A stretch of 64,000 nt of DNA from Rhodospirillaceae bacterium SYSU D60007 (GTDB taxonomy: Bacteria > Pseudomonadota > Alphaproteobacteria > Reyranellales > Reyranellaceae), in contig QOCQ01000011.1 in NCBI GenBank assembly GCA_003574685.1, positions 62,001-126,000 on the forward strand, written 5' to 3'. The translations under genes were made by a program, and so were the position numbers. The notes under the pieces are model-generated. The model searched no databases. It saw only the letters and a list, made by a program, of their open reading frames with translations, and was not told where the DNA came from. Below, one piece after another: positions 1-64,000 of the stretch; position 1 is the stretch's first letter, and every line of letters starts with the position of its first letter.

Positions 1-60
1 CGCCATCCACAGCATGCCGCGCAGCGTCGGAGGCAGGCCGCGCAACCGCGTCGCGGCCGT
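1..60 (-). CDS. Possible 5' end of a DMT/EamA-type transporter (partial)
   Basis: Reading leftwards off the window edge, the minus strand is open and encodes a stretch ending LPPTLRGMLWMA. This resembles the region just before the first membrane helix of EamA/DMT drug-metabolite transporters. ATG codons lie at 15-13 and 6-4, and a TTG lies further upstream, so the start is unresolved. Only about 20 codons are visible. The call rests on a short motif-like stretch and is weak. Confidence 0.25.
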
Positions 61-324
61 CAGGAAAGACAACGGACAAACCTCAATCTGAACCGGCGCG
101 CATCCTAGTGATGCGCCGGGCTGTTACCACCGTCACCCTCACGCATCAGCCATGCCCGCGTCCTTCAGGCCTTCCTCCGGAGAAGGGCGGAGGGTGGTCG
201 TACCTGCGACACCAGCCCGAACGGAAAATTTGCAGTCTGTGCGGTTGTTCACAGACAAACCCCGCGAACGGCCTATTGTCGTGCCCAGTCAGCCCGGGAG
301 CGGCTGAAGCAATGGGAGGCAAGC

Positions 325-1503
325 ATGGATGTCGCCATCCGCGAGGACAGGATCCTGCCGACCGAGATGCTGGAGCGGTTTGCCCAGCGGGCCGCCGTCT
401 ACGATCGCGAGAACCGCTTCTTCACGGAAGATTTCGAGGAGCTCCGAAAGTCCGGCTACCTGACGGTCAACGTTCCGCGCGAGCTCGGCGGCGGCGGCCT
501 GAATCTGCCCGAGACCTGCCGGCAACAGCGGCGCCTCGCCTGGTACGCCCCGGCGACGGCGCTGGGCGTCAACATGCATGTCTACTGGATCGGCGTCGCG
601 GCCGATTTGTGGCGCGCCGGCGACAAGTCGCTGGAGTGGATGCTGCGCGAGGCCATCGCCGGCGAAGTGTTCGCCGCAGGGCACTCCGAACGCGGCAATG
701 ATCTTCCGGTGCTGCTCTCGACGACAAAAGCGGAAAAGGTGTCGGGCGGGTTCCGTTTCACCGGCCACAAGATGTTCGGCAGCCTGATGCCGGTATGGAC
801 CCGTTATGGCTTGCACGCCACGTGGGAAGATGCGGAAGGCGGGCCGAAGATCGTGCATGCCTTCATGCCGCGCGAGGCCAAGGGATACCGGATCGTCGAG
901 ACCTGGGACACGCTGGGCATGCGCGCCACCCGCAGCGACGATGTCGCGCTGGAAGGCGCCTTCGTACCCGACAAGTATATCGGCCGCATGCTGCCCCCCG
1001 GTGGCGCCGACACGTACGTCGTCGCGATGTTCGCCTGGGCGCTGCTGGGTTTCGCCAACATTTACTATGCCATGGCACAGCACGCCTGCGACCTCGCCTT
1101 TCCGGCAGTCAGGAAGAAGACCTCGCTCGCGGTCAGCCGTTCCATGGCCTGTCACCCCGAGGTGCAGCATGCGGTAGCGCAGATGATGCTCACGCTCGAC
1201 CCTGTCGGCCCGCACCTTGAACAGGTGGCGCAGGACTGGTCGAACGGCGTTGATCATGGAGCAACGTGGCCGGCGAAGATCGTGTCGGCCAAGCATCACG
1301 CCGTCGAGGCGTGCTGGAAGATCGTCGACCTCGCCATGGAGATTTCAGGCGGCGCCGGCATGTTCAGAGGAACCGAACTGGAACGCCTGTTCCGCGACGC
1401 GCGTTGCGGCCGCTTCCACCCGGCCAATTCGGCGCTGGTGCACGAGATCGTGGCCAAGACGGCGCTGGGCATCGATCTGGGCGAGCAGCCCCGCTGGGGA
1501 TGA
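325..1503 (+). CDS. Acyl-CoA dehydrogenase family protein
   Basis: A 392-residue flavoprotein of the acyl-CoA dehydrogenase superfamily, expected to oxidise a C-alpha/C-beta bond or act as an ACAD-type monooxygenase on an unknown substrate. The middle segment has the usual beta domain (VSGGFRFTGHKMFGS, then RIVETWDTLGMRATRSDD). The C-terminal helical domain carries a GGAGMFRGTELERLFRDARC stretch that matches the family's ISGG...G..LER..RD signature. The ATG at 325 follows a GGGAGG ribosome site at 314-319. The next gene starts within or just after its end, so the two are probably co-transcribed. The sub-family resembles DszC/HpaH-like ACADs rather than straight-chain beta-oxidation enzymes, but the substrate cannot be read from sequence. 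Confidence 0.85.
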   Translation: MDVAIREDRILPTEMLERFAQRAAVYDRENRFFTEDFEELRKSGYLTVNVPRELGGGGLNLPETCRQQRRLAWYAPATALGVNMHVYWIGVAADLWRAGDKSLEWMLREAIAGEVFAAGHSERGNDLPVLLSTTKAEKVSGGFRFTGHKMFGSLMPVWTRYGLHATWEDAEGGPKIVHAFMPREAKGYRIVETWDTLGMRATRSDDVALEGAFVPDKYIGRMLPPGGADTYVVAMFAWALLGFANIYYAMAQHACDLAFPAVRKKTSLAVSRSMACHPEVQHAVAQMMLTLDPVGPHLEQVAQDWSNGVDHGATWPAKIVSAKHHAVEACWKIVDLAMEISGGAGMFRGTELERLFRDARCGRFHPANSALVHEIVAKTALGIDLGEQPRWG

Positions 1504-1565
1504 TCACCGTGCCGCCCCCTCCCGGTGCTATAGTCCCCGCACCGGAGGGGGATGCGGAGCCTTTG

Positions 1566-4500
1566 ATGGCGCGGGATCTGGGGCGCTGGTTGTCCGATAT
1601 CGGCCTGGGCCACCATACCGGGCGCTTTGCCGCTGACAGCATCGGCTGGGACGTCCTTGCCGAGCTGACCGAAAGCGACCTGAAGGAGCTCGGGCTACCG
1701 CTGGGCGACCGCAAGCGGCTGCTGAAGGCTATAGCCAATCTGCCCGCATCGAACGCCGCTCCAAGGCTGACGACGAACGCCGCGGAACGCCGGCAGATCA
1801 CCGTGATGTTCGTCGATCTGGTGGACTCGACTCCGCTGGCGGAGAGACTCGATCCCGAGGAGCTGCGCGAGGTCCTGCGCGGGTTCCATGCGGGATGCGC
1901 CGGCGTTATCGAGACCGAGGACGGCCACATCGCCCGTTACATGGGCGATGGCATCCTGGTCTATTTCGGCTATCCGCAGGCGCACGAGGATGATGCGGCC
2001 CGCGCCGTGCGGGCCGGACTGCGCATCATTGCCACCCTGCAGGCTGCCAACGACCGGCTGGCGCAGGATCACGGCGTGCGCCTGAGATGCCGGATCGGCA
2101 TCAACACCGGCCTGGTGGTGGTGGGCGACATCGGCGCCGGCGCCGCGCGCGACCGCGAAGCTATTGTGGGAGAGACGCCCAATGTCGCCGCCCGCCTGCA
2201 GGGCGAGGCCCAGCCCGATATGGTGGTGCTGGGTGACACGACGCGGCAACTGGTCGAGGGCCTGTTCGCGCTGGAAAACCTCGGCCTGCGGCGGCTGAAG
2301 GGCGTGTCGGAACCCCTGCGCGCCTGGCGCGTCCTTGCCGAGATCAAGGTCGTCGACCGGTTCGACACACGCATCCGCCGCGGCATGACCCCGCTGATCG
2401 GCCGCGAGGCCGAGCTGCAGATGCTGCATCAGCGCTGGCGGCAGGCCTGCGACGGCGAGATGCGATGCGTGCTGGTGGTGGGCGAAGCCGGTATCGGCAA
2501 GTCACGGCTGATGCGGGCCTTCCGGGACGGACTGGCGGAACAGCCGCACGAAACGATCACGCTGTACTGCTCGCCCTATCACAGCAACAGCGCCTTCGCG
2601 CCCGTGATCGAGTGGATATGCCGTGCCCTTCAATTGAATGTCCAGGGCGATCCGCAAGGCTCGATAGCCACGCTGGAGACAGCTTCCGCCGGGCTGGGGC
2701 TCGACCCGGCAACCATTACGCCAGTCCTTGGCGCGCTGGTCGGCCTCCCCACGACCGGGCAGCATCAGCCGGCGGATATCACGTCGGGCCTGTTCAAGCG
2801 CCGTGCGCTGGAGGCCTTGTCCGCGATCATCGGTGCCCTGGCGCGCCGGCAGCCTCTGGTGGCTGTGGTCGAGGACGCCCACTGGATCGACCCATCCAGC
2901 CTCGAACTGTTACAGGAGTCCCTTGATCAGTTGGTGGCATCGCGGCTGCTGCTGCTGGTCACGGCACGGCCCGAGTTCAAGCCGGACTGGCGCCATGCGC
3001 AGGCAGTGCAGATCCAGCTCGACCGGCTGTCGCGCCGCGACCGCGCGGCCATGATCGAGCGTGTCGCCGGCAGCAAGAAGCTGCCCGAGTTTGTGCTGGA
3101 ACAGATCATCAGCAAGACCGACGGCGTGCCGCTGTTCGTCGAGGAGCTGACCCGAACTGTGCTGGAAGGTGGCATCCTGCGCGACGCCGGCAACCGCTAC
3201 GAGCTCACCGGTCCATTCCAGGGCATCACCATCCCTGACACGCTGCAGGGATCGCTGCTGTCGCGACTCGACCGGCTGCCGCCTGAGGCTAGGGAGGTGG
3301 CGCAGATCGGCGCTGTGATCGGCCGGGAGTTCGGCAGGGACCTGCTGGCCCTGGTCACGGACCGGTCCGCCCAATCGCTGGACGATGCTCTGGGTCACCT
3401 GATCGCTGCGGAGATCATTCAGCCGGCGCCACGCTCGACTCTGGGCGCCGGCGCCTACTCCTTCCGCCATGCCCTCATCCAGGAGGCGGCCTACCACTCC
3501 CTGCTCCTGGCGCGGCGCCGGCAGTACCATGCGGCGATTGCCGAAGCGCTGACCGGCAGCTTCCCGAGGATGGCAGCGATGCTGCCCGAGGTCGTCGCCC
3601 AGCATCTGACTGCCGCAGACCTGGTCGACCGTGCCGTCGATGCCTGGCTACAGGCCGGTGAAAAGGCAATAAAGCGCGGCGCCTTTGTCGAGGCGCTGGC
3701 GCATCTGGAGCGCGGAACGGAGCTGGTGCGACGACTGCCGGAATCGGGGCGGGCGCACCGCATGGTGCCGCTGCTGCTGGCCCGCGCCTGGGCGGACACG
3801 ATGCTCGCGAGTTCGCGCGCAGTCTCGACCTACCGGGAGATCGCGCGCATGGCCCGTGCACAAGGGCTAATCGCCGAGCTTGTGGCGGCCGCCGTCGGGT
3901 TTGCGGACGCCGAACTTTGGCTCAATAGGCCCACGACCGAGTCGGTGGCCGTGCTCGAAGATGCACTGACGGCAGTGGGCACCGAAGAAACGATCGAGCG
4001 TTGTCGCCTTCTGTGCAGGTTGCCCCGTGCCCTGCTGAATGTCGGCGAGTCCGACCGCGCGCGGGAAATCGCGCTGGAGGCCCACGCTTTGGTGCAACGG
4101 TTTCACGACGTTCAGAGTCTGCGCCACCTATGGGAGTGCGAATTCCTGCCCAACTTTGCGGCGCCGGTATCGGCTGCCGGGTTCGATGAACGGCGGCGAA
4201 AGCTCAAACGACTGCAGCAACTCGTCGAAGAAGATGAGGACTACAAGCACACGGTGAATATTTTCGCCTCGGCCGTGCCGGCCTTTCTCGAGTTGGGTGA
4301 TGTCAACGAATTTGAAGCGGTTACGCAGCGCTACGAACAAATAGTTGCATTCTCCCAGTCCTGGGTGGAGAAGTGGTCGATAGCCTGCATACGCGCCATG
4401 GACGCGATCCTGAAGGGGGATTTCCTCTCTGCCGAGCGTCTGGCTACCACGGCGTTGGAGTTCGGCAACGACTCGGACGTCGGGCATCCCTTGGGCATCT

Positions 4501-5129
4501 ATGGCGTGCAGATGTTCACCATCCGACGCGAGCAGGGACGGCTGGCGGAGGTGGCACCGCTGTTCAAGCGGTTCGTCCGGGAGAATCCGGAGAACGCGGC
4601 CTGGCGTCCTGGCCTGATGCTGATAGCCAGCGACCTCGGCTTTGCGCAGCAGGCCCAGAAGACATTTGACGCCATGGCTGCCACCGGCTTTGCCTTGCCG
4701 CCCGACTCCATGCGCACGGTGACCTTGTCATACCTGGCTGAGGTCTGCTGCCGGCTGGATGACAGGATTAGCGCCGAGCGTTTGTACGCGCTGCTTTTAC
4801 CGTATCGTGACCTGGCTGTTGTTGCCGGGCTGTCGACCCTGTGCTGCGGCTCGGTCGCCCGTTTCCTCGGCATGCTGGCCGCCACCCTGCACGACTGGCC
4901 GGCCGCCGAGGCACATTTCGAAGCGGCACTGGTCATGGACGAGCGCATGAAGGCATGGCCGTGGCTGGCGCACACACGCTTCGAATACTCGCGGGCTTTG
5001 TTGGCACGGGATCGGAAAGGAGATAGGGTTCGAGCACGCGAACTGCGTGGCATGGCGTTGGCCGCCGCTGAGCGGCTGGGAATGGGAGGCCTGAGCCGGC
5101 GCATCTCGACCGAAGGCGCGCCCGCTTAA
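1566..5129 (+). CDS. SAM-domain adenylate/guanylate cyclase with AAA ATPase and TPR-like C-terminus
   Basis: A 1187-residue multidomain signalling protein. Residues about 1-60 form a SAM-like domain (LGRWLSDIGLGHH). Residues about 75-245 are a class III nucleotide cyclase: RRQITVMFVDLVDST, then RYMGDGILVYFG with the second metal-binding Asp, then CRIGINTGLVVVGDIG. Residues about 280-700 are an AAA/AfsR-type ATPase with Walker A GEAGIGKS near 306 and Walker B VVEDAHWID near 438. The remaining 480 residues are helical repeats with no DNA-binding domain. It should make cAMP from ATP under control of the ATPase/repeat part. I prefer the ATG at 1566 (GGAG at 1555-1558). An in-frame ATG at 1500 overlaps the previous stop as ATGA and would add 22 residues. 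Confidence 0.88.
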   Translation: MARDLGRWLSDIGLGHHTGRFAADSIGWDVLAELTESDLKELGLPLGDRKRLLKAIANLPASNAAPRLTTNAAERRQITVMFVDLVDSTPLAERLDPEELREVLRGFHAGCAGVIETEDGHIARYMGDGILVYFGYPQAHEDDAARAVRAGLRIIATLQAANDRLAQDHGVRLRCRIGINTGLVVVGDIGAGAARDREAIVGETPNVAARLQGEAQPDMVVLGDTTRQLVEGLFALENLGLRRLKGVSEPLRAWRVLAEIKVVDRFDTRIRRGMTPLIGREAELQMLHQRWRQACDGEMRCVLVVGEAGIGKSRLMRAFRDGLAEQPHETITLYCSPYHSNSAFAPVIEWICRALQLNVQGDPQGSIATLETASAGLGLDPATITPVLGALVGLPTTGQHQPADITSGLFKRRALEALSAIIGALARRQPLVAVVEDAHWIDPSSLELLQESLDQLVASRLLLLVTARPEFKPDWRHAQAVQIQLDRLSRRDRAAMIERVAGSKKLPEFVLEQIISKTDGVPLFVEELTRTVLEGGILRDAGNRYELTGPFQGITIPDTLQGSLLSRLDRLPPEAREVAQIGAVIGREFGRDLLALVTDRSAQSLDDALGHLIAAEIIQPAPRSTLGAGAYSFRHALIQEAAYHSLLLARRRQYHAAIAEALTGSFPRMAAMLPEVVAQHLTAADLVDRAVDAWLQAGEKAIKRGAFVEALAHLERGTELVRRLPESGRAHRMVPLLLARAWADTMLASSRAVSTYREIARMARAQGLIAELVAAAVGFADAELWLNRPTTESVAVLEDALTAVGTEETIERCRLLCRLPRALLNVGESDRAREIALEAHALVQRFHDVQSLRHLWECEFLPNFAAPVSAAGFDERRRKLKRLQQLVEEDEDYKHTVNIFASAVPAFLELGDVNEFEAVTQRYEQIVAFSQSWVEKWSIACIRAMDAILKGDFLSAERLATTALEFGNDSDVGHPLGIYGVQMFTIRREQGRLAEVAPLFKRFVRENPENAAWRPGLMLIASDLGFAQQAQKTFDAMAATGFALPPDSMRTVTLSYLAEVCCRLDDRISAERLYALLLPYRDLAVVAGLSTLCCGSVARFLGMLAATLHDWPAAEAHFEAALVMDERMKAWPWLAHTRFEYSRALLARDRKGDRVRARELRGMALAAAERLGMGGLSRRISTEGAPA

Positions 5130-5145
5130 AAATCCGGGGGCTAAC

Positions 5146-5406
5146 ATGCCGCGGTATCTCATCGAACGCAATTTCGCCGAGCAACTCGAGGTCACCAAGG
5201 ACGCTGCCGACGGGGTCCGCCAGATCAATGACGAGGAAGGCGTGAAATGGCTGTTCTCCTTCCTCAGCGCCGACAAGCGCAAGACATATTGCCTCTATGA
5301 GGCGCCCAATGCCGAGGCGATTCGGATCGCCGCGCGCCGCGCCGGTCTGCCCGCGGACGTGATCACGGAAATAGACAGCGAGCTTCGGCCGGAAATGTTC
5401 GCCTGA
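5146..5406 (+). CDS. DUF4242 (SCO4226-like) small protein
   Basis: An 86-residue protein starting MPRYLIERNF and carrying the pattern GVKWLFSFLSADKRKTYCLY EAPN. This is typical of the DUF4242 family, small ferredoxin-like-fold proteins whose Streptomyces member SCO4226 binds nickel. Its function here is unknown. It starts 16 bases after the cyclase stop, so co-transcription is likely. The ATG at 5146 has a GGGGG-rich stretch just upstream (5135-5140) as a possible ribosome site. Confidence 0.8.
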   Translation: MPRYLIERNFAEQLEVTKDAADGVRQINDEEGVKWLFSFLSADKRKTYCLYEAPNAEAIRIAARRAGLPADVITEIDSELRPEMFA

Positions 5407-5418
5407 CCGCATAGCGCT

Positions 5419-5592
5419 ATCGCACATGGCGATTTGCCGTCGTCCTGAGCGCAGCGAACGACCTTGCGGCCGTGCGACCCGTAACAATGGAACCAGTGAA
5501 CCATCGGTGCCGTCATTCCTTGGCCGAACCACTGCAAGGTCCTTCGCTTCGCTCAGGACGACGAAAAAGTTTCGTACAGAGCCATCTGCGAT
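5419..5592. repeat. Palindromic intergenic repeat, family A copy 1
   Basis: Left arm 5421-5471 contains GTCGTCCTGAGCGCAGCGAA. The right arm around 5533-5563 carries the inverse, CTTCGCTTCGCTCAGGACG. Outer arms (CGCACATGGC near 5421; GCCATCTGCGAT near 5580) also pair imperfectly. A second element with the same layout lies at 39474-39651, and the left arms match at 46 of 51 positions. It fills most of the gap between the DUF4242 gene and the Crp-like gene. Confidence 0.85.
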
Positions 5593-5619
5593 GACACTAC
5601 CTGACGGAGGGTGCCGGTC

Positions 5620-6339
5620 GTGACGCCGTCCGGCACGACAAGCAGCACTCGCGTCACGCCCGAAGAGTTGTTTCGCCGCCATCCGATGCTGGCGGCGCTG
5701 GAGCCGGCGGAGACACGCGAGCTGGTGCGGCGCGCGCAGGTGCGTCAGGTCAATGCAGGGCACGTCATCTTCCGCAGGGGCGATGCCGGTGACGGGCTCT
5801 ACGGCGTGATCGAGGGACGCGTCGTCGTCACCGTCGAGTCCGCGGCCGGCAAGGAACTGATTCTCAACACCTTCGGCACCGGCGCGCTGTTCGGCGAGAT
5901 CGCGCTGCTGGACGGCAAGGGCCGCTCGGCGACCGCGGTGGCGCGCGAGGCCTCGACGCTTCTGTTCCTGGCGCGCGCCGTATTCTTGCCGTTCCTCGAA
6001 GGCCGGCCGCAGACGGCGATCCGGGTGATCGCGTTGCTGTGCGAGCGGCTGCGGCGGACGACCCAGATGGTCGAGGACTCGGCCTTTCTCAACGTGCCGA
6101 CGCACCTCGCCAAGCAGCTCGCCACGCTGGCCCATGACCATGGCCGGCATGACCAGGGGGCCACGGCGATCACGCTGGCGATCTCGCAGGCAGAGCTGGC
6201 GCAGATGCTGGGCGTCTCGCGCGAGATCGTAAGTCGCCAGCTCGCGATCTGGCGCGAAGCAGGCATCCTCGACATCGCCCGCGGCCGGCTGCTGGTGCGC
6301 GACCTGCGCGCGCTGGACCACATCGTCGCCGGCGGCTGA
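5620..6339 (+). CDS. Crp/Fnr-family transcriptional regulator
   Basis: A 239-residue regulator. The N-terminal cyclic-nucleotide fold (about residues 25-140) has a phosphate-binding cassette, FGEIALLDGKGRSATA, that keeps the Glu and Arg-Ser expected for cAMP binding. The C-terminal winged helix contains ISQAELAQMLGVSREIVSRQ, a Crp-type recognition helix. There is no N-terminal cysteine set, so it is not an oxygen-sensing Fnr. I chose the GTG at 5620 because GGAGG at 5606-5610 is nine bases upstream; an in-frame GTG at 5611 is too close to that site. A predicted cAMP-producing cyclase lies 0.5 kb upstream, which makes a functional link plausible but unproven. Confidence 0.9.
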   Translation: MTPSGTTSSTRVTPEELFRRHPMLAALEPAETRELVRRAQVRQVNAGHVIFRRGDAGDGLYGVIEGRVVVTVESAAGKELILNTFGTGALFGEIALLDGKGRSATAVAREASTLLFLARAVFLPFLEGRPQTAIRVIALLCERLRRTTQMVEDSAFLNVPTHLAKQLATLAHDHGRHDQGATAITLAISQAELAQMLGVSREIVSRQLAIWREAGILDIARGRLLVRDLRALDHIVAGG

Positions 6340-6368
6340 TCCCGGCGGGAACGCTGTGGTGCCTGGCG

Positions 6369-6584
6369 TCAGGCGGCTTTCGTTGCCTTCACCGGCAGCG
6401 AAACGGTTTCCAGGATAGACAGGTCGAGCTTGCGCGATGCGCCGTCGATGTCGAAGCCAACGACCTCGCCGCGATCATCAAGATCGACATTCAGGCCCGG
6501 GGCGATCTCGCGAGTCTCCGTGCCAGACGCGGCCTTCAGCTCGATGTAGAGGCTGTCCGTTTCGGGATAGTAGTGAAGCTTCAT
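6369..6584 (-). CDS. DUF2283 domain protein
   Basis: A 71-residue protein with the DUF2283 pattern MKLHYYPETDSLYIEL followed by a GLNVDLDDRGEVVGFDI core. The start ATG (6584-6582) overlaps the stop of the upstream DUF4258-like gene as ATGA, so the two are translationally coupled. DUF2283 proteins are often found beside DUF4258 proteins and the pair has been suspected of being toxin-antitoxin-like. That role is inference. Confidence 0.85.
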   Translation of the reverse strand: MKLHYYPETDSLYIELKAASGTETREIAPGLNVDLDDRGEVVGFDIDGASRKLDLSILETVSLPVKATKAA

Positions 6585-6832
6585 GGCATGATCTCCCGAA
6601 ACCCGCGATCGAAGAATGCATTGTGCACCGTCTGGCCATCATCCAGCGTGACAACCCGCAGGATGCGCGCCTCGCCACCAGCCGGATCACCCACGCGACC
6701 CCAGAAGCGGATTCGTCCATCAACCTGCACTTCGCGCCGGAGCGGTGGGGCAATGACGTCGGCACACCACTGCCTGTCAATATAGGGACGCTTTCGCAAG
6801 ACCTGCTCCTCGACATAGCGAGTCGTTTTCAT
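6581..6832 (-). CDS. DUF4258-like small protein paired with DUF2283
   Basis: An 83-residue protein, MKTTRYVEEQVLRKRPYID..., ending with a VVTLDDGQTVHNAFFDRGF beta-hairpin segment. Small basic proteins of this type (DUF4258-like, BrnT/RelE-like size) sit upstream of DUF2283 genes. The internal ATG at 6832 is favoured because the open frame further upstream runs through the GC-rich repeat at 6946-6976 and looks non-coding. Function is unknown; a ribonuclease-type toxin is one possibility. Confidence 0.65.
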   Translation of the reverse strand: MKTTRYVEEQVLRKRPYIDRQWCADVIAPPLRREVQVDGRIRFWGRVGDPAGGEARILRVVTLDDGQTVHNAFFDRGFREIMP

Positions 6833-6945
6833 GCGGTCGCCGTCCGGACGGGAAGGGCGTCGATCACAACACCTCCTCAACCTGCCAGGCTTCCAGCATC
6901 CCATCATTTGATGATGGCGACCAGCCATGCCGGCGCTTCGCGCTG

Positions 6946-6976
6946 GTGCGGGCCGGGAGCCCCGCGGTCCCAGACT
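6946..6976. repeat. GC-rich palindromic repeat, family C copy 1
   Basis: The core GCGGGCCGGGAG is followed by CCCCGCGGTCCCAGAC. Nearly the same string recurs at 54742-54773 between two convergent genes. The half-sites can form a GC-rich hairpin. Confidence 0.7.
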
Positions 6977-6999
6977 TGACGTGCGGCTGTGTCTGGCCC

Positions 7000-7503
7000 A
7001 TGAGGCGGCCGATGACAAGCACATGGCGCGAGGAGCTGGTCCTGGCCGCGACGCTGGCTGCGGTGGCGCTGATCTGTGCCTTGCTGCCGAGCGGGGCGGC
7101 GCGATGGATGCCGGAGGTCGAGCGCGCGGCGACAGCGGCCGGCATTCCGGTGCCGCTGTTCCAGGCCCTGGTGCGACAGGAAAGCGGCTTCAGGCATTGG
7201 GCCGTGTCGCGCAAAGGCGCCATCGGACTGGCGCAGCTCATGCCTGATACGGCACGCGGCCTCGGGGTGAACCCGTATGATCCGCGCGCCAACCTGCGCG
7301 GCGGCGCCCTCTACCTGCGGCGGATGCTGGACGAGTTCGGCGACGTGCGCACGGCGTTGATGGCCTACAATTGGGGGCCGGGCCGGGTCCAGGCCTGGAT
7401 CAGGCGCGGGCGCGATCCGGCCAAAGTGCCGGCTGAAACCCGCGCCTACCTGGCCGGGATCAAGGCCCATGGCGGTTTCGCGCGACGGGTCGCGACGCCG
7501 TAG
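7000..7503 (+). CDS. Lytic transglycosylase, SLT domain
   Basis: A 167-residue protein predicted to cleave the MurNAc-GlcNAc bond of peptidoglycan. A hydrophobic N-terminal segment (LVLAATLAAVALICALLP) acts as signal or anchor. The SLT fold shows the catalytic Glu in LVRQESGF, then GAIGLAQLMPDTARGLGVNP, the DPRANLRGGALYLRRML motif and AYNWGPGRV, all canonical for the Slt/MltE-like family. Starts at ATG 7000 (MRRPMTSTW) or ATG 7012 are both possible. It is a compact periplasmic enzyme without extra domains. Confidence 0.9.
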   Translation: MRRPMTSTWREELVLAATLAAVALICALLPSGAARWMPEVERAATAAGIPVPLFQALVRQESGFRHWAVSRKGAIGLAQLMPDTARGLGVNPYDPRANLRGGALYLRRMLDEFGDVRTALMAYNWGPGRVQAWIRRGRDPAKVPAETRAYLAGIKAHGGFARRVATP

Positions 7504-7540
7504 ACGGTTTGCCCACGCGTGGCGCGGCCTGGCGCAATAG

Positions 7541-7627
7541 AACCGCTTCATGGTGAGCTTGTCGAACCATGAAGCGGTCCGCACTGCCGCTGCGCCTTCA
7601 TGGTTCGACAAGCTCACCATGAAGGCT
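7541..7627. repeat. Pair of CTTCATGGT-type hairpins, family B copy 1
   Basis: Two inverted copies of one unit. The hairpin at 7542-7578 has a 13-bp stem (ACCGCTTCATGGT / ACCATGAAGCGGT). The hairpin at 7596-7624 has CTTCATGGT / ACCATGAAG arms and an inner TCGACAAGC sequence that complements the first copy. The pair lies between the transglycosylase and the 3' end of carB and could act as a bidirectional terminator or mRNA stabiliser. The same unit recurs upstream of carB. Confidence 0.85.
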
Positions 7628-7683
7628 ATTTCGCCGCTGTGTCTCGCCCATATGCAGGACGACGACGTGACGCGGTGGCAGAG

Positions 7684-10995
<3,312 letters not shown>

Positions 10996-11289
10996 GGGCG
11001 AGTATGAAGGTTAACCACAGAGACACAGAGGCACAGAGGACGAAATAGCCTTCATGGTGAGCACAGGTGGATGCTTCGCATCCACCGGGTCGAACCATGA
11101 AGGCCTCGGACAGCGATGGTGCGGGCAGCTTCATGGTTCGACAAGCTCACCATGAAGCGGTTTTCTGGCACCAGACGTTGCCCAGCGGAGCAGTCGGGTA
11201 GTGAGGTATACGGATGCCTTGCCGGTCAGGGGATCGCGCTCAGTCGTCACGGTGTATTCCCAACCTCTGTGTCTCTGTGCCTCTGTGGT
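10996..11289. repeat. carA-carB spacer: nested inverted repeats (CACAGAG pair plus family B hairpins)
   Basis: The spacer holds a 27-bp inverted pair rich in CACAGAG (11013-11039 and 11264-11290, two mismatches). It encloses a hairpin at 11050-11102, whose outer arms are CTTCATGGT/ACCATGAAG and whose inner 9-bp stem is GGTGGATGC/GCATCCACC, and a second hairpin at 11128-11158 (GCTTCATGGT/ACCATGAAGC). The right CACAGAG arm touches the carA stop codon. The left arm ends 17 bases from the carB ATG. In the carAB transcript these would fold into a large stem with two internal hairpins. Confidence 0.88.
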
Positions 11290-12498
11290 TCATCTCTTCT
11301 TGTTCTTCTCGATCATCTCGACGAAGCGGTCGAAGAGGTAGTGGCTGTCGGTGGGGCCGGGTGACGCTTCGGGATGGTACTGCACGGAGAAGGCCGGCTT
11401 GTCGGTGAGGCGCAGGCCCTCGTTGCTGCCGTCGAACAGCGAGACGTGAGTCACCTCGGCGTTCTTCGGCAGGGATTCGGGCACGACGACGAAGCCGTGG
11501 TTCTGACTGGTGATCTCGACCTTCCCGGTCGCCAGGTCCTTCACCGGCTGGTTGGCGCCGCGATGGCCGCGCGCCATCTTCTCGGTCTTGCCGCCCACCG
11601 CCAGCGCCAGCATCTGGTGACCGAGGCAAATGCCGAACAGCGGTACGCCCGAGGCGAGCACACCCTGGATGGCGGGCACCGCGTATTGGCCCGTGGCCGC
11701 CGGATCGCCCGGACCGTTGGAGAGGAACACGCCGTCGGGCTTGTGGCGCAGGATGTCCTCGGCGGTGGCCGTCGCCGGGACCACCGTGACCTTGCAGCCG
11801 GCATTGGCGAGGCAGCGCAGGATGTTGCGCTTGGCGCCGTAATCGACGGCGACGACGTGGTACTTCGGATCGGTCTGCCGGCCGTAGCCCTTGCCCGGAG
11901 TCCATACTGACTCGTCCCAGCCATAGGTCTGGCGGGTCGTCACCTCCAGCGCGAGGTCCATGCCTTCCAGGCCGGGCCAGGCGCCGGCCTTCGCTACCAG
12001 CGCCGGGATGTCGAACTTCCCATCCGGCGCATGCACCACCACGCCGTTGGGCGGGCCGCCATCGCGGATGCGCCGCGTGACCTGGCGCGTGTCGACGCCG
12101 CAGACGCCGGGCAGGTTGTAGGATTTCAGCCAGGCATCGAGCGGCCGGGTGGCGCGCCAGTTGGCGGGCTCGGTGATGTCCTGGCGCAGCACCACGGCGC
12201 GCGCGGCTGGAGTCGTGGTTTCGATGTCCTCGTCGTTGGTGCCGGTGTTGCCGATGTGCGGAAAGGTAAAGGTGATGATCTGGCCGGCATAGGACGGGTC
12301 GGTGATGATCTCCTGATAGCCGGTCATCGAGGTGTTGAAGCAGACCTCGCCGACAGCCACACCTGCCGCACCTACCCCCCGGCCCCAGAACACCGCGCCG
12401 TCCGCCAGAACGAGGGCGCCCGTGGCACCCGGCGGCGGTTCAGGCGCAGTCCGAGTCCCGACGCCCGGAGCGGCGCCGGTCGAGGGAGAGGTGGTCAT
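11290..12498 (-). CDS. carA: Carbamoyl-phosphate synthase small (glutamine amidotransferase) subunit
   Basis: A 402-residue glutaminase subunit that supplies ammonia to CarB. The N-terminal CPSase_sm domain includes GALVLADGAVFWGRG and VCFNTSMTGYQEIITDPSYAGQ. The C-terminal class I amidotransferase domain has the nucleophile in FGICLGHQ (about residue 290) and the His-Glu dyad in YHPEASPGP. The start at 12498 (MTTSPSTGAAP) is chosen because the upstream extension is low-complexity and lies over the promoter. An Ala/Pro-rich leader of about 25 residues precedes the conserved fold. It is the first gene of the carAB unit. Confidence 0.97.
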   Translation of the reverse strand: MTTSPSTGAAPGVGTRTAPEPPPGATGALVLADGAVFWGRGVGAAGVAVGEVCFNTSMTGYQEIITDPSYAGQIITFTFPHIGNTGTNDEDIETTTPAARAVVLRQDITEPANWRATRPLDAWLKSYNLPGVCGVDTRQVTRRIRDGGPPNGVVVHAPDGKFDIPALVAKAGAWPGLEGMDLALEVTTRQTYGWDESVWTPGKGYGRQTDPKYHVVAVDYGAKRNILRCLANAGCKVTVVPATATAEDILRHKPDGVFLSNGPGDPAATGQYAVPAIQGVLASGVPLFGICLGHQMLALAVGGKTEKMARGHRGANQPVKDLATGKVEITSQNHGFVVVPESLPKNAEVTHVSLFDGSNEGLRLTDKPAFSVQYHPEASPGPTDSHYLFDRFVEMIEKNKKR

Positions 12499-12562
12499 CG
12501 CGACGGATCCGATCGTGTGCCGGCGCGCCGGCAGTTCGGCTGGCAGCGCCAAATTCCGGCGC

Positions 12563-12591
12563 TTTGTAGTGAGCGGTCCTCGGCTCGTCAA
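12563..12591 (-). promoter_or_regulatory. Predicted sigma-70 promoter of carA
   Basis: On the minus strand, TTGACG (12591-12586) and TACAAA (12568-12563) are separated by exactly 17 bases. Transcription would begin near 12556, giving a leader of about 58 bases before the carA ATG. Confidence 0.65.
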
Positions 12592-12637
12592 CCCCCGCAA
12601 GTGGCGAAATGCCAGTAAATTCAAGCGGTTATTTTCG

Positions 12638-12666
12638 TTGCCCTGACCGCCTCCGAGGACTATGGT
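12638..12666 (+). promoter_or_regulatory. Possible sigma-70 promoter of the GatB/YqeY gene
   Basis: TTGCCC (12638-12643) and TATGGT (12661-12666) are 17 bases apart and 33 bases upstream of the ATG. Each box has four of six consensus positions, so this is only a moderate match. Confidence 0.4.
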
Positions 12667-12698
12667 GCGCCCTTCCCCAAGGCCCGGCCGAGGCAATC

Positions 12699-13157
12699 AT
12701 GTTGCGCGAGAAGCTCAACGAAGCGCTGAAGGATGCCATGCGCGCCAAGGACATGACGGCGGTATCTACCGTGCGGCTGATCCTTGCGCGGCTCAAGGAG
12801 CAGGACATCGAGGCGCGCGCCAAGGGCAATACGGGCGGCATTTCCGACGCGGACATGCTGGTGATGTTCGGCAGCATGATCAAGCAGCGCCAGGAGAGCA
12901 TTGCCGCCTACAGGCAGGGTGGCCGTCAGGATCTGGCGGACAAGGAGCAGGCCGAAATCGAGGTCATCCGCCGGTTCATGCCGCAGCAACTCGACGCGGC
13001 CGGCGTCGAGGAGGCGATCCGGAAGGGCATCGCGGCGACGGGAGCGACCAGCGTCAAGCAGATGGGACCGCTGATGGCATGGCTGAAGGCCAATTACGCC
13101 GGCCAGATGGATTTTTCGCAAGTTGCAGGTACCGTGCGAAAAAACTTGGGGGGCTGA
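12699..13157 (+). CDS. GatB/YqeY domain-containing protein
   Basis: A 152-residue protein beginning MLREKLNEALKDAMRAKDM, the standard start of YqeY proteins. The C-terminal part contains QMGPLMAWLKANYAGQMDFS, matching the family's G..M...L...YAG.ad motif shared with the tail domain of GatB. YqeY is thought to bind tRNA or assist tRNA-dependent amidotransfer, but its role is not firmly established. The carA / yqeY / dnaG / rpoD order is conserved in many alphaproteobacteria. Confidence 0.93.
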   Translation: MLREKLNEALKDAMRAKDMTAVSTVRLILARLKEQDIEARAKGNTGGISDADMLVMFGSMIKQRQESIAAYRQGGRQDLADKEQAEIEVIRRFMPQQLDAAGVEEAIRKGIAATGATSVKQMGPLMAWLKANYAGQMDFSQVAGTVRKNLGG

Positions 13158-13172
13158 CGTTCCGGCGTTCTA

Positions 13173-13232
13173 CCTGTCTCAAGCTGTCTCAATGCCTGTC
13201 TACATGCCTGTTTATCTGTCTCAACCTGTCTC
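13173..13232. repeat. Imperfect CTGTCT microrepeat tract
   Basis: Six copies of CTGTCT or CTGTTT begin at 13174, 13184, 13196, 13208, 13216 and 13226, spaced 8 to 12 bases apart. They lie in the YqeY-dnaG spacer. A small perfect hairpin (CGGGGA/TCCCCG, 13247-13262) follows. No gene is visible in this spacer. Confidence 0.7.
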
Positions 13233-13359
13233 CGTTTTGCGGCAACCGGGGACTTATCCCCGTCCTTCGCTAAGCGAGCCGCATTCAAGACCATCGACCA
13301 GCGCGGATGCGCAGGCCTAGTCTTGCGCGGCGCGCCCCAACGGCGTGCGAAAAGAATAC

Positions 13360-15189
13360 ATGGCCTTCCCCCCAGGCTTCCTCGACGAACTCCGCAGCCG
13401 GATCACGCTCTCGGAACTGGTCGGACGGCGCGTGGCCCTGAAACGCAAGGGCCGCGAGTATGCGGGGCTCTGCCCTTTCCACAATGAGAAGACACCATCG
13501 TTCTGGGTCAACGACCAGAAGGCGTTCTTCCATTGCTTTGGCTGCGGCGCGCATGGCGATGTCATCGGCTTTGCCATGCGCATCGACAACCTGTCATTTC
13601 TGGAGGCGGTCGAGCGGCTGGCGAATGAGGCCGGCATCGCGGTGCCGGAGACGACCCGCGAGGATCAGGAGCGGGCCAGGGTCACGGCCACGCTGCACCA
13701 GGTGGCCGAGGCGGCGGCGATGTGGTTCGAGCAGCAGCTCCGGATGCCCGCCGGCAAGGCCGGGCTGGACTACCTGCGCGGCCGCGGGCTGGACGACGAT
13801 ACGATCGTGCGGTTCCGCCTGGGGTTCGCCCCCGACAACCGCGAAGCGCTTCAGGCGGCCCTGAAGCGGACAGGTGCCACCGAGCAGCAGCTCGTGGATG
13901 TCGGGCTGGTCATCCGTCCCGACGAGGGCGGCCGTGCACCTTATGACCGCTTCCGCGGCCGGGTGATGTTCCCCATCCATGACCGGCGGGGGCGGGTCAT
14001 CGCCTTCGGCGGCCGCATCATTGGCGCCGGCGAGCCCAAGTACCTGAATTCACCCGAAACCGACCTGTTTCACAAGGGTGACAACCTCTACTGCCTGCAT
14101 CTGGCCCGCGAGGCGGCGGCAAAGGGACGCCCGATCGTCGTGGCCGAAGGCTACATGGACGTGATTGCCCTGCACGTCGCGGGCTTCGACGGCGCCGTGG
14201 CGCCACTAGGCACGGCCCTGACCGAAGCCCAGTTGGCGCTGCTCTGGCGGCTGGCCGACGAGCCGTGCCTGTGCTTCGACGGCGACAATGCCGGCCGGCG
14301 CGCCGCCATGCGGGCAGCCGAGCGGGCGCTACCGTTACTGAAGCCAGGCAAGAGCCTGCGCTTCGTCACCCTGCCGCCCGGCCACGATCCCGACAGCCTG
14401 ATCCGCGCCGGCGGCAAGTCAGCCTTCGACGCCTGCCTGAAGCAGGCACGCCCGCTGGTCGATATCGTCTGGGAGATGGAGACGGCAGGCCAGCCCATGG
14501 ACACACCCGAGCGTTTCGCCCGCGTGCAAGCCGCCCTGCAAGGCCGCCTGGGCGAAATCACCGATGCCACAGTGCGGGGCCACTACCACGACGAGATCGT
14601 GCGCAAGCGGCTCTGGGAGCTGCGGCGGGGCCGTTCTGCGGTGCAGCGCAGGGCCGCGCCGCGCCGGCGCCTAGACGCGGGCCCGCCGGCCTGGTTTCCG
14701 GAGGGCGCCGCCCTGCGGATCGCCGTACACGACCTTGACCCCGGCCGCCGCGAACGGGTCCTCGTGGGCGCGCTGATAGCGTGGCCGACCTGGCTGCACG
14801 AACTGAGCGATGATCTCGCCAGCCTCCCCTTTGGGCACGCCGACACCGATCGGCTGCGGCAAATTCTCCTGGAGGTGGCGGGCTTGGGCCTGAGCGCGCC
14901 GGACGAGGCCTCCGCGCTCGCGGCCGCCCTGGACCAAGCCGATCTGGCCGTGACAGCCGCCGCCTTCCAGGCCGATGCCCGGCTTTGGCTGGGCGCGGGG
15001 GGTGGCGAGGCGGCACGCGCGCAATGGCAGCATATCGCCGAATATCACCGGACGGCGGCCGGGGATGCGGCCGAGCGGCAGGCCGCCGCCCATGCGCTGG
15101 CCAGCGACCCTTCCGAGGAAAATATCCAGCAACACCGTGTACTTATCGAACGTACCCTGCGCAGCGCCAAGGCCGGGCCGGAGGGTTAA
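13360..15189 (+). CDS. dnaG: DNA primase
   Basis: A 609-residue primase that makes RNA primers at the replication fork. The CHC2 zinc finger uses Cys38, His41, Cys59 and Cys62 (LCPFHNEKTPSF...FFHCFGCGAHGD). The Toprim catalytic Glu lies near residue 263 in VVAEGYMDVIAL, followed by CFDGDNAGRRAAMRAAERAL with the metal-binding DxD-type cluster. The C-terminal region is a divergent DnaB-binding domain. The ATG at 13360 gives the conserved MAFPPGFLDELR start; an in-frame GTG at 13345 is less likely. It precedes rpoD, as in the classical macromolecular-synthesis operon. Confidence 0.97.
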   Translation: MAFPPGFLDELRSRITLSELVGRRVALKRKGREYAGLCPFHNEKTPSFWVNDQKAFFHCFGCGAHGDVIGFAMRIDNLSFLEAVERLANEAGIAVPETTREDQERARVTATLHQVAEAAAMWFEQQLRMPAGKAGLDYLRGRGLDDDTIVRFRLGFAPDNREALQAALKRTGATEQQLVDVGLVIRPDEGGRAPYDRFRGRVMFPIHDRRGRVIAFGGRIIGAGEPKYLNSPETDLFHKGDNLYCLHLAREAAAKGRPIVVAEGYMDVIALHVAGFDGAVAPLGTALTEAQLALLWRLADEPCLCFDGDNAGRRAAMRAAERALPLLKPGKSLRFVTLPPGHDPDSLIRAGGKSAFDACLKQARPLVDIVWEMETAGQPMDTPERFARVQAALQGRLGEITDATVRGHYHDEIVRKRLWELRRGRSAVQRRAAPRRRLDAGPPAWFPEGAALRIAVHDLDPGRRERVLVGALIAWPTWLHELSDDLASLPFGHADTDRLRQILLEVAGLGLSAPDEASALAAALDQADLAVTAAAFQADARLWLGAGGGEAARAQWQHIAEYHRTAAGDAAERQAAAHALASDPSEENIQQHRVLIERTLRSAKAGPEG

Positions 15190-15366
15190 CCCTTTGGTTG
15201 GCAATGGACGCTTTTGGACTGGTGGCGGCGACAAGCCGTCGCTATATATCGACTGTGCCTGTCGTCTCCCCCCGGCGACGGGCTTTATACCGTTTGAGGG
15301 TGCAGGCTGACGCACGTGATGCGGGCGCTGCAGCCGCGCTCCGGCGCATAAGATGGGACCCCACGC

Positions 15367-17409
<2,043 letters not shown>

Positions 17410-17447
17410 CGTACCGGGGGCTTACCCTTACATCGCAGCGCCGCGTG

Positions 17448-17523
17448 GGGCCCGTAGTTCAGCGGTTAGAACGGGCCGCTCATAACGGTTAGGTCGCAGG
17501 TTCGAATCCTGCCGGGCCCACCA
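17448..17523 (+). tRNA. tRNA with CAT anticodon, probably tRNA-Ile2 (lysidine-modified)
   Basis: A 76-base tRNA with the acceptor stem GGGCCCG/CGGGCCC, discriminator A and an encoded CCA end. The anticodon CAT is at 17481-17483 in the loop CTCATAA. The T arm is GCAGG-TTCGAAT-CCTGC. The GGGCCCG acceptor and the GGTTAGGTC variable region look like tRNA-Ile2, whose C34 is changed to lysidine by TilS, rather than elongator or initiator Met. It lies 38 bases after rpoD. Confidence 0.95.
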
Positions 17524-17566
17524 CGCGCCTGCGCTCAATTCGCCTCCTTCCCCCGGCGGCAGATCA

Positions 17567-19423
17567 TCACGGCAGGCGGTCGAGGTTGGCGACCTCGCCC
17601 CTGGGCACACGGATCGATTCGATCATCTCCTGCACCATAGGTGAGGCGGGGCGCGTGAGCAGGCTGGCAATCGTCATCGCAAGGAATGAGGCCGGTACAC
17701 CGATGACGCCGATGGCGATGTTGTTGATGCCCCAGATGTGTGCCACCTCGCGTCCGCGCGCGGAAACGATGCGCACCTCGCCCAGCCAGCCCAACGACTC
17801 CGCCACCCACGGTCCGTAGAACTCCGTCGCGATCAGAAAGAACGTGCAAACGGAAAAGCCGGCGATCATGCCGGCCACCCCGGCCACGGGCCCGCAGCGC
17901 TTCCACCAGATGCCGAGGACCAGCGGCGCGAACAGCCCGGAGCCGGTGATCGCGAAGGCCCATGCCACGAGGAACAGGATGTTGGCGCCCAGGACCCCTG
18001 CCCCCCAGGCAGCCATGGCCGCGACGAAGATCAGAAAAACCCGCGAGATAATCAGCCGCCGGCGCGCATCGGCATTGGGATCGATGACCTTGTAGTAGAT
18101 ATCGTGGCTGAGTGCGTTCGCGATCGCGAGCAGCAGGCCGTCGGCTGTTGATAGCGCTGCCGCCAGCGCACCGGCGGCAACCAGCCCGGTGATGACATAG
18201 GGCAGGCCGGCGATCTCCGGCGCCGCCAGCACGACGACCTCCGGCAGGATGCGAAACTCGCCTGCCTGCAGAATGCCGTCGCTGTTGATGTCCGCGACCT
18301 GCACCCATGGCGCACCCCCGTAAGGCGATGGCAACTGCCAGACGTGGATCCACGCCGGCAGATCGGCCAGCTGACGGCCGATCACGCTGTGGTAGACCTC
18401 CAGCTTGGCAAACGCGGCATAGGCGGGCGCCAGCAGATAGAGCGCGACGATGAACAGCAGGCACCAGGCCACCGAAGACCGGCAGGCGCGCACCGTCGGC
18501 GTCGTGAAATAGCGCATCAGGATGTGCGGCATGCTGGCGGTCCCCACCATCAGCGAGGCCGTCAGCAGGAGAAAGTTGACCATTACCGTGATGTCGGTGC
18601 CGCCATCCGGGTCCGCGAAGGCCGTGTGCGGCCGCATCACGCCGATCGCCTGCTCGATCCGGTCGATTTCCGCCAGCGACTGGCCATAGGCCAGCGGCGC
18701 GAAGGGCCAGCCCGTGTGCTTCACGGACAGCAGGACGACTGGCACCAGATAGGCAACGATGAGCACCACGTACTGCGCCACCTGGGTCCAGGTGACCGCT
18801 CGCATCCCGCCCAGCAGCGAGCATACAAGCACCGCCGTGACGCCGGCGAACACCGCCAGCTCGAAGCGAAAGCCGAGAAAACGCTGGGTAATGACGCCAA
18901 TGCCCACGAGCTGGGCCACGATGTACAGGCAGGAACCGACGACCAACACCCCGACACCGATCAGCCGCGCGGGGTGTCCGCCATAGCGCGCGCCGAGGAA
19001 ATCCGGAATCGTGTACTGGCCGAACTTGCGCAAATACGGCGCCAGCAGGACGGCAACCAGCACGAAGCCGCCAGTCCAGCCCAGAACGAACGCCAGACCG
19101 TCAAAGCCGCCAAGGTAGAGGGTACCGGCAAGACCGAGAAAGGACGCGGCGCTCATCCAGTCCGCCGCCGACGCAACGCCGTTGTAGAGCGCCGGCACGC
19201 GCCGCCCGGCGACGTAGTAGTCCTGGATGCTGCGGGTATGCGCGCGAATGCCGATGAAGGCGTAGATCGCCACTGTCGGCATGACGATGACGTAACCCAG
19301 CAGCCGACGGTCGACGCCGGCCCATTCCAGCACCGCCAGAGCCACGATCAGGACCAGCAGGACGCCGCCATAGGCAGCGACAAGACGATGCGGGGTCAGA
19401 AGCGAGGCCCTGTCCCCGATCAT
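17567..19423 (-). CDS. Sodium:solute symporter, VC_2705 subfamily (second paralogue), with EF-hand-like loop
   Basis: A 618-residue, about 13-helix Na+/solute symporter of the SSS family, close to the VC_2705/ActP-like large subunits thought to move acetate or other short monocarboxylates. Signature stretches include DYYVAGRRVPALYNG, SAADWMSAASFLG and YLRKFGQYTIPDFLGARY. A soluble segment encoded at 18254-18292 reads DINSDGILQAGEF, which fits the EF-hand consensus (Asp, Asn, Asp-Gly, hydrophobic, Glu at position 12). It ends the minus-strand gene run that begins with the DUF4212 gene. Whether the segment binds Ca2+ and which side of the membrane it faces are unknown. Confidence 0.88.
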   Translation of the reverse strand: MIGDRASLLTPHRLVAAYGGVLLVLIVALAVLEWAGVDRRLLGYVIVMPTVAIYAFIGIRAHTRSIQDYYVAGRRVPALYNGVASAADWMSAASFLGLAGTLYLGGFDGLAFVLGWTGGFVLVAVLLAPYLRKFGQYTIPDFLGARYGGHPARLIGVGVLVVGSCLYIVAQLVGIGVITQRFLGFRFELAVFAGVTAVLVCSLLGGMRAVTWTQVAQYVVLIVAYLVPVVLLSVKHTGWPFAPLAYGQSLAEIDRIEQAIGVMRPHTAFADPDGGTDITVMVNFLLLTASLMVGTASMPHILMRYFTTPTVRACRSSVAWCLLFIVALYLLAPAYAAFAKLEVYHSVIGRQLADLPAWIHVWQLPSPYGGAPWVQVADINSDGILQAGEFRILPEVVVLAAPEIAGLPYVITGLVAAGALAAALSTADGLLLAIANALSHDIYYKVIDPNADARRRLIISRVFLIFVAAMAAWGAGVLGANILFLVAWAFAITGSGLFAPLVLGIWWKRCGPVAGVAGMIAGFSVCTFFLIATEFYGPWVAESLGWLGEVRIVSARGREVAHIWGINNIAIGVIGVPASFLAMTIASLLTRPASPMVQEMIESIRVPRGEVANLDRLP

Positions 19424-19553
19424 GGCTCACACCACCCGCCACGCCGCTGTCGGGCTCGCAAGCGCTGCCGGCACGGTTCCCCCCACCATTTTCGTTTTGC
19501 AGCGGCCCATGATCGCACGGAACCGGCCGCGCGGCACGTCCGTCCTCTTGCTC

Positions 19554-19928
19554 CTATGCAATCGTCACTGCCATGACCGCCGCGATGGCGCACATCAGCA
19601 GGGTGATCCAGGCGGCGATCCAGGCATGCGCGAGATAGGCTTCCGCCAGCGCGCTGCCGATCATGGCCTGCAGGCGTTCGCGCGAGACGGCGGGCGGATC
19701 GTCCATCATCAGCCACACTTCGGTGCGGCGGAAATTGCGGGTGGGTGCCCTGCGGCCGCGCCAGTAGAGGACGATGGCCGTCAGCATCGCGAAGCCCGCA
19801 CCCACGCGGAAGCAGATTCCCGGCTGACTGGCGGCGCCGACCATGGCCGAGCCGATGGCAATCGCAGCGAAGCCGCAGCCGCGCCGGACGGAAAGCTCGG
19901 CGAAACGACGGATCGCCTCGTAGTCCAT
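19554..19928 (-). CDS. Small membrane protein of unknown function
   Basis: A 124-residue protein, MDYEAIRRFAELSVRRG..., with two hydrophobic segments near the N-terminus (GFAAIAIGSAMVGAASQPGI and GAGFAMLTAIVLYW) and one at the C-terminus (AAWITLLMCAIAAVMAVTIA). The ATG at 19928 follows a GGGAAGGGCGG stretch on the minus strand. I do not recognise a family. It sits between the two symporter genes in the same direction, so it is probably part of that transport unit. Confidence 0.65.
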   Translation of the reverse strand: MDYEAIRRFAELSVRRGCGFAAIAIGSAMVGAASQPGICFRVGAGFAMLTAIVLYWRGRRAPTRNFRRTEVWLMMDDPPAVSRERLQAMIGSALAEAYLAHAWIAAWITLLMCAIAAVMAVTIA

Positions 19929-20024
19929 TGGCCGCCCTTCCCGGTGCCCGGAAGCGGAGAGTATCTCCCGTGCCGCCCCGTCGGCCAACATGGCAGTTCG
20001 ATCAGTTCGCCGTGAGCCGCAGAA

Positions 20025-20336
20025 CTAGCCAAGCAGGCGCAGGAGGGTTGGGGCTGCGAGCAGCACCGTGCCGGCGAGCCAGATCAGCATGGGTGCGTCA
20101 GAGTCGCGGTCCCGAACCAGCAACCGCTCGACCACAGCGGCCGGGACGCCAGCAAAGAGCAGCGTGGCGGAGGCCGTCAGCAGGGAGCTGAAGAACAGCA
20201 CCCACCCGACGGAGCGCGGGAAAATCTCGGGCATCAGCACGGCAGCGATCGGCACCGCTACGGCAAGAAAAGGTGAAAACAGGCCATTGACGACGCTGAC
20301 GGCAACTACGCCAAGCAGGAGGAACTGACGGTCCAT
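20025..20336 (-). CDS. Small membrane protein of unknown function
   Basis: A 103-residue, mostly hydrophobic protein starting MDRQFLLLGVVAVSVVNGLF, with three or four predicted membrane segments and a short charged loop (LLVRDRDSDAP). The ATG at 20336 is preceded by a clear GGAGG on the minus strand. That site overlaps the end of the upstream gene and supports translational coupling. No family recognised. Confidence 0.65.
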   Translation of the reverse strand: MDRQFLLLGVVAVSVVNGLFSPFLAVAVPIAAVLMPEIFPRSVGWVLFFSSLLTASATLLFAGVPAAVVERLLVRDRDSDAPMLIWLAGTVLLAAPTLLRLLG

Positions 20337-20347
20337 GCGCTGCCTCC

Positions 20348-20668
20348 TCACCCCGGTCCCGGCGCTGCGCGCGGCGTCAGGCCAAGGCTATAGAGCAGCA
20401 TGAAATACGCCACGCGCAGGACCACGATCCAGAAGGCCGCTACCGGTGGCAGGAACGCCGACGGAATGGCTGAAGGCGTCAGGAAGGCTACCGGCCGCAC
20501 GATCCACTCGGTCAGCCAGATGAAAGAGCGGAAGATGTAGTTACGGCTGTCGGGCGGAAGGAAGAATGCCAGGATGAAGCGACCGAAGAGAACGTAGAAC
20601 ACCAGCGACAGCGCGTAGTTTGGCAGGTGGAAGTACCAGTAGCTCCACCACAAATCCTTGCCATCCAC
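20348..20668 (-). CDS. YggT-like small membrane protein
   Basis: A 106-residue protein with a GTG start at 20668. It has two or three membrane segments and a middle part (FRSFIWLTEWIVRPVAFLTP) recalling YggT/Ycf19 proteins. It is encoded directly downstream of the first VC_2705-type symporter. Its job is unknown; its place suggests an accessory factor for the symporter. Confidence 0.6.
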   Translation of the reverse strand: MDGKDLWWSYWYFHLPNYALSLVFYVLFGRFILAFFLPPDSRNYIFRSFIWLTEWIVRPVAFLTPSAIPSAFLPPVAAFWIVVLRVAYFMLLYSLGLTPRAAPGPG

Positions 20669-20791
20669 TGCCCGCTCCGCCGTACGCCGCCTGCAATCAG
20701 ACTACCTGCGCATGCGCTGGCTGTCATGTCGCCGCCACATGAAAAGCGGGGCCCGCATGCGGGCCCCGCGTCAGCGCCTTCCGATCAACGC

Positions 20792-22762
20792 CTAGGTGGT
20801 GCTGCTGTTGGCGAGACGGACGTCGCCTCTCGGCGTGCGGATCGAGTCGACGAAAGCCTGCATCTCGCGCGACGGGGCCGGTGTCAGCAGGCTGACGATC
20901 CATGTCACGATGAATGCCACGGGCAGCGCGAACAGCGCCGACGAAATGTTGCGGATGCCCCACCAGTTCGCACGCGGCAGGGCTGCCCGTTCGAGCGCTG
21001 CTTCGGCGCTGGCCAGCGCGGTCTGGAGCTGCTCGGTGACATTGGCGCCAGCCGCCTGAACCGCGGCGGCTGCCTCCGCGACCTTCGCCTTCAGCGGCAC
21101 AAGTGCTTGTGCCGCTTCGGCCGATCCGAAGGTGTCGATCCACCACAGCGGGAAGTAGCGCGTCCCCACCAGGTAGAAGAGGCAGAGGCCGAAACCGGCT
21201 ATCATGCCGGCAATGGCGCCAGCCGTGGTCGTGCGCTTCCACCAGATGCCCAGCACCAGCGGCGCGAACAGGCCTGCGGCCGCGAGCGAGAAGGCCCAGG
21301 CCACCATCTGGATGATGCCCGAGGGCCGCGTGCCGGCAACGGCCGCCGCGATGATGGCGACAGCGATCAGGAGGACGCGCGCCACAATCAGCCGCCGTGC
21401 CGTCGAGGCCCGGGGGTCGATCATCTTGTAGTAGACGTCGTGGCTCAGCGCGTTGGCGATGGCCAGCAGCAACCCGTCGGCGGTCGAAAGCGCCGCGGCG
21501 AGGCCGCCGGCCGCCACCAGGCCGGAAACGACATATGGCAGGCCGGCGATCTCCGGCATCGACAGGACGATGATGTCCTGATTGATGACGAATTCCGCCA
21601 GTTGCAGGATGCCGTCGTTGTTGGCGTCCCTGATCGTGAGCAATCCGCCGACCTGGGACCAGTTCTGCACCCATGCCGGCAGCGACGCGATCGGCTGGCC
21701 GATAACGTTCTGGTAGACTTCCAGCTTGGCGAAGGCGGCGTAGGCCGGCGCCGTGAAATACAGCAGGAAGATGAAGAAGATCGACCACGCTACCGAGCTG
21801 CGCGCTTCGCGTACGCTGGGCGTCGTGAAGTAGCGCATCAGGATGTGCGGCAAGGACGCCGTGCCCACCATGAGGCACAGCACCAGGGCCCAGAAATTGT
21901 GGAACTCCGTCCAGCTAAACTGGCCCGTGGCATCGGCGAAAGCGGCGGTGTGCCCCTTCACTACCCCAAGCTGCTGTTCGAACGCGGCGATCTCGCGCAG
22001 TGCCTGGCCATAGGTCAGTTCGGGAATCGGCAGGCCGTATTCCTTCGTCGACAGCCAGACGACCGGCACCAGATAGGAGATGATCAGGATGATGTATTGC
22101 GCCACCTGCGTCCAGGTCACCGCGCGCATGCCGCCCAGCATCGAGCACACCAGAATGCCCACGAGGCCGACAAAGATCGCGATCTCGAAGGGAATGCCCA
22201 GGAAGCGCGAGGTGATGATGCCGATGCCGAAGGTCTGCGCCACGATGTAGGTGAACGACGCACAGAACAGCACGACGACGCCAACCAGCCGCGCCGTCGA
22301 ACTCTCGTAACGCGTGCCGAGGAAGTCCGGCACGGTGAACTGGCCAAACTTGCGCAGGTACGGCGCCAAAAGGATGCCAACCAGCACATAGCCGCCCGTC
22401 CATCCGAGCACATAACCCAGCGCGTTGTAGCCGCCGAGGTAGAGTCCGCCCGCCATCGAAATAAAGGAGGCAGCGCTCATCCAGTCGGCGCCGGTGGCCA
22501 TGCCGTTGTACAGCGCCGGCACCCTGCGGCCGGCCACGTAGTACTCCGAGATGTCCATCGTACGCGAAAGAATGCCGATATAGGCGTACACCCCGATCGT
22601 CAGGATCACAAAGGCGTAGCCGATGAACTTGTTAGGTACGCCGACCTGCTCGAGAACCGCGAGCAGCAGGGTGAACAGGATGAATCCGCCCGTGTAGCCG
22701 CCGTAGATCTTGCCGAGATTGGCGATGAATCCGCCGCCGGAAGCGGCCCTGGCTTCGCTCAT
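20792..22762 (-). CDS. Sodium:solute symporter, VC_2705 subfamily (large subunit), with EF-hand-like loop
   Basis: A 656-residue SSS-family transporter with DYYVAGRRVPALYNG-like (EYYVAGRRVPALYNG), TGADWMSAASFISMAGG and YLRKFGQFTVPDFLGTRY motifs, closely related to the paralogue at 17567. The EF-hand-like loop encoded at 21590-21628 reads DANNDGILQLAEF. Compared with the paralogue it carries an extra soluble stretch near the C-terminus, a predicted alpha-helical AAxAA-rich segment (VAEAAAAVQAAGANVTEQ). It starts 15 bases after the DUF4212 gene, the known small-subunit partner. The substrate is likely a short carboxylate, but this is inferred from the family. Confidence 0.9.
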   Translation of the reverse strand: MSEARAASGGGFIANLGKIYGGYTGGFILFTLLLAVLEQVGVPNKFIGYAFVILTIGVYAYIGILSRTMDISEYYVAGRRVPALYNGMATGADWMSAASFISMAGGLYLGGYNALGYVLGWTGGYVLVGILLAPYLRKFGQFTVPDFLGTRYESSTARLVGVVVLFCASFTYIVAQTFGIGIITSRFLGIPFEIAIFVGLVGILVCSMLGGMRAVTWTQVAQYIILIISYLVPVVWLSTKEYGLPIPELTYGQALREIAAFEQQLGVVKGHTAAFADATGQFSWTEFHNFWALVLCLMVGTASLPHILMRYFTTPSVREARSSVAWSIFFIFLLYFTAPAYAAFAKLEVYQNVIGQPIASLPAWVQNWSQVGGLLTIRDANNDGILQLAEFVINQDIIVLSMPEIAGLPYVVSGLVAAGGLAAALSTADGLLLAIANALSHDVYYKMIDPRASTARRLIVARVLLIAVAIIAAAVAGTRPSGIIQMVAWAFSLAAAGLFAPLVLGIWWKRTTTAGAIAGMIAGFGLCLFYLVGTRYFPLWWIDTFGSAEAAQALVPLKAKVAEAAAAVQAAGANVTEQLQTALASAEAALERAALPRANWWGIRNISSALFALPVAFIVTWIVSLLTPAPSREMQAFVDSIRTPRGDVRLANSSTT

Positions 22763-22777
22763 GGTCCCGCCCTCCGC

Positions 22778-23047
22778 TCAGTCCTCGTGCACGCCGAACT
22801 CTTCGTCGATCCTGTTCTGCGCCACGGCGTTCCAGGCACAGAGCACAACGAAGGCGATCAGGGATCCCTGCGCGGCCATGTAGAAGCCGAGCGGAAAGCC
22901 GAGAATCACGATGCTGTTGAGTTGATGCGCGAAGAGATGGACGATGAAGCTGAAGAACAGCCACAGCACGAAGATAGTCCACATCAGCGTGGACGTGCGC
23001 CGCCAGTAGGCGGCCTGCTGTTCGGCCGATAACGGATGCGAACTCAT
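22778..23047 (-). CDS. DUF4212 protein, putative Na+/solute symporter small subunit
   Basis: An 89-residue protein with two membrane helices (WTIFVLWLFFSFIVHLF and FPLGFYMAAQGSLIAFVVLC) and the DUF4212 pattern YWRRTSTLMW...NAVAQNRIDEEFGV. The ATG at 23047 gives the usual MSSHPLSAEQQAAYW start. DUF4212 genes are regularly found directly upstream of VC_2705-type symporters, as here. It is probably the first gene of a minus-strand unit reaching 17567. Confidence 0.93.
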   Translation of the reverse strand: MSSHPLSAEQQAAYWRRTSTLMWTIFVLWLFFSFIVHLFAHQLNSIVILGFPLGFYMAAQGSLIAFVVLCAWNAVAQNRIDEEFGVHED

Positions 23048-23404
23048 TGCTCGGGCCTTTCTTGGTTTTGTGTGACGCTCCTCCCGCTGACTCCACTGGC
23101 CAGCACATATCCCTTGCCGGATCGTCGCATCCGCGCGCTGCCGTCGGCGCGCATATGCGTACGCCGGTACAACCATTGGGAAGGGCAACGGCAAGCCGCT
23201 GCTTCTTTCCCCCCTTCCAGTCCGGGACATCCAGCTTCCCGGTTTTTCTTCTGCGAGTCCTCGACTCTATTTGACCAGCACATTAAATGAACTGGCGCGA
23301 CAAGGGAGTGCGCTAAAATGCCTCAGCCAGGCTGAACAATTTGCTGCACCGCGGTAGTGCATGCGGGCGAAGGCGCATGAAGACGCGAATGACAGGACAC
23401 CAGC
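23048..23404. other. Divergent intergenic region, symporter / exonuclease-nucleotidyltransferase operons
   Basis: A 357-base region with no credible gene, separating two divergent units. A TTGACC box lies at 23271-23276 and a TAAAAT box at 23314-23319 on the plus strand, but their spacing is wrong for one sigma-70 promoter. I therefore make no promoter call. A low-GC stretch near 23255-23290 is the most promoter-like part. Confidence 0.5.
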
Positions 23405-24043
23405 ATGCTTTCCGGGATCCGTGCCGCGCGGCGGCGTGAACGGATCGCCTCGGCTGAGGCGATGGCGCGCTTTCTCGGCGAAAGGGCAGCGCTGGTCACG
23501 CAGAAGACGGTGATCGGCTATTGCAACGCACGCACCAGCCTGCCGTTGAGCGAGCTGATGCGCGACAAGCCCTTCGCGGATGCGTTTGAACAGAGCCGCT
23601 GGCGCGCCTTCGCCGCCGTGCTCGAGGACATGTTCGTGGTGGCGGAGGGCAGATTGCGGCCGGCTGCGGCGAGTGATGCCGGCCGTCTCGTGGCACCGCT
23701 TGTCAGCCGCTTCCGTGCGGTGCTGTCAAAGGATGCTGCCGACGGTATTGGCGCGGACGAGCGGCACGCCGCGGGCGAACGCCTGAAGGCGCGCCTGGAG
23801 GTCGCTCAATCCGGACCAGAATGCCTGGCCGGCGATATCGCCCGGGTTTCCGGGGCCCGCGTCTATGAGGCGATGCCCATCCACGAACGCTTCCGGCGTC
23901 TGGACCGTGACTCCATCATTGCCGGGGTGCAGTTCCTCATGGTGGGCATGGCCGGCGAATTCGACCGGGGCCTGGATGCGCCGCGCATCGTGGCCGACCT
24001 GCTGGGCCGCGGCACGAGCGCCCCTTCACCAGCGGCACGCTGA
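23405..24043 (+). CDS. Conserved protein of unknown function in symporter locus
   Basis: A 212-residue, mostly alpha-helical soluble protein beginning MLSGIRAARRRERIASAEAM. No catalytic motif is visible. The stretch MPIHERFRRLDRDSIIAGVQ and a helical C-terminus suggest a compact all-alpha fold. Its stop directly abuts the exonuclease ATG, so the two are co-translated. I do not recognise the family. Its stable position with the exonuclease and CBS-nucleotidyltransferase suggests it belongs to the same regulatory module. Confidence 0.75.
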   Translation: MLSGIRAARRRERIASAEAMARFLGERAALVTQKTVIGYCNARTSLPLSELMRDKPFADAFEQSRWRAFAAVLEDMFVVAEGRLRPAAASDAGRLVAPLVSRFRAVLSKDAADGIGADERHAAGERLKARLEVAQSGPECLAGDIARVSGARVYEAMPIHERFRRLDRDSIIAGVQFLMVGMAGEFDRGLDAPRIVADLLGRGTSAPSPAAR

Positions 24044-24733
24044 ATGCCGCGCGCACCCGGCCCGGGACTCCTCTCGCGCCTGATGGAGCACCTGGGCCGG
24101 TCCAACGTCGATGACGGCCCGGACGACAGGTGGGTGAACCGGCCTCTGCATGCCACACGCTTCGTCGTACTCGATCTGGAAACCACCGGACTGGATCATC
24201 GCCGCGACGCCATCGTGCAGATCGCCATGATCGGCATCGAGAACCTGAAGATCGACGCCGAGCCGCTTCTGTGCACGCTGGTTGCTCCGCGCAGGCCTAT
24301 TCCCGCCGCCGCGACGCTCGTGCACGGCATTGCCGACAGCGATGTGCACGATGCGCCGCCATTCGAATCGCTCCTGCCCCGCATTGTCGATGCCTGGCAC
24401 AATGCGGTCGTGGTCGGCCACCATGTCCGCTTCGATCTGGCCATTATGTCGGCGCAGGCACGCCGACACGGCCATGCACTGGCCCTGCCTTCCCATCTTG
24501 ACACCTGGGCCATGGCCAGCGCCTGTGACCGGCGCCTCATGCACACGGACATCACCGACATGGCGCGCCGCTTCGGCATCGATCCCGGCGTTTTCAGGCG
24601 CCACGATGCCATGAGCGATGCAACGCTCGCGGCGGAGCTTTTCGTGCGGCTGGCGGAACGGCTGATCGCGACCGGGCATGCCACGGTCGGACAGGCCGCT
24701 GCTCTCTGCGACCGCGTTCGCCTGCCCGCGTAA
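24044..24733 (+). CDS. DEDDh 3'-5' exonuclease (DNA polymerase III epsilon-like)
   Basis: A 229-residue exonuclease. Exo I is FVVLDLETTGLD with the first Asp-Glu pair. Exo II is VVVGHHVRFDLAIM with its Asp. Exo III is HDAMSDATLAAELF with the His and final Asp, making the DEDDh set complete. Substrate may be DNA or small RNA. It lies between the unknown helical protein and the CBS/DUF294 protein, an arrangement often seen next to VC_2705-type symporters. It is more likely a dedicated partner than the replicative proofreading subunit. Confidence 0.9.
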   Translation: MPRAPGPGLLSRLMEHLGRSNVDDGPDDRWVNRPLHATRFVVLDLETTGLDHRRDAIVQIAMIGIENLKIDAEPLLCTLVAPRRPIPAAATLVHGIADSDVHDAPPFESLLPRIVDAWHNAVVVGHHVRFDLAIMSAQARRHGHALALPSHLDTWAMASACDRRLMHTDITDMARRFGIDPGVFRRHDAMSDATLAAELFVRLAERLIATGHATVGQAAALCDRVRLPA

Positions 24734-24745
24734 TGGCGGTCAGCC

Positions 24746-26203
24746 ATGCGGACCGAGGCGATCGAACGGATTGACGGCTTCCCCTACCGGCACCGCGTGC
24801 GCGACCTGATGACCGCGCCGGTGGCGACGCTGCCGCCCGACGCGCCGCTGCGCGAGGCGATCACACAATTAATCCGGCAGGGGATCAGCTCTATTGTCGT
24901 GGTGGACAGCGACGGTCGCGCCATCGGCATCCTCACCGAACGCGATGTGCTGCGCGTCATCACGAGCACCGGCGGGGCAGCCCTCGAGGCCGCACTGCGC
25001 GGGGCAATGACATCTCCCGTCGCCGGTGTGCCGCCCGACTCGTTCATCTATCGCGCTGTGGGCCGCATGAACCGACTCAATGTGCGGCACCTGCCGGTCC
25101 TTGACCCGCAAGGACGTCCCATCGGCATGCTGACGACGCGTATCCTGCTCGCGCTGCGCTCGCAGCAGGCCCTGGCCCTGGGCGACGAAGTCGATGTCGC
25201 GCCCGACCCCGCGGCGCTGCGGGCGGCGCATGCACGGCTGCCGGCGCTGGCGCGCGCGCTGCTGGCCGAGGACGTGCCTGGCACGGCCATAGCTGCCGTC
25301 ATCGCGGCCGTGACACGGGATCTGACGGCGCGCGCCGCCGAACTGGCGCTGGCCGCGATGGCTGTCGAGGGCAAGGGCGAACCGCCGTGTCCCTGGTGCC
25401 TGCTGGTGTTGGGCTCGGCAGGCCGCGGCGAGACGCTGCTGGCCCCCGACCAGGACAATGCCCTGATTCTCGATCCGCCCGCTGATGCCGACATTGCGGC
25501 GGTCGACGCATGGTTCGCCGGCTTTGCCACCCGGTTAAACACCTCGCTGGATGCGGCCGGCGTTCCATTCTGCAAGGGCGGTGTCATGGCGCGTGAGCCG
25601 GCGTTTCGCCGTACGGCGGCGGGGTGGCGACATGAGGTGGGCCGCTGGATTGCCCATCCCGACGGTTCTGCGGTACTCGCCGCAGACATCTTTTTCGATA
25701 TGTCGGCGGTCGCCGGCGATCCGTTGCTGGCGGAAGCCCTGCGCCGGGACACGATCGCCGCGGCCTCGAAGGCGCCGGCTTTCCTGCAGCAGCTCGCCAC
25801 GGAACTGGATGCGCCGCAGGGTGCGATCGGCCTTTTCGGCGGCTTCCGCCTGACGTCCGGCCGGGTCGATCTGAAGCGCACCGGGCTGCTGCCGATCACC
25901 GCCGGCGCACGCGTGCTGGCGTTGCACCGTGGCATCGCTGAAACCGGTACCGACGAGCGCTTGCGCATGCTCACCGCGCGGCAGGTCATCCGCGAGAGCG
26001 ACGCGGAGGACATCGTCTCGGCGCGGGCTATCATCGTCGATGCGATCCTGCGGCAGCAGCTTGCGGATGTCGCGGCCGGAAGCGCGCCTGGCTCACGGGT
26101 TGACCCATCGCGACTGGCCCGCACGCCGCGCCGGCGGCTGCGCGATGCCGTGAAACGAACGAGGCTGATCGCACCCATCGTCGAGAGCGCGCTTTCCGGC
26201 TGA
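24746..26203 (+). CDS. CBS-pair protein with DUF294 nucleotidyltransferase-like domain
   Basis: A 485-residue protein. Residues about 15-135 form a CBS pair (VRDLMTAPVATLPPDAPLRE, AIGILTERDVL, then a second motif with RHLPVLDPQGRPIGMLT), which usually binds adenine nucleotides. Residues about 200-330 are the DUF294 GlnD-like nucleotidyltransferase domain, with LVLGSAGRGETLLAPDQDNA carrying the GS...RGE...D.D signature. A helical DUF294_C domain follows. By analogy with GlnD it may transfer nucleotides to a protein, but no target is known. Its place opposite the symporters suggests control of uptake or of carboxylate metabolism. Confidence 0.9.
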   Translation: MRTEAIERIDGFPYRHRVRDLMTAPVATLPPDAPLREAITQLIRQGISSIVVVDSDGRAIGILTERDVLRVITSTGGAALEAALRGAMTSPVAGVPPDSFIYRAVGRMNRLNVRHLPVLDPQGRPIGMLTTRILLALRSQQALALGDEVDVAPDPAALRAAHARLPALARALLAEDVPGTAIAAVIAAVTRDLTARAAELALAAMAVEGKGEPPCPWCLLVLGSAGRGETLLAPDQDNALILDPPADADIAAVDAWFAGFATRLNTSLDAAGVPFCKGGVMAREPAFRRTAAGWRHEVGRWIAHPDGSAVLAADIFFDMSAVAGDPLLAEALRRDTIAAASKAPAFLQQLATELDAPQGAIGLFGGFRLTSGRVDLKRTGLLPITAGARVLALHRGIAETGTDERLRMLTARQVIRESDAEDIVSARAIIVDAILRQQLADVAAGSAPGSRVDPSRLARTPRRRLRDAVKRTRLIAPIVESALSG

Positions 26204-26236
26204 CGAAAGCACCATTGCAAGGCGCGGTGCCCGTGC

Positions 26237-28072
26237 CTAAACAAGGTAGAGGCGCGGGGCGAGGGTGTCGGTGCGGGCAGCTTCGAGGGCCTTCATCGCC
26301 TCCGCATAGCCGGCTTCGATGGCGCGGTCGAAACTGGTCCAGTCGAGCAGGTCGAGATCCCGCATCGGCGGCAGCACCAGCAGATCGACCTGCGTGCGAT
26401 CGGCGAGCGCGCGCGCCGTGCTGCCGATCAGCGCCGAGCGCAGCAGCAGGCGCACGATGGAAGGAATTGGCAGCGTCTCGCCGCGGTTCCACACCAGCCG
26501 GCGCAGGAACTCCCACGCCGACCAGGAGTCGACGACGTCGGCACCGGCTGCCAACCCGCCGCCGACGTCGATGTCGATGCCGATCACCGGTCCCCGGCCG
26601 ATGCGGCGCATGGCCGTCACGGGAAAGTTGTCGATGACTCCGCCGTCCACGTGAACATTGCCGGCCGACAGCACTGGTGGCAGCACACCGGGGATCGATA
26701 CGCTGGCCCGCAGCCAGTGCCACAGCTTGCCCCGGCTGTGCACGTCGGCGTTCTGCCGCGTGAGGTTGGCCGACACGCAGAAGAACGGCTTGGGCATGTC
26801 CTCGATATCGATTTCGCCAAAGGCGGCGCGCAGCAGCCGCGTCACGCGCTTGCCCGAGAACAGCGACACGAAGGGCACGGTGTAGTCGTTGAGCGGGTTG
26901 CGATCGACGAAAGCGCGGCGGAAGCGCTCGTCCATCTCCTCGATGGTCCAGCCGGCGGCGACACTGGCGGCCACGATCGCGCCCATGCTGGTGCCGCCGA
27001 CCAGGTCGATGGGCACGCCGGCCTCGCGTAAGGCGCGCACTGCGCCGATATGGGCAAAGCCGCGCGCCCCACCGCCGGCCATCACCACGCCCACCGACCG
27101 GTTGAGCAGCAGGCGAGCCAGCCGATTGAAGTCGTTGTCGCGGCCCAGCCGCACGTGGTGGTGCATGCCATAGTCCTGGCCACGCAGCCAGAAGGCAGTG
27201 GTGCCCGGCTTCGCGCGCCGTCCATCCTCGTGCACCAGCACCAGCTCCCGGCGCGAGCGGAACGGACCGCCGCGGAACATCTCCTCGGCGCGGATCGCGT
27301 CGATGAGCTGCGGTCCAGTGGGCGGCCGGTCGGCGATGGCCACCACCAGCAGCGCGTCCGCCTGCCGCAGGCACAGCCGCGTCCAGGGCGTCAGGCCCGG
27401 ATCGGCACGATATACGACGAAAGCCGACTCGGCCTCGGCGCGATAGAAGCGCTCCGGCGGCTCCCCCATGGCTTCCGGGCCGATGACCTCGACCCGCCCG
27501 TTGCCATGGCCGCGCTGGATGCGCTTCAGCGCCGCGGCGAGATCGGTTGCGAAGGGCGCGCAGGGCGTGTCGAGCCCATGCGGCAGCAGTGCGATCGTGC
27601 GCAGCGGCCGCATGTCGGGCCGCGGCGGCGAGCCGTAGCGCTCCACCACCTTGGCCAGCAGACCCATCAGCGCTTCGGGATGCTCGGCGCAGACCCGCTC
27701 GAAGTCACTGCGCGTCAGGCGCAGTACCTCGCTGTCCCGGATGGCGGCGATGGTGTGCGAGCGCCGCCGGTGGCCGATCAGCGACATTTCGCCGACAATG
27801 TCGCCGACAGGAATTTCCGCGATCACGCGCGCGTTGCCTTCCGGCCCCGGCGGATCGAACACCGCCAGACAGCCGAAGGACACGACATAGAGCGCATCGC
27901 CCGGGTCGCCGGCCTCGAACAGCGTGGCGCCGCCCGGGATCGGAATGACCTCGAAGCGCTGCTCGACCGCCCGCAGGGTTGCGTCGTCCAGCCCGGAAAA
28001 CAGCGGTGCCCGCCGGAGGGCGGCAGTGCGTCGCGACCGCGGGTCGACCAGCGCGGCTAAAGCCTCGTTCAC
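26237..28072 (-). CDS. Patatin-like phospholipase with N-terminal cyclic-nucleotide-binding domain
   Basis: A 611-residue neuropathy-target-esterase-like protein. The N-terminal cNMP-binding fold has GDIVGEMSLIGHRRRSHT, keeping the Glu and Arg-Ser of the ligand cassette. The C-terminal patatin domain has the oxyanion loop GGGARGFAHIG (about residue 330), the nucleophile serine in GGTSMGA (about 362) and the catalytic Asp in VDGGV (about 474). It should hydrolyse lysophospholipids or other esters in response to cyclic nucleotide. The GTG at 28072 (VNEALAAL) is my start; an upstream GTG at 28108 would add 12 residues and neither has a strong ribosome site. The 3' end converges on the CBS/DUF294 gene. 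Confidence 0.9.
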   Translation of the reverse strand: MNEALAALVDPRSRRTAALRRAPLFSGLDDATLRAVEQRFEVIPIPGGATLFEAGDPGDALYVVSFGCLAVFDPPGPEGNARVIAEIPVGDIVGEMSLIGHRRRSHTIAAIRDSEVLRLTRSDFERVCAEHPEALMGLLAKVVERYGSPPRPDMRPLRTIALLPHGLDTPCAPFATDLAAALKRIQRGHGNGRVEVIGPEAMGEPPERFYRAEAESAFVVYRADPGLTPWTRLCLRQADALLVVAIADRPPTGPQLIDAIRAEEMFRGGPFRSRRELVLVHEDGRRAKPGTTAFWLRGQDYGMHHHVRLGRDNDFNRLARLLLNRSVGVVMAGGGARGFAHIGAVRALREAGVPIDLVGGTSMGAIVAASVAAGWTIEEMDERFRRAFVDRNPLNDYTVPFVSLFSGKRVTRLLRAAFGEIDIEDMPKPFFCVSANLTRQNADVHSRGKLWHWLRASVSIPGVLPPVLSAGNVHVDGGVIDNFPVTAMRRIGRGPVIGIDIDVGGGLAAGADVVDSWSAWEFLRRLVWNRGETLPIPSIVRLLLRSALIGSTARALADRTQVDLLVLPPMRDLDLLDWTSFDRAIEAGYAEAMKALEAARTDTLAPRLYLV

Positions 28073-28281
28073 CGTCCGCGAACCCCAATCTTCACGGCAG
28101 GATTGCACCGCCGGGTGATGCCGGCAAGGCGCGCCACGTTACCGCACCGCTGCCGCCCGGCGATTCCGCGCCGCGAACACCCCGGCCAGCCAGCCTTGCC
28201 CGGCAGGGCGCGGCTGCTAGTATCCGCCGAAATCGATCCGGGCGCTACGTGCCATCATGCCGGCGCCACCGGGAGGAGTTC

Positions 28282-29478
<1,197 letters not shown>

Positions 29479-29490
29479 GGAGTAAGGCGG

Positions 29491-30633
29491 ATGGATCTGT
29501 CGTATTCGGACGAACAGAAGCAGATCAAGGAAGGCGTCGAACGCTTCGTACGGGAGCAGTACGCGTTCGAGACCCGGCGCAAGATCGCCGCCACCGATCG
29601 CGGCTGGCTGCCCGAGAACTGGGCGAAGTTCGCCGAGCTGGGCTGGCTCGGCATGTCGTTCAGCGAGGACGATGGCGGCTTCGGCGGCGGCATGGTGGAA
29701 ACCGCGATCCTGATGGAAGCCTTCGGCAGCGGACTCGTCCTGGAGCCCTGGCTTCCGACTGTCGTGCTGGGCGGCGGCCTGCTGGCCGCCGGCGGCAACG
29801 CGGCGCAGAAGGAAGCGCTGCTGGCGCCGATGATCGCCGGCGAGAAGCAGTTCGCCGTCGCCTGGGTCGAGAAGCAGTCGCGCTACAATCTGGCGGACGT
29901 GGCTGTGACCGCGAAGCGCAATGGCAGCGGCTTCACGGTCTCCGGCCACAAGGGCGTGGTCTACAACGCCGCCTCGGCCGACACGATCTTCGTGACGGCG
30001 CGTACCGCCGGCGGCCAGCGCGACGAGAAGGGCATCACCGTCTTCGCCGTCGATGCCAGATCCAAAGGCATCACCCGACGCGACTATCCGACCCAGGACG
30101 CGCTGCGCGCCTCAGAGGTGACGTTCGACAACGTCAGCGTTGGCAGCGACGCCGTGGTCGGGCAGGTCGATAACGGCCTGGCGCTGTTCGAGGACACGAT
30201 CGATCGCGCCATCGTGGCCGTGTGCGCCGAGGCCGTCGGCTGCATGGATGCGCTCAACAAGCAGACGCTGGAGTACATCAAGACGCGCAAGCAGTTCGGC
30301 GTGCCAATCGGCAAGTTCCAGGTGCTGCAGCATCGCATGGTCGACTGCTTCACCAACGCCCAGGAAGCGCGCTCCATGACCCTCATGGCGACGCTGAAGA
30401 TCGACGATGCCGATGCCGTCACACGCAAGAAGGCCGCGTCCGGCGCCAAGGTTCAGATCGGCAAGTCCGGCAAGTTCATCGGCCAGAGCGCCGTGCAGAT
30501 GCATGGCGGCATGGGCGTCACCGACGAGCTGTCGGTCAGCCACTACTTCAAGCGGCTGACGATGATCGACACCATGTTCGGCAGCCCGCAGCATCATCTG
30601 ACGCGCTATGGCAGCCTGTCGATGGCGGCCTGA
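29491..30633 (+). CDS. Acyl-CoA dehydrogenase, PimD-like small subunit
   Basis: A 380-residue ACAD of the PimD type, starting MDLSYSDEQKQIKEGVERFV. The C-terminal domain includes LEYIKTRKQFGVPIGKFQVL and GQSAVQMHGGMGVTDELSVS, both standard for the family. The pairing with a PimC-like gene suggests a heteromeric ACAD, as in pimeloyl-CoA and steroid side-chain (FadE-pair) systems, where active sites form between unlike subunits. Which subunit holds the catalytic base cannot be settled by eye. A hairpin terminator follows. Confidence 0.92.
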   Translation: MDLSYSDEQKQIKEGVERFVREQYAFETRRKIAATDRGWLPENWAKFAELGWLGMSFSEDDGGFGGGMVETAILMEAFGSGLVLEPWLPTVVLGGGLLAAGGNAAQKEALLAPMIAGEKQFAVAWVEKQSRYNLADVAVTAKRNGSGFTVSGHKGVVYNAASADTIFVTARTAGGQRDEKGITVFAVDARSKGITRRDYPTQDALRASEVTFDNVSVGSDAVVGQVDNGLALFEDTIDRAIVAVCAEAVGCMDALNKQTLEYIKTRKQFGVPIGKFQVLQHRMVDCFTNAQEARSMTLMATLKIDDADAVTRKKAASGAKVQIGKSGKFIGQSAVQMHGGMGVTDELSVSHYFKRLTMIDTMFGSPQHHLTRYGSLSMAA

Positions 30634-30643
30634 GCCACTTCGC

Positions 30644-30667
30644 AAGCCCGGCCGTCGCGCCGGGCTT
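30644..30667 (+). terminator. Hairpin after the PimD-like gene
   Basis: A 9-bp perfect stem, AAGCCCGGC/GCCGGGCTT, with a 6-base loop, 10 bases after the stop codon. Only a weak T-rich tract (CGTGTTT) follows, so termination may be partial. Confidence 0.55.
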
Positions 30668-30689
30668 CGTGTTTGAGCAGTACGTTGAG

Positions 30690-30701
30690 TGTGATTTCAC
30701 A
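30690..30701. promoter_or_regulatory. Operator-like palindrome TGTGATTTCACA
   Basis: TGTGA and TCACA half-sites are separated by two bases, in the 185-base gap before the HMGS-like gene. The half-sites match Crp half-sites, but the spacing (2 rather than 6) does not. A TetR- or GntR-type operator is possible. Confidence 0.3.
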
Positions 30702-30818
30702 TCCCGGAAACCATGTCCGCCGCGCGGGGCGGGGTGGCAAAATCGCAGTCGCACGACGCCCGTCGCGGGACTAAGGTAAATCAACGTTCACGAAGTCATT
30801 TTCGGAGGGATTCGGCGA

Positions 30819-32261
30819 ATGGTCGGCATCACGGCTTTCGGTGCCTATGTTCCGAGGCTCCGCCTGAATCGTCAGGCTGTCTACGACGCCAACAAGTGGT
30901 TCGCACCCGGCCTGCGCGGCCAGGCCAAGGGCGAACGCGCCATGGCGAACTGGGACGAGGATTCCGTCACGATGGCCGTAGAGGCGGCACGCGACTGTCT
31001 CAACGGCACGGATCCCAAGAGCCTGAAGAACCTGTTCTTCGCCTCGACCACGCATCCCTTCAAGGATCGCCAGAACGCGGGCGTCATCGGCACGGCCCTG
31101 ACGGTCGAGCAAGGCCTTATGGCTGCCGATATCGGCGGTTCGCAGAAGGCAGGCACCTCGGCCCTGATCGCCGGCCTCAATGCCGCCATGTCCGGTGCGC
31201 CGACCATGGTAACCGCCGCCGACAAGCGGCTGGCACGCGTCGCCTCGGCCTACGAGCTGCAATATGGCGACGGTGCTGCGGCGCTGATGCTGGGCACCGA
31301 CAAAGTGATCGCGAAGCTGCTGGGGAGCCGCTCCGTGTCGATGGATTTCGTCGACCATTTCCGCGGCGATGAGTCGGATTTCGACTACGGCTGGGAGGAG
31401 CGGTGGATCCGCGATGAGGGCTACACGAAGATCGTGCCGCCCGCGATCAAGGAAGCGCTCGGTGCCTTCGGGTTGAAGGCAGCCGACATCAGCCATTTCA
31501 TCATGCCGAGCCTCATGGCTGCCGTGCCGAAGCAGATGGCCAAGCTGGCCGGGATTCCCGAAACGGCCGTCCGCGACCTGCTGAACGCCAACCTCGGCGA
31601 CACCGGCACGGCGCATGCCCTTGTCATGCTGGTCGACGCACTGGAGAACGCAAAGGCCGGGGACAAGATCCTCGTGATCGGCTTCGGCCAGGGCGTCGAT
31701 ATCGTGGCCTTCGAGGTCACCGCCGAACTCGGCAAGCTCGGCAAGCGCATGGGCCTTTCGGGCTGGCTGGCGCGCCGCAAGGAGGAGAAGAACTACCTCA
31801 AGTTCCTCGCCTTCAACGAGATGCTGCCCATCGAGAAGGGCATGCGGGCCGAATTCGACAAGAAGACGGCGCTGTCGATCCTGTGGCGCAAGCGCGACAT
31901 GATCTACGGGCTGGTCGGCGGCAAGTGCCGGGTCTGCGGTACCGTGCAGTTCCCCAAGAGCCAGGTGTGCGTCAATCCCAACTGCCACGCCATGGACAGC
32001 CAGGACGACTATCCGATGGCCGGCCTCGAGGCCTCCATCATGTCGTTCACGGCCGACTCGCTGACCTACTCGCCGGACCCGCCGGCCTATTACGGCATGA
32101 TCACCTTCCCCGAGGGCGGCCGCTTCATGGCCGACTTCACCGACTGCGACAAGGACCAGGTCAAGGTTGGGGCAAAAATGCGCATGACGTTCCGCATCCG
32201 CGACAACGACACCATGCGCGGCGGCTTCAAGCGCTACTTCTGGAAGGCGGCGCCGGCCTGA
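30819..32261 (+). CDS. HMG-CoA-synthase-fold protein fused to DUF35 zinc-ribbon/OB domain, catalytic triad apparently lost
   Basis: 480 residues. Residues 1-300 have the thiolase/HMG-CoA-synthase fold (MVGITAFGAYVPRLRLNR; YGDGAAALMLG; IGFGQGVDIVAFEV). Residues 365-475 are a DUF35 domain: a zinc ribbon with Cys370, Cys373, Cys384 and Cys389, then an OB-fold. Against remembered archaeal HMGS motifs (SESHP, FACKAGT, FHQP) this protein has STTHP, GSQKAGT and FIMP. The catalytic Glu, Cys and His would thus be Thr77, Gln109 and Ile228. It probably does not condense acyl-CoA by the usual route. It may act as scaffold or acyl-CoA channel, or as a decarboxylase/lyase like Cys-to-Gln KSQ domains. GGAGGGA at 30804-30810 supports the ATG. 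The adjacent thiolase is the likely partner. Confidence 0.85.
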   Translation: MVGITAFGAYVPRLRLNRQAVYDANKWFAPGLRGQAKGERAMANWDEDSVTMAVEAARDCLNGTDPKSLKNLFFASTTHPFKDRQNAGVIGTALTVEQGLMAADIGGSQKAGTSALIAGLNAAMSGAPTMVTAADKRLARVASAYELQYGDGAAALMLGTDKVIAKLLGSRSVSMDFVDHFRGDESDFDYGWEERWIRDEGYTKIVPPAIKEALGAFGLKAADISHFIMPSLMAAVPKQMAKLAGIPETAVRDLLNANLGDTGTAHALVMLVDALENAKAGDKILVIGFGQGVDIVAFEVTAELGKLGKRMGLSGWLARRKEEKNYLKFLAFNEMLPIEKGMRAEFDKKTALSILWRKRDMIYGLVGGKCRVCGTVQFPKSQVCVNPNCHAMDSQDDYPMAGLEASIMSFTADSLTYSPDPPAYYGMITFPEGGRFMADFTDCDKDQVKVGAKMRMTFRIRDNDTMRGGFKRYFWKAAPA

Positions 32262-32262
32262 T

Positions 32263-32293
32263 CCGGTGCCGCCCTCCCTGTTTCACCGGTTTT
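32263..32293 (+). terminator. Weak hairpin between HMGS-like and thiolase genes
   Basis: CCGGTG (32263-32268) pairs with CACCGG (32284-32289) across a 15-base loop and is followed by TTTT. The stem is short, so this may be an attenuator or nothing. Confidence 0.3.
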
Positions 32294-32325
32294 CCGCCCT
32301 CTGAGCACGAAAAAGGAGACGTGCG

Positions 32326-33528
32326 ATGGCCAAAGGTATCAAGGACAAGGTCGCCATCCTCGGCATGGGCTGCTCGAAATTTGGCGAGCGCTGGGACAGC
32401 GGCGCCGAGGAGCTGATGCTCGAGGCGTTCAAGGAGTGCGTATCCGACTCCGGAATCGACAAGAAGCAGATCCAGGCGGCCTGGTTCTCGACTGCGATCG
32501 ACGAGGTGCATGTCGGCAAATCCGGCATTCCGCTGTCAACGACGCTGCGCCTGCCCAACATTCCCGTCACGCACGTCGAGAACATGTGCGCCTCGGGCAC
32601 CGAGGCGTTCCGCGGCGCCTGCTATGCCGTGGCCTCCGGTGCGGTCGACTTCGCCCTGGCGCTGGGCGTGGAGAAGCTGAAGGATACCGGTTACGGCGGT
32701 CTGCCGGGCGGGCGCGGTGCCCCGCTGCAGCAGCTCTGGAATGCCAACGGCACGGCGCCGGGCAATTTCGCCCAGCTCGCCTCGGCCTACATGGCCGCGC
32801 ACGACGTCAAGTATGACGACCTGAAGCGCGCCATCGGCCATGTCTCGTGGAAGAGCCACCAGAACGGCGCCAAGAACCCCAAGGCCCACCTCCAGAAGGC
32901 GGTGGAAATGGACACGATCCTGAACGCGCCGATGATCGCGGCACCCCTGGGTCTGTTCGACTGCTGCGGCGTGTCGGATGGCGCGGCAGCGGCCATCGTG
33001 ACGACGCCGGAAATCGCCAAGTCGCTGGGCAAGCATGACCTGATCAGCGTCAAGGCGCTGCAACTCGCCGTGTCCAACGGTTCGGAGTCGGGCCACAATT
33101 CGTGGGACGGCAGCTACTTCCACACCACGCGGATCGCCTCGAAGCGCGCCTACGAGGAGGCGGGCATCAAGAATCCGCGCGAGGAAGTCTCGATGTTCGA
33201 AGTGCACGACTGCTTCTCGGTCACCGAGCTGGTGACGATGGAGGACCTGCATATCTCCGAAACCGGCAAGGGCTGGAAGGACGTGCTCGACGGCTTCTAC
33301 GATGCCGACGGCAAGATCCCCTGCCAGATCGATGGCGGCCTGAAGTGCTTCGGCCATCCGATCGGCGCCTCCGGCCTGCGCATGCTCTATGAGATGTATC
33401 TGCAGCTCCAGGGCCGCGCCGGCTCGCGCCAGCTCAAGGACCCGCGAATCGGCATGACGCACAATCTGGGCGGCGCGCCGCGCGAGAACGTGTCGTCGGT
33501 TTCGATCATCGGCCGGCTGGACGCTTAA
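32326..33528 (+). CDS. SCP-x-like thiolase / acetyl-CoA acetyltransferase family protein
   Basis: A 400-residue thiolase of the SCP2/SCP-x type. The nucleophile Cys88 lies in VENMCASGTEAFRGA. His294 lies in EVHDCFSVTEL and His344 in GGLKCFGHPIGASG. The second active-site cysteine of classical thiolases is replaced by Asn380 (MTHNLGGA), as is usual in SCP-x-like members. It should cleave a beta-keto acyl-CoA, or with a DUF35 partner act on a branched substrate. The upstream HMGS-fold/DUF35 protein suggests a thiolase-DUF35 complex like those of archaeal mevalonate synthesis, BbsAB and the Ltp2-ChsH2 retro-aldolase. A strong terminator follows. Confidence 0.92.
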   Translation: MAKGIKDKVAILGMGCSKFGERWDSGAEELMLEAFKECVSDSGIDKKQIQAAWFSTAIDEVHVGKSGIPLSTTLRLPNIPVTHVENMCASGTEAFRGACYAVASGAVDFALALGVEKLKDTGYGGLPGGRGAPLQQLWNANGTAPGNFAQLASAYMAAHDVKYDDLKRAIGHVSWKSHQNGAKNPKAHLQKAVEMDTILNAPMIAAPLGLFDCCGVSDGAAAAIVTTPEIAKSLGKHDLISVKALQLAVSNGSESGHNSWDGSYFHTTRIASKRAYEEAGIKNPREEVSMFEVHDCFSVTELVTMEDLHISETGKGWKDVLDGFYDADGKIPCQIDGGLKCFGHPIGASGLRMLYEMYLQLQGRAGSRQLKDPRIGMTHNLGGAPRENVSSVSIIGRLDA

Positions 33529-33538
33529 AGCTCTCACG

Positions 33539-33575
33539 AAGCCGCCCGGTTCCACCAGGAGCCGGGCGGTTTTGT
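33539..33575 (+). terminator. Rho-independent terminator after the thiolase gene
   Basis: An 8-bp GC stem, CCGCCCGG (33542-33549) / CCGGGCGG (33562-33569), extended by A-T pairs, is followed by TTTTGTTTTT. It separates the thiolase from the MaoC pair. Confidence 0.85.
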
Positions 33576-33615
33576 TTTTATCCTCACCCCGGGTTCTGGA
33601 GGCAACGCGCAGCCC

Positions 33616-34080
33616 ATGCTCGACAAAAAACATATCGGCCACACCTTCAAGCCGTTCACGACCACGGTCGAGGCCGGCAAGATCCGGTTGTTCTGCAAGG
33701 CAATCGGCGAAGAGAACCCGATCTATCACGACGAGGCGGCCGCGAAGGCCGCCGGCTATCGCGCCATTCCGGCGCCCGTCACCTTCCTCACCGCCATTAC
33801 CAACGACGATCCCGACAAGGGCGGCCTGCTGCGCCTGCTGGGAGTCGACATCGGTCTGATCCTGCACGGCGAACAGCATTACGAATATCTCGCGCCCGTG
33901 CATGTCGGCGATCGCATCACCTGCCAGGCGCGGGTGGTGGACATCTACGACAAGAAGGGCGGCGCTCTCTGGTTCGTGGTGTCGGAGGTCGACCTCAAGG
34001 AAGCCGGCTCAGGCAAGCCTGTTGCGAAGGCGCGCAGCGTGACGGTCGTGCGCAATCCCGATGCGGCGAAGAAGGCGTAA
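33616..34080 (+). CDS. MaoC-like N-terminal (FAS1-type) hot-dog protein, non-catalytic partner
   Basis: A 154-residue hot-dog protein similar to the N-terminal half of fungal FAS/MaoC dehydratases. At the hydratase site it has GEENPIYHDEAAA: the Asp and His of the GDxNPIH motif are Glu32 and Tyr37. It therefore should not catalyse hydration alone. The next gene encodes a MaoC with both residues intact. Such pairs form heteromeric enoyl-CoA hydratases in steroid side-chain degradation (ChsH1-ChsH2-like). The start ATG at 33616 is downstream of GGAGGCAACG. Confidence 0.88.
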   Translation: MLDKKHIGHTFKPFTTTVEAGKIRLFCKAIGEENPIYHDEAAAKAAGYRAIPAPVTFLTAITNDDPDKGGLLRLLGVDIGLILHGEQHYEYLAPVHVGDRITCQARVVDIYDKKGGALWFVVSEVDLKEAGSGKPVAKARSVTVVRNPDAAKKA

Positions 34081-34090
34081 GGAGGCAAGC

Positions 34091-34513
34091 ATGGCAAACG
34101 CACCGAAATTCGCCGATGTGAAGGTGGGCGACGAGCTGCCGCCGCTGAAGCTGCCGCCAGTCACCCGCCACCAGCTCGCGCTCTATTGCGGCGGCTCAGG
34201 CGATCACAACCCGATCCATGTAGACATCGACTTTGCGAAGAAGTTCGGATTCAAGGACGTCTTCGCGCACGGCATGCTGTCGATGGCCTTCCTCGGCCGG
34301 CTCGCCACCTCCTGGGTACCGCAGGCGCAGGTCCGCAAGCTCGGCACGCGCTTCACGGCGATCACCTGGGTGGGCGACCAGATCACGGTCTCGGGCAAGG
34401 TGACCGGCAAGCGTGAGGAGAACGGCGAGAAGCTGGTCGACCTCGAAGTGAAGTGCACCAACCAGAACGGCCAGAACACGCTCGAGGGCAGCGCGACGGT
34501 GGCGCTGGCATAA
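34091..34513 (+). CDS. MaoC-family enoyl-CoA hydratase (catalytic subunit)
   Basis: A 140-residue single hot-dog hydratase. The catalytic Asp38 and His43 lie in GGSGDHNPIHVDIDFAKKFG, followed by the AHGM segment that completes the site. It should add water across a 2-enoyl-CoA. It starts 10 bases after the non-catalytic partner, with GGAGG at 34081-34085, consistent with equal production of two subunits. The SDR downstream would oxidise the 3-hydroxyacyl-CoA product. Confidence 0.93.
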   Translation: MANAPKFADVKVGDELPPLKLPPVTRHQLALYCGGSGDHNPIHVDIDFAKKFGFKDVFAHGMLSMAFLGRLATSWVPQAQVRKLGTRFTAITWVGDQITVSGKVTGKREENGEKLVDLEVKCTNQNGQNTLEGSATVALA

Positions 34514-34558
34514 CAGCCGCGTCGCACAACAACAACATAGCGAAAGGAGAACAGAACC

Positions 34559-35383
34559 ATGGGTCAACTCGACGGGCGGGTTGCCATCGTCACCGGCTCG
34601 GGCCGCGGCATCGGCCAGGAAATCGCGTTCCGGCTGGTTCGCGACGGCGCGAAGGTGGTGGTCAACGACATTGACGAGGCGCCGGCCAAGGAGACGATCG
34701 CCGCCATCGAGAAGATGGGCGGCAAGGCGGTGGCCTGCAACGGCGACGTGGCAGCCAAGGATTTCGGCGACCGCATCGTCAAGACCGCCGTTGACGCGTT
34801 CGGCGGCTGCCACATCGTGGTGAACAACGCCGGCTACACCTGGGACAGCGTCATCCAGAAGATGACCGACGAGCAGTGGTACGCCATCCTCGATGTCCAC
34901 CTGACGGCGCCGTTCCGCATCCTGCGTGCCTTCCAGCAGCATTTCCGCCAGGCTGTCGAGAAGGAGCGCTCGGCTGGCCAGCGCATCGTGCGCAAGGTGG
35001 TCAACATCTCCTCGACCTCGGGCGTCAACGGCAACGCCGGCCAGTCGAATTACTCGGCAGGCAAGGCCGGTATCGTCGGCCTGACGAAGACCCTGGCCAA
35101 GGAGTTCGGCCGCTACGACGTCACGGTCAACGCGGTGGCGTTCGGCTACATCCAGACCCGGCTCACCAAGCCCCTGAGCGAAGGCGAGGCCGGCGAGATC
35201 GAGGTGCAGGGCCGCAAGGTGAAGATTGGCGTGCAGGGCGGCCGCATCGCTGCCATGAACCAGATGATCCCGCTGGGCCGCGGCGGCCTGCCGGAAGAAG
35301 CGGCGGGTTCCGTCTACCTCTTCTGCAGCCCCGACAGCGACTACGTCAGCGGCCAATGCCTCGTCGTGAACGGCGGCTTGTGA
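34559..35383 (+). CDS. Short-chain dehydrogenase, 3-hydroxyacyl-CoA dehydrogenase-like
   Basis: A 274-residue classical SDR. The cofactor motif TGSGRGIG is near residues 12-19 and VVNDID ends beta-2 with an Asp that favours NAD(H). NNAG is near residue 90. Catalytic Ser is in NISSTSG, and Tyr-Lys are in YSAGK. A longer loop after the active site (KPLSEGEAGEIEVQGRKVKI) resembles multifunctional-enzyme-type hydroxyacyl-CoA dehydrogenases. The order MaoC, MaoC, SDR gives hydration then oxidation to the beta-keto acyl-CoA that the upstream thiolase would cleave. A strong terminator follows. Confidence 0.93.
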   Translation: MGQLDGRVAIVTGSGRGIGQEIAFRLVRDGAKVVVNDIDEAPAKETIAAIEKMGGKAVACNGDVAAKDFGDRIVKTAVDAFGGCHIVVNNAGYTWDSVIQKMTDEQWYAILDVHLTAPFRILRAFQQHFRQAVEKERSAGQRIVRKVVNISSTSGVNGNAGQSNYSAGKAGIVGLTKTLAKEFGRYDVTVNAVAFGYIQTRLTKPLSEGEAGEIEVQGRKVKIGVQGGRIAAMNQMIPLGRGGLPEEAAGSVYLFCSPDSDYVSGQCLVVNGGL

Positions 35384-35410
35384 GCGCTGCCCTCAGGAAC
35401 AAAGCCTGCG

Positions 35411-35443
35411 AACGCCGCCGGTCGTATCCCGGCGGCGTTTTTC
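35411..35443 (+). terminator. Rho-independent terminator after the SDR gene
   Basis: An 11-bp stem, AACGCCGCCGG / CCGGCGGCGTT, with a 7-base loop is followed by TTTTTCTTT. It closes the catabolic cluster and may also serve the convergent SMR-like gene. Confidence 0.9.
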
Positions 35444-35455
35444 TTTGGGCCGACC

Positions 35456-35788
35456 CTACGTCTGGTTCACCAGCCAGACGCCGGCAACGATCAGGACCAG
35501 GCCGGCGATCTTGTGCAGGCCGAAGGGCTCGCCGAACAGGACGTGGCCCAGCACGGCGACGATGGCGTAGCTGACGGAGACGCTGGGAAACGCGACGGAT
35601 ACCGGAATCTTCCGCAGGGCCATGATGTAGAGAAACGCGGCCAGCCCGTACAGGAACAGCCCGACGATGGTCTGCGGCTTGAGGAGCTGCTGTACGATCG
35701 TTTCTGCACCGGCGCCCGCCTTGAGCAGGACCTGGCCACCGATGCCGGTGAGGATGCCCCCCGCCAGGGCAGCGTAATAGGGCCACAC
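35456..35788 (-). CDS. SMR/EamA-type small membrane transporter, ArnE-like
   Basis: A 110-residue, four-helix protein with a GTG start at 35788. The segments LAGGILTGIGGQVLLKAG and IPVSVAFPSVSVSYAIVAVL, plus a final VLIVAGVWLV helix, fit the small multidrug resistance fold. Proteins of this size next to an undecaprenyl-phosphate glycosyltransferase are usually lipid-linked sugar flippase subunits (ArnE/ArnF type). It follows the GT2 gene by 11 bases. Confidence 0.75.
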   Translation of the reverse strand: MWPYYAALAGGILTGIGGQVLLKAGAGAETIVQQLLKPQTIVGLFLYGLAAFLYIMALRKIPVSVAFPSVSVSYAIVAVLGHVLFGEPFGLHKIAGLVLIVAGVWLVNQT

Positions 35789-35799
35789 GCGCTGGCGTC

Positions 35800-36894
35800 C
35801 TACTCGGCGGCCCGGTCCGGCAGATCCCGCCGGCGCGCCGACACTCCGGGAACCGCCGGCAATTGTTCGAGCGGCGAGACATGCCCGCGGTCTTCAACCG
35901 CATGCGGCCGGCCAGCCGCCGCGCTGCCTGGCGCCGGCTCGTAGGCCCGCAGCGCACCGTCTTCGCGCACGTAGACGCGCCGCACCAGGTACTGGGGCTT
36001 GCGATTGGCCGTCAGGAACATGCGGCCGAGATACTCCCCCATCATGCCAAGAATGAGCAGCTGGACGCCGGCCAGCAGTACTATCGACGACATCAGAGAC
36101 GCCCAGCCCGTCGGCAGATCATAGTTGATCAGCGCCTCAATCAGGATGGCGACGAATCCCAGCATGCCAACGCCGCTCAGCACAATGCCGCTGATACTGG
36201 CGAAACGCAGTGGCAGGACCGAGAAGTTCAGGAACATTGACAGCCACAGCCGCAGGAGCCGTCGCATGGTGTAGTTGCTGCGTCCCTCGCTGCGCGGCAG
36301 ATGCCTGACCTCCAGGCGGCCGACATTGGCGGTGATCTGGAAGATGAGGCCATCCACGTAGGGGTAAGGGCCGTCGTAGGCAACGAGCCGTTCCCGCAGG
36401 AAGGCACTCATGCAGCGGAAGCTGGAGAGGTAGAGGCCGCGCGGCTTGTCGATCAGACGGTCGGCGCACCAGTTGGTGAACCGGCTGCCGATGTTGCGCC
36501 ATGCCGCGTGTTGCTTTGCCGCATAATGCGTATAGACAACATCGTAACCGCCCTCGCGCGTGTACTCATAAAGCCTGCGGACTTCCTCCGGCGGATTCTG
36601 CAGGTCGTCATCCATTGTAATCGTGTAGTCACCGCGGGCATGTGCGAGGCCCGCCATCACCGCGTTGTGCTCGCCGAAATTGCGCGACAGGTCGACCAGC
36701 GTGACGGGCGCGCCGGGCCCGACCGCCAGCTCGCGACAGACGGCGATGCTGTCATCCGCACTGCCATCGTTGACCAGCACGATCTCCAGCCCGCCCGGGA
36801 TCTCAAGCGCACGCAATGCCCCAACCAGCTCGGCGATGCTGGCCGCCCCGTTGAAGACGGGCACAACAACGCTCAGGGCGAAAGGCCGTTTCAT
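35800..36894 (-). CDS. Family 2 glycosyltransferase, undecaprenyl/dolichyl-phosphate sugar transferase-like
   Basis: 364 residues. The GT-A catalytic domain has SVVVPVFNGAASI, VLVNDGSADDS and the DxD-type ITMDDDLQNPPEE motif. Two C-terminal membrane helices follow (FASISGIVLSGVGMLGFVAI; LMSSIVLLAGVQLLILGMMG), then the GEYLGRMFLTANRKPQYLVR tail typical of ArnC/GtrB/DPM1-like enzymes. It should move a sugar from a nucleotide donor to polyprenyl phosphate on the inner face of the membrane. Its ATG overlaps the methyltransferase stop as ATGA, so the two are coupled. The tail beyond residue 315 is rich in Pro/Ala and not conserved in my memory of the family. Confidence 0.92.
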   Translation of the reverse strand: MKRPFALSVVVPVFNGAASIAELVGALRALEIPGGLEIVLVNDGSADDSIAVCRELAVGPGAPVTLVDLSRNFGEHNAVMAGLAHARGDYTITMDDDLQNPPEEVRRLYEYTREGGYDVVYTHYAAKQHAAWRNIGSRFTNWCADRLIDKPRGLYLSSFRCMSAFLRERLVAYDGPYPYVDGLIFQITANVGRLEVRHLPRSEGRSNYTMRRLLRLWLSMFLNFSVLPLRFASISGIVLSGVGMLGFVAILIEALINYDLPTGWASLMSSIVLLAGVQLLILGMMGEYLGRMFLTANRKPQYLVRRVYVREDGALRAYEPAPGSAAAGRPHAVEDRGHVSPLEQLPAVPGVSARRRDLPDRAAE

Positions 36895-37688
36895 GTTGTC
36901 TTTGCATCCTCCTTGCATGCGACGAGCAGGATTGAGCCACCGAAAGGCAATGCCAGACCCCAGCCGATCAGACGACGTTCGATTCCGATGATCGCACCAA
37001 ACAGCCGGTCTACAACGGCCGGGAATGGCCGAACGTCGCTGTCACCTTCACTCCACCGCGTCAGCATGCGCCTCGCCACCATCAATGGGAACAGGATACA
37101 GTTCCAGTAGGTGGCGCGCCGAAGACGGAAGCCTGCCGCCTGCACCAGCCAGATCGCCTGCCGCCGGGTGAATCGCCGCACGCCGTGGACGCGCCTGTCG
37201 TGCGCGGACAACATCCATGAGTAGGCGGGAAGATTCAGGATCAAAATCCCGCCGCTTTTGAGGCAGCGGTATGCTTCATCAAGGGCGCTGGACGGCTCCA
37301 CCAGCCGGTGAGAAAGAACGTCGGCGCTCACCATCGCGGCCAGCGTGGCATTGCCGAACGGCAGCGACATCACCGATCCGACGACCACCGCTGCACCGCT
37401 CTTGGCAGCCGCCACTGCCGCAGCCGTTGCATCGTACTCCACGCCCAACTGGCAAGATCTGTCTGCGTCCATGCGCTGCAATGCCGCCAGCAGTCCGCCC
37501 GTCCCGCAGCCCGCGTCCAGCAAGGGGCCCATGTCCTTCCGAACGTCTTTGCTCGCCATATCCGCGATCAGGGCGTGAAGCCCTCGATACCACCACAGGC
37601 GCCCCTCCAGCGCCGCCATTTGTTCATATTCGCGCCGTTCCATCAGCTTCTTATAACCGAAGCCTCGTATGGCGGCACGGCTGGCCAT
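36891..37688 (-). CDS. SAM-dependent methyltransferase
   Basis: A 265-residue class I methyltransferase. Motif I is LLDAGCGTGGLLAAL and the acidic end of beta-2 is LGVEYD. The methyl acceptor is unknown. A late segment (FTRRQAIWLVQAAGFRLRRA) is typical of UbiE/type-11 enzymes. It begins the minus-strand envelope gene set and its stop overlaps the GT2 start. An in-frame ATG at residue 16 is an alternative start. A sugar, lipid-linked intermediate or small aromatic acceptor are all possible. Confidence 0.88.
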   Translation of the reverse strand: MASRAAIRGFGYKKLMERREYEQMAALEGRLWWYRGLHALIADMASKDVRKDMGPLLDAGCGTGGLLAALQRMDADRSCQLGVEYDATAAAVAAAKSGAAVVVGSVMSLPFGNATLAAMVSADVLSHRLVEPSSALDEAYRCLKSGGILILNLPAYSWMLSAHDRRVHGVRRFTRRQAIWLVQAAGFRLRRATYWNCILFPLMVARRMLTRWSEGDSDVRPFPAVVDRLFGAIIGIERRLIGWGLALPFGGSILLVACKEDAKTT

Positions 37689-37832
37689 CGGCCGTCAGCC
37701 TTTGTTATTGTGTCACCAACCAACAGACAGGGGCTCTTTGTCCCGATTGCGGATGTGCCACACCAACGTTCCTCCCAGCCCGGCCTGAAGTTTGAGCCCC
37801 GGACCGCCGCGGACGAAGGCCCGTACGCGGGA

Positions 37833-39452
37833 ATGGCCGTACCGGACAACCGCGCAGCCGAGGTCGTTCATCACCCCTCACGGTTCCTGCGCGACCGGCT
37901 GCCTATCGGCGCAGACCGGGCAATCAATGTCCTGCTGCTGCTGATCCCGGCGGCATGGGCGACCATCTACCTCCTTCCGCCGATCAACCACGACGTCGGG
38001 GCGGTGATGGATGTGGCCCATCGCTGGATTGGCGGCGAGACGCTTTATGTCGATATCATTGACATCAATCTGCCGTTGGTTTTCGCGCTGTACGCGATTC
38101 CCGATCTGTTGGCCCGGGCACTGCCGTTTCTCGGTTTGCCGGCAACGACCTGGCTGACGCTCTGCTTCTATATCGCCATCGTCGGGTCGTTTCTCGGCTG
38201 TCGGAGGTTGACTCACCGGGTCCCTTCCCTGGCGCATCCCCTCACTGAAGCCCTGGTTCCGCCGACATTGCTGTTCCTGTTTGTCGTGCTGCCCAACGAG
38301 AGCTTCGGCCAGCGGGAGCACCTGATGTTCGTGATGTCTGCGCCATACCTGCTGCATGCCGCCGAGCGCGCCGAAGGGCGGTCAGATACAGGCAGCCTTG
38401 CGATCTGGGCAATCGCGCTGGCAGCCGGTATCGGCTTCGCGCAGAAGCCGTATTTCATGCTCATTCCGCTGGCGGTCGAGACCTATTTGCTACTGCATCG
38501 CGGGTGGCGCCAGACGCTGCGGGACAGGGTGCCCTGGATCGTGGGTGGCGTGGCGGTGCTGCACGCGGCGGTCGTCGTCCTGGTGACGCCGGCCTATCTC
38601 ACCATCGTGCTGCCCATGGCCCTCGACGACTATGCCCAGCTTGGCGGCACGACATGGCAGGCGGTGCTTTTCGGCCCCGTGCTGGGCCCCTGTCTGCTGG
38701 CGCTCGCCGCGTTCGGCCTGATCGCCGTCTTTCTCGCACGCACGGTGGCGGCGCGCGTGATCGTTGCTTACGGGCTGGGTGCGGCGCTGGCCGCGGCAGT
38801 CCAGGCGAAGGGATGGCCGTACCACGTCCTGCCGGGGCTGTCGGCGACGATCCTGCTCGCGGCGGTCACCATCTCGCAGACGATTGACCGCTATCTACCC
38901 ATCGATCGCGCGGCCCATCGCCTGCCGGTCATGGCGATCAGCGCTACGTTCCTCATCCTGTTCTATTTCCAGGCGGCCCTCTTTGCGCCGCCCTTCCAGA
39001 AGCAGCGGCAGTTCGAGGACAGCATCACCGGCGTGCTGCTGCACGTGGTCGAGCAGAATGCACCAAACAGGCGGATCCTCGTGCTCTCGCCGGGCATCTA
39101 CCCGTACTACCCGCTGGTGAACTACGCAGACGTGCGCATGACCATGCGCTTCCAGACCATGTGGGTACTGCAGGGCATTTACGCCGATTGCGAGGAATAT
39201 CCCACCCTCTACAACGCACCTGAAGATATGTCGGATGCCGAGCGCTTCGTCTTCGACACCGTGTCCGCCGATTTCCAGCGGCAGCAGCCGGATCTGGTGA
39301 TTGTCGACCGCGTCGCCGGCATGCCGCGCTGCCAGGGCCGCGTCTTCGACTATCTGGAATATTTCATGCGCAACCCGCAGTTCGCGCGCGCCTTCGAGCG
39401 TTACACCCACTTCATGGACGTTGAACGCTACACAATCTACAAGCGCCGCTGA
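37833..39452 (+). CDS. Polytopic membrane glycosyltransferase-like protein (GT39/ArnT-like)
   Basis: A 539-residue protein with about ten membrane helices and a C-terminal soluble part. The first extracytoplasmic loop (LPPINHDVGAVMDVAHRWIG followed by DIIDINLPLVF) has the acidic pattern and the position of GT39/GT-C family catalytic loops. It would transfer a sugar from a polyprenyl-phosphate donor to an envelope acceptor. It is divergent from the methyltransferase-GT2-SMR genes, which could make and flip that donor. The ATG at 37833 is my choice; an in-frame GTG at 37755 is possible. Confidence 0.75.
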   Translation: MAVPDNRAAEVVHHPSRFLRDRLPIGADRAINVLLLLIPAAWATIYLLPPINHDVGAVMDVAHRWIGGETLYVDIIDINLPLVFALYAIPDLLARALPFLGLPATTWLTLCFYIAIVGSFLGCRRLTHRVPSLAHPLTEALVPPTLLFLFVVLPNESFGQREHLMFVMSAPYLLHAAERAEGRSDTGSLAIWAIALAAGIGFAQKPYFMLIPLAVETYLLLHRGWRQTLRDRVPWIVGGVAVLHAAVVVLVTPAYLTIVLPMALDDYAQLGGTTWQAVLFGPVLGPCLLALAAFGLIAVFLARTVAARVIVAYGLGAALAAAVQAKGWPYHVLPGLSATILLAAVTISQTIDRYLPIDRAAHRLPVMAISATFLILFYFQAALFAPPFQKQRQFEDSITGVLLHVVEQNAPNRRILVLSPGIYPYYPLVNYADVRMTMRFQTMWVLQGIYADCEEYPTLYNAPEDMSDAERFVFDTVSADFQRQQPDLVIVDRVAGMPRCQGRVFDYLEYFMRNPQFARAFERYTHFMDVERYTIYKRR

Positions 39453-39473
39453 CCGCCGCCCCGCCGGCCATAA

Positions 39474-39651
39474 GCATTCGCATATGCCCATTTTCCGTCG
39501 TCCTGAGCGCAGCGAAGGACCTTGCGGCCACCCAACCGTGAACGCTCGCGGCGGTAATCACCGGTTCTGCCAGTCTTAATCCGAACCATCGCAGGGTCCT
39601 TCGCTGCGCTCAGGACGACGACAATACGGCGTCAAGGCCAGATGCGAATGC
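39474..39651. repeat. Palindromic intergenic repeat, family A copy 2
   Basis: Left arm 39479-39529 carries GTCGTCCTGAGCGCAGCGAA and the right arm 39592-39622 its inverse. Outer arms GCATTCGCAT (39474-39483) and ATGCGAATGC (39642-39651) pair perfectly. The overall length of 178 bases and the arm order match the copy at 5419-5592. It separates the 3' ends of two convergent genes. Confidence 0.88.
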
Positions 39652-39685
39652 CCTGCCCCTCCGAGGGGAAGGCTACTGCTTGGGA

Positions 39686-40108
39686 TCAGGGTCTTGATGG
39701 CACCTTGAAGACGCCGGATGCGGATACGACCACGTCGCCGGCGCAGACCAGATCGCAGCGTGCGAAGACGAAGTTCGGTGTGCGCCGGGTGATGACGGCC
39801 TTGCCGTCGATCCAGTTGCCGATGCGTGCGCCGCGGACGAAATCAGTGTTGAGGGTTATGGTGGGATGGGTGGCCGCCACGCCGGTGGCAAAGCCGCAGC
39901 CGACGCCCATGACCATGTCCGCAAGCGTCACCAGGCAGCCGCCATGGGCGATACCCAGCGGATTGCCGTGGCGCGGCTCCAGCAACAATCCCAGACGCGG
40001 GCCATCAGGCTCCAGCCGCACGTAGAGCGGCCCCACCAGACGGACGAAATCGTCGAATACGTCGAGCGGCCGGAAGCCCTCGGGAATGCCGCCCGCGGGA
40101 GTCGTCAT
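39686..40108 (-). CDS. PaaI-family hot-dog thioesterase
   Basis: A 140-residue hot-dog protein with the PaaI signature GIAHGGCLVTLADMVMG. It probably hydrolyses an acyl- or aryl-CoA to relieve CoA trapping. Its ATG overlaps the stop of the preceding thioesterase gene as ATGA. It is the last gene of the minus-strand set from 43244. Two different thioesterases side by side suggest a pathway with several CoA thioester intermediates. Confidence 0.88.
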   Translation of the reverse strand: MTTPAGGIPEGFRPLDVFDDFVRLVGPLYVRLEPDGPRLGLLLEPRHGNPLGIAHGGCLVTLADMVMGVGCGFATGVAATHPTITLNTDFVRGARIGNWIDGKAVITRRTPNFVFARCDLVCAGDVVVSASGVFKVPSRP

Positions 40109-40575
40109 GCGACACCGGCAGGCGACGCTGCGATGCGCAGCAGATCGGCACGCACGCTATCCGGAAAGACCTGGCCGCGACCGCTCGCCGGATCATAGGC
40201 GACCACCACCGCATGGCCCGTGGCAGCGCAGCCGCCCTGTGGGTCGAAAATGGCCTGGCCCAACACGAAGGACGAACGGCGCACCTCCAGGAGACGCGCG
40301 CCGGCCCTGACCGTGCCGGGAAAGAACATCTGGCGGCGAAAGTCGATATCGAGGTGGGCGATGACGGTCGACAGGCCGCGCTCGCGCATGAACTTCAAGT
40401 GCCGCGCGATGTAGGTGACGCGGGCATTCTCGAAGAGGACGAGATAGGCGACATTGTTGACGTGTCCGTTGGCATCGATATCGCCGAAGCGCAGGGTTTC
40501 GCTGGTAAGATGTCCAAAGGCGTCGGGGTTTGTCAGGTCAATGGCCGGCGCAACCGGGTGCGGAATGGCATTCAT
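40105..40575 (-). CDS. 4HBT-type acyl-CoA thioesterase
   Basis: A 156-residue hot-dog thioesterase of the 4-hydroxybenzoyl-CoA/YbgC type. The active-site region FGDIDANGHVNNVAYLVLFEN carries the Asp and the NGHVNN helix. Start ATG at 40575 overlaps the VOC gene's stop (ATGA), and its own stop overlaps the PaaI gene's start. The long LTNPDAFGHLTSETLRFGD leader is as in other alphaproteobacterial members. Substrate unknown. Confidence 0.9.
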   Translation of the reverse strand: MNAIPHPVAPAIDLTNPDAFGHLTSETLRFGDIDANGHVNNVAYLVLFENARVTYIARHLKFMRERGLSTVIAHLDIDFRRQMFFPGTVRAGARLLEVRRSSFVLGQAIFDPQGGCAATGHAVVVAYDPASGRGQVFPDSVRADLLRIAASPAGVA

Positions 40576-41435
40576 CGTTGTCCCTTCGTGAACTCGACGC
40601 AAACGCCGGCGGCGAAGGCCGGCGGAATGAGCACGCGGCCATCGGAAGCCGTCGCCGGCATCACGCCCGCTCGCGCCAGCGTCCCTTGCGCGCGCTCCAG
40701 ATCGGCAACGCGGAAACTCAACAATGCGGGATGATCGCCGGAACGATTCGGGGTGATCCCTGGATACATCGAGAGGAAGCGCTCCCGGGTCATGTACCGG
40801 ATCGGCGTGCCGCCGCTGACCACCAGCAGCTCGCCATCCTTCCGGCGTACAGCGGCATCGCCGAAAACCTTTCGGACGTAGGTTTCGTCGGTGGCGGGAT
40901 CGTCCGCGATCACGGTGGCGCCGGCCAGCGCCACGACGCTATTGGGATGCCGCGCCCATTCCTGCCGATAGACGAAGCGCGGCGTGAGATGCTCGCAGGC
41001 GAAGAAGCCCAGCAGCTTTGCGCGCCGGCGGCCCAGGCGCACGGTGCGAAAGGCAGCCCGCTCCTCCCTGCCCCCGATCTGAACGGCGCGGTCGAACTCC
41101 AGCACCGGGTCGGGTTCCAGACCAGCTTCGGTCCAGGCGGCGTGGGCAAGCGCAGCACCGTCGGTCCGCAGCGCGGCGTTGGCGAGCCCGCCCCCGTCTT
41201 CCAGCCATATCCGTCGCTCGGCATTGAACGGGTTGGCTTCGACGATTCCGATCAGCTCGACATAGTTGTCGGCAAAGATCATCAGGTGGTTGGCGGTGCC
41301 CAGCCGCATGTGAAAACCGCGAGGCTGGACCTGGAAACCGAGCCTCGCCCACGCATCGCGGGCAGCGTCGATGTCGCGCACGACGACTACCGCATGATCG
41401 ATCCCTTTGACCGGCTGGCCCGCCATCAGCTTCAT
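40572..41435 (-). CDS. VOC-superfamily (glyoxalase-like) protein
   Basis: A 287-residue protein with the VOC/glyoxalase_3 start [26 protein letters not shown] and a second, weaker VOC module near the C-terminus ([21 protein letters not shown]). Members bind a metal through His/Glu residues from paired beta-alpha-beta-beta-beta units. His in GIDHAVV and Glu in DNYVELIGI are candidate ligands. Start and stop both overlap neighbouring genes by four bases. Function unknown; possible roles are ring-cleavage-type dioxygenase, isomerase or epimerase. Confidence 0.85.
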
Positions 41436-41884
41436 TTCCGCCGGCGGATGAGATTGGTGGCCCGAAGCGTCAGCACAGCCTCGCCATGCTGGTTCTCCAG
41501 CGATGCCTCGTTGGTCAGCAGGCCCATGTCGGGCTTGCTGCGCGATTCCCGCTTGTCGATCACATGCATGCGGCCAACGAGCGTGTCGCCCGGCCGCACC
41601 GGCTTCAGCCAGCGGAGCTGTTCGACGCCGGGGGAGCCCAGGCTGGTCTGCGGATTGAGGTAGCTGTCGACGATCATGCGCATCGTGATGGCGCATGTAT
41701 GCCAGCCGCTGGCGATCAGGCCGCCGAACATCGAGTCCCTTGCCGCCACCGGATCGACATGGAACGGCTGCGGATCGTACTGGGTCGCAAAGGCGATGAT
41801 CTCCGCCTCGGAAACGGTCTTGCTGCCGAGCTCGTAAACCGCGCCCGCTTCGTAGTCTTCCCAATAGCGCAACGGTCCCGCCAT
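41432..41884 (-). CDS. MaoC-family dehydratase (catalytic type)
   Basis: A 150-residue hot-dog hydratase. The catalytic Asp37 and His42 lie in [21 protein letters not shown], followed by [11 protein letters not shown], the common single-domain MaoC form. It starts 88 bases after the end of the alpha/beta hydrolase gene and overlaps the VOC gene by four bases. It is not paired with a non-catalytic partner, unlike the MaoC genes at 33616-34513. Confidence 0.9.
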
Positions 41885-41972
41885 GCCTGTCCCCGTGTGG
41901 CCTGGCACTATCTTGCCCGCCGACGATGCCGGTGCAACCCGGCAAGCGGCGCGCGGCTCGCAGACCGGATTC

Positions 41973-42698
41973 CTATGCGGCTTGCCTTGCAAACAGCCAG
42001 GCTTCGAGTGCTGCCGTCACGGCTTGCGGATGCTCGAGCGGCGACACATGGCCGCAGCGCTCAAGGAGCACCAGCCGGGCGCCGGCGATGCCTGTGGCAA
42101 TCTCCTCGGACAAGTCAGGCGGCGTAAGCTGATCATCGCGCCCGCACAGGACCAGAGTCGGCACCTGCACGGATGCCAGCAGCGGCCGGTTGTCGGGCCG
42201 GTTCATGATCGCAATTTGCTGGCGACGGAATCCATCGAGGCCGACATCGGCCGCCATGGCGAAGATCGGTTCCGTTACCGCCGGATCGTTCAGTCGCGAG
42301 GGGTGGACGAGTCTGGGTAACAGCCTCGGTGTGACGCCCTTGAACGCCCCTGTTTCAGCCAGCCGCAGGATGGCCCGGCGTTGCGCCGTCTGCTCCGCCG
42401 TATCCGGACGTGCGCTGGTGTCGAGCAGCGCGAGATGCGTTATCCGCGATGGCGCTTGCCGCAGGATCTCGAAGGCGACGTAGCCCCCCATCGAGAATCC
42501 CAGCAGGGCAAACCGGCCGGGCGCACGCGACAGCGTCGTATCGGCGATGGCCGGCAGCGAATCATGTGCGGCGACATCGGCCACCACGAGCTCGGCCCTG
42601 TCGCGCAGCGCGGCAATCTGCGGCGCGAAGACGCGGCCATCATTGAGCAGCCCCGGACACAACACCAGCGCCGGGCGGTTGTCGCCGCCAGGCGCCAT
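41973..42698 (-). CDS. Alpha/beta hydrolase
   Basis: A 241-residue alpha/beta hydrolase with nucleophile elbow GFSMGG, the acid in [12 protein letters not shown] and the catalytic His in [12 protein letters not shown]. These are the canonical Ser-Asp-His set. Substrate not predictable; small esters or ring-opened ketoacids fit the neighbourhood. It starts immediately after the isochorismatase stop, with no gap. Confidence 0.9.
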
Positions 42699-43244
42699 CT
42701 ATCGAATAAGCCGGCTGAGTTCGCGGAACTCGGGGGTGCCGGCTTCGCCCAGGCATTCGAACAGGACTTGCTCGACGTTGACGATGGCGATGCCTTCCGG
42801 GCGCAACCGTTCGAAAGCCAGCCTGACGCTGTCGGGACGCCGTGAGGACACAGCGTCGGCGGCGAGAAACACGTCATGGCCCCGGCCGCGCAACATGGAT
42901 GCGGTTTGTGCGACGCATACATGCGCCTCCACCCCCGCGATCACCACCTGGGGGCGGCGGAGCTCGTGCAGGCGGCGAGCCACTGCCGGATTGCCAACCG
43001 CCGAAAACTGCGTCTTCGCGAAAACGTGGTCCGGTGACTCTGCGAGCTCCAGCAGCCGCGGCAGCGTGTGTCCCAGCCCTTGCGGATACTGCTCGGTGAT
43101 CGTGACCGGCAGGCCCAGCCGGCGCGCCACCTGCATCAGCAGGGCGGTACGATCAACGACCTGCTCGCTTTCGTGCATGGCCGGCACCAGCCGCTCCTGC
43201 ATGTCGATGACCAGCAACTGGGCCTTGTCGCGCTCGATCAGCAT
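42699..43244 (-). CDS. Isochorismatase-family cysteine hydrolase
   Basis: A 181-residue hydrolase with Asp in LLVIDMQERLVPAM, Lys in FAKTQFSA and the nucleophile Cys in VEAHVCVAQTA. The triad is complete. Family members hydrolyse isochorismate, nicotinamide or carbamoylated compounds; this one resembles YcaC-like hydrolases. The ATG at 43244 gives the usual short N-terminus. It is the first gene of the minus-strand set and lies back to back with the helicase promoter. Confidence 0.9.
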   Translation of the reverse strand: MLIERDKAQLLVIDMQERLVPAMHESEQVVDRTALLMQVARRLGLPVTITEQYPQGLGHTLPRLLELAESPDHVFAKTQFSAVGNPAVARRLHELRRPQVVIAGVEAHVCVAQTASMLRGRGHDVFLAADAVSSRRPDSVRLAFERLRPEGIAIVNVEQVLFECLGEAGTPEFRELSRLIR

Positions 43245-43370
43245 GGAGCCCTCCTGCCCGACCATAGGCACGCCGGCCCAAGCCTCGCAACCCGGCAGCA
43301 CCGGTGATCGTTTGCCCGAGGTGCCGGCATGGGGCGCGTTGTGGGCATGCCGTAATTGCACGAGGTCGCA

Positions 43371-43398
43371 TTGACAGGCGAACGGCCCTGCATATCAT
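43371..43398 (+). promoter_or_regulatory. Strong sigma-70 promoter for the DEAD-box helicase gene
   Basis: A perfect TTGACA (43371-43376) and TATCAT (43393-43398) with a 16-base spacer. Transcription should start near 43405, giving a leader of about 90 bases. Such long leaders are common on cold-responsive RNA helicase genes. Confidence 0.8.
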
Positions 43399-43495
43399 GC
43401 GCACCGTTCGCGAACAGACGGTTGGCCATACCCCGCGTTGGGGCCCGACCGCGCCGCCATAGACCGAATGTCGGGCGGAAAATCTTGGAATTTCA

Positions 43496-45169
43496 ATGGG
43501 TTTTGATCTGCTGGGGCTTGGCCCCGACGTTCTGAAGGCTGTTGCCGACGCAGGCTATACGACGCCCACTCCGATCCAGGAACAGGCCATCCCCTACATC
43601 CTGATGGGTCGGGACGTTCTGGGGTGTGCCCAAACGGGTACCGGCAAGACCGCCGGCTTCACGCTGCCGATGATCGAGATTCTGGCCTCGGGCCGGGCCA
43701 AGGCCCGCATGCCGCGCTCGCTTATCCTCGAGCCGACCCGCGAGCTCGCCGCCCAGGTTTCCGAGAGTTTCGAGACCTACGGGAAATACCACAAGCTTTC
43801 CAAGGCCTTGCTGATCGGCGGCATGTCGTTCGACGACCAGGAGAAGGTGCTGGACCGGGGCGTCGATGTGCTGATCGCCACGCCTGGCCGCCTGCTCGAC
43901 CATTTCGAGCGCGGCAAGGTGCTGCTCAACGATGTGAAGATCCTGGTCATCGACGAGGCGGACCGAATGCTCGACATGGGGTTCATCCCGGATGTCGAGC
44001 GGATCGTCGCGCTGGTGTCGCAGATGCGCCAGACGCTGTTCTTCTCGGCCACCATGCCGCCTGAGATCCGGCGCCTAGCCGATGCCTTCCTGATGAATCC
44101 TAAGGAGATCACGGTGACCCGGCCGGCAACTGCCGCCGCGACCGTGACCCAGGGGCTGGCGGTTGTGCCGGAGTTCGGCAAGCGCGAGGCCTTGCGCCGC
44201 CTGATCCGCGGCCAGGACGTCCGCAACGCGCTGATCTTCTGCAACCGCAAGAAGGATGTGGACATCCTCTACAAGTCGCTGGCGCGCCACGGCTTCAATG
44301 TCGGGGCGCTGCACGGCGACATGAGCCAGCCCGTGCGGACGGAGACACTGGAGCGTTTCAAGCTCGGCGAGATCCAGTTGCTCGTGGCTTCCGATGTCGC
44401 GGCCCGCGGCCTCGACATTGACGACATGAGCCATGTCTTCAATTTCGACGTGCCCTTCCAGCCCGAGGACTACGTGCACCGGATCGGCCGTACCGGACGA
44501 GCGGGCCGCACCGGCGTCGCCTTCACACTGGCGTCACCCGACGATGGCAAGCTGGTGGCGGCCATCGAGCGGATCATTGGCCAGGATATCCCTCGCATAG
44601 CGGTGCCGGACATGGATGCTGCTGAATTCGAGCAGGACGGCGACGATCGGCGGCGACGTCGCGGTCGTGGTCGACGGGAGCGCGAGGCGGTACCCGCCCG
44701 GCCGTTCCGGGATGCCGATCGCGACGGCACGGACGATCTGCAGCCGCCTGCCGACGCGCCAGCGGAAGCATCATCACAGGACAAGCCGCAGGCCGAGCGT
44801 GGGCGCAGCAAACGGCGCCGCCGCGAAGACCGCCGCGGCGAGCGCGACAGGCTGCCCCGCGATGCCGACCGTGACGGAGTTGACGATCTTCAGCCGCCGG
44901 CGCCGACTGCGGCGTCCGAGGATCGCGAGGCCGGCGGCGAGCGTGCGGGCCGGCGGCGCAGCGAGCATCACCGTGGTCGCGACGAGGACCGTTCGCGCGA
45001 ACGCCCGCACGGCCGGGAGCGCCGCCGCGACCGCAACTGGGATCGCGACGACGGACCGCCCGTGATCGGCTTTGGCGATTTCACGCCCGCCTTCCTGTCC
45101 CGGCCGGTGCCCCGGCGGCCCCGGCGCGGCAAGGCCGATGACCCGGTTCCTGAAGAAGCCGCGGCCTGA
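43496..45169 (+). CDS. DEAD-box RNA helicase, RhlE-like
   Basis: 557 residues. RecA-like domain 1 carries the Q motif (YTTPTPIQEQAIP), Walker A AQTGTGKT, PTRELAAQ, TPGRLLDH, the VIDEADRM box and SAT. Domain 2 carries the ARGLDIDD and HRIGRTGRAG motifs. The 170-residue tail is Arg/Asp/Glu-rich and holds two copies of RDADRDGxDDLQPP (encoded near 44708 and 44858). Such tails bind RNA or partners in ribosome assembly and mRNA turnover. The last codon overlaps the next gene's ATG (TGATG), so the two are translationally coupled. Confidence 0.95.
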   Translation: MGFDLLGLGPDVLKAVADAGYTTPTPIQEQAIPYILMGRDVLGCAQTGTGKTAGFTLPMIEILASGRAKARMPRSLILEPTRELAAQVSESFETYGKYHKLSKALLIGGMSFDDQEKVLDRGVDVLIATPGRLLDHFERGKVLLNDVKILVIDEADRMLDMGFIPDVERIVALVSQMRQTLFFSATMPPEIRRLADAFLMNPKEITVTRPATAAATVTQGLAVVPEFGKREALRRLIRGQDVRNALIFCNRKKDVDILYKSLARHGFNVGALHGDMSQPVRTETLERFKLGEIQLLVASDVAARGLDIDDMSHVFNFDVPFQPEDYVHRIGRTGRAGRTGVAFTLASPDDGKLVAAIERIIGQDIPRIAVPDMDAAEFEQDGDDRRRRRGRGRREREAVPARPFRDADRDGTDDLQPPADAPAEASSQDKPQAERGRSKRRRREDRRGERDRLPRDADRDGVDDLQPPAPTAASEDREAGGERAGRRRSEHHRGRDEDRSRERPHGRERRRDRNWDRDDGPPVIGFGDFTPAFLSRPVPRRPRRGKADDPVPEEAAA

Positions 45170-45411
45170 TGCAGACCATCTTCATTCTGGTCAAGTGCGA
45201 ACTGGGCAAGGCGTACGAGGTCGCCGACGAGGCGGTGCAGAGCGTCGAGCAAGTGTCGGAGGTGCATTCCATTTCAGGTTCCTACGACCTGCTGATGAAG
45301 TGCTACCTCGATGACGCGACCGACATTGGCCACTTCGTGACCAGCCGCATCCAGACCTTGCCCGGCATCAAGGACACCTACACCTACATCACCTTCAAGG
45401 CCTTCAGTTGA
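45169..45411 (+). CDS. Lrp/AsnC ligand-binding (RAM) domain protein
   Basis: An 80-residue stand-alone RAM domain, MQTIFILVKCELGKAYEVADE..., with ISGSYDLLMKCYL and the closing PGIKDTYTYITFKAF. It lacks a DNA-binding helix-turn-helix. Such small RAM proteins form ring oligomers that bind amino acids or other effectors. Its start overlaps the helicase stop, and its 3' end overlaps the convergent amidohydrolase by eight bases. The link with the helicase may be functional or only genomic packing. Confidence 0.93.
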   Translation: MQTIFILVKCELGKAYEVADEAVQSVEQVSEVHSISGSYDLLMKCYLDDATDIGHFVTSRIQTLPGIKDTYTYITFKAFS

Positions 45412-46546
45412 TCAGGCCGTAGAACTTGCCGGCGTTCTCGCAGGTGATCTTGCGGGTGATGTCGGACGGCAGATGGCCGAACTGGTCCGCGATATACTTG
45501 TCGGATTGCGGCCAGACGCCGTCGCCGTGCGGGTAGTCCGAGCCCCACATCAGCGTTTCGGCTCCCATGTCCTCGATCAGCTTGGTGCCGATCCGGTCGA
45601 ACTGGAAGGTGGCCTTGCACTGCCGCCGCCAGTAGTCGCTGGGCTTCATCTTCAGGCCGAGATCCATGAACCGGTCTTCCCATTCGTAGTCCATGCGATC
45701 GAGCGCATAGGGAATCCAGCCGCAGCCGCTCTCGCCGAAGGCGATGCGAATGTTGGGATAACGTTCCAGCACGTTGGCGCCGATGATCGCCGCCAGGATG
45801 TTGACCAGATTCATCTGGAATCCTGAGACGACGGTGAAGAACACCGAACGCCCGACCTTGCCGCCGTGCTTCATGATGGTATCCGGCGGCACGTTCGGGA
45901 AGGTATGGAAGTGCAGCGGCAACTGCACCTCGTTGACCGCCTCCCATAGCGGATCCCACATCGGGTGCCACATCGGCTCCATGTCCCAGGAGCAGGAGAG
46001 CTCGAGGCCCCGCAGGCCCATCTTCGCCACCCGGCGGACTTCCTTCACCGCCGCATCGATGTCGCCATAGGGCAGGCAGGCGAGACCGATATGCCGGTCG
46101 GGATAAGGCCGGCAGAATTCCTTCAGCCAGTCGTTGTAGATGCGCAGCATCTCATTGGCTGCTTCGGTGTCGTTCAGCCGGCCGGCGGCACCGAGGATGC
46201 CGTAGATCACCTCGGCATCGACGCCGTCGCGGTCGAGATCCTTGATGCGCAGGTGCGGATCGGAGACGCGCCGGATGCCCTTGCTGCCGTCCTCGTACAG
46301 GCCGGTTTCCGCCATGACATCGACGCGATGGTGCTTGCCGGGAATGTATTTCTGCCCGGCGGGCCCGACTCCGTTGACGTAGCCGAAGCTGGCGCCGTTC
46401 TTCGCCACCCAGCGCAGACCGTCCGGCCCCTCTTCGACATAGGGCATGCGATCCTTCAGCGCGCGCGGTGCCTGCGACGTGAAGAGGTCGGGCGGCATCC
46501 ACGGCAAGTCGAGGTGGCAGTCGGCGGAAATACGCTTGTACTGCAT
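45404..46546 (-). CDS. Amidohydrolase-family (ACMSD-like) metal-dependent hydrolase
   Basis: A 380-residue amidohydrolase_2 protein. The first metal motif is ISADCHLDLP (HxD-like), followed by HFHTFPNVPPD, the FGESGCGWIPYALDRMDYEW stretch and the final MWGSDYPHGDG with the metal-binding Asp. These are typical of decarboxylase/ACMSD-like enzymes acting on aromatic or dicarboxylic acids. The ATG at 46546 gives the family start MQYKRISADCH. Its substrate is unknown. It reads alone, divergent from the TVP38 gene. Confidence 0.9.
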   Translation of the reverse strand: MQYKRISADCHLDLPWMPPDLFTSQAPRALKDRMPYVEEGPDGLRWVAKNGASFGYVNGVGPAGQKYIPGKHHRVDVMAETGLYEDGSKGIRRVSDPHLRIKDLDRDGVDAEVIYGILGAAGRLNDTEAANEMLRIYNDWLKEFCRPYPDRHIGLACLPYGDIDAAVKEVRRVAKMGLRGLELSCSWDMEPMWHPMWDPLWEAVNEVQLPLHFHTFPNVPPDTIMKHGGKVGRSVFFTVVSGFQMNLVNILAAIIGANVLERYPNIRIAFGESGCGWIPYALDRMDYEWEDRFMDLGLKMKPSDYWRRQCKATFQFDRIGTKLIEDMGAETLMWGSDYPHGDGVWPQSDKYIADQFGHLPSDITRKITCENAGKFYGLIN

Positions 46547-46800
46547 GGCGTTCGCTCCCGTGATCCTGCGCCATGAGTATGGCGGCGGCATCGGCTTGCG
46601 GACAACGGCCAGCGCCACCGGAACCGGCAGCAAATTCCGCATGGCAGCCCTAGCGGAGACGCTGATGTTGCGGCCGGGAACTGGCGCCCGAGGCGGCTCT
46701 GCGCGACGATGGCGGCAGGTGGGTCGCCGCGGCGGAACGCCCGTGCGGCCGGCGGCGTTGACCGCTTCGGCCGTCATCGGCGCCGTGCAGAGGAGGAGGC

Positions 46801-47568
46801 ATGCCAGGCCGCGCTGCTGAGGCGCCAAACGTCCATGCCAGGCGCAGGCGCTGGCCCTGGATCGGTGGTCTGGTCCTGCTCGGGCTTGTCGTGGGCGTGC
46901 TGGCCGTGGCCGGCTGGCTGGCGCCGGTCGGCGCGTGGATCGCGGCCTTCCGCGGCTGGATCGATGGGTTCGGCGCTTGGGGCGCTGCTGTCTTCGCGCT
47001 GGTCTATGTCATCGCCACGCTGGCGATGGCGCCCTGCGCGCCGCTGGCTCTCGTTGCCGGCCTGGCATGGGGATTGTGGGCGCTGCCGCTGGTGCTGGCG
47101 GCGGCGCTGGCCGGCGCCTCGCTGGCGTTCGAGATCGCCCGCCGCCTCGCGCAGGACCGGGTGCTTGGCTGGGCCTGCGAGCGGCCGCGCGGCGCCGTCG
47201 TCGTTGATGCGGTGAACGAGCAGGGCTGGAAGATCGTGCTGCTGCTGCGCCTCAGCCCGGTCATCCCGTTCAACGTCCAGAACTACCTGTTCGGCGTGAG
47301 CGGAATCGGCTTCATCCCCTACTTCGCGGCGACCGCCCTGGGCATCCTGCCCGGCGCCGTGCTGTTCATTTCCCTTGGCGCGCTGGGCCACGATCTGGAG
47401 GGTGCCGGAAGCCGCCTGCTGAACTGGATCCTGTTCGGAGTCGGGCTGCTGGCCACGGTGCTCGTGGCCGTACTGGTGACGCGCAAGGTGCTGATCAAGC
47501 TGCGCGATCTGGAGGCCGCGCGCGGCGGCGATTCCGTCAGGCCCAGACTCGCTGATACAGCTCGATGA
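46801..47568 (+). CDS. TVP38/TMEM64 (VTT/DedA-like) membrane protein
   Basis: A 255-residue protein with five or six membrane helices and the VTT core: PCAPLALVAGLAWGLWALPL, GASLAFEIARRLAQD, then LLLRLSPVIPFNVQNYLFGV, where Arg and Pro mark the re-entrant loop. Family members are scramblases or transporters of lipids. Its last 32 bases overlap the convergent alcohol dehydrogenase gene. Confidence 0.92.
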   Translation: MPGRAAEAPNVHARRRRWPWIGGLVLLGLVVGVLAVAGWLAPVGAWIAAFRGWIDGFGAWGAAVFALVYVIATLAMAPCAPLALVAGLAWGLWALPLVLAAALAGASLAFEIARRLAQDRVLGWACERPRGAVVVDAVNEQGWKIVLLLRLSPVIPFNVQNYLFGVSGIGFIPYFAATALGILPGAVLFISLGALGHDLEGAGSRLLNWILFGVGLLATVLVAVLVTRKVLIKLRDLEAARGGDSVRPRLADTAR

Positions 47569-48700
47569 TCTCGTCCTTCGTGGGCACGCGCGGGTTGTTG
47601 CCGGGAGAGCCGGAGGCCAGCGCCTGCTCGGCCATGGTCGGCATCAGGCTGACGTACTTCGCTTCATCGATGCCATAGCCCTTGGGCGTCGGCACCTTCA
47701 GGTCGGCATTGAGCTGGCGCAGCGCGTCCAGCAGCATCGCCACCGCTGTCTGGTCGGAAACGTCATCGCCGGCGATGCCCATGGTGCGGGCGCAATCGGC
47801 ATAGCGGCCGAGCGCGGCGCCGGCCGAGAACGCCGTCACCGCCGGCAGCAGCATGGCGTTGGAGAGCCCGTGCGGCACGTGGAAGAACGCACCGATGGGG
47901 CGGCTCATGCCATGCACCAGCGCCACCGAGGAGTTGGAGAACGCCATCCCCGCCTGGGTCGCGCCCAGCATCATGGCCTCGCGCGCGGCACGGTTCTGCG
48001 GCTCGGCGCAGACGGTGCGGATGTTGCGCCAGATCAGCGCCATGGCCGAACGCGCGAGGCTGTCGGCGTGCGGACTGGCGCGCTTGCTGACATAGGCCTC
48101 GATGGCGTGCGTCAGGGAGTCGATCCCGGTATCGGCTGTCAGGCGGTAGGGCTTGGTGAGCGTCAGCTCGTAGTCGCAGATCGCCGCCGCCGGCAGGCAC
48201 GGCACGCCCGCGATCAGCATCTTCTCATCCGTCGCGGTATCGGTGATCACGGTGAAGCGCGTCACTTCCGAGCCCGTACCGGCTGTGGTCGGGATCGCCA
48301 CCAGCGGTACGCCCTGCTTCGGAATCGGATTGGGCACCTTGTACTGACGCATCTGCCCACCATTGGCCGCCAGCACGCTCATCGCCTTGGCGGTGTCGAT
48401 CGGCGAACCGCCGCCGAATGCCACCAGGCTGTCGTAATCGCCGGCCTTGAGCTTCGCCACCCCGGCTTCGACCACGTCAGTCGTCGGGTCCTCGACCGTA
48501 TCCGAAAATACGTCGAACGCGATGCCGGCCTTCGTCAGGACATCCGTCGCGGCGGCCAGCTTGCCGCTGGACACCATGAACTTGTCGGTGACCACCAGCG
48601 ACCGGGTACCGCCAACCTGCCTCAGCACGTCGGCGACCTGGGCAACCGCCCCGCCGCCGATCACGACCATGCGGGGCGTGAGAATCGTGGCGATAGCCAT
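47537..48700 (-). CDS. Iron-containing (group III) alcohol dehydrogenase
   Basis: A 387-residue dehydrogenase with NAD-binding FGGGSPIDTAKA and metal ligands in DSLTHAIEAYVSKRASPHAD and HGMSRPIGAFFHVPHG. It should interconvert an alcohol and an aldehyde. GGAGGA sits just upstream of the ATG. It follows mmsA by 42 bases on the same strand; together they suggest oxidation of a hydroxy-acid to its semialdehyde and then to a CoA ester, for example 3-hydroxypropionate or a related compound. Confidence 0.93.
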   Translation of the reverse strand: MAIATILTPRMVVIGGGAVAQVADVLRQVGGTRSLVVTDKFMVSSGKLAAATDVLTKAGIAFDVFSDTVEDPTTDVVEAGVAKLKAGDYDSLVAFGGGSPIDTAKAMSVLAANGGQMRQYKVPNPIPKQGVPLVAIPTTAGTGSEVTRFTVITDTATDEKMLIAGVPCLPAAAICDYELTLTKPYRLTADTGIDSLTHAIEAYVSKRASPHADSLARSAMALIWRNIRTVCAEPQNRAAREAMMLGATQAGMAFSNSSVALVHGMSRPIGAFFHVPHGLSNAMLLPAVTAFSAGAALGRYADCARTMGIAGDDVSDQTAVAMLLDALRQLNADLKVPTPKGYGIDEAKYVSLMPTMAEQALASGSPGNNPRVPTKDEIIELYQRVWA

Positions 48701-48742
48701 GGCATTCCTCCCCGGCAATTACTTCGCGCCGCGCGGAACCGG

Positions 48743-50239
48743 TCAGTGCCGGGCCTTGAAGTGGAACTCGGCGCCGGCGCGGATGCCGGTGGGCCAGCGC
48801 GCCGTCACGGTCTTCAGCTTGGTGTAGAAGCGCACGCCTTCCATGCCGTAGATGCCATGGTCGCCGAAGATCGAGGCCTTCCAGCCGCCGAACGAATGGT
48901 AGGCAACCGGCACCGGGATGGGCACGTTCACGCCGATCATGCCGATCTTCACGCCGTTGGCGAAAGCGCGTGCCGAGTCGCCGTCGCGGGTAAAGATGGC
49001 CGTGCCGTTGCCATAGGCGTGATCGTTGACCATCTGCAGCGCATCGTCAAAGCCCTTGGCCCGTACCACCGACAGCACCGGTCCAAAGATCTCGTCCTTG
49101 TAGATCTGCATGTCGGTCTTGACATGGTCGAACAGGCAGCCGCCCATGAAGTTGCCGTTCTCGTATCCCTGCAGCTTCAGCTCACGGCCGTCGACCACCA
49201 GGCTGGCGCCTTCCTTGACGCCAAGATCGACATAGCCCTTCACCTTCTCCAGGTGCTGACGTGTCACCAGCGGCCCCATTTCCGATTGCGGATCGAGGCC
49301 CGGTCCGACCTTCAGCTTCTGCACGCGCGGCGCCAGCCGCTTGACCAGCTCGTCACCCACGTCGCCCACCGCGACGGCGACGGAGATGGCCATGCAGCGT
49401 TCGCCGGCAGCACCGTAACCGGCGCCGATCAACGCGTCTGTCGCCTGGTCGAGGTCGGCGTCGGGCATCACAACCATGTGGTTCTTGGCGCCGCACAGTG
49501 CCTGGACGCGCTTATCGTGCTGCGTGCCGGTGTGATAGACGTAACGGCCGATCGCGGTCGATCCGACGAAGCTGATTGCCGGCACGTCCGGATGCCGCAG
49601 CAACGCATCGACAGCCTCCTTGTCGCCATTGATCGTCTGGAAGATGCCGGCCGGCACGCCCGCTTCGGCGAACAGCTCGCTCAGCAGCATCGGCGCGCTG
49701 GGATCCTTCTCCGACGGCTTGAGGATGAAGGCATTGCCGCAGGCCACCGCCATGGCGCCCATCCAGCACGGGATCATGATCGGGAAGTTGAACGGCGTGA
49801 TGCCGGCCACAACGCCCATCGGCTGGCGCATCGACCAGCTATCCATTTCCGTAGCGATCTGCTCGGTGAAGTCGCCGCGCAGGTGATGCGCAATGCCGCA
49901 GGCGAACTCGACGACCTCGAGCCCGCGGCCAACTTCGCCCTTGGCATCATCGAAGGTCTTGCCGTGCTCCAGCGTCAGCAGGCGCGCCAGATCATCGATC
50001 CGCTTCTCGATCAGGTCCTTGAGCTTGAACATCACACGCGCGCGCCGCAGCGGCGGCATGCTGCCCCAGGCTAGCTGAGCCGCTTTGGCGGTCTGCACGG
50101 CCGCATCGACTTCGGCCGTGCTGGCGAACGCCACTTCTGCCGTCTTCTCGCCGGTAGCCGGGTTGAACACGTCACTGAAGCGGCCACTGGTGCCGGCGGT
50201 CTTCTTGCCGTTGATGAAATGTCCGATCTGGCTGGCCAT
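48743..50239 (-). CDS. mmsA: CoA-acylating methylmalonate-semialdehyde dehydrogenase
   Basis: A 498-residue aldehyde dehydrogenase of the MmsA family, beginning IGHFINGKKTAGTSGRFSDV. It shows TPFNFPIMIPCWMGAMAVAC and the catalytic cysteine in GAAGERCMAISVAV. MmsA oxidises methylmalonate semialdehyde (or malonate semialdehyde) to propionyl-CoA (or acetyl-CoA) in valine and inositol breakdown. GGAGGG lies just before the ATG. It is upstream of the iron alcohol dehydrogenase on the same strand. Confidence 0.95.
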   Translation of the reverse strand: MASQIGHFINGKKTAGTSGRFSDVFNPATGEKTAEVAFASTAEVDAAVQTAKAAQLAWGSMPPLRRARVMFKLKDLIEKRIDDLARLLTLEHGKTFDDAKGEVGRGLEVVEFACGIAHHLRGDFTEQIATEMDSWSMRQPMGVVAGITPFNFPIMIPCWMGAMAVACGNAFILKPSEKDPSAPMLLSELFAEAGVPAGIFQTINGDKEAVDALLRHPDVPAISFVGSTAIGRYVYHTGTQHDKRVQALCGAKNHMVVMPDADLDQATDALIGAGYGAAGERCMAISVAVAVGDVGDELVKRLAPRVQKLKVGPGLDPQSEMGPLVTRQHLEKVKGYVDLGVKEGASLVVDGRELKLQGYENGNFMGGCLFDHVKTDMQIYKDEIFGPVLSVVRAKGFDDALQMVNDHAYGNGTAIFTRDGDSARAFANGVKIGMIGVNVPIPVPVAYHSFGGWKASIFGDHGIYGMEGVRFYTKLKTVTARWPTGIRAGAEFHFKARH

Positions 50240-50418
50240 CTTTCCCTCCGCAGCACGCGAGCCCGCGGCCTGAGCCGCCGAATTGGGCCGGAACCTAGCA
50301 GCGGCAACCGGTCGGGGGAAGCCGTCCAAAGGACGCATTCCGTGCCGCAATCCCGCTCGTCTCGACTTACAGGGAAGCGCATGATTAGGTTGGCCCGGGA
50401 AGGTACTGCCAAGCCGAC

Positions 50419-51801
50419 ATGCTCACCGATTCACAGGGGCTGCCCGTCGCCAATGCCGATGCGGCCGCAATCCGGGCGCTGGACCACGTGCTGGTGCAGT
50501 GGCTGACCTACGGCAAGGACTTTGCGCCCTTCATCTCAGCGGTCGAGGGCTCACCCGGCGTGCCCCTGCTGCAGATGCAGATGGCAGTACTAAACATCAC
50601 CATGGACGAACCGCTTTCGCACCGCGCGGCAGGCCAACAGATCGCGCTCGCGGCAGCGCGCAAGGGTGACATGACCGAGCGCGAGCAGTGGTGGCTGCGC
50701 GGGGTTTCAGCATGGCATGAGGGCGCCCTCGACACGGCGACCGGGAGTTTCCATCAAATAGCCAGGCGATGGCCGCGCGATGTGTTCGCCGCCAAACTTG
50801 GCCAGCTTCTCTGTTTCAACCAGGGTGACGCCGAGGGCATGTTGCGCATCGCCAATGCGACCATGCCAGCCAACCATGATGTGGGTTTCGTGCATGGCAT
50901 GCGGGCCTTCGCGCTGGAGGAGCTGAACCAACTCGACGAGGCCGAGGACGAAGCCAGGCGCGCGGTGGCGATGAACCGCAACGATCCCTGGGCGCATCAC
51001 GCCGCTGCGCACGTGATGGATAAGCAAGGCCGTCTGGAGGATGGCATCGCCTGGATGGAAGGCCTGGCCGATACGTGGCAGAGTTGCAGCTCGTTCATGT
51101 ACACCCACAACTGGTGGCACACGGCGCTGTTCTACATCGACAGCGAACGCACCGGACGTGCCCTGAAGCTCTACGATCAGCGCGTCTGGGGCGTGTGGAA
51201 GGAATTCTGCCAGGACCAGATCAATGCCGTTTCGCTGCTGGCCCGGCTGGAGCTGCGTGGCGTCGATGTCGGCGAGCGCTGGCGCGATCTTGCAACGTAC
51301 CTGCTGCCGCGCCTGCACGAGCACTTCTCGCCCTTTCTTGACCTGCACTATCTCTACGGACTGGCGCGTGCCGGTGAGAGCGCCGCGGTGACGGAGATGC
51401 TGGCCAGCCTTGAGGACCGCGCCGGCAGCGCCCGGCCTTTCGAGCGCACGGCATGGGCCGATGTTGCGGTTCCTACGGCGCACGGCCTTGCCGCTCATGC
51501 GCGCGGCGACTGGGTTGCTGCCGCGCGGCTGCTGGGCGAGGGATTGCCGCATCTGCAGGCAATCGGCGGCAGCCATGCGCAACGCGCCCTGTTCGGCGCA
51601 TTGTGGCTGGATGCACTGATCCGGGCCGAATGGAACGACCGCGCCCTGGCAGAGCTGCTCGCGAACGACCGCGCACGCGGCAACATCGCCCACACGAAAC
51701 GCGATCTGGCTACGATCTACGAACGGCTGGGCCGGGCAGAGGATGCACTCAGCGCCCGCCAGCAGGCCGAGCGGCTGACACACCGCTACCGCGCCGCATG
51801 A
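50419..51801 (+). CDS. TTC38-like tetratricopeptide repeat protein
   Basis: A 460-residue soluble helical-repeat protein resembling eukaryotic TTC38. Diagnostic segments are GMRAFALEELNQLDEAEDEA, NDPWAHHAAAHVMDKQGRLE and YTHNWWHTALFYID, where the His residues suggest an enzyme-like pocket. The molecular role is unknown in any organism as far as I recall. It is followed after 19 bases by two amidase genes, suggesting one unit. Confidence 0.85.
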   Translation: MLTDSQGLPVANADAAAIRALDHVLVQWLTYGKDFAPFISAVEGSPGVPLLQMQMAVLNITMDEPLSHRAAGQQIALAAARKGDMTEREQWWLRGVSAWHEGALDTATGSFHQIARRWPRDVFAAKLGQLLCFNQGDAEGMLRIANATMPANHDVGFVHGMRAFALEELNQLDEAEDEARRAVAMNRNDPWAHHAAAHVMDKQGRLEDGIAWMEGLADTWQSCSSFMYTHNWWHTALFYIDSERTGRALKLYDQRVWGVWKEFCQDQINAVSLLARLELRGVDVGERWRDLATYLLPRLHEHFSPFLDLHYLYGLARAGESAAVTEMLASLEDRAGSARPFERTAWADVAVPTAHGLAAHARGDWVAAARLLGEGLPHLQAIGGSHAQRALFGALWLDALIRAEWNDRALAELLANDRARGNIAHTKRDLATIYERLGRAEDALSARQQAERLTHRYRAA

Positions 51802-51820
51802 AAATTGCAAGGAGACACTA

Positions 51821-53227
51821 GTGAAATCCGACCTGACCGAGGCTACGGCCGCCGATCTGTCATCGTTGTATCGCAAGGGCCGCGCCTCGCCGGTCGAAGC
51901 CTTGAAGGCGATCCTCGCGCGCGCCGAACGAATCAACCCGAGGCTCAACGCACTTTGCCTGATCGACTCCGAACGTGCTTTGAAGGATGCAGCGGCTTCG
52001 GAGAAGCGCTGGAAGAAGGCCGAGCCGCTGTCGCCGATCGACGGCGTGCCGGTTTCGGTCAAGGAACTGGTGCGCGTGAAGGGCTGGCCCACCCTGATGG
52101 GCTCGAAGGCCGTCGATCCGCACCAGCCGTGGGACGAGGACGCGCCCTCGGTGCAGCGGCTGCGCGAGGCGGGCGCCGTCATTTTCGCGCAGACGACGTC
52201 ACCGGAGTTCGGCCACAAGGGCATCACGGAGAGCCCGTTGCGCGGCATCTCGCGCAACCCGTGGAATCTTGAGAAGACGCCCGGCGGCTCTTCCGGCGGT
52301 GCCGCCGCGGCCGTCGCCGCGGGCCTCGGGCCGCTGGCCATCGGCACCGATGGCGGCGGCTCGATCCGGCTGCCCGCCGCGATCTGCGGCATCGTCGGTC
52401 ACAAGGCCACGTTCGGGCGGGTTGCGGCCTGGCCGCCCAGTCTCAACGGCGATCTCGCCAATACCGGGCCTATGACGCGCACGGTTGAGGATTGCGCCCT
52501 GATGATGAGCGTGATCGCCAGGCCCGATGTGCGCGATCCCCATTCGCTGCCTGCCGATGACGTGAACTACGCGAAGAAGCTCGACGGCAAGCTCAGGAAA
52601 CCCAGGATCGGTCTTGTCCTGAAATTCGGCGACCACACGCTGGACCCCGAAGTGGGTGCGCTGGTTGCGAAGGCGGCACGCACCTTCGAGAAGCTGGGCT
52701 GCGTCGTGGAAGAGACCAGGCCCGATCTCGACAGCGTTGATGGCCGCAAGGTTTTCGGCATTCACTGGCTGTGCTTTGCGCAGCGGGTGCTGCAGATGTT
52801 TCCGCCCGAGAAGCACCAGTTGCTGGATTCGACCCTGCTGGGCATGGCGCGCGATGGCGCGAAGTACAGCTCGGCCGATCTGGTGGCAGCCATGGCCGAC
52901 CGCCGTACGCTGTCGATCGGCTGGAACCGGTTCTTCGACACCTACGACTTGCTGCTGTGCCCGACGCTGGCCGTAGCGGCCTTCGACACGGGCAAGATGG
53001 CGCCCGACCTCGCCGACGGCACGCCGAACATGCAGTGGTCGCCCTACACGCATCACTTCAATCTCTCGCGGCACCCCTCGCTCAGCGTTCCCTGCGGGCT
53101 CACCAGGGCGGGGCTGCCGGTCGGGCTGATGATCACGGCCGCGCACTACCGCGATGCGCTGGTGCTGCGCGCCGCCCATCACTATCAGCAGGCGGCACCG
53201 CTGCGGATGCCGGCCTTGCCGGCCTGA
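51821..53227 (+). CDS. Amidase (amidase signature family), first of tandem pair
   Basis: A 468-residue amidase with the Lys-Ser-Ser triad: Lys81 in VSVKELVRVKG, the cis-Ser in GGSSGG (157-158) and the nucleophile Ser181 in GTDGGGSIRLPAA. It hydrolyses a carboxylic amide. It starts with GTG at 51821, with AAGGAGACACTA immediately upstream. It shares residue-for-residue numbering of the triad with the next amidase, showing recent duplication or close paralogy. Confidence 0.95.
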   Translation: MKSDLTEATAADLSSLYRKGRASPVEALKAILARAERINPRLNALCLIDSERALKDAAASEKRWKKAEPLSPIDGVPVSVKELVRVKGWPTLMGSKAVDPHQPWDEDAPSVQRLREAGAVIFAQTTSPEFGHKGITESPLRGISRNPWNLEKTPGGSSGGAAAAVAAGLGPLAIGTDGGGSIRLPAAICGIVGHKATFGRVAAWPPSLNGDLANTGPMTRTVEDCALMMSVIARPDVRDPHSLPADDVNYAKKLDGKLRKPRIGLVLKFGDHTLDPEVGALVAKAARTFEKLGCVVEETRPDLDSVDGRKVFGIHWLCFAQRVLQMFPPEKHQLLDSTLLGMARDGAKYSSADLVAAMADRRTLSIGWNRFFDTYDLLLCPTLAVAAFDTGKMAPDLADGTPNMQWSPYTHHFNLSRHPSLSVPCGLTRAGLPVGLMITAAHYRDALVLRAAHHYQQAAPLRMPALPA

Positions 53228-53249
53228 CAACCAGGGAAACGGAAGAACG

Positions 53250-54668
53250 ATGGCTGCCGATCTCGCGATGATGCCGGCGTACCAGTTGGCGAAACTGTTC
53301 AAAAAGGGAAAGGCTTCGCCCGTCGAGGCCACAAGGGCCGCACTGGCGCGGATCGAACGCTTTCAGCCCGTGCTGAACTGCATGCAGCATATCGATGCCG
53401 ATGGCGCGCTCAAGCAGGCCAGGGCGTCGGAGAAGCGCTGGCAGAAGGGCAAGCCGCTGGGACCGCTGGACGGCATCCCCACCACCATCAAGGATCTTGT
53501 CCAGACCCGCGGCATGCCCACGCGCATGGGAAGCGCCGCGACCGATGCCGACGGTCCGTGGCAAACCGATGCGCCCACGGCAGCGCGGCTGCGCGAGGCG
53601 GGCGCCGTGCTGCTAGGCAAGACGACGACGCCTGAATACGGCTGGAAAGGCGTCACCGACTCGAAGCTGTTCGGCATCACCCGCAATCCCTGGGACATCC
53701 ACAAGACGCCGGGCGGCTCGTCCGGCGGCGGTACGGCCGCGGAGGCTGTCGGCATCGGCAATCTCGCGCTGGGGACCGACGGCGCCGGCTCCGTGCGCAT
53801 CCCGTGCAGCTTCACCGGGCTCTTCGGCCTGAAGCCCACTTTCGCGCGCGTGCCGCTTTATCCGCCCTCAAGCCAAGGCACGCTGTCCAATGCCGGGCCG
53901 ATGACCCGCACCGTGCGCGACGCGGCCCTGATGATGAACGTGATCGCCAGACCCGATCCGCGCGACTGGTACTCGATCCCCACGGATGACAAGGAGGATT
54001 ATCTCAAGGGCCTCGACAAGGGCGTGAAGGGCATGCGGATCGCGTGGTCACCCGATCTGGGGTTTGTCGAGAAACACCGCATCGATCCCAAGGTCGCGGC
54101 GGCCACCGCAGAAGCGATCGGCATCTTCAGGCAACTCGGCGCCCGGGTCGAGGAAGCCAGTCCCCGGCTGGAGGGGCTCGACCCGCGCGACATCGAGAAC
54201 ATCCACTGGACCGGCAATTGCAGCGTGCTGGTGAAGGGCTTTGCGCCGGAAAAACAGGCGCTGATGGATCCCGGCCTGTTGCGCGCCGCCGAGCATGGCT
54301 CACGGCATTCGCTGGAGACGTTCATCCGCGCCGGCCACCAGCGCCAGCACCTGGGCGTCGCCTTCAACCTCTTCTTCCAGGACTACGACCTTCTGCTGAC
54401 TCCGACCATGCCCATGCCGGCCTTCAACGTCGGCGAGCCCGCGGCCTGGGGTGGCGACGGCGTCGATATCGGCTGGACGCCTTTCACGCTCACGTTCAAC
54501 CTCACGCGCCAGCCGGCGGCCACCATCCCCTGTGGTTTCACCAAGGCCGGCCTGCCCATCGGCTTGCAGATCGTCGGCCCCCACTATGCCGACTCCCGCG
54601 TCCTGCGCGCTGCCTTCGCCTTCGAAGAGGCCATGCCGATCAAGCCCCCACCGATGGCCGACAACTGA
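53250..54668 (+). CDS. Amidase (amidase signature family), second of tandem pair
   Basis: A 472-residue amidase with Lys81 in TTIKDLVQTRG, GGSSGG at 155-160 and Ser181 in GTDGAGSVRIPCS. It lies 22 bases after the first amidase, and an in-frame extension upstream overlaps that gene and is rejected. Substrate is unknown. The two paralogues may have split substrate range. Confidence 0.95.
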   Translation: MAADLAMMPAYQLAKLFKKGKASPVEATRAALARIERFQPVLNCMQHIDADGALKQARASEKRWQKGKPLGPLDGIPTTIKDLVQTRGMPTRMGSAATDADGPWQTDAPTAARLREAGAVLLGKTTTPEYGWKGVTDSKLFGITRNPWDIHKTPGGSSGGGTAAEAVGIGNLALGTDGAGSVRIPCSFTGLFGLKPTFARVPLYPPSSQGTLSNAGPMTRTVRDAALMMNVIARPDPRDWYSIPTDDKEDYLKGLDKGVKGMRIAWSPDLGFVEKHRIDPKVAAATAEAIGIFRQLGARVEEASPRLEGLDPRDIENIHWTGNCSVLVKGFAPEKQALMDPGLLRAAEHGSRHSLETFIRAGHQRQHLGVAFNLFFQDYDLLLTPTMPMPAFNVGEPAAWGGDGVDIGWTPFTLTFNLTRQPAATIPCGFTKAGLPIGLQIVGPHYADSRVLRAAFAFEEAMPIKPPPMADN

Positions 54669-54741
54669 AAAGCACTGGGCGCGGCGCCTCGCCCGCACGC
54701 GCCAGCGAAGCGAAGAGCGAACACGCTCGGCGCTGCGCGCC

Positions 54742-54773
54742 GATGCGGGCCGGGAGGCCCGCGGTCCCAGACG
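54742..54773. repeat. GC-rich palindromic repeat, family C copy 2
   Basis: GCGGGCCGGGAGGCCCGC followed by GGTCCCAGACG, nearly identical to 6946-6976. It lies between the convergent amidase and gluQ genes and could serve as a terminator-like hairpin. Confidence 0.75.
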
Positions 54774-54784
54774 ACAAAAAAAGG

Positions 54785-55630
54785 CTAATCGAAGCCGACG
54801 CGTCGGCGGACTTCCTGCGGGGAGGCGCCTGCTTGCCGCAGGACGCGCAGCGTGAGGGACTGGTCGCGCTTGGCGAAGCGGCGACCCTGGGCGTCGGCCA
54901 GCAGGCGGTGATGGGCATAGCGCGGCGTCTCGTAACCCAGCAGCTTCTGCAGCAACGCATGCACATGGGTCGCCGGCAGCAGGTCTTCGCCGCGCGTCAC
55001 CAGGGTGATCCCCTGCAGGTGATCGTCGTGGGTCACCGCCAGATGGTAGCTGGTGGGCGTATCCTTGCGCGCGATCACCACGTCGCCATAGAGGTGCGGC
55101 TGGCCCTCGATCCAGCCGAGGCGCTCCTCATGGAAGCGGTATGACCCGACAATCGCGGTCGCCCTTCCGACATCGAGCCGCAGCGCGAACTCGCGTCCCT
55201 CCTCCAGCCGGGCACGGCGTTCATCAGGCGTGAGGTGACGGCAAATGCCGGGATAGAGCGGCCCGTCCGGCCCGTGCGGCGCGCTCTGTGCGGCTGCGAT
55301 CTCGCGGGCGATGTCGGCGCGGGTGCAGAAGCAGGGATAGACCACGCCCATTTCGCGCAAGCGGTGCAGCACCGCACCGTAGTCAGCGAAATGGTCCGAC
55401 TGGCGGCGCACCGGGCCATCCCGGTCGACACCCAGCCACGCCAGATCCTCGATGATGGCGGCCTCGAATTGCGGCTTGCAGCGGCGGATGTCGATGTCTT
55501 CGATCCGCAGCAGGAACTGCCCGCCGGCCGCACGGGCACGCTGCCACGCCGTCAGCGCGGAGAACGCATGCCCCAGGTGCAGATACCCGGTGGGGCTGGG
55601 CGCAAAGCGGGTGACGAGCGGCGGGTCCAT
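54785..55630 (-). CDS. gluQ: Glutamyl-Q tRNA(Asp) synthetase
   Basis: A 281-residue truncated glutamyl-tRNA synthetase paralogue that attaches glutamate to queuosine in tRNA(Asp). It has the class I start TRFAPSPTGYLHLGHAFSAL with its HLGH variant of HIGH. A zinc-binding pattern PCFCTRADI ... YPGICRHL follows. The anticodon-binding domain of GltX is absent, as expected. The product sets tRNA modification at codons for Asp. Confidence 0.95.
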   Translation of the reverse strand: MDPPLVTRFAPSPTGYLHLGHAFSALTAWQRARAAGGQFLLRIEDIDIRRCKPQFEAAIIEDLAWLGVDRDGPVRRQSDHFADYGAVLHRLREMGVVYPCFCTRADIAREIAAAQSAPHGPDGPLYPGICRHLTPDERRARLEEGREFALRLDVGRATAIVGSYRFHEERLGWIEGQPHLYGDVVIARKDTPTSYHLAVTHDDHLQGITLVTRGEDLLPATHVHALLQKLLGYETPRYAHHRLLADAQGRRFAKRDQSLTLRVLRQAGASPQEVRRRVGFD

Positions 55631-55668
55631 TGACCGAGGGCTATTAGCATCGCCCGCCCCTGCATGCT

Positions 55669-56409
55669 ATGTCGCCCGGCATGAGCATTCCGTTCCGCCT
55701 CGACGAAGGGCGCGTCCGCGAAGGCATGGATTACCTGTGCGGGCTCGATCCGCGCTTCGCGGCGGCGCGGGCGCTCTATGGCGATCCACCCCTTCGCACC
55801 ATGGATGAGGGCTTCGCCGCCCTGCTGCGCTCGATCGTCGGCCAGCAGGTGTCGGTGTTCGCCGCGCGCAGCATCTGGGACCGCGTCGCGGTGGCCGTGA
55901 ACCCGGTGACGCCGGAGAACCTGTTGCGCCTGTCTGACGAGGAGCTACGCGCCTGCGGTCTCTCCAACAACAAGGTGAAGTTCGCCCGTTCGCTGGCGCT
56001 CGATACGGTCGAGCGCCGGATTGTTTTCGAGTCGCTGGCCGGCCTCGACGACGAGACCATCGTCACGACGTTGACGCAAGCCAAGGGCATCGGCCGCTGG
56101 ACCGCCGAGATCTACATGATGTTCGCGCTCGGCCGCCCGGACGTCATGCCCGCCAACGATCTTGGCCTGATCGTTGCCGCCCAGCATCTGCTGAAGCTGC
56201 GCAAGCGGCCCGAGCCGGCACGACTGCTGAAGCTCAGCAAGCCGTGGCGGCCCTGGCGCACGGTCGCGTCGCTATTCCTCTGGCATTTCCGGCGCAACAT
56301 GCCTGACTTCAGCAGCAGCCCAGCTGCCCAGGCGCGCCGTGAAGCCGAGCGGCTGGCAAAGGAAGAGCGCAAGGCTGCGCGTGCCGGCCGCGCCGCTCTC
56401 GCACGCTGA
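55669..56409 (+). CDS. DNA-3-methyladenine glycosylase, AlkA-like
   Basis: A 246-residue HhH-GPD base-excision repair glycosylase. The helix-hairpin-helix is LTQAKGIGRWTAEIYMMFAL and the catalytic Asp lies in MPANDLGL. It removes alkylated purines from DNA. In-frame ATGs at 55669 and 55681 are both plausible starts. Basic C-terminus (RREAERLAKEERKAARAGRA). It starts the plus-strand run that continues with the esterase and hydrolase. Confidence 0.92.
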   Translation: MSPGMSIPFRLDEGRVREGMDYLCGLDPRFAAARALYGDPPLRTMDEGFAALLRSIVGQQVSVFAARSIWDRVAVAVNPVTPENLLRLSDEELRACGLSNNKVKFARSLALDTVERRIVFESLAGLDDETIVTTLTQAKGIGRWTAEIYMMFALGRPDVMPANDLGLIVAAQHLLKLRKRPEPARLLKLSKPWRPWRTVASLFLWHFRRNMPDFSSSPAAQARREAERLAKEERKAARAGRAALAR

Positions 56410-56429
56410 TTTCCATTACGGGAGTTCCG

Positions 56430-57092
56430 ATGTTCGAGCTCGATGGCCCGTCGTTTCCACCTGCTTCGGGCGGCGCGCCGCGCAAGCTGATCGTGCTGCT
56501 GCACGGCTACGGCGCCGACGGCGAGGACCTGATCGGCCTGGCGCAGCCCTTGTCGCAACTGCTGCCGGATGCAGCGTTTCACGCGCCCAATGCGCCCTAC
56601 CCCTGCGAAGGCAATCCGCTGGGCTACCAGTGGTTCGGCATCTCGCAGCTTGATCCGCATCTGATGTTCGCCGGCACCCGTGGTGCGGCGCCGTTCGCCG
56701 AAGCCTTCATCGACGCGCGCCTGCAGGAATACGGCCTGACGGAAGCCGACACCGCCCTGATCGGCTTCTCGCAGGGTACGATGATGTCGCTGCATATCGG
56801 GCTGCGCCGGGCCCGGCCGGTGGCTGGTATCGTGGGCTTTTCCGGCGTGCTGGCCGGCATGGACAGCCTGAAGGAGGAGATCCGCTCCCGCCCGCCGGTG
56901 CTGCTGGTTCATGGCGATGCCGACGAGCTGATCCCGGTGGCGCTGATGGGTCGCACCGAACAGGCGCTGAGGGCATGCGGGGTGCCGGTCGAGTCGCATG
57001 TCGCGCGCGGCGTCGGGCACGGCATCGACCAGACCGGCTTGCAGCTCTGCGCGCGGTTCCTGCTGCGCGTGCTGGGAGGACGCTCGCGATGA
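56430..57092 (+). CDS. Phospholipase/carboxylesterase family hydrolase
   Basis: A 220-residue alpha/beta hydrolase of the carboxylesterase/APT type. It has LIVLLHGYGADGEDLIGLA, the nucleophile in GFSQGTMMSL, Asp in HGDADELIPV and His in GVGHGID. It should hydrolyse short esters or lysophospholipids. Its stop overlaps the start of the next gene (ATGA). Confidence 0.92.
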   Translation: MFELDGPSFPPASGGAPRKLIVLLHGYGADGEDLIGLAQPLSQLLPDAAFHAPNAPYPCEGNPLGYQWFGISQLDPHLMFAGTRGAAPFAEAFIDARLQEYGLTEADTALIGFSQGTMMSLHIGLRRARPVAGIVGFSGVLAGMDSLKEEIRSRPPVLLVHGDADELIPVALMGRTEQALRACGVPVESHVARGVGHGIDQTGLQLCARFLLRVLGGRSR

Positions 57093-58366
57093 GCATGTCG
57101 AAGAGCCTGAAGGAAACCATCGCCCACGGCGTCGTTGTGGAAGGGATAGTCGCACCGGGATTGGAGCTGGTGGCCGATCAGTTCCTCGAGAATTTCCGCA
57201 GCCGCGGCGAGCTCGGCGCCTCGCTATGCGTCACTGTCGGTGGCGAAACCAGGCTTGACCTGTGGGGCGGCATTGCCGACGGCAAGACTGGCCGCGCCTG
57301 GCAACGGGACACCGTCTCGATCGTGTTCTCCTGCACCAAGGGCGCGACAGCGTTGTGTGCACATGTGCTCGCCAGCCGCGGCAGGCTCGACATCGATGCA
57401 CCGGTGGCCGAGGTCTGGCCCGAGTTCGCGCAGAGGGGCAAGGAGCACGTCACCACGCGCATGATGCTGGACCACTCCTCGGCCGTACCCGCCCTGCGCG
57501 AGGCCGTGAAACCGGACGGCCCCTACGACTGGCAGTACATGACGCAACGCCTGGCAGCGGAGGAGCCGTTCTGGGAGCCCGGCACCCGCAACGGCTATCA
57601 CGGCTTCACCTTCGGCTGGACCGTTGGCGAGATGGTCCGCCGCGTATCCGGCAAATCGCTGGGCGCGTTCTTCCAGGAGGAAATCGCCCGGCCGCTGGGT
57701 CTCGATTTCTGGATCGGTCTGCCGGAAGAGATCGAACCGCGCGTGGCGCCGATCGTGCCGTACGTTTATTCGGCAAAGGAGGCGCAGACACCGTTCATGA
57801 CCGCCCTGGCCAAAGAGCCGAAATCGATTCCCTCGCTGTTCTATTTCAACAACGGCCGCTGGCGCACCGGCGGCGCCAATACCCGCGAGGGCCATGCCGC
57901 GGAGATCGGCGCGGCCAACGGCATCACCAACGCGCGCGGACTGGCCGGCATGTACGCGCCGCTGGCCAATGGCGGTGCGCTGAATGATGTCAGGCTGGTT
58001 GACCGGGTCACGCTGTCGCGCATGGCCGAGGTCTCGATGGCCACACACGATGACGCAACCCTGCGCATCCCCACGCGCTTTGCATTGGGCTTCATGAAAT
58101 CGATGGACAACCGCCGGCGCAGCATCGCCGCGCGGCTGTGGGGCGATGCCTGCGACAGCGTCATCCTGGGATCGCCGGCCTTCGGTCATGTCGGCGCCGG
58201 CGGTTCGCTGGGCCTCGCCGATCCGGCTTGCGGCCTGTCGTTTGGCTACACAATGAACAAAATGGGGCCGGGCCTGCTGCTGAACGATCGCGGCCAGGCG
58301 CTGGTGGATGCCACCTATCGCGCTCTTGGCTACCGTTCCAAAGATGCCGGTGTCTGGGAGACATGA
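57089..58366 (+). CDS. Beta-lactamase-fold serine hydrolase (EstB-like)
   Basis: A 425-residue class C beta-lactamase-like hydrolase. The SxxK nucleophile motif is SCTKGATALC, and the later NGYHGFTFGWTVGEMV segment carries the Tyr of the YxN-like position. The C-terminal GHVGAGGSLGLADP matches the HxG-like motif. No signal peptide is seen, so it is probably a cytoplasmic esterase rather than a resistance enzyme. The ATG overlaps the stop of the esterase and its stop overlaps the GNAT gene. Confidence 0.9.
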   Translation: MSMSKSLKETIAHGVVVEGIVAPGLELVADQFLENFRSRGELGASLCVTVGGETRLDLWGGIADGKTGRAWQRDTVSIVFSCTKGATALCAHVLASRGRLDIDAPVAEVWPEFAQRGKEHVTTRMMLDHSSAVPALREAVKPDGPYDWQYMTQRLAAEEPFWEPGTRNGYHGFTFGWTVGEMVRRVSGKSLGAFFQEEIARPLGLDFWIGLPEEIEPRVAPIVPYVYSAKEAQTPFMTALAKEPKSIPSLFYFNNGRWRTGGANTREGHAAEIGAANGITNARGLAGMYAPLANGGALNDVRLVDRVTLSRMAEVSMATHDDATLRIPTRFALGFMKSMDNRRRSIAARLWGDACDSVILGSPAFGHVGAGGSLGLADPACGLSFGYTMNKMGPGLLLNDRGQALVDATYRALGYRSKDAGVWET

Positions 58367-58851
58367 GCGCGCTCACGATCCGGCCTGCCGTTGCGGCGGA
58401 TCGGCCCTGGCTGATCGAAGCCATGGCCGCGATCAATGATCACGAACGCAAGTTGCACGATTCGCGCCGTCCGGGGGCCGAGTGCGCCGAGGCCTATCTT
58501 GCACAGATCGAAGCCGCCATCGCCCGCGACGGCGGCGCGATCCTCCTCGCCTTGCGCGATGGCAAGCCGGTCGGTGTCATCGCCTTCCGCATCGCGCGCG
58601 GCGATGTCGCGGCAGAGACTGACGATTCGAACGTCGCGGGCTACGTGTCTGACCTGTTCGTCACGGACTCCGAACGCGGCAACGGTCTCGCCGGCCGGCT
58701 GCTGAGGGAAGCCGAGCGCTACTTCCGCGACGCCGGCTTGCGGCGCATGCGCATCGGCTCGCTGGCCGCCAATACCCCGGCCGTGCGCGCCTATCGCAAA
58801 TTCGGCTTCGCCGACTACGAGCTCGTACTGGAGAAGCGGCTGGTCACCTGA
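58363..58851 (+). CDS. GNAT-family N-acetyltransferase
   Basis: A 162-residue acetyltransferase. Motif A is VSDLFVTDSERGNGLAGRLL, followed by NTPAVRAYRKFGFADYELVL, the GNAT C-terminal beta-strand region. Acetyl acceptor unknown. The ATG at 58363 overlaps the hydrolase stop by four bases, and the whole esterase-hydrolase-GNAT chain shares such overlaps. Confidence 0.92.
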   Translation: MSALTIRPAVAADRPWLIEAMAAINDHERKLHDSRRPGAECAEAYLAQIEAAIARDGGAILLALRDGKPVGVIAFRIARGDVAAETDDSNVAGYVSDLFVTDSERGNGLAGRLLREAERYFRDAGLRRMRIGSLAANTPAVRAYRKFGFADYELVLEKRLVT

Positions 58852-58919
58852 TCAGGCAACGCTGCACTTCCGCATGAGCGCTGGCCGCGGCGGCTGTGAT
58901 CGGCTGATATGGCGGGATC

Positions 58920-60221
58920 ATGCTTGCCGTCTTCCGGCCGCTGCAGGATCGCGCCGTCGCCACGGTGTGGACGGGTCTTGCCGCCTCGACCATCGGCGAG
59001 GATCTCTTCCGTGTGGCGGTGATCTGGCTGGCCGTTGACATCGCGGGCAATCTCGCAGGACTGCTGACGGCAGCCCAGTACGCCACCATGCTGGTGGTTG
59101 GCCTGTTCAGCGGCGCGATTGCCGATCGCTGGGCGCCGGAGCGCACCATGGTGATGGTGAGCGTTCTGGCCGCCGTGGTGGTCCTGATGCCGGTCGCTAT
59201 CGCCTATGGACCGGGCGTCAGCCTGTGGTCACTGACCATCGCCATTGTCGGCGTTGCCGGGCTGCGCACCTTCTTCGCGCCCGCCCTGCAATCGACCGTA
59301 CCGACGCTGGTGCGCGATCGCTCGTCGCTGCACGCCATCAACAGCCTGTTCGATGCGACGTGGCGTCTGGCACGGCTTGCCGGACCCGGTTTCGCGGCCG
59401 TCCTGGTGCAGCTCATTCCCGTTATCCATTTCCTGTCCGTCACGGCCTGCGGCTTTCTCGCGGCGGCCGCAGCCGTCTACAGCGTCCGTCACCGGTTGGC
59501 AGAGCAGGCGGCTCATCGCGCACCGGCACGCGGTGGCTGGCACGGCGCCGTTGACGGATTGACGGCAGGATTCCGCCTGTTGCACCGCGAACGCGTGACC
59601 AGCGTGCTGATCCTCAGCAACGCCGCCGTGAACGGACCGTGGATGGTTTCGCTGATGCTGGGCGTTGCCCTGCTGGTGAAGACCCATGATCCCGTCTTTC
59701 TGGGAATCCGCGACCTCGCCGCCTATGGCCTGATCATGGGTTCATACGGTCTGGGCGATCTCTGTGCCAATCTGGCCGTCGGCAGCGTAGTGCTGCGCCG
59801 GCCGCTGTCGACCATGTACCTGGGCTATGTCGCCATGGGCGCGGGCTTTACGCTGATCGCGCTGGCCACCTGGATCTTGCCGCCCGACGTCCTGTTGCCG
59901 GCCATGATGCTGGCCGCCGTCATCGCCGGCACCGGCGGCCCGCTGTTCTTCATCCCGCTGATCACGCGTACCCAGACGGTGTTCGAGGGTGCCGATATCG
60001 CCCGCGTGTGGCGACTGCGCCTTGCCATCATGGCGGCTTCGCAACTGCTGGCGAGCCTGGTGGCGACGTGGCTGTTCGAGGTGCTGGGCGCCACGACGAC
60101 GGTTCTGGGCTGCGGCCTGCTGATCCTGCTGGCAGGCATCGCCGGTCATGTCGGTTTCAGCCGGCTGGAACACCGGCAGGCACTGGCGCCCGCGACCCTA
60201 ACCGCCGCTTCAGCAGACTAG
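58920..60221 (+). CDS. Major facilitator superfamily transporter
   Basis: A 433-residue, 12-helix MFS protein of the MFS_3/enterobactin-exporter-like type. It includes GLFSGAIADRWAPERTMVMV, the cytoplasmic loop motif after helix 2, and DRSSLHAINSLFDATWRLAR before the helix-5 region. Drug or metabolite efflux is likely, but the substrate cannot be told. It begins 68 bases after the GNAT gene. Confidence 0.9.
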   Translation: MLAVFRPLQDRAVATVWTGLAASTIGEDLFRVAVIWLAVDIAGNLAGLLTAAQYATMLVVGLFSGAIADRWAPERTMVMVSVLAAVVVLMPVAIAYGPGVSLWSLTIAIVGVAGLRTFFAPALQSTVPTLVRDRSSLHAINSLFDATWRLARLAGPGFAAVLVQLIPVIHFLSVTACGFLAAAAAVYSVRHRLAEQAAHRAPARGGWHGAVDGLTAGFRLLHRERVTSVLILSNAAVNGPWMVSLMLGVALLVKTHDPVFLGIRDLAAYGLIMGSYGLGDLCANLAVGSVVLRRPLSTMYLGYVAMGAGFTLIALATWILPPDVLLPAMMLAAVIAGTGGPLFFIPLITRTQTVFEGADIARVWRLRLAIMAASQLLASLVATWLFEVLGATTTVLGCGLLILLAGIAGHVGFSRLEHRQALAPATLTAASAD

Positions 60222-60313
60222 ACCGGCTTGCCTGCCCTTGCGCGAGCAACGGAAACAGCGTAGGGAGCGTAAAATACACAGCGTTACCCTAAAACGTTGA
60301 ATGCGAGGCGGCA

Positions 60314-61738
60314 GTGGCCAGGGCGTTTCCGACCGACAATCCTTTCCTGAAGGGCTATTTCGCGCCGCTGCACATGGAGTGCGACGCGCCGCACCTGCCG
60401 GTCACCGGCGAGATCCCGCAGGCGCTCTGCGGTTCGCTCTATCGTAACGGCCCCAACCCGCAGTTCGCGCCGCGTGGGCCCTACCACTGGTTCAGTGGCG
60501 ACGGCATGGTGCATGCCTTTCACATCCGCAATGGCCGCGTCGCGTACCTGAACCGCTGGGTGCGCACGCCCAAGTGGCAGCTCGAGCACGACGAGGGCGA
60601 GGGACTGTCCGGCGCGTTCGGCAACCCGCGCTACAGCGATCCGCGCATCGTGGCCCTGAACTCCACGACCGCGAACACCAACATCGTCTGGCATGCGGGC
60701 AAGCTGCTGGCGCTGGAAGAGGCGCACGCGCCCTGGGAGATAGATCCCGTGACGCTGGCTTCCCGCGGCTGCCACGATTTCGGCGGCAGGATTCAGGGAC
60801 CGGTGACGGCACATCCCAAGATCGACCCGGTCACCGGAGAAATGGTGCAGTTCGGCTATGCCGCGCGCGGCCGCTTCACGCCCGATCTCACCTACCAGGT
60901 CGTCGCCGCCGATGGCCGCATGACGCGCTGCGATTTCTTTCAGGCGCCCTATTCCAGCATGGTGCACGACTTCGTCGTGACCCGCCGGCATGTGATCTTT
61001 CCGATCTTCCCGCTGACCGGATCGATGGAACGGGCCATGAAGGGCGGTCCGCCCTTCGCATGGGAGCCGGACAAGGGCAGCCATATCGGCGTCCTGAAGC
61101 GTGACGGCGACGTGAGCCGCGACATCCGCTGGTTCCGTGGCGAGGCCTGCTACGTCTTCCACCCCATGAACGCCTTCGACACCGATGACGGCAAGGTCGT
61201 CTGCGACATGATGAAGTACGCCGTCGCGCCGCTCTTTCCCAGGCCGGACGGGTCACTCGCCAGTGCGATCCCGCCCACGGCCACGCTGGTCCGCTGGACC
61301 TTCGACCTGGAGGGCAATACCGACAGCTTCAGGGAAGAGGCGCTCGACGATCACGTCGGCGAGTTCCCCCGGCTGGACGAGCGCTTCGCAATGTCGCCCT
61401 ATCGTCATGGCTATATCCAGGGCGGTGTGGTGACCGACCCGGAGAATCCGCGCGCTGCCCGCAACGGCATCGTTCACATCGAACTGGACAGCGGTCGCAG
61501 CCGTCTCTGGGATCCCGGCTCTGGCGACGTTGCCAGCGAGCCGGTGTTCGTGCCCCGCAGCGCACATGCCGAGGAAGGCGATGGCTGGCTGTTGACCGTG
61601 GTCTACCGGGGCAGCGAGAACCGCAGTGATCTCGCCATCCTTGACGCCACCGACATCGAGGCTGGGCCGGTCGCCCTGGCGCATCTCTCGCACCGGGTGC
61701 CTGCCGGCTTCCACGGCAACTGGCGGCCGGCGGCATGA
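60314..61738 (+). CDS. Carotenoid oxygenase family protein
   Basis: A 474-residue beta-propeller dioxygenase. Iron ligands are expected from four His in TAHPKIDPVTGE, SMVHDFVVTRRHV, YVFHPMNAFD and the C-terminal GFHGNW. The N-terminal GSLYRNGPNPQFAPRGPYHW and FSGDGMVHAFHI match the family start. Substrates may be carotenoids, apocarotenoids, stilbenes or lignin-type compounds. The GTG at 60314 has GAGG at 60305-60308. Confidence 0.95.
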   Translation: MARAFPTDNPFLKGYFAPLHMECDAPHLPVTGEIPQALCGSLYRNGPNPQFAPRGPYHWFSGDGMVHAFHIRNGRVAYLNRWVRTPKWQLEHDEGEGLSGAFGNPRYSDPRIVALNSTTANTNIVWHAGKLLALEEAHAPWEIDPVTLASRGCHDFGGRIQGPVTAHPKIDPVTGEMVQFGYAARGRFTPDLTYQVVAADGRMTRCDFFQAPYSSMVHDFVVTRRHVIFPIFPLTGSMERAMKGGPPFAWEPDKGSHIGVLKRDGDVSRDIRWFRGEACYVFHPMNAFDTDDGKVVCDMMKYAVAPLFPRPDGSLASAIPPTATLVRWTFDLEGNTDSFREEALDDHVGEFPRLDERFAMSPYRHGYIQGGVVTDPENPRAARNGIVHIELDSGRSRLWDPGSGDVASEPVFVPRSAHAEEGDGWLLTVVYRGSENRSDLAILDATDIEAGPVALAHLSHRVPAGFHGNWRPAA

Positions 61739-61857
61739 TTCCGCATACCGGTGCGGCCGCGTCGCATAGCGGTTCGTGATTCGCATCAGGCTACGGCGCG
61801 TGCGCGTTCCGCAGTAAACCATCGTCCACTACCCTCCTCGCAGGAGAACGCAAACCC

Positions 61858-62853
61858 ATGGCCCTGCCCGCCCAGCTTCGCGGCAAGCTGCGCATCCCCG
61901 TTGTGGGTGCGCCGCTCTTCATCGTGTCCAACCCCGATCTCGTCATCGCGCAATGCAAGGCGGGAATCATCGGCTCGTTCCCGGCGCTCAATGCCCGGCC
62001 CGCACCGGTCCTGGAGGACTGGCTCAAGCGGATCACCAGCGAGCTCGCCGAGTACCAGGACAAGAACCCGCAGACGATCGTGGCGCCGTTCGCGGTCAAC
62101 CAGATCGTGCACAGCTCCAATGACCGCCTGCAGCACGACGTCGAGCTATGTGCGAAATACAAGGTGCCGGTCCAGATCACGTCGCTGCGCGCGCCTGACG
62201 ACGTCGTGAAGTCAGCGCACAGCTATGGCGGCCTGGTGTTCCATGACGTCATCAACATCAAGCATGCCAGGCGCGCCCTGCAGGCCGGCGTCGATGGCCT
62301 GATCCTGGTGTGCGCGGGCGCCGGTGGTCACGCGGGCCGACTGTCACCGTTTGCGCTCGTGCCGGAAGTGCGCCAGTTCTACGACGGCTGCCTGCTGCTC
62401 TCGGGCTCGATCGCCAACGGTGCGTCCGTTCTGGCCGCCCAGGCGCTCGGCGCCGACCTCGCCTATATCGGCACGCGCTTCATCGCCACCCGGGAAGCGA
62501 ACGCTTCCGAGGCCAACAAGCAGTGCATCATTCAGAGCACCGGCGAGGAGATCGTCTACACCAATCTCTTCACCGGCGTGCATGGCAACTATCTGAGCCG
62601 CAGCGTGGCGGCCGCCGGGCTGGACCCCGAGAACCTGCCCGAAGCCGACAAGTCGAAGATGAATTTCGGCTCGGGCGGCAACACCAAGGCCAAGGCGTGG
62701 CGCGACATCTGGGGCGCAGGCCAGGGTGTCGGCCAGATCACCGATGCGCCGCCGGCGGTCGAGGTCGTTGACCGTCTGGCACGCGAATACGAACAGGCAC
62801 GCGCGGCCCTCGTTGCCGAGCAGCCGGTGCCCACGCGGCTGGCAGCGGAGTAG
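61858..62853 (+). CDS. Nitronate monooxygenase / NAD(P)H-dependent flavin oxidoreductase
   Basis: A 331-residue TIM-barrel flavoenzyme of the 2-nitropropane dioxygenase family. It has RIPVVGAPLFIVSNPDLVIA, the FMN-phosphate loop CAGAGGHAGR and GADLAYIGTRFIATREANAS. It oxidises nitronates or reduces quinones. It reads from an ATG preceded by GGAG. Confidence 0.93.
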   Translation: MALPAQLRGKLRIPVVGAPLFIVSNPDLVIAQCKAGIIGSFPALNARPAPVLEDWLKRITSELAEYQDKNPQTIVAPFAVNQIVHSSNDRLQHDVELCAKYKVPVQITSLRAPDDVVKSAHSYGGLVFHDVINIKHARRALQAGVDGLILVCAGAGGHAGRLSPFALVPEVRQFYDGCLLLSGSIANGASVLAAQALGADLAYIGTRFIATREANASEANKQCIIQSTGEEIVYTNLFTGVHGNYLSRSVAAAGLDPENLPEADKSKMNFGSGGNTKAKAWRDIWGAGQGVGQITDAPPAVEVVDRLAREYEQARAALVAEQPVPTRLAAE

Positions 62854-63011
62854 TGACCCCAACGCGACAATGGCGTGACGATGGCATGAATCCATCTATC
62901 CGCATGCCTGCGGACAAAATCTAGACGTTGTGTTTTGCGCGGGATTTGGCACTATCCGCGCCATGCCGAACGAAGCGATATACGCGCGATGGGTTGCGCG
63001 GAGTACGTTCG

Positions 63012-63575
63012 ATGATGCCAGCGCCTGAGGCTTGCCCGGCGCTGGTCTTGAACGCCGATTTTCGGCCGCTCTCGTATTTCCCCCTGTCGCTGTGGTCGTG
63101 GCAGGATGCCGTAAAGGCGGTGTTTCTCGACCGGGTCAGCGTCGTGGCCGAGTACGACCGTCCGATCCGCAGCCCCAGCCTGACCATGAACCTGCCCAGC
63201 GTGATTGCGCTGAAGGAATACGTGCAGGCCGACCGGCGGCCGGCTTTCACGCGGTTCAACGTGTTCCTGCGCGACAGCTTCTCCTGTCAGTACTGCGGCG
63301 ATGATTTCCCCGCGCACGATCTCACGTTCGACCATGTGGTGCCGCGTTCCAGAGGCGGACGCACGGTCTGGCGCAATGTCGTGACCGCGTGCAGCCCGTG
63401 CAACCTGCTGAAGGGCAACCGCCTGCCACACCAGGCGCACATGCATCCCCTCCGGATGCCCTACGAGCCGTCTGCGATGGAGCTGCAGGAGAACGGGCGT
63501 GCCTTTCCGCCCAACTACCTGCACGAAAGCTGGCGCGATTACCTCTACTGGGATACCGAGCTCGATCCGGTCTAG
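63012..63575 (+). CDS. HNH endonuclease
   Basis: A 187-residue HNH nuclease of a type common in alphaproteobacteria. Zinc-knuckle cysteines are in CQYCGDDF and CSPCNLLKGN. The HNH core reads LTFDHVVPRSRGGRTVWRNV. The leading region LVLNADFRPLSYFPLSLWSW is conserved in this subfamily. Cellular role is unknown; DNA repair or mobile defence have been proposed for relatives. ATGs at 63012 and 63015 are tandem. Confidence 0.93.
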   Translation: MMPAPEACPALVLNADFRPLSYFPLSLWSWQDAVKAVFLDRVSVVAEYDRPIRSPSLTMNLPSVIALKEYVQADRRPAFTRFNVFLRDSFSCQYCGDDFPAHDLTFDHVVPRSRGGRTVWRNVVTACSPCNLLKGNRLPHQAHMHPLRMPYEPSAMELQENGRAFPPNYLHESWRDYLYWDTELDPV

Positions 63576-63588
63576 GCGTGAGGCCGGG

Positions 63589-64000
63589 TCAGCTCCGGCT
63601 GTTCCGGCGCGCCCACTCGCCGAGATAAGCCAGGCACGCCTCGAGTGTCGTGACGTCCACATAGCGGCGGCCGATGTCCCGCAGGTTGTCGTGGTGCGGA
63701 CCTTCCTCGATGTCGCCGACACAGTCCTCGGGCACCAGCGTACGGAAGCGATGGCTGAAGCTGTCGATGGCGGTCGCCCGGATGCAGCCGCTGGTGTTGC
63801 AGCCGGTCACGATCACCGTGTCGACCCGCTCCTTGGCGAAGTAGCTGGCCACGCCGGTGTCGAAGAAGATCGACGGGCCCTTCTTGCACACGACGAGGTC
63901 ATAGCCGGGCTCGTGGATCCGCTCGTCGAGCGCCGTGCTGGGATGGCTGTGCAGGAACGTCTCGCGCACGGCCGTAATCTTCCAGTACGGCATCTCGCGC
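63589..64000 (-). CDS. Isochorismatase-family hydrolase, 5' end outside window
   Basis: The last 137 or so residues of a cysteine hydrolase. The nucleophile lies in VTGCNTSGCIRATAID, typical of N-carbamoylsarcosine amidase/maleamate-type members. The Asp and Lys part of the triad may lie partly outside. The frame is open to the window edge. ATG at 63993 is not a credible start, since members are about 200 residues. Confidence 0.88.
   Translation of the reverse strand, partial: REMPYWKITAVRETFLHSHPSTALDERIHEPGYDLVVCKKGPSIFFDTGVASYFAKERVDTVIVTGCNTSGCIRATAIDSFSHRFRTLVPEDCVGDIEEGPHHDNLRDIGRRYVDVTTLEACLAYLGEWARRNSRS

Follow-up and report, generated by a model that had tools for sequence, protein, structure and literature searches.

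Three solved complexes combine a thiolase, a subunit with the fold of HMG-CoA synthase (HMGS) and a DUF35 protein. The archaeal acetoacetyl-CoA thiolase/HMGS/DUF35 complex (6esq, 6et9) consists of three separate proteins of the mevalonate pathway, and its HMGS is active (Glu82, Cys114). In PhlACB (5m3k, 5mg5, 9skh), encoded by three separate genes of an antibiotic pathway, PhlA has an active thiolase-fold subunit and a DUF35 protein as partners, and the complex C-acylates phloroglucinols without CoA. PhlA was called an inactive member of the thiolase superfamily in 2010 (PMC2954200), and a 2018 paper with crystal structures reported that it lacks the HMGS Cys and Glu and that the chemistry is performed by PhlC only (PMC6392133); all three subunits are needed for function (PMC6392133; PMC12955522). 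MucABC of Streptococcus macacae (9vbo, 9vbt), from the streptococcal muc system making 3-acetylated tetramates, likewise combines DUF35 and thiolase-fold partners with an HMGS-like A subunit devoid of the triad, all as separate subunits. Furthermore, DUF35 domains dock on catabolic thiolase-fold aldolases (PMC12329534). Such docking, linked to catabolic C-C cleavage, is seen in ChsH2-Ltp2, Shy-Sal and BbsAB. These complexes have no HMGS-like domain, and their DUF35 is either joined to a MaoC hydratase or a free-standing protein; Sal and Ltp2 are aldolases.

The window analysed here, a stretch of 64,000 nucleotides, carries a gene for an HMGS-fold protein fused to DUF35 (hereafter HD), followed by a thiolase gene (THL). 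The pair shares with PhlACB an HMGS-like part without Cys and Glu, a DUF35 composed of zinc ribbon and OB-fold (fused in HD), and a thiolase with nucleophile Cys and GHP His (C88 and H344 in THL). The triad-less HMGS partner of an active thiolase is therefore a known idea, with PhlA as its precedent, and the preliminary description of this locus was wrong to take the loss of one partner's chemistry as new. A literature search, thin on subscription journals, found no published account of the fused form or of its catabolic spread. The fused, catabolic and widespread version of the dead-HMGS thiolase partner thus appears undescribed.

Domain architecture and active-site positions of HD

The ORF of 480 aa is genuine, and its features are as follows:

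30819..32261, + strand: HD, HMGS-fold and DUF35 fusion protein, 480 aa (Pfam, NCBIfam, phmmer; AlphaFold2 pTM 0.83; VIA-align Z 40.7 to 6esq_I)
30819..31733, + strand: HMGS/KASIII-like fold, residues 1-305, without catalytic triad (phmmer and MAFFT; NCBIfam HMGS equivalogs below cut-off)
31047..31049, + strand: T77 codon at the HMGS Glu position; Thr in 48/52 fused members (alignments)
31143..31145, + strand: Q109 codon at the position of the HMGS nucleophile Cys; Q/L/R/M/T/S/P/A/G, never Cys (alignments)
31506..31508, + strand: P230 codon at the HMGS catalytic His position; replaces the earlier assignment to I228 (31500-31502) (phmmer, MAFFT)
31599..31601, + strand: D261 codon at the KASIII/HMGS Asn position; GNTY changed to GDTG (alignments)
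31734..31904, + strand: linker, residues 306-362 (AlphaFold2 model, fusion alignment)
31908..31991, + strand: rubredoxin-like zinc ribbon of DUF35 with C370, C373, C384 and C389, PF12172 (Pfam)
32016..32195, + strand: OB-fold of DUF35, PF01796 (Pfam)

The fusion itself, already recognized in the preliminary description, was borne out by Pfam, NCBIfam and the structure match. PF08541 (KASIII C-terminal), PF12172 (ChsH2-type zinc ribbon) and PF01796 (OB) all score above their gathering cut-offs, DUF35 spanning about residues 364-459, and the four zinc cysteines are all present, as had been claimed. The archaeal HMGS models TIGR00748 and NF003274 match residues 1-304 (E 8.5e-53 and 1.1e-35), but their scores lie under the curated equivalog cut-offs (179.6 versus 244 and 123.5 versus 353.35 bits, respectively).

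Active-site positions were mapped on the HMGS of M. thermolithotrophicus (6esq_I). T77 and Q109 fall in the HMGS Glu and Cys columns in two independent alignments (phmmer to 6esq_I; MAFFT). The third position is different from the one initially proposed: in both phmmer and MAFFT, the strand DYDYCVFHQP of the reference aligns ungapped with D223-I-S-H-F-I-M-P-S-L of HD, which places the His at P230. Hence, of the Thr-Gln-Ile set read by eye in place of Glu-Cys-His, T77 and Q109 hold, whereas I228 resulted from anchoring on the wrong proline. HD lacks all four HMGS/KASIII catalytic residues, with T77, Q109, P230 and D261 at the Glu, Cys, His and Asn sites. PhlA and MucA carry Gln at the catalytic His column, and the residues of PhlA at the lost catalytic positions differ from those of HD. 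Elsewhere in the domain, the D46-E47-D48 motif is common to HMGS and PhlA, and residues 189-201 form a strongly conserved motif, DYGWEERW-R.

The AlphaFold2 monomer model of HD has a pTM of 0.83 and a mean pLDDT of 79. Its top PDB matches in VIA-align are 6esq_I (Z 40.7) and 6et9_I (40.5) of the archaeal complex, which has the same three folds, followed by 9skh_A/5mg5_A/5m3k_A of PhlACB (39.5-38.5), which are also the best phmmer matches to HD, and by 9vbt and 9vbo of MucABC (35.9 and 35.8), remote in sequence. All other HMGS/FabH structures score at most 34.4, and Foldseek agrees. Thus, among solved structures HD most resembles the HMGS-like subunits of the three thiolase/HMGS-like/DUF35 complexes introduced above. 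In the monomer model the linker stretch 338-362 is disordered, though R343 and R357 are invariant in the fusions. We propose that this stretch could contact the thiolase, on the model of PhlB, whose N-terminal tail is buried (PMC6392133).

Loss of the triad across the fusion family

The Glu site is occupied by Thr in 99 of about 100 HD homologues aligned with MAFFT (down to 39% identity). Residues at the Cys site are more diverse (Q51 L41 M4 R3 S1 in 100 homologues), and Leu is found even in close Reyranellaceae. Since about 100 homologues down to this identity likewise lack Glu and Cys, a sequencing artefact can be excluded. A wider set comprised 52 diverged aligned fusions from Proteobacteria, Actinobacteria and haloarchaea, the last two from plasmid records only. 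Here, too, Glu is missing from its site (T48 S2 G1 A1), Cys occurs in none of the members (Gln in 30; also Thr, Pro, Ala and Gly), and the His site is Pro in 40 and His in 3. No fusion with an intact triad was present among these 52 members. The Q109 column ranks among the less conserved sites of the domain (63rd percentile of entropy), and at least nine residues are used there. Because the loss is common to fusions across lineages, it is a family trait, and Gln has not been selected as such. As for homologues with the same residue set, a search proposed at the outset, Thr is near-constant, Gln is variable and the His column is mostly Pro.

In the tree of N-terminal domains, all bacterial fusions lie on one side of a branch (92/96), with the HD clade at 81/89, and PhlA is nearer HMGS than HD (94/79). 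The tree favours separate losses of the triad in the HD and PhlA lineages, although a single triad-less clade uniting the two was not rejected by the AU test (p-AU 0.217).

The three fusions with His (L126, L164 and L171) are diverged members that have lost Cys and Glu and are possible intermediates of decay. If these columns are correctly aligned, the triad may have decayed stepwise, a few lineages still keeping His after Cys and Glu were gone. The zinc ribbon is variable as well: a minority of HD homologues (L118, L119, L121, L131-L135, also L165, L126 and L171) have other residues in place of several or all zinc cysteines of DUF35, for example TGTVQYPRTRISVAPN. Judging from these alignments, the ribbon seems to persist without zinc in this minority.

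The partner thiolase and the gene context

The neighbourhood of HD forms a cluster on the same strand, in the order two acyl-CoA dehydrogenases, HD, THL, two MaoC subunits and a short-chain dehydrogenase (SDR):

28279..29478, + strand: acyl-CoA dehydrogenase, large-subunit type; closest PDB 4x28_A and 6wy9/6wy8 Tcur3483 (Pfam, NCBIfam, PDB search)
29491..30633, + strand: acyl-CoA dehydrogenase, small-subunit type, pimD-like (Pfam, NCBIfam)
32326..33528, + strand: THL, SCP2/archaeal-type thiolase, PRK06157 family (Pfam, NCBIfam, alignments)
33536..33575, + strand: terminator-like hairpin of 18 pairs and a T run, directly after THL
33616..34080, + strand: MaoC-type hydratase, HadA/FAS1_DH-like subunit (Pfam, NCBIfam)
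34061..34513, + strand: MaoC-type hydratase, HadB-like subunit (Pfam, NCBIfam)
34559..35383, + strand: short-chain dehydrogenase, FabG-like, probable 3-hydroxyacyl-CoA dehydrogenase (Pfam, NCBIfam)
35410-35440: terminator-like hairpin after the SDR gene

THL belongs to PRK06157 (NF004810; 696 bits versus a cut-off of 403), and its catalytic residues are intact: the nucleophile C88, H294-D-C296-F, C341-F-G-H344 and H379. This confirms the initial reading of the gene after HD as a thiolase with its nucleophile kept. Apart from gaps, the 78 partner thiolases show no variation in the C88, HDCF, CFGH and HN motifs, each of which is found in 76-78 of them. The HD and PRK06157 families are present in the identical 11 of 397 Pseudomonadota genomes sampled; the chance of this exact co-occurrence, about 1e-21, ignores relatedness and is an indication only. 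In 11 of the 13 pairs the two genes lie no more than 140 bp apart, and the remaining two pairs are on different contigs; in some genomes HD and THL lie a few genes apart. Reyranellaceae carry a second PRK06157 copy (L175 7128-8339, L176, L179), about 70% identical to the THL of the window and located directly after a cytochrome P450 gene with no HD beside it. This copy may function by itself or together with the single HD in trans.

Since the hairpin immediately follows THL, the HD-THL pair may be its own transcription unit within the longer cluster. A gap of 185 bp (30633-30819) separates HD from the acyl-CoA dehydrogenase genes and suggests a separate transcription start; a simple promoter scan found no forward promoter in it. 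We take 4x28_A and Tcur3483, the closest structures to the large-type dehydrogenase, to be steroid-type heteromeric enzymes. In both dehydrogenases of the cluster the classical Y-E-G-T glutamate is, by eye, replaced by Gly (YGGSNE and MFGSPQ). If this reading is right, the catalytic base of both subunits must be elsewhere.

Genes of beta-oxidation enzymes adjoin HD in nearly all the contexts seen, together with CoA-transferases, CoA ligases and ring-attacking oxygenases. The exact substrate could not be deduced from neighbouring genes, because the contexts differ between lineages (estrogen edc-like, dioxygenase, CoA-transferase and Rieske clusters). Where genomes are streamlined, HD and THL are found among housekeeping genes with no evident beta-oxidation cluster. 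An aminoglycoside-phosphotransferase-like kinase and a DUF6285 protein are encoded a few genes from HD-THL in L118, L119, L121 and L066, including genomes of 1.4-1.7 Mb; this could be a relic of ancestral gene order or a sign that the functions are linked (4-hydroxyacyl-CoA kinase-like). In the genome of the window, HMG-CoA reductase (PF00368) is absent and Dxr of the MEP pathway is present. A mevalonate role of HD was therefore ruled out, and HMG-CoA is not its product.

Function of the HD-THL pair

Collectively, these data make it probable that HD is a dead HMGS-fold subunit with DUF35 that forms an obligate complex with THL, serving as scaffold and cavity wall of a degradative thiolase for bulky 3-ketoacyl-CoAs. 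HD and THL would assemble like the archaeal complex and PhlACB, with the fused DUF35 docked on the thiolase and holding the two thiolase-fold dimers to each other. The pocket of the HMGS part, now emptied, would face the shared CoA site as a wall of the cavity or as extra room for the acyl chain, not as an active site, and all bond chemistry would be performed by THL through C88. THL would cleave 3-ketoacyl-CoAs with CoA in the closing step of a beta-oxidation round, after the heteromeric acyl-CoA dehydrogenase, the MaoC hydratase pair and the SDR; its substrates are probably acyl-CoAs that are bulky or derive from rings. One suggestion of the preliminary description, that of a dead synthase retained as a scaffold next to an active thiolase, is supported by the sequence comparisons. 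Several points count against such a role: the separated HD and THL genes of some genomes, the lone second thiolase in Reyranella, the streamlined contexts and the loss of zinc cysteines in a minority of homologues.

The other suggestion made at the outset, a KSQ-type decarboxylase or lyase, did not find support. In a KSQ-like enzyme the Gln would stabilise an enolate during decarboxylation of a malonyl-type CoA, and Gln is indeed found at the Cys site of HD and of 30 of the 52 fusions. However, the same site also accepts Leu (41 of 100 homologues), Met, Arg, Ser, Thr, Pro, Ala or Gly, the catalytic His is P230 in HD (Pro in 40 and His in 3 of 52), and no PKS or ACP genes occur in the gene context of HD, which renders this function very improbable. 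HD is almost certainly not a genuine HMG-CoA synthase whose catalytic residues have moved within the pocket: the NCBIfam HMGS models do match, but below their curated cut-offs, Glu, Cys and His are absent, and the genome has no HMG-CoA reductase. The direction of the reaction is also worth considering, since the closest structures belong to biosynthetic or acyl-transfer complexes, and HD-THL might work likewise, as PhlACB or the archaeal acetoacetyl-CoA thiolase does. Yet the surrounding genes encode acyl-CoA dehydrogenases, hydratases, SDRs, CoA-transferases and CoA ligases, one such setting being an estrogen-degradation cluster, with neither PKS nor mevalonate pathway, and we regard a biosynthetic direction as improbable.

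The near-invariance of T77 could reflect a residual function. Together with the strongly conserved motif at 189-201, it argues for HD as an active second enzyme with a new pocket chemistry, based on T77 and K/R110 or on conserved motifs such as DYGWEERW-R. On the other hand, every known HMGS/KASIII catalytic position is altered, with free variation at three of the four, the conservation may be structural, as D46-E47-D48 is common to HMGS and PhlA, and the PhlA precedent needs no such chemistry; HD is thus unlikely to be a second enzyme. A broader possibility, to which we give limited though not negligible weight, is that the emptied pocket is an active second chamber, which would hold or re-orient bulky or ring-derived acyl chains or have its own T77-dependent chemistry. 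The fused dead-HMGS/DUF35 proteins of Proteobacteria, Actinobacteria and haloarchaea would then mark a separate class of two-chamber catabolic thiolases.

If HD is a scaffold, as we favour, HMGS partners that have lost their chemistry extend well beyond PhlACB and make up a broad family in catabolism. The names given to such proteins in databases (HMG-CoA synthase, beta-ketoacyl synthase, 'OB-fold protein') imply an anabolic reaction and fit catabolic pathways badly; a scaffold role would call for co-expression of HD with THL. Exactly such a misfit between anabolic name and catabolic pathway was met in the literature on estrogen degradation. In the edc operon of Novosphingobium tardaugens, the 'HMG-CoA synthase' EGO55_13555 was left without a role; the authors noted that a condensation makes no sense at its pathway position and suggested a thiolase-like activity (PMC7793797). 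The HD-THL pair of Novosphingobium sp. ES2-1 (L158), whose HD homologue is triad-less and about 31% identical, is part of a cluster whose gene order matches this operon. EGO55_13555 has the same gene order as in ES2-1, from which we infer its membership in the HD family, and a dead HMGS scaffold serving the thiolase next to it, as one half of a thiolase complex, offers an answer to the role of this gene.
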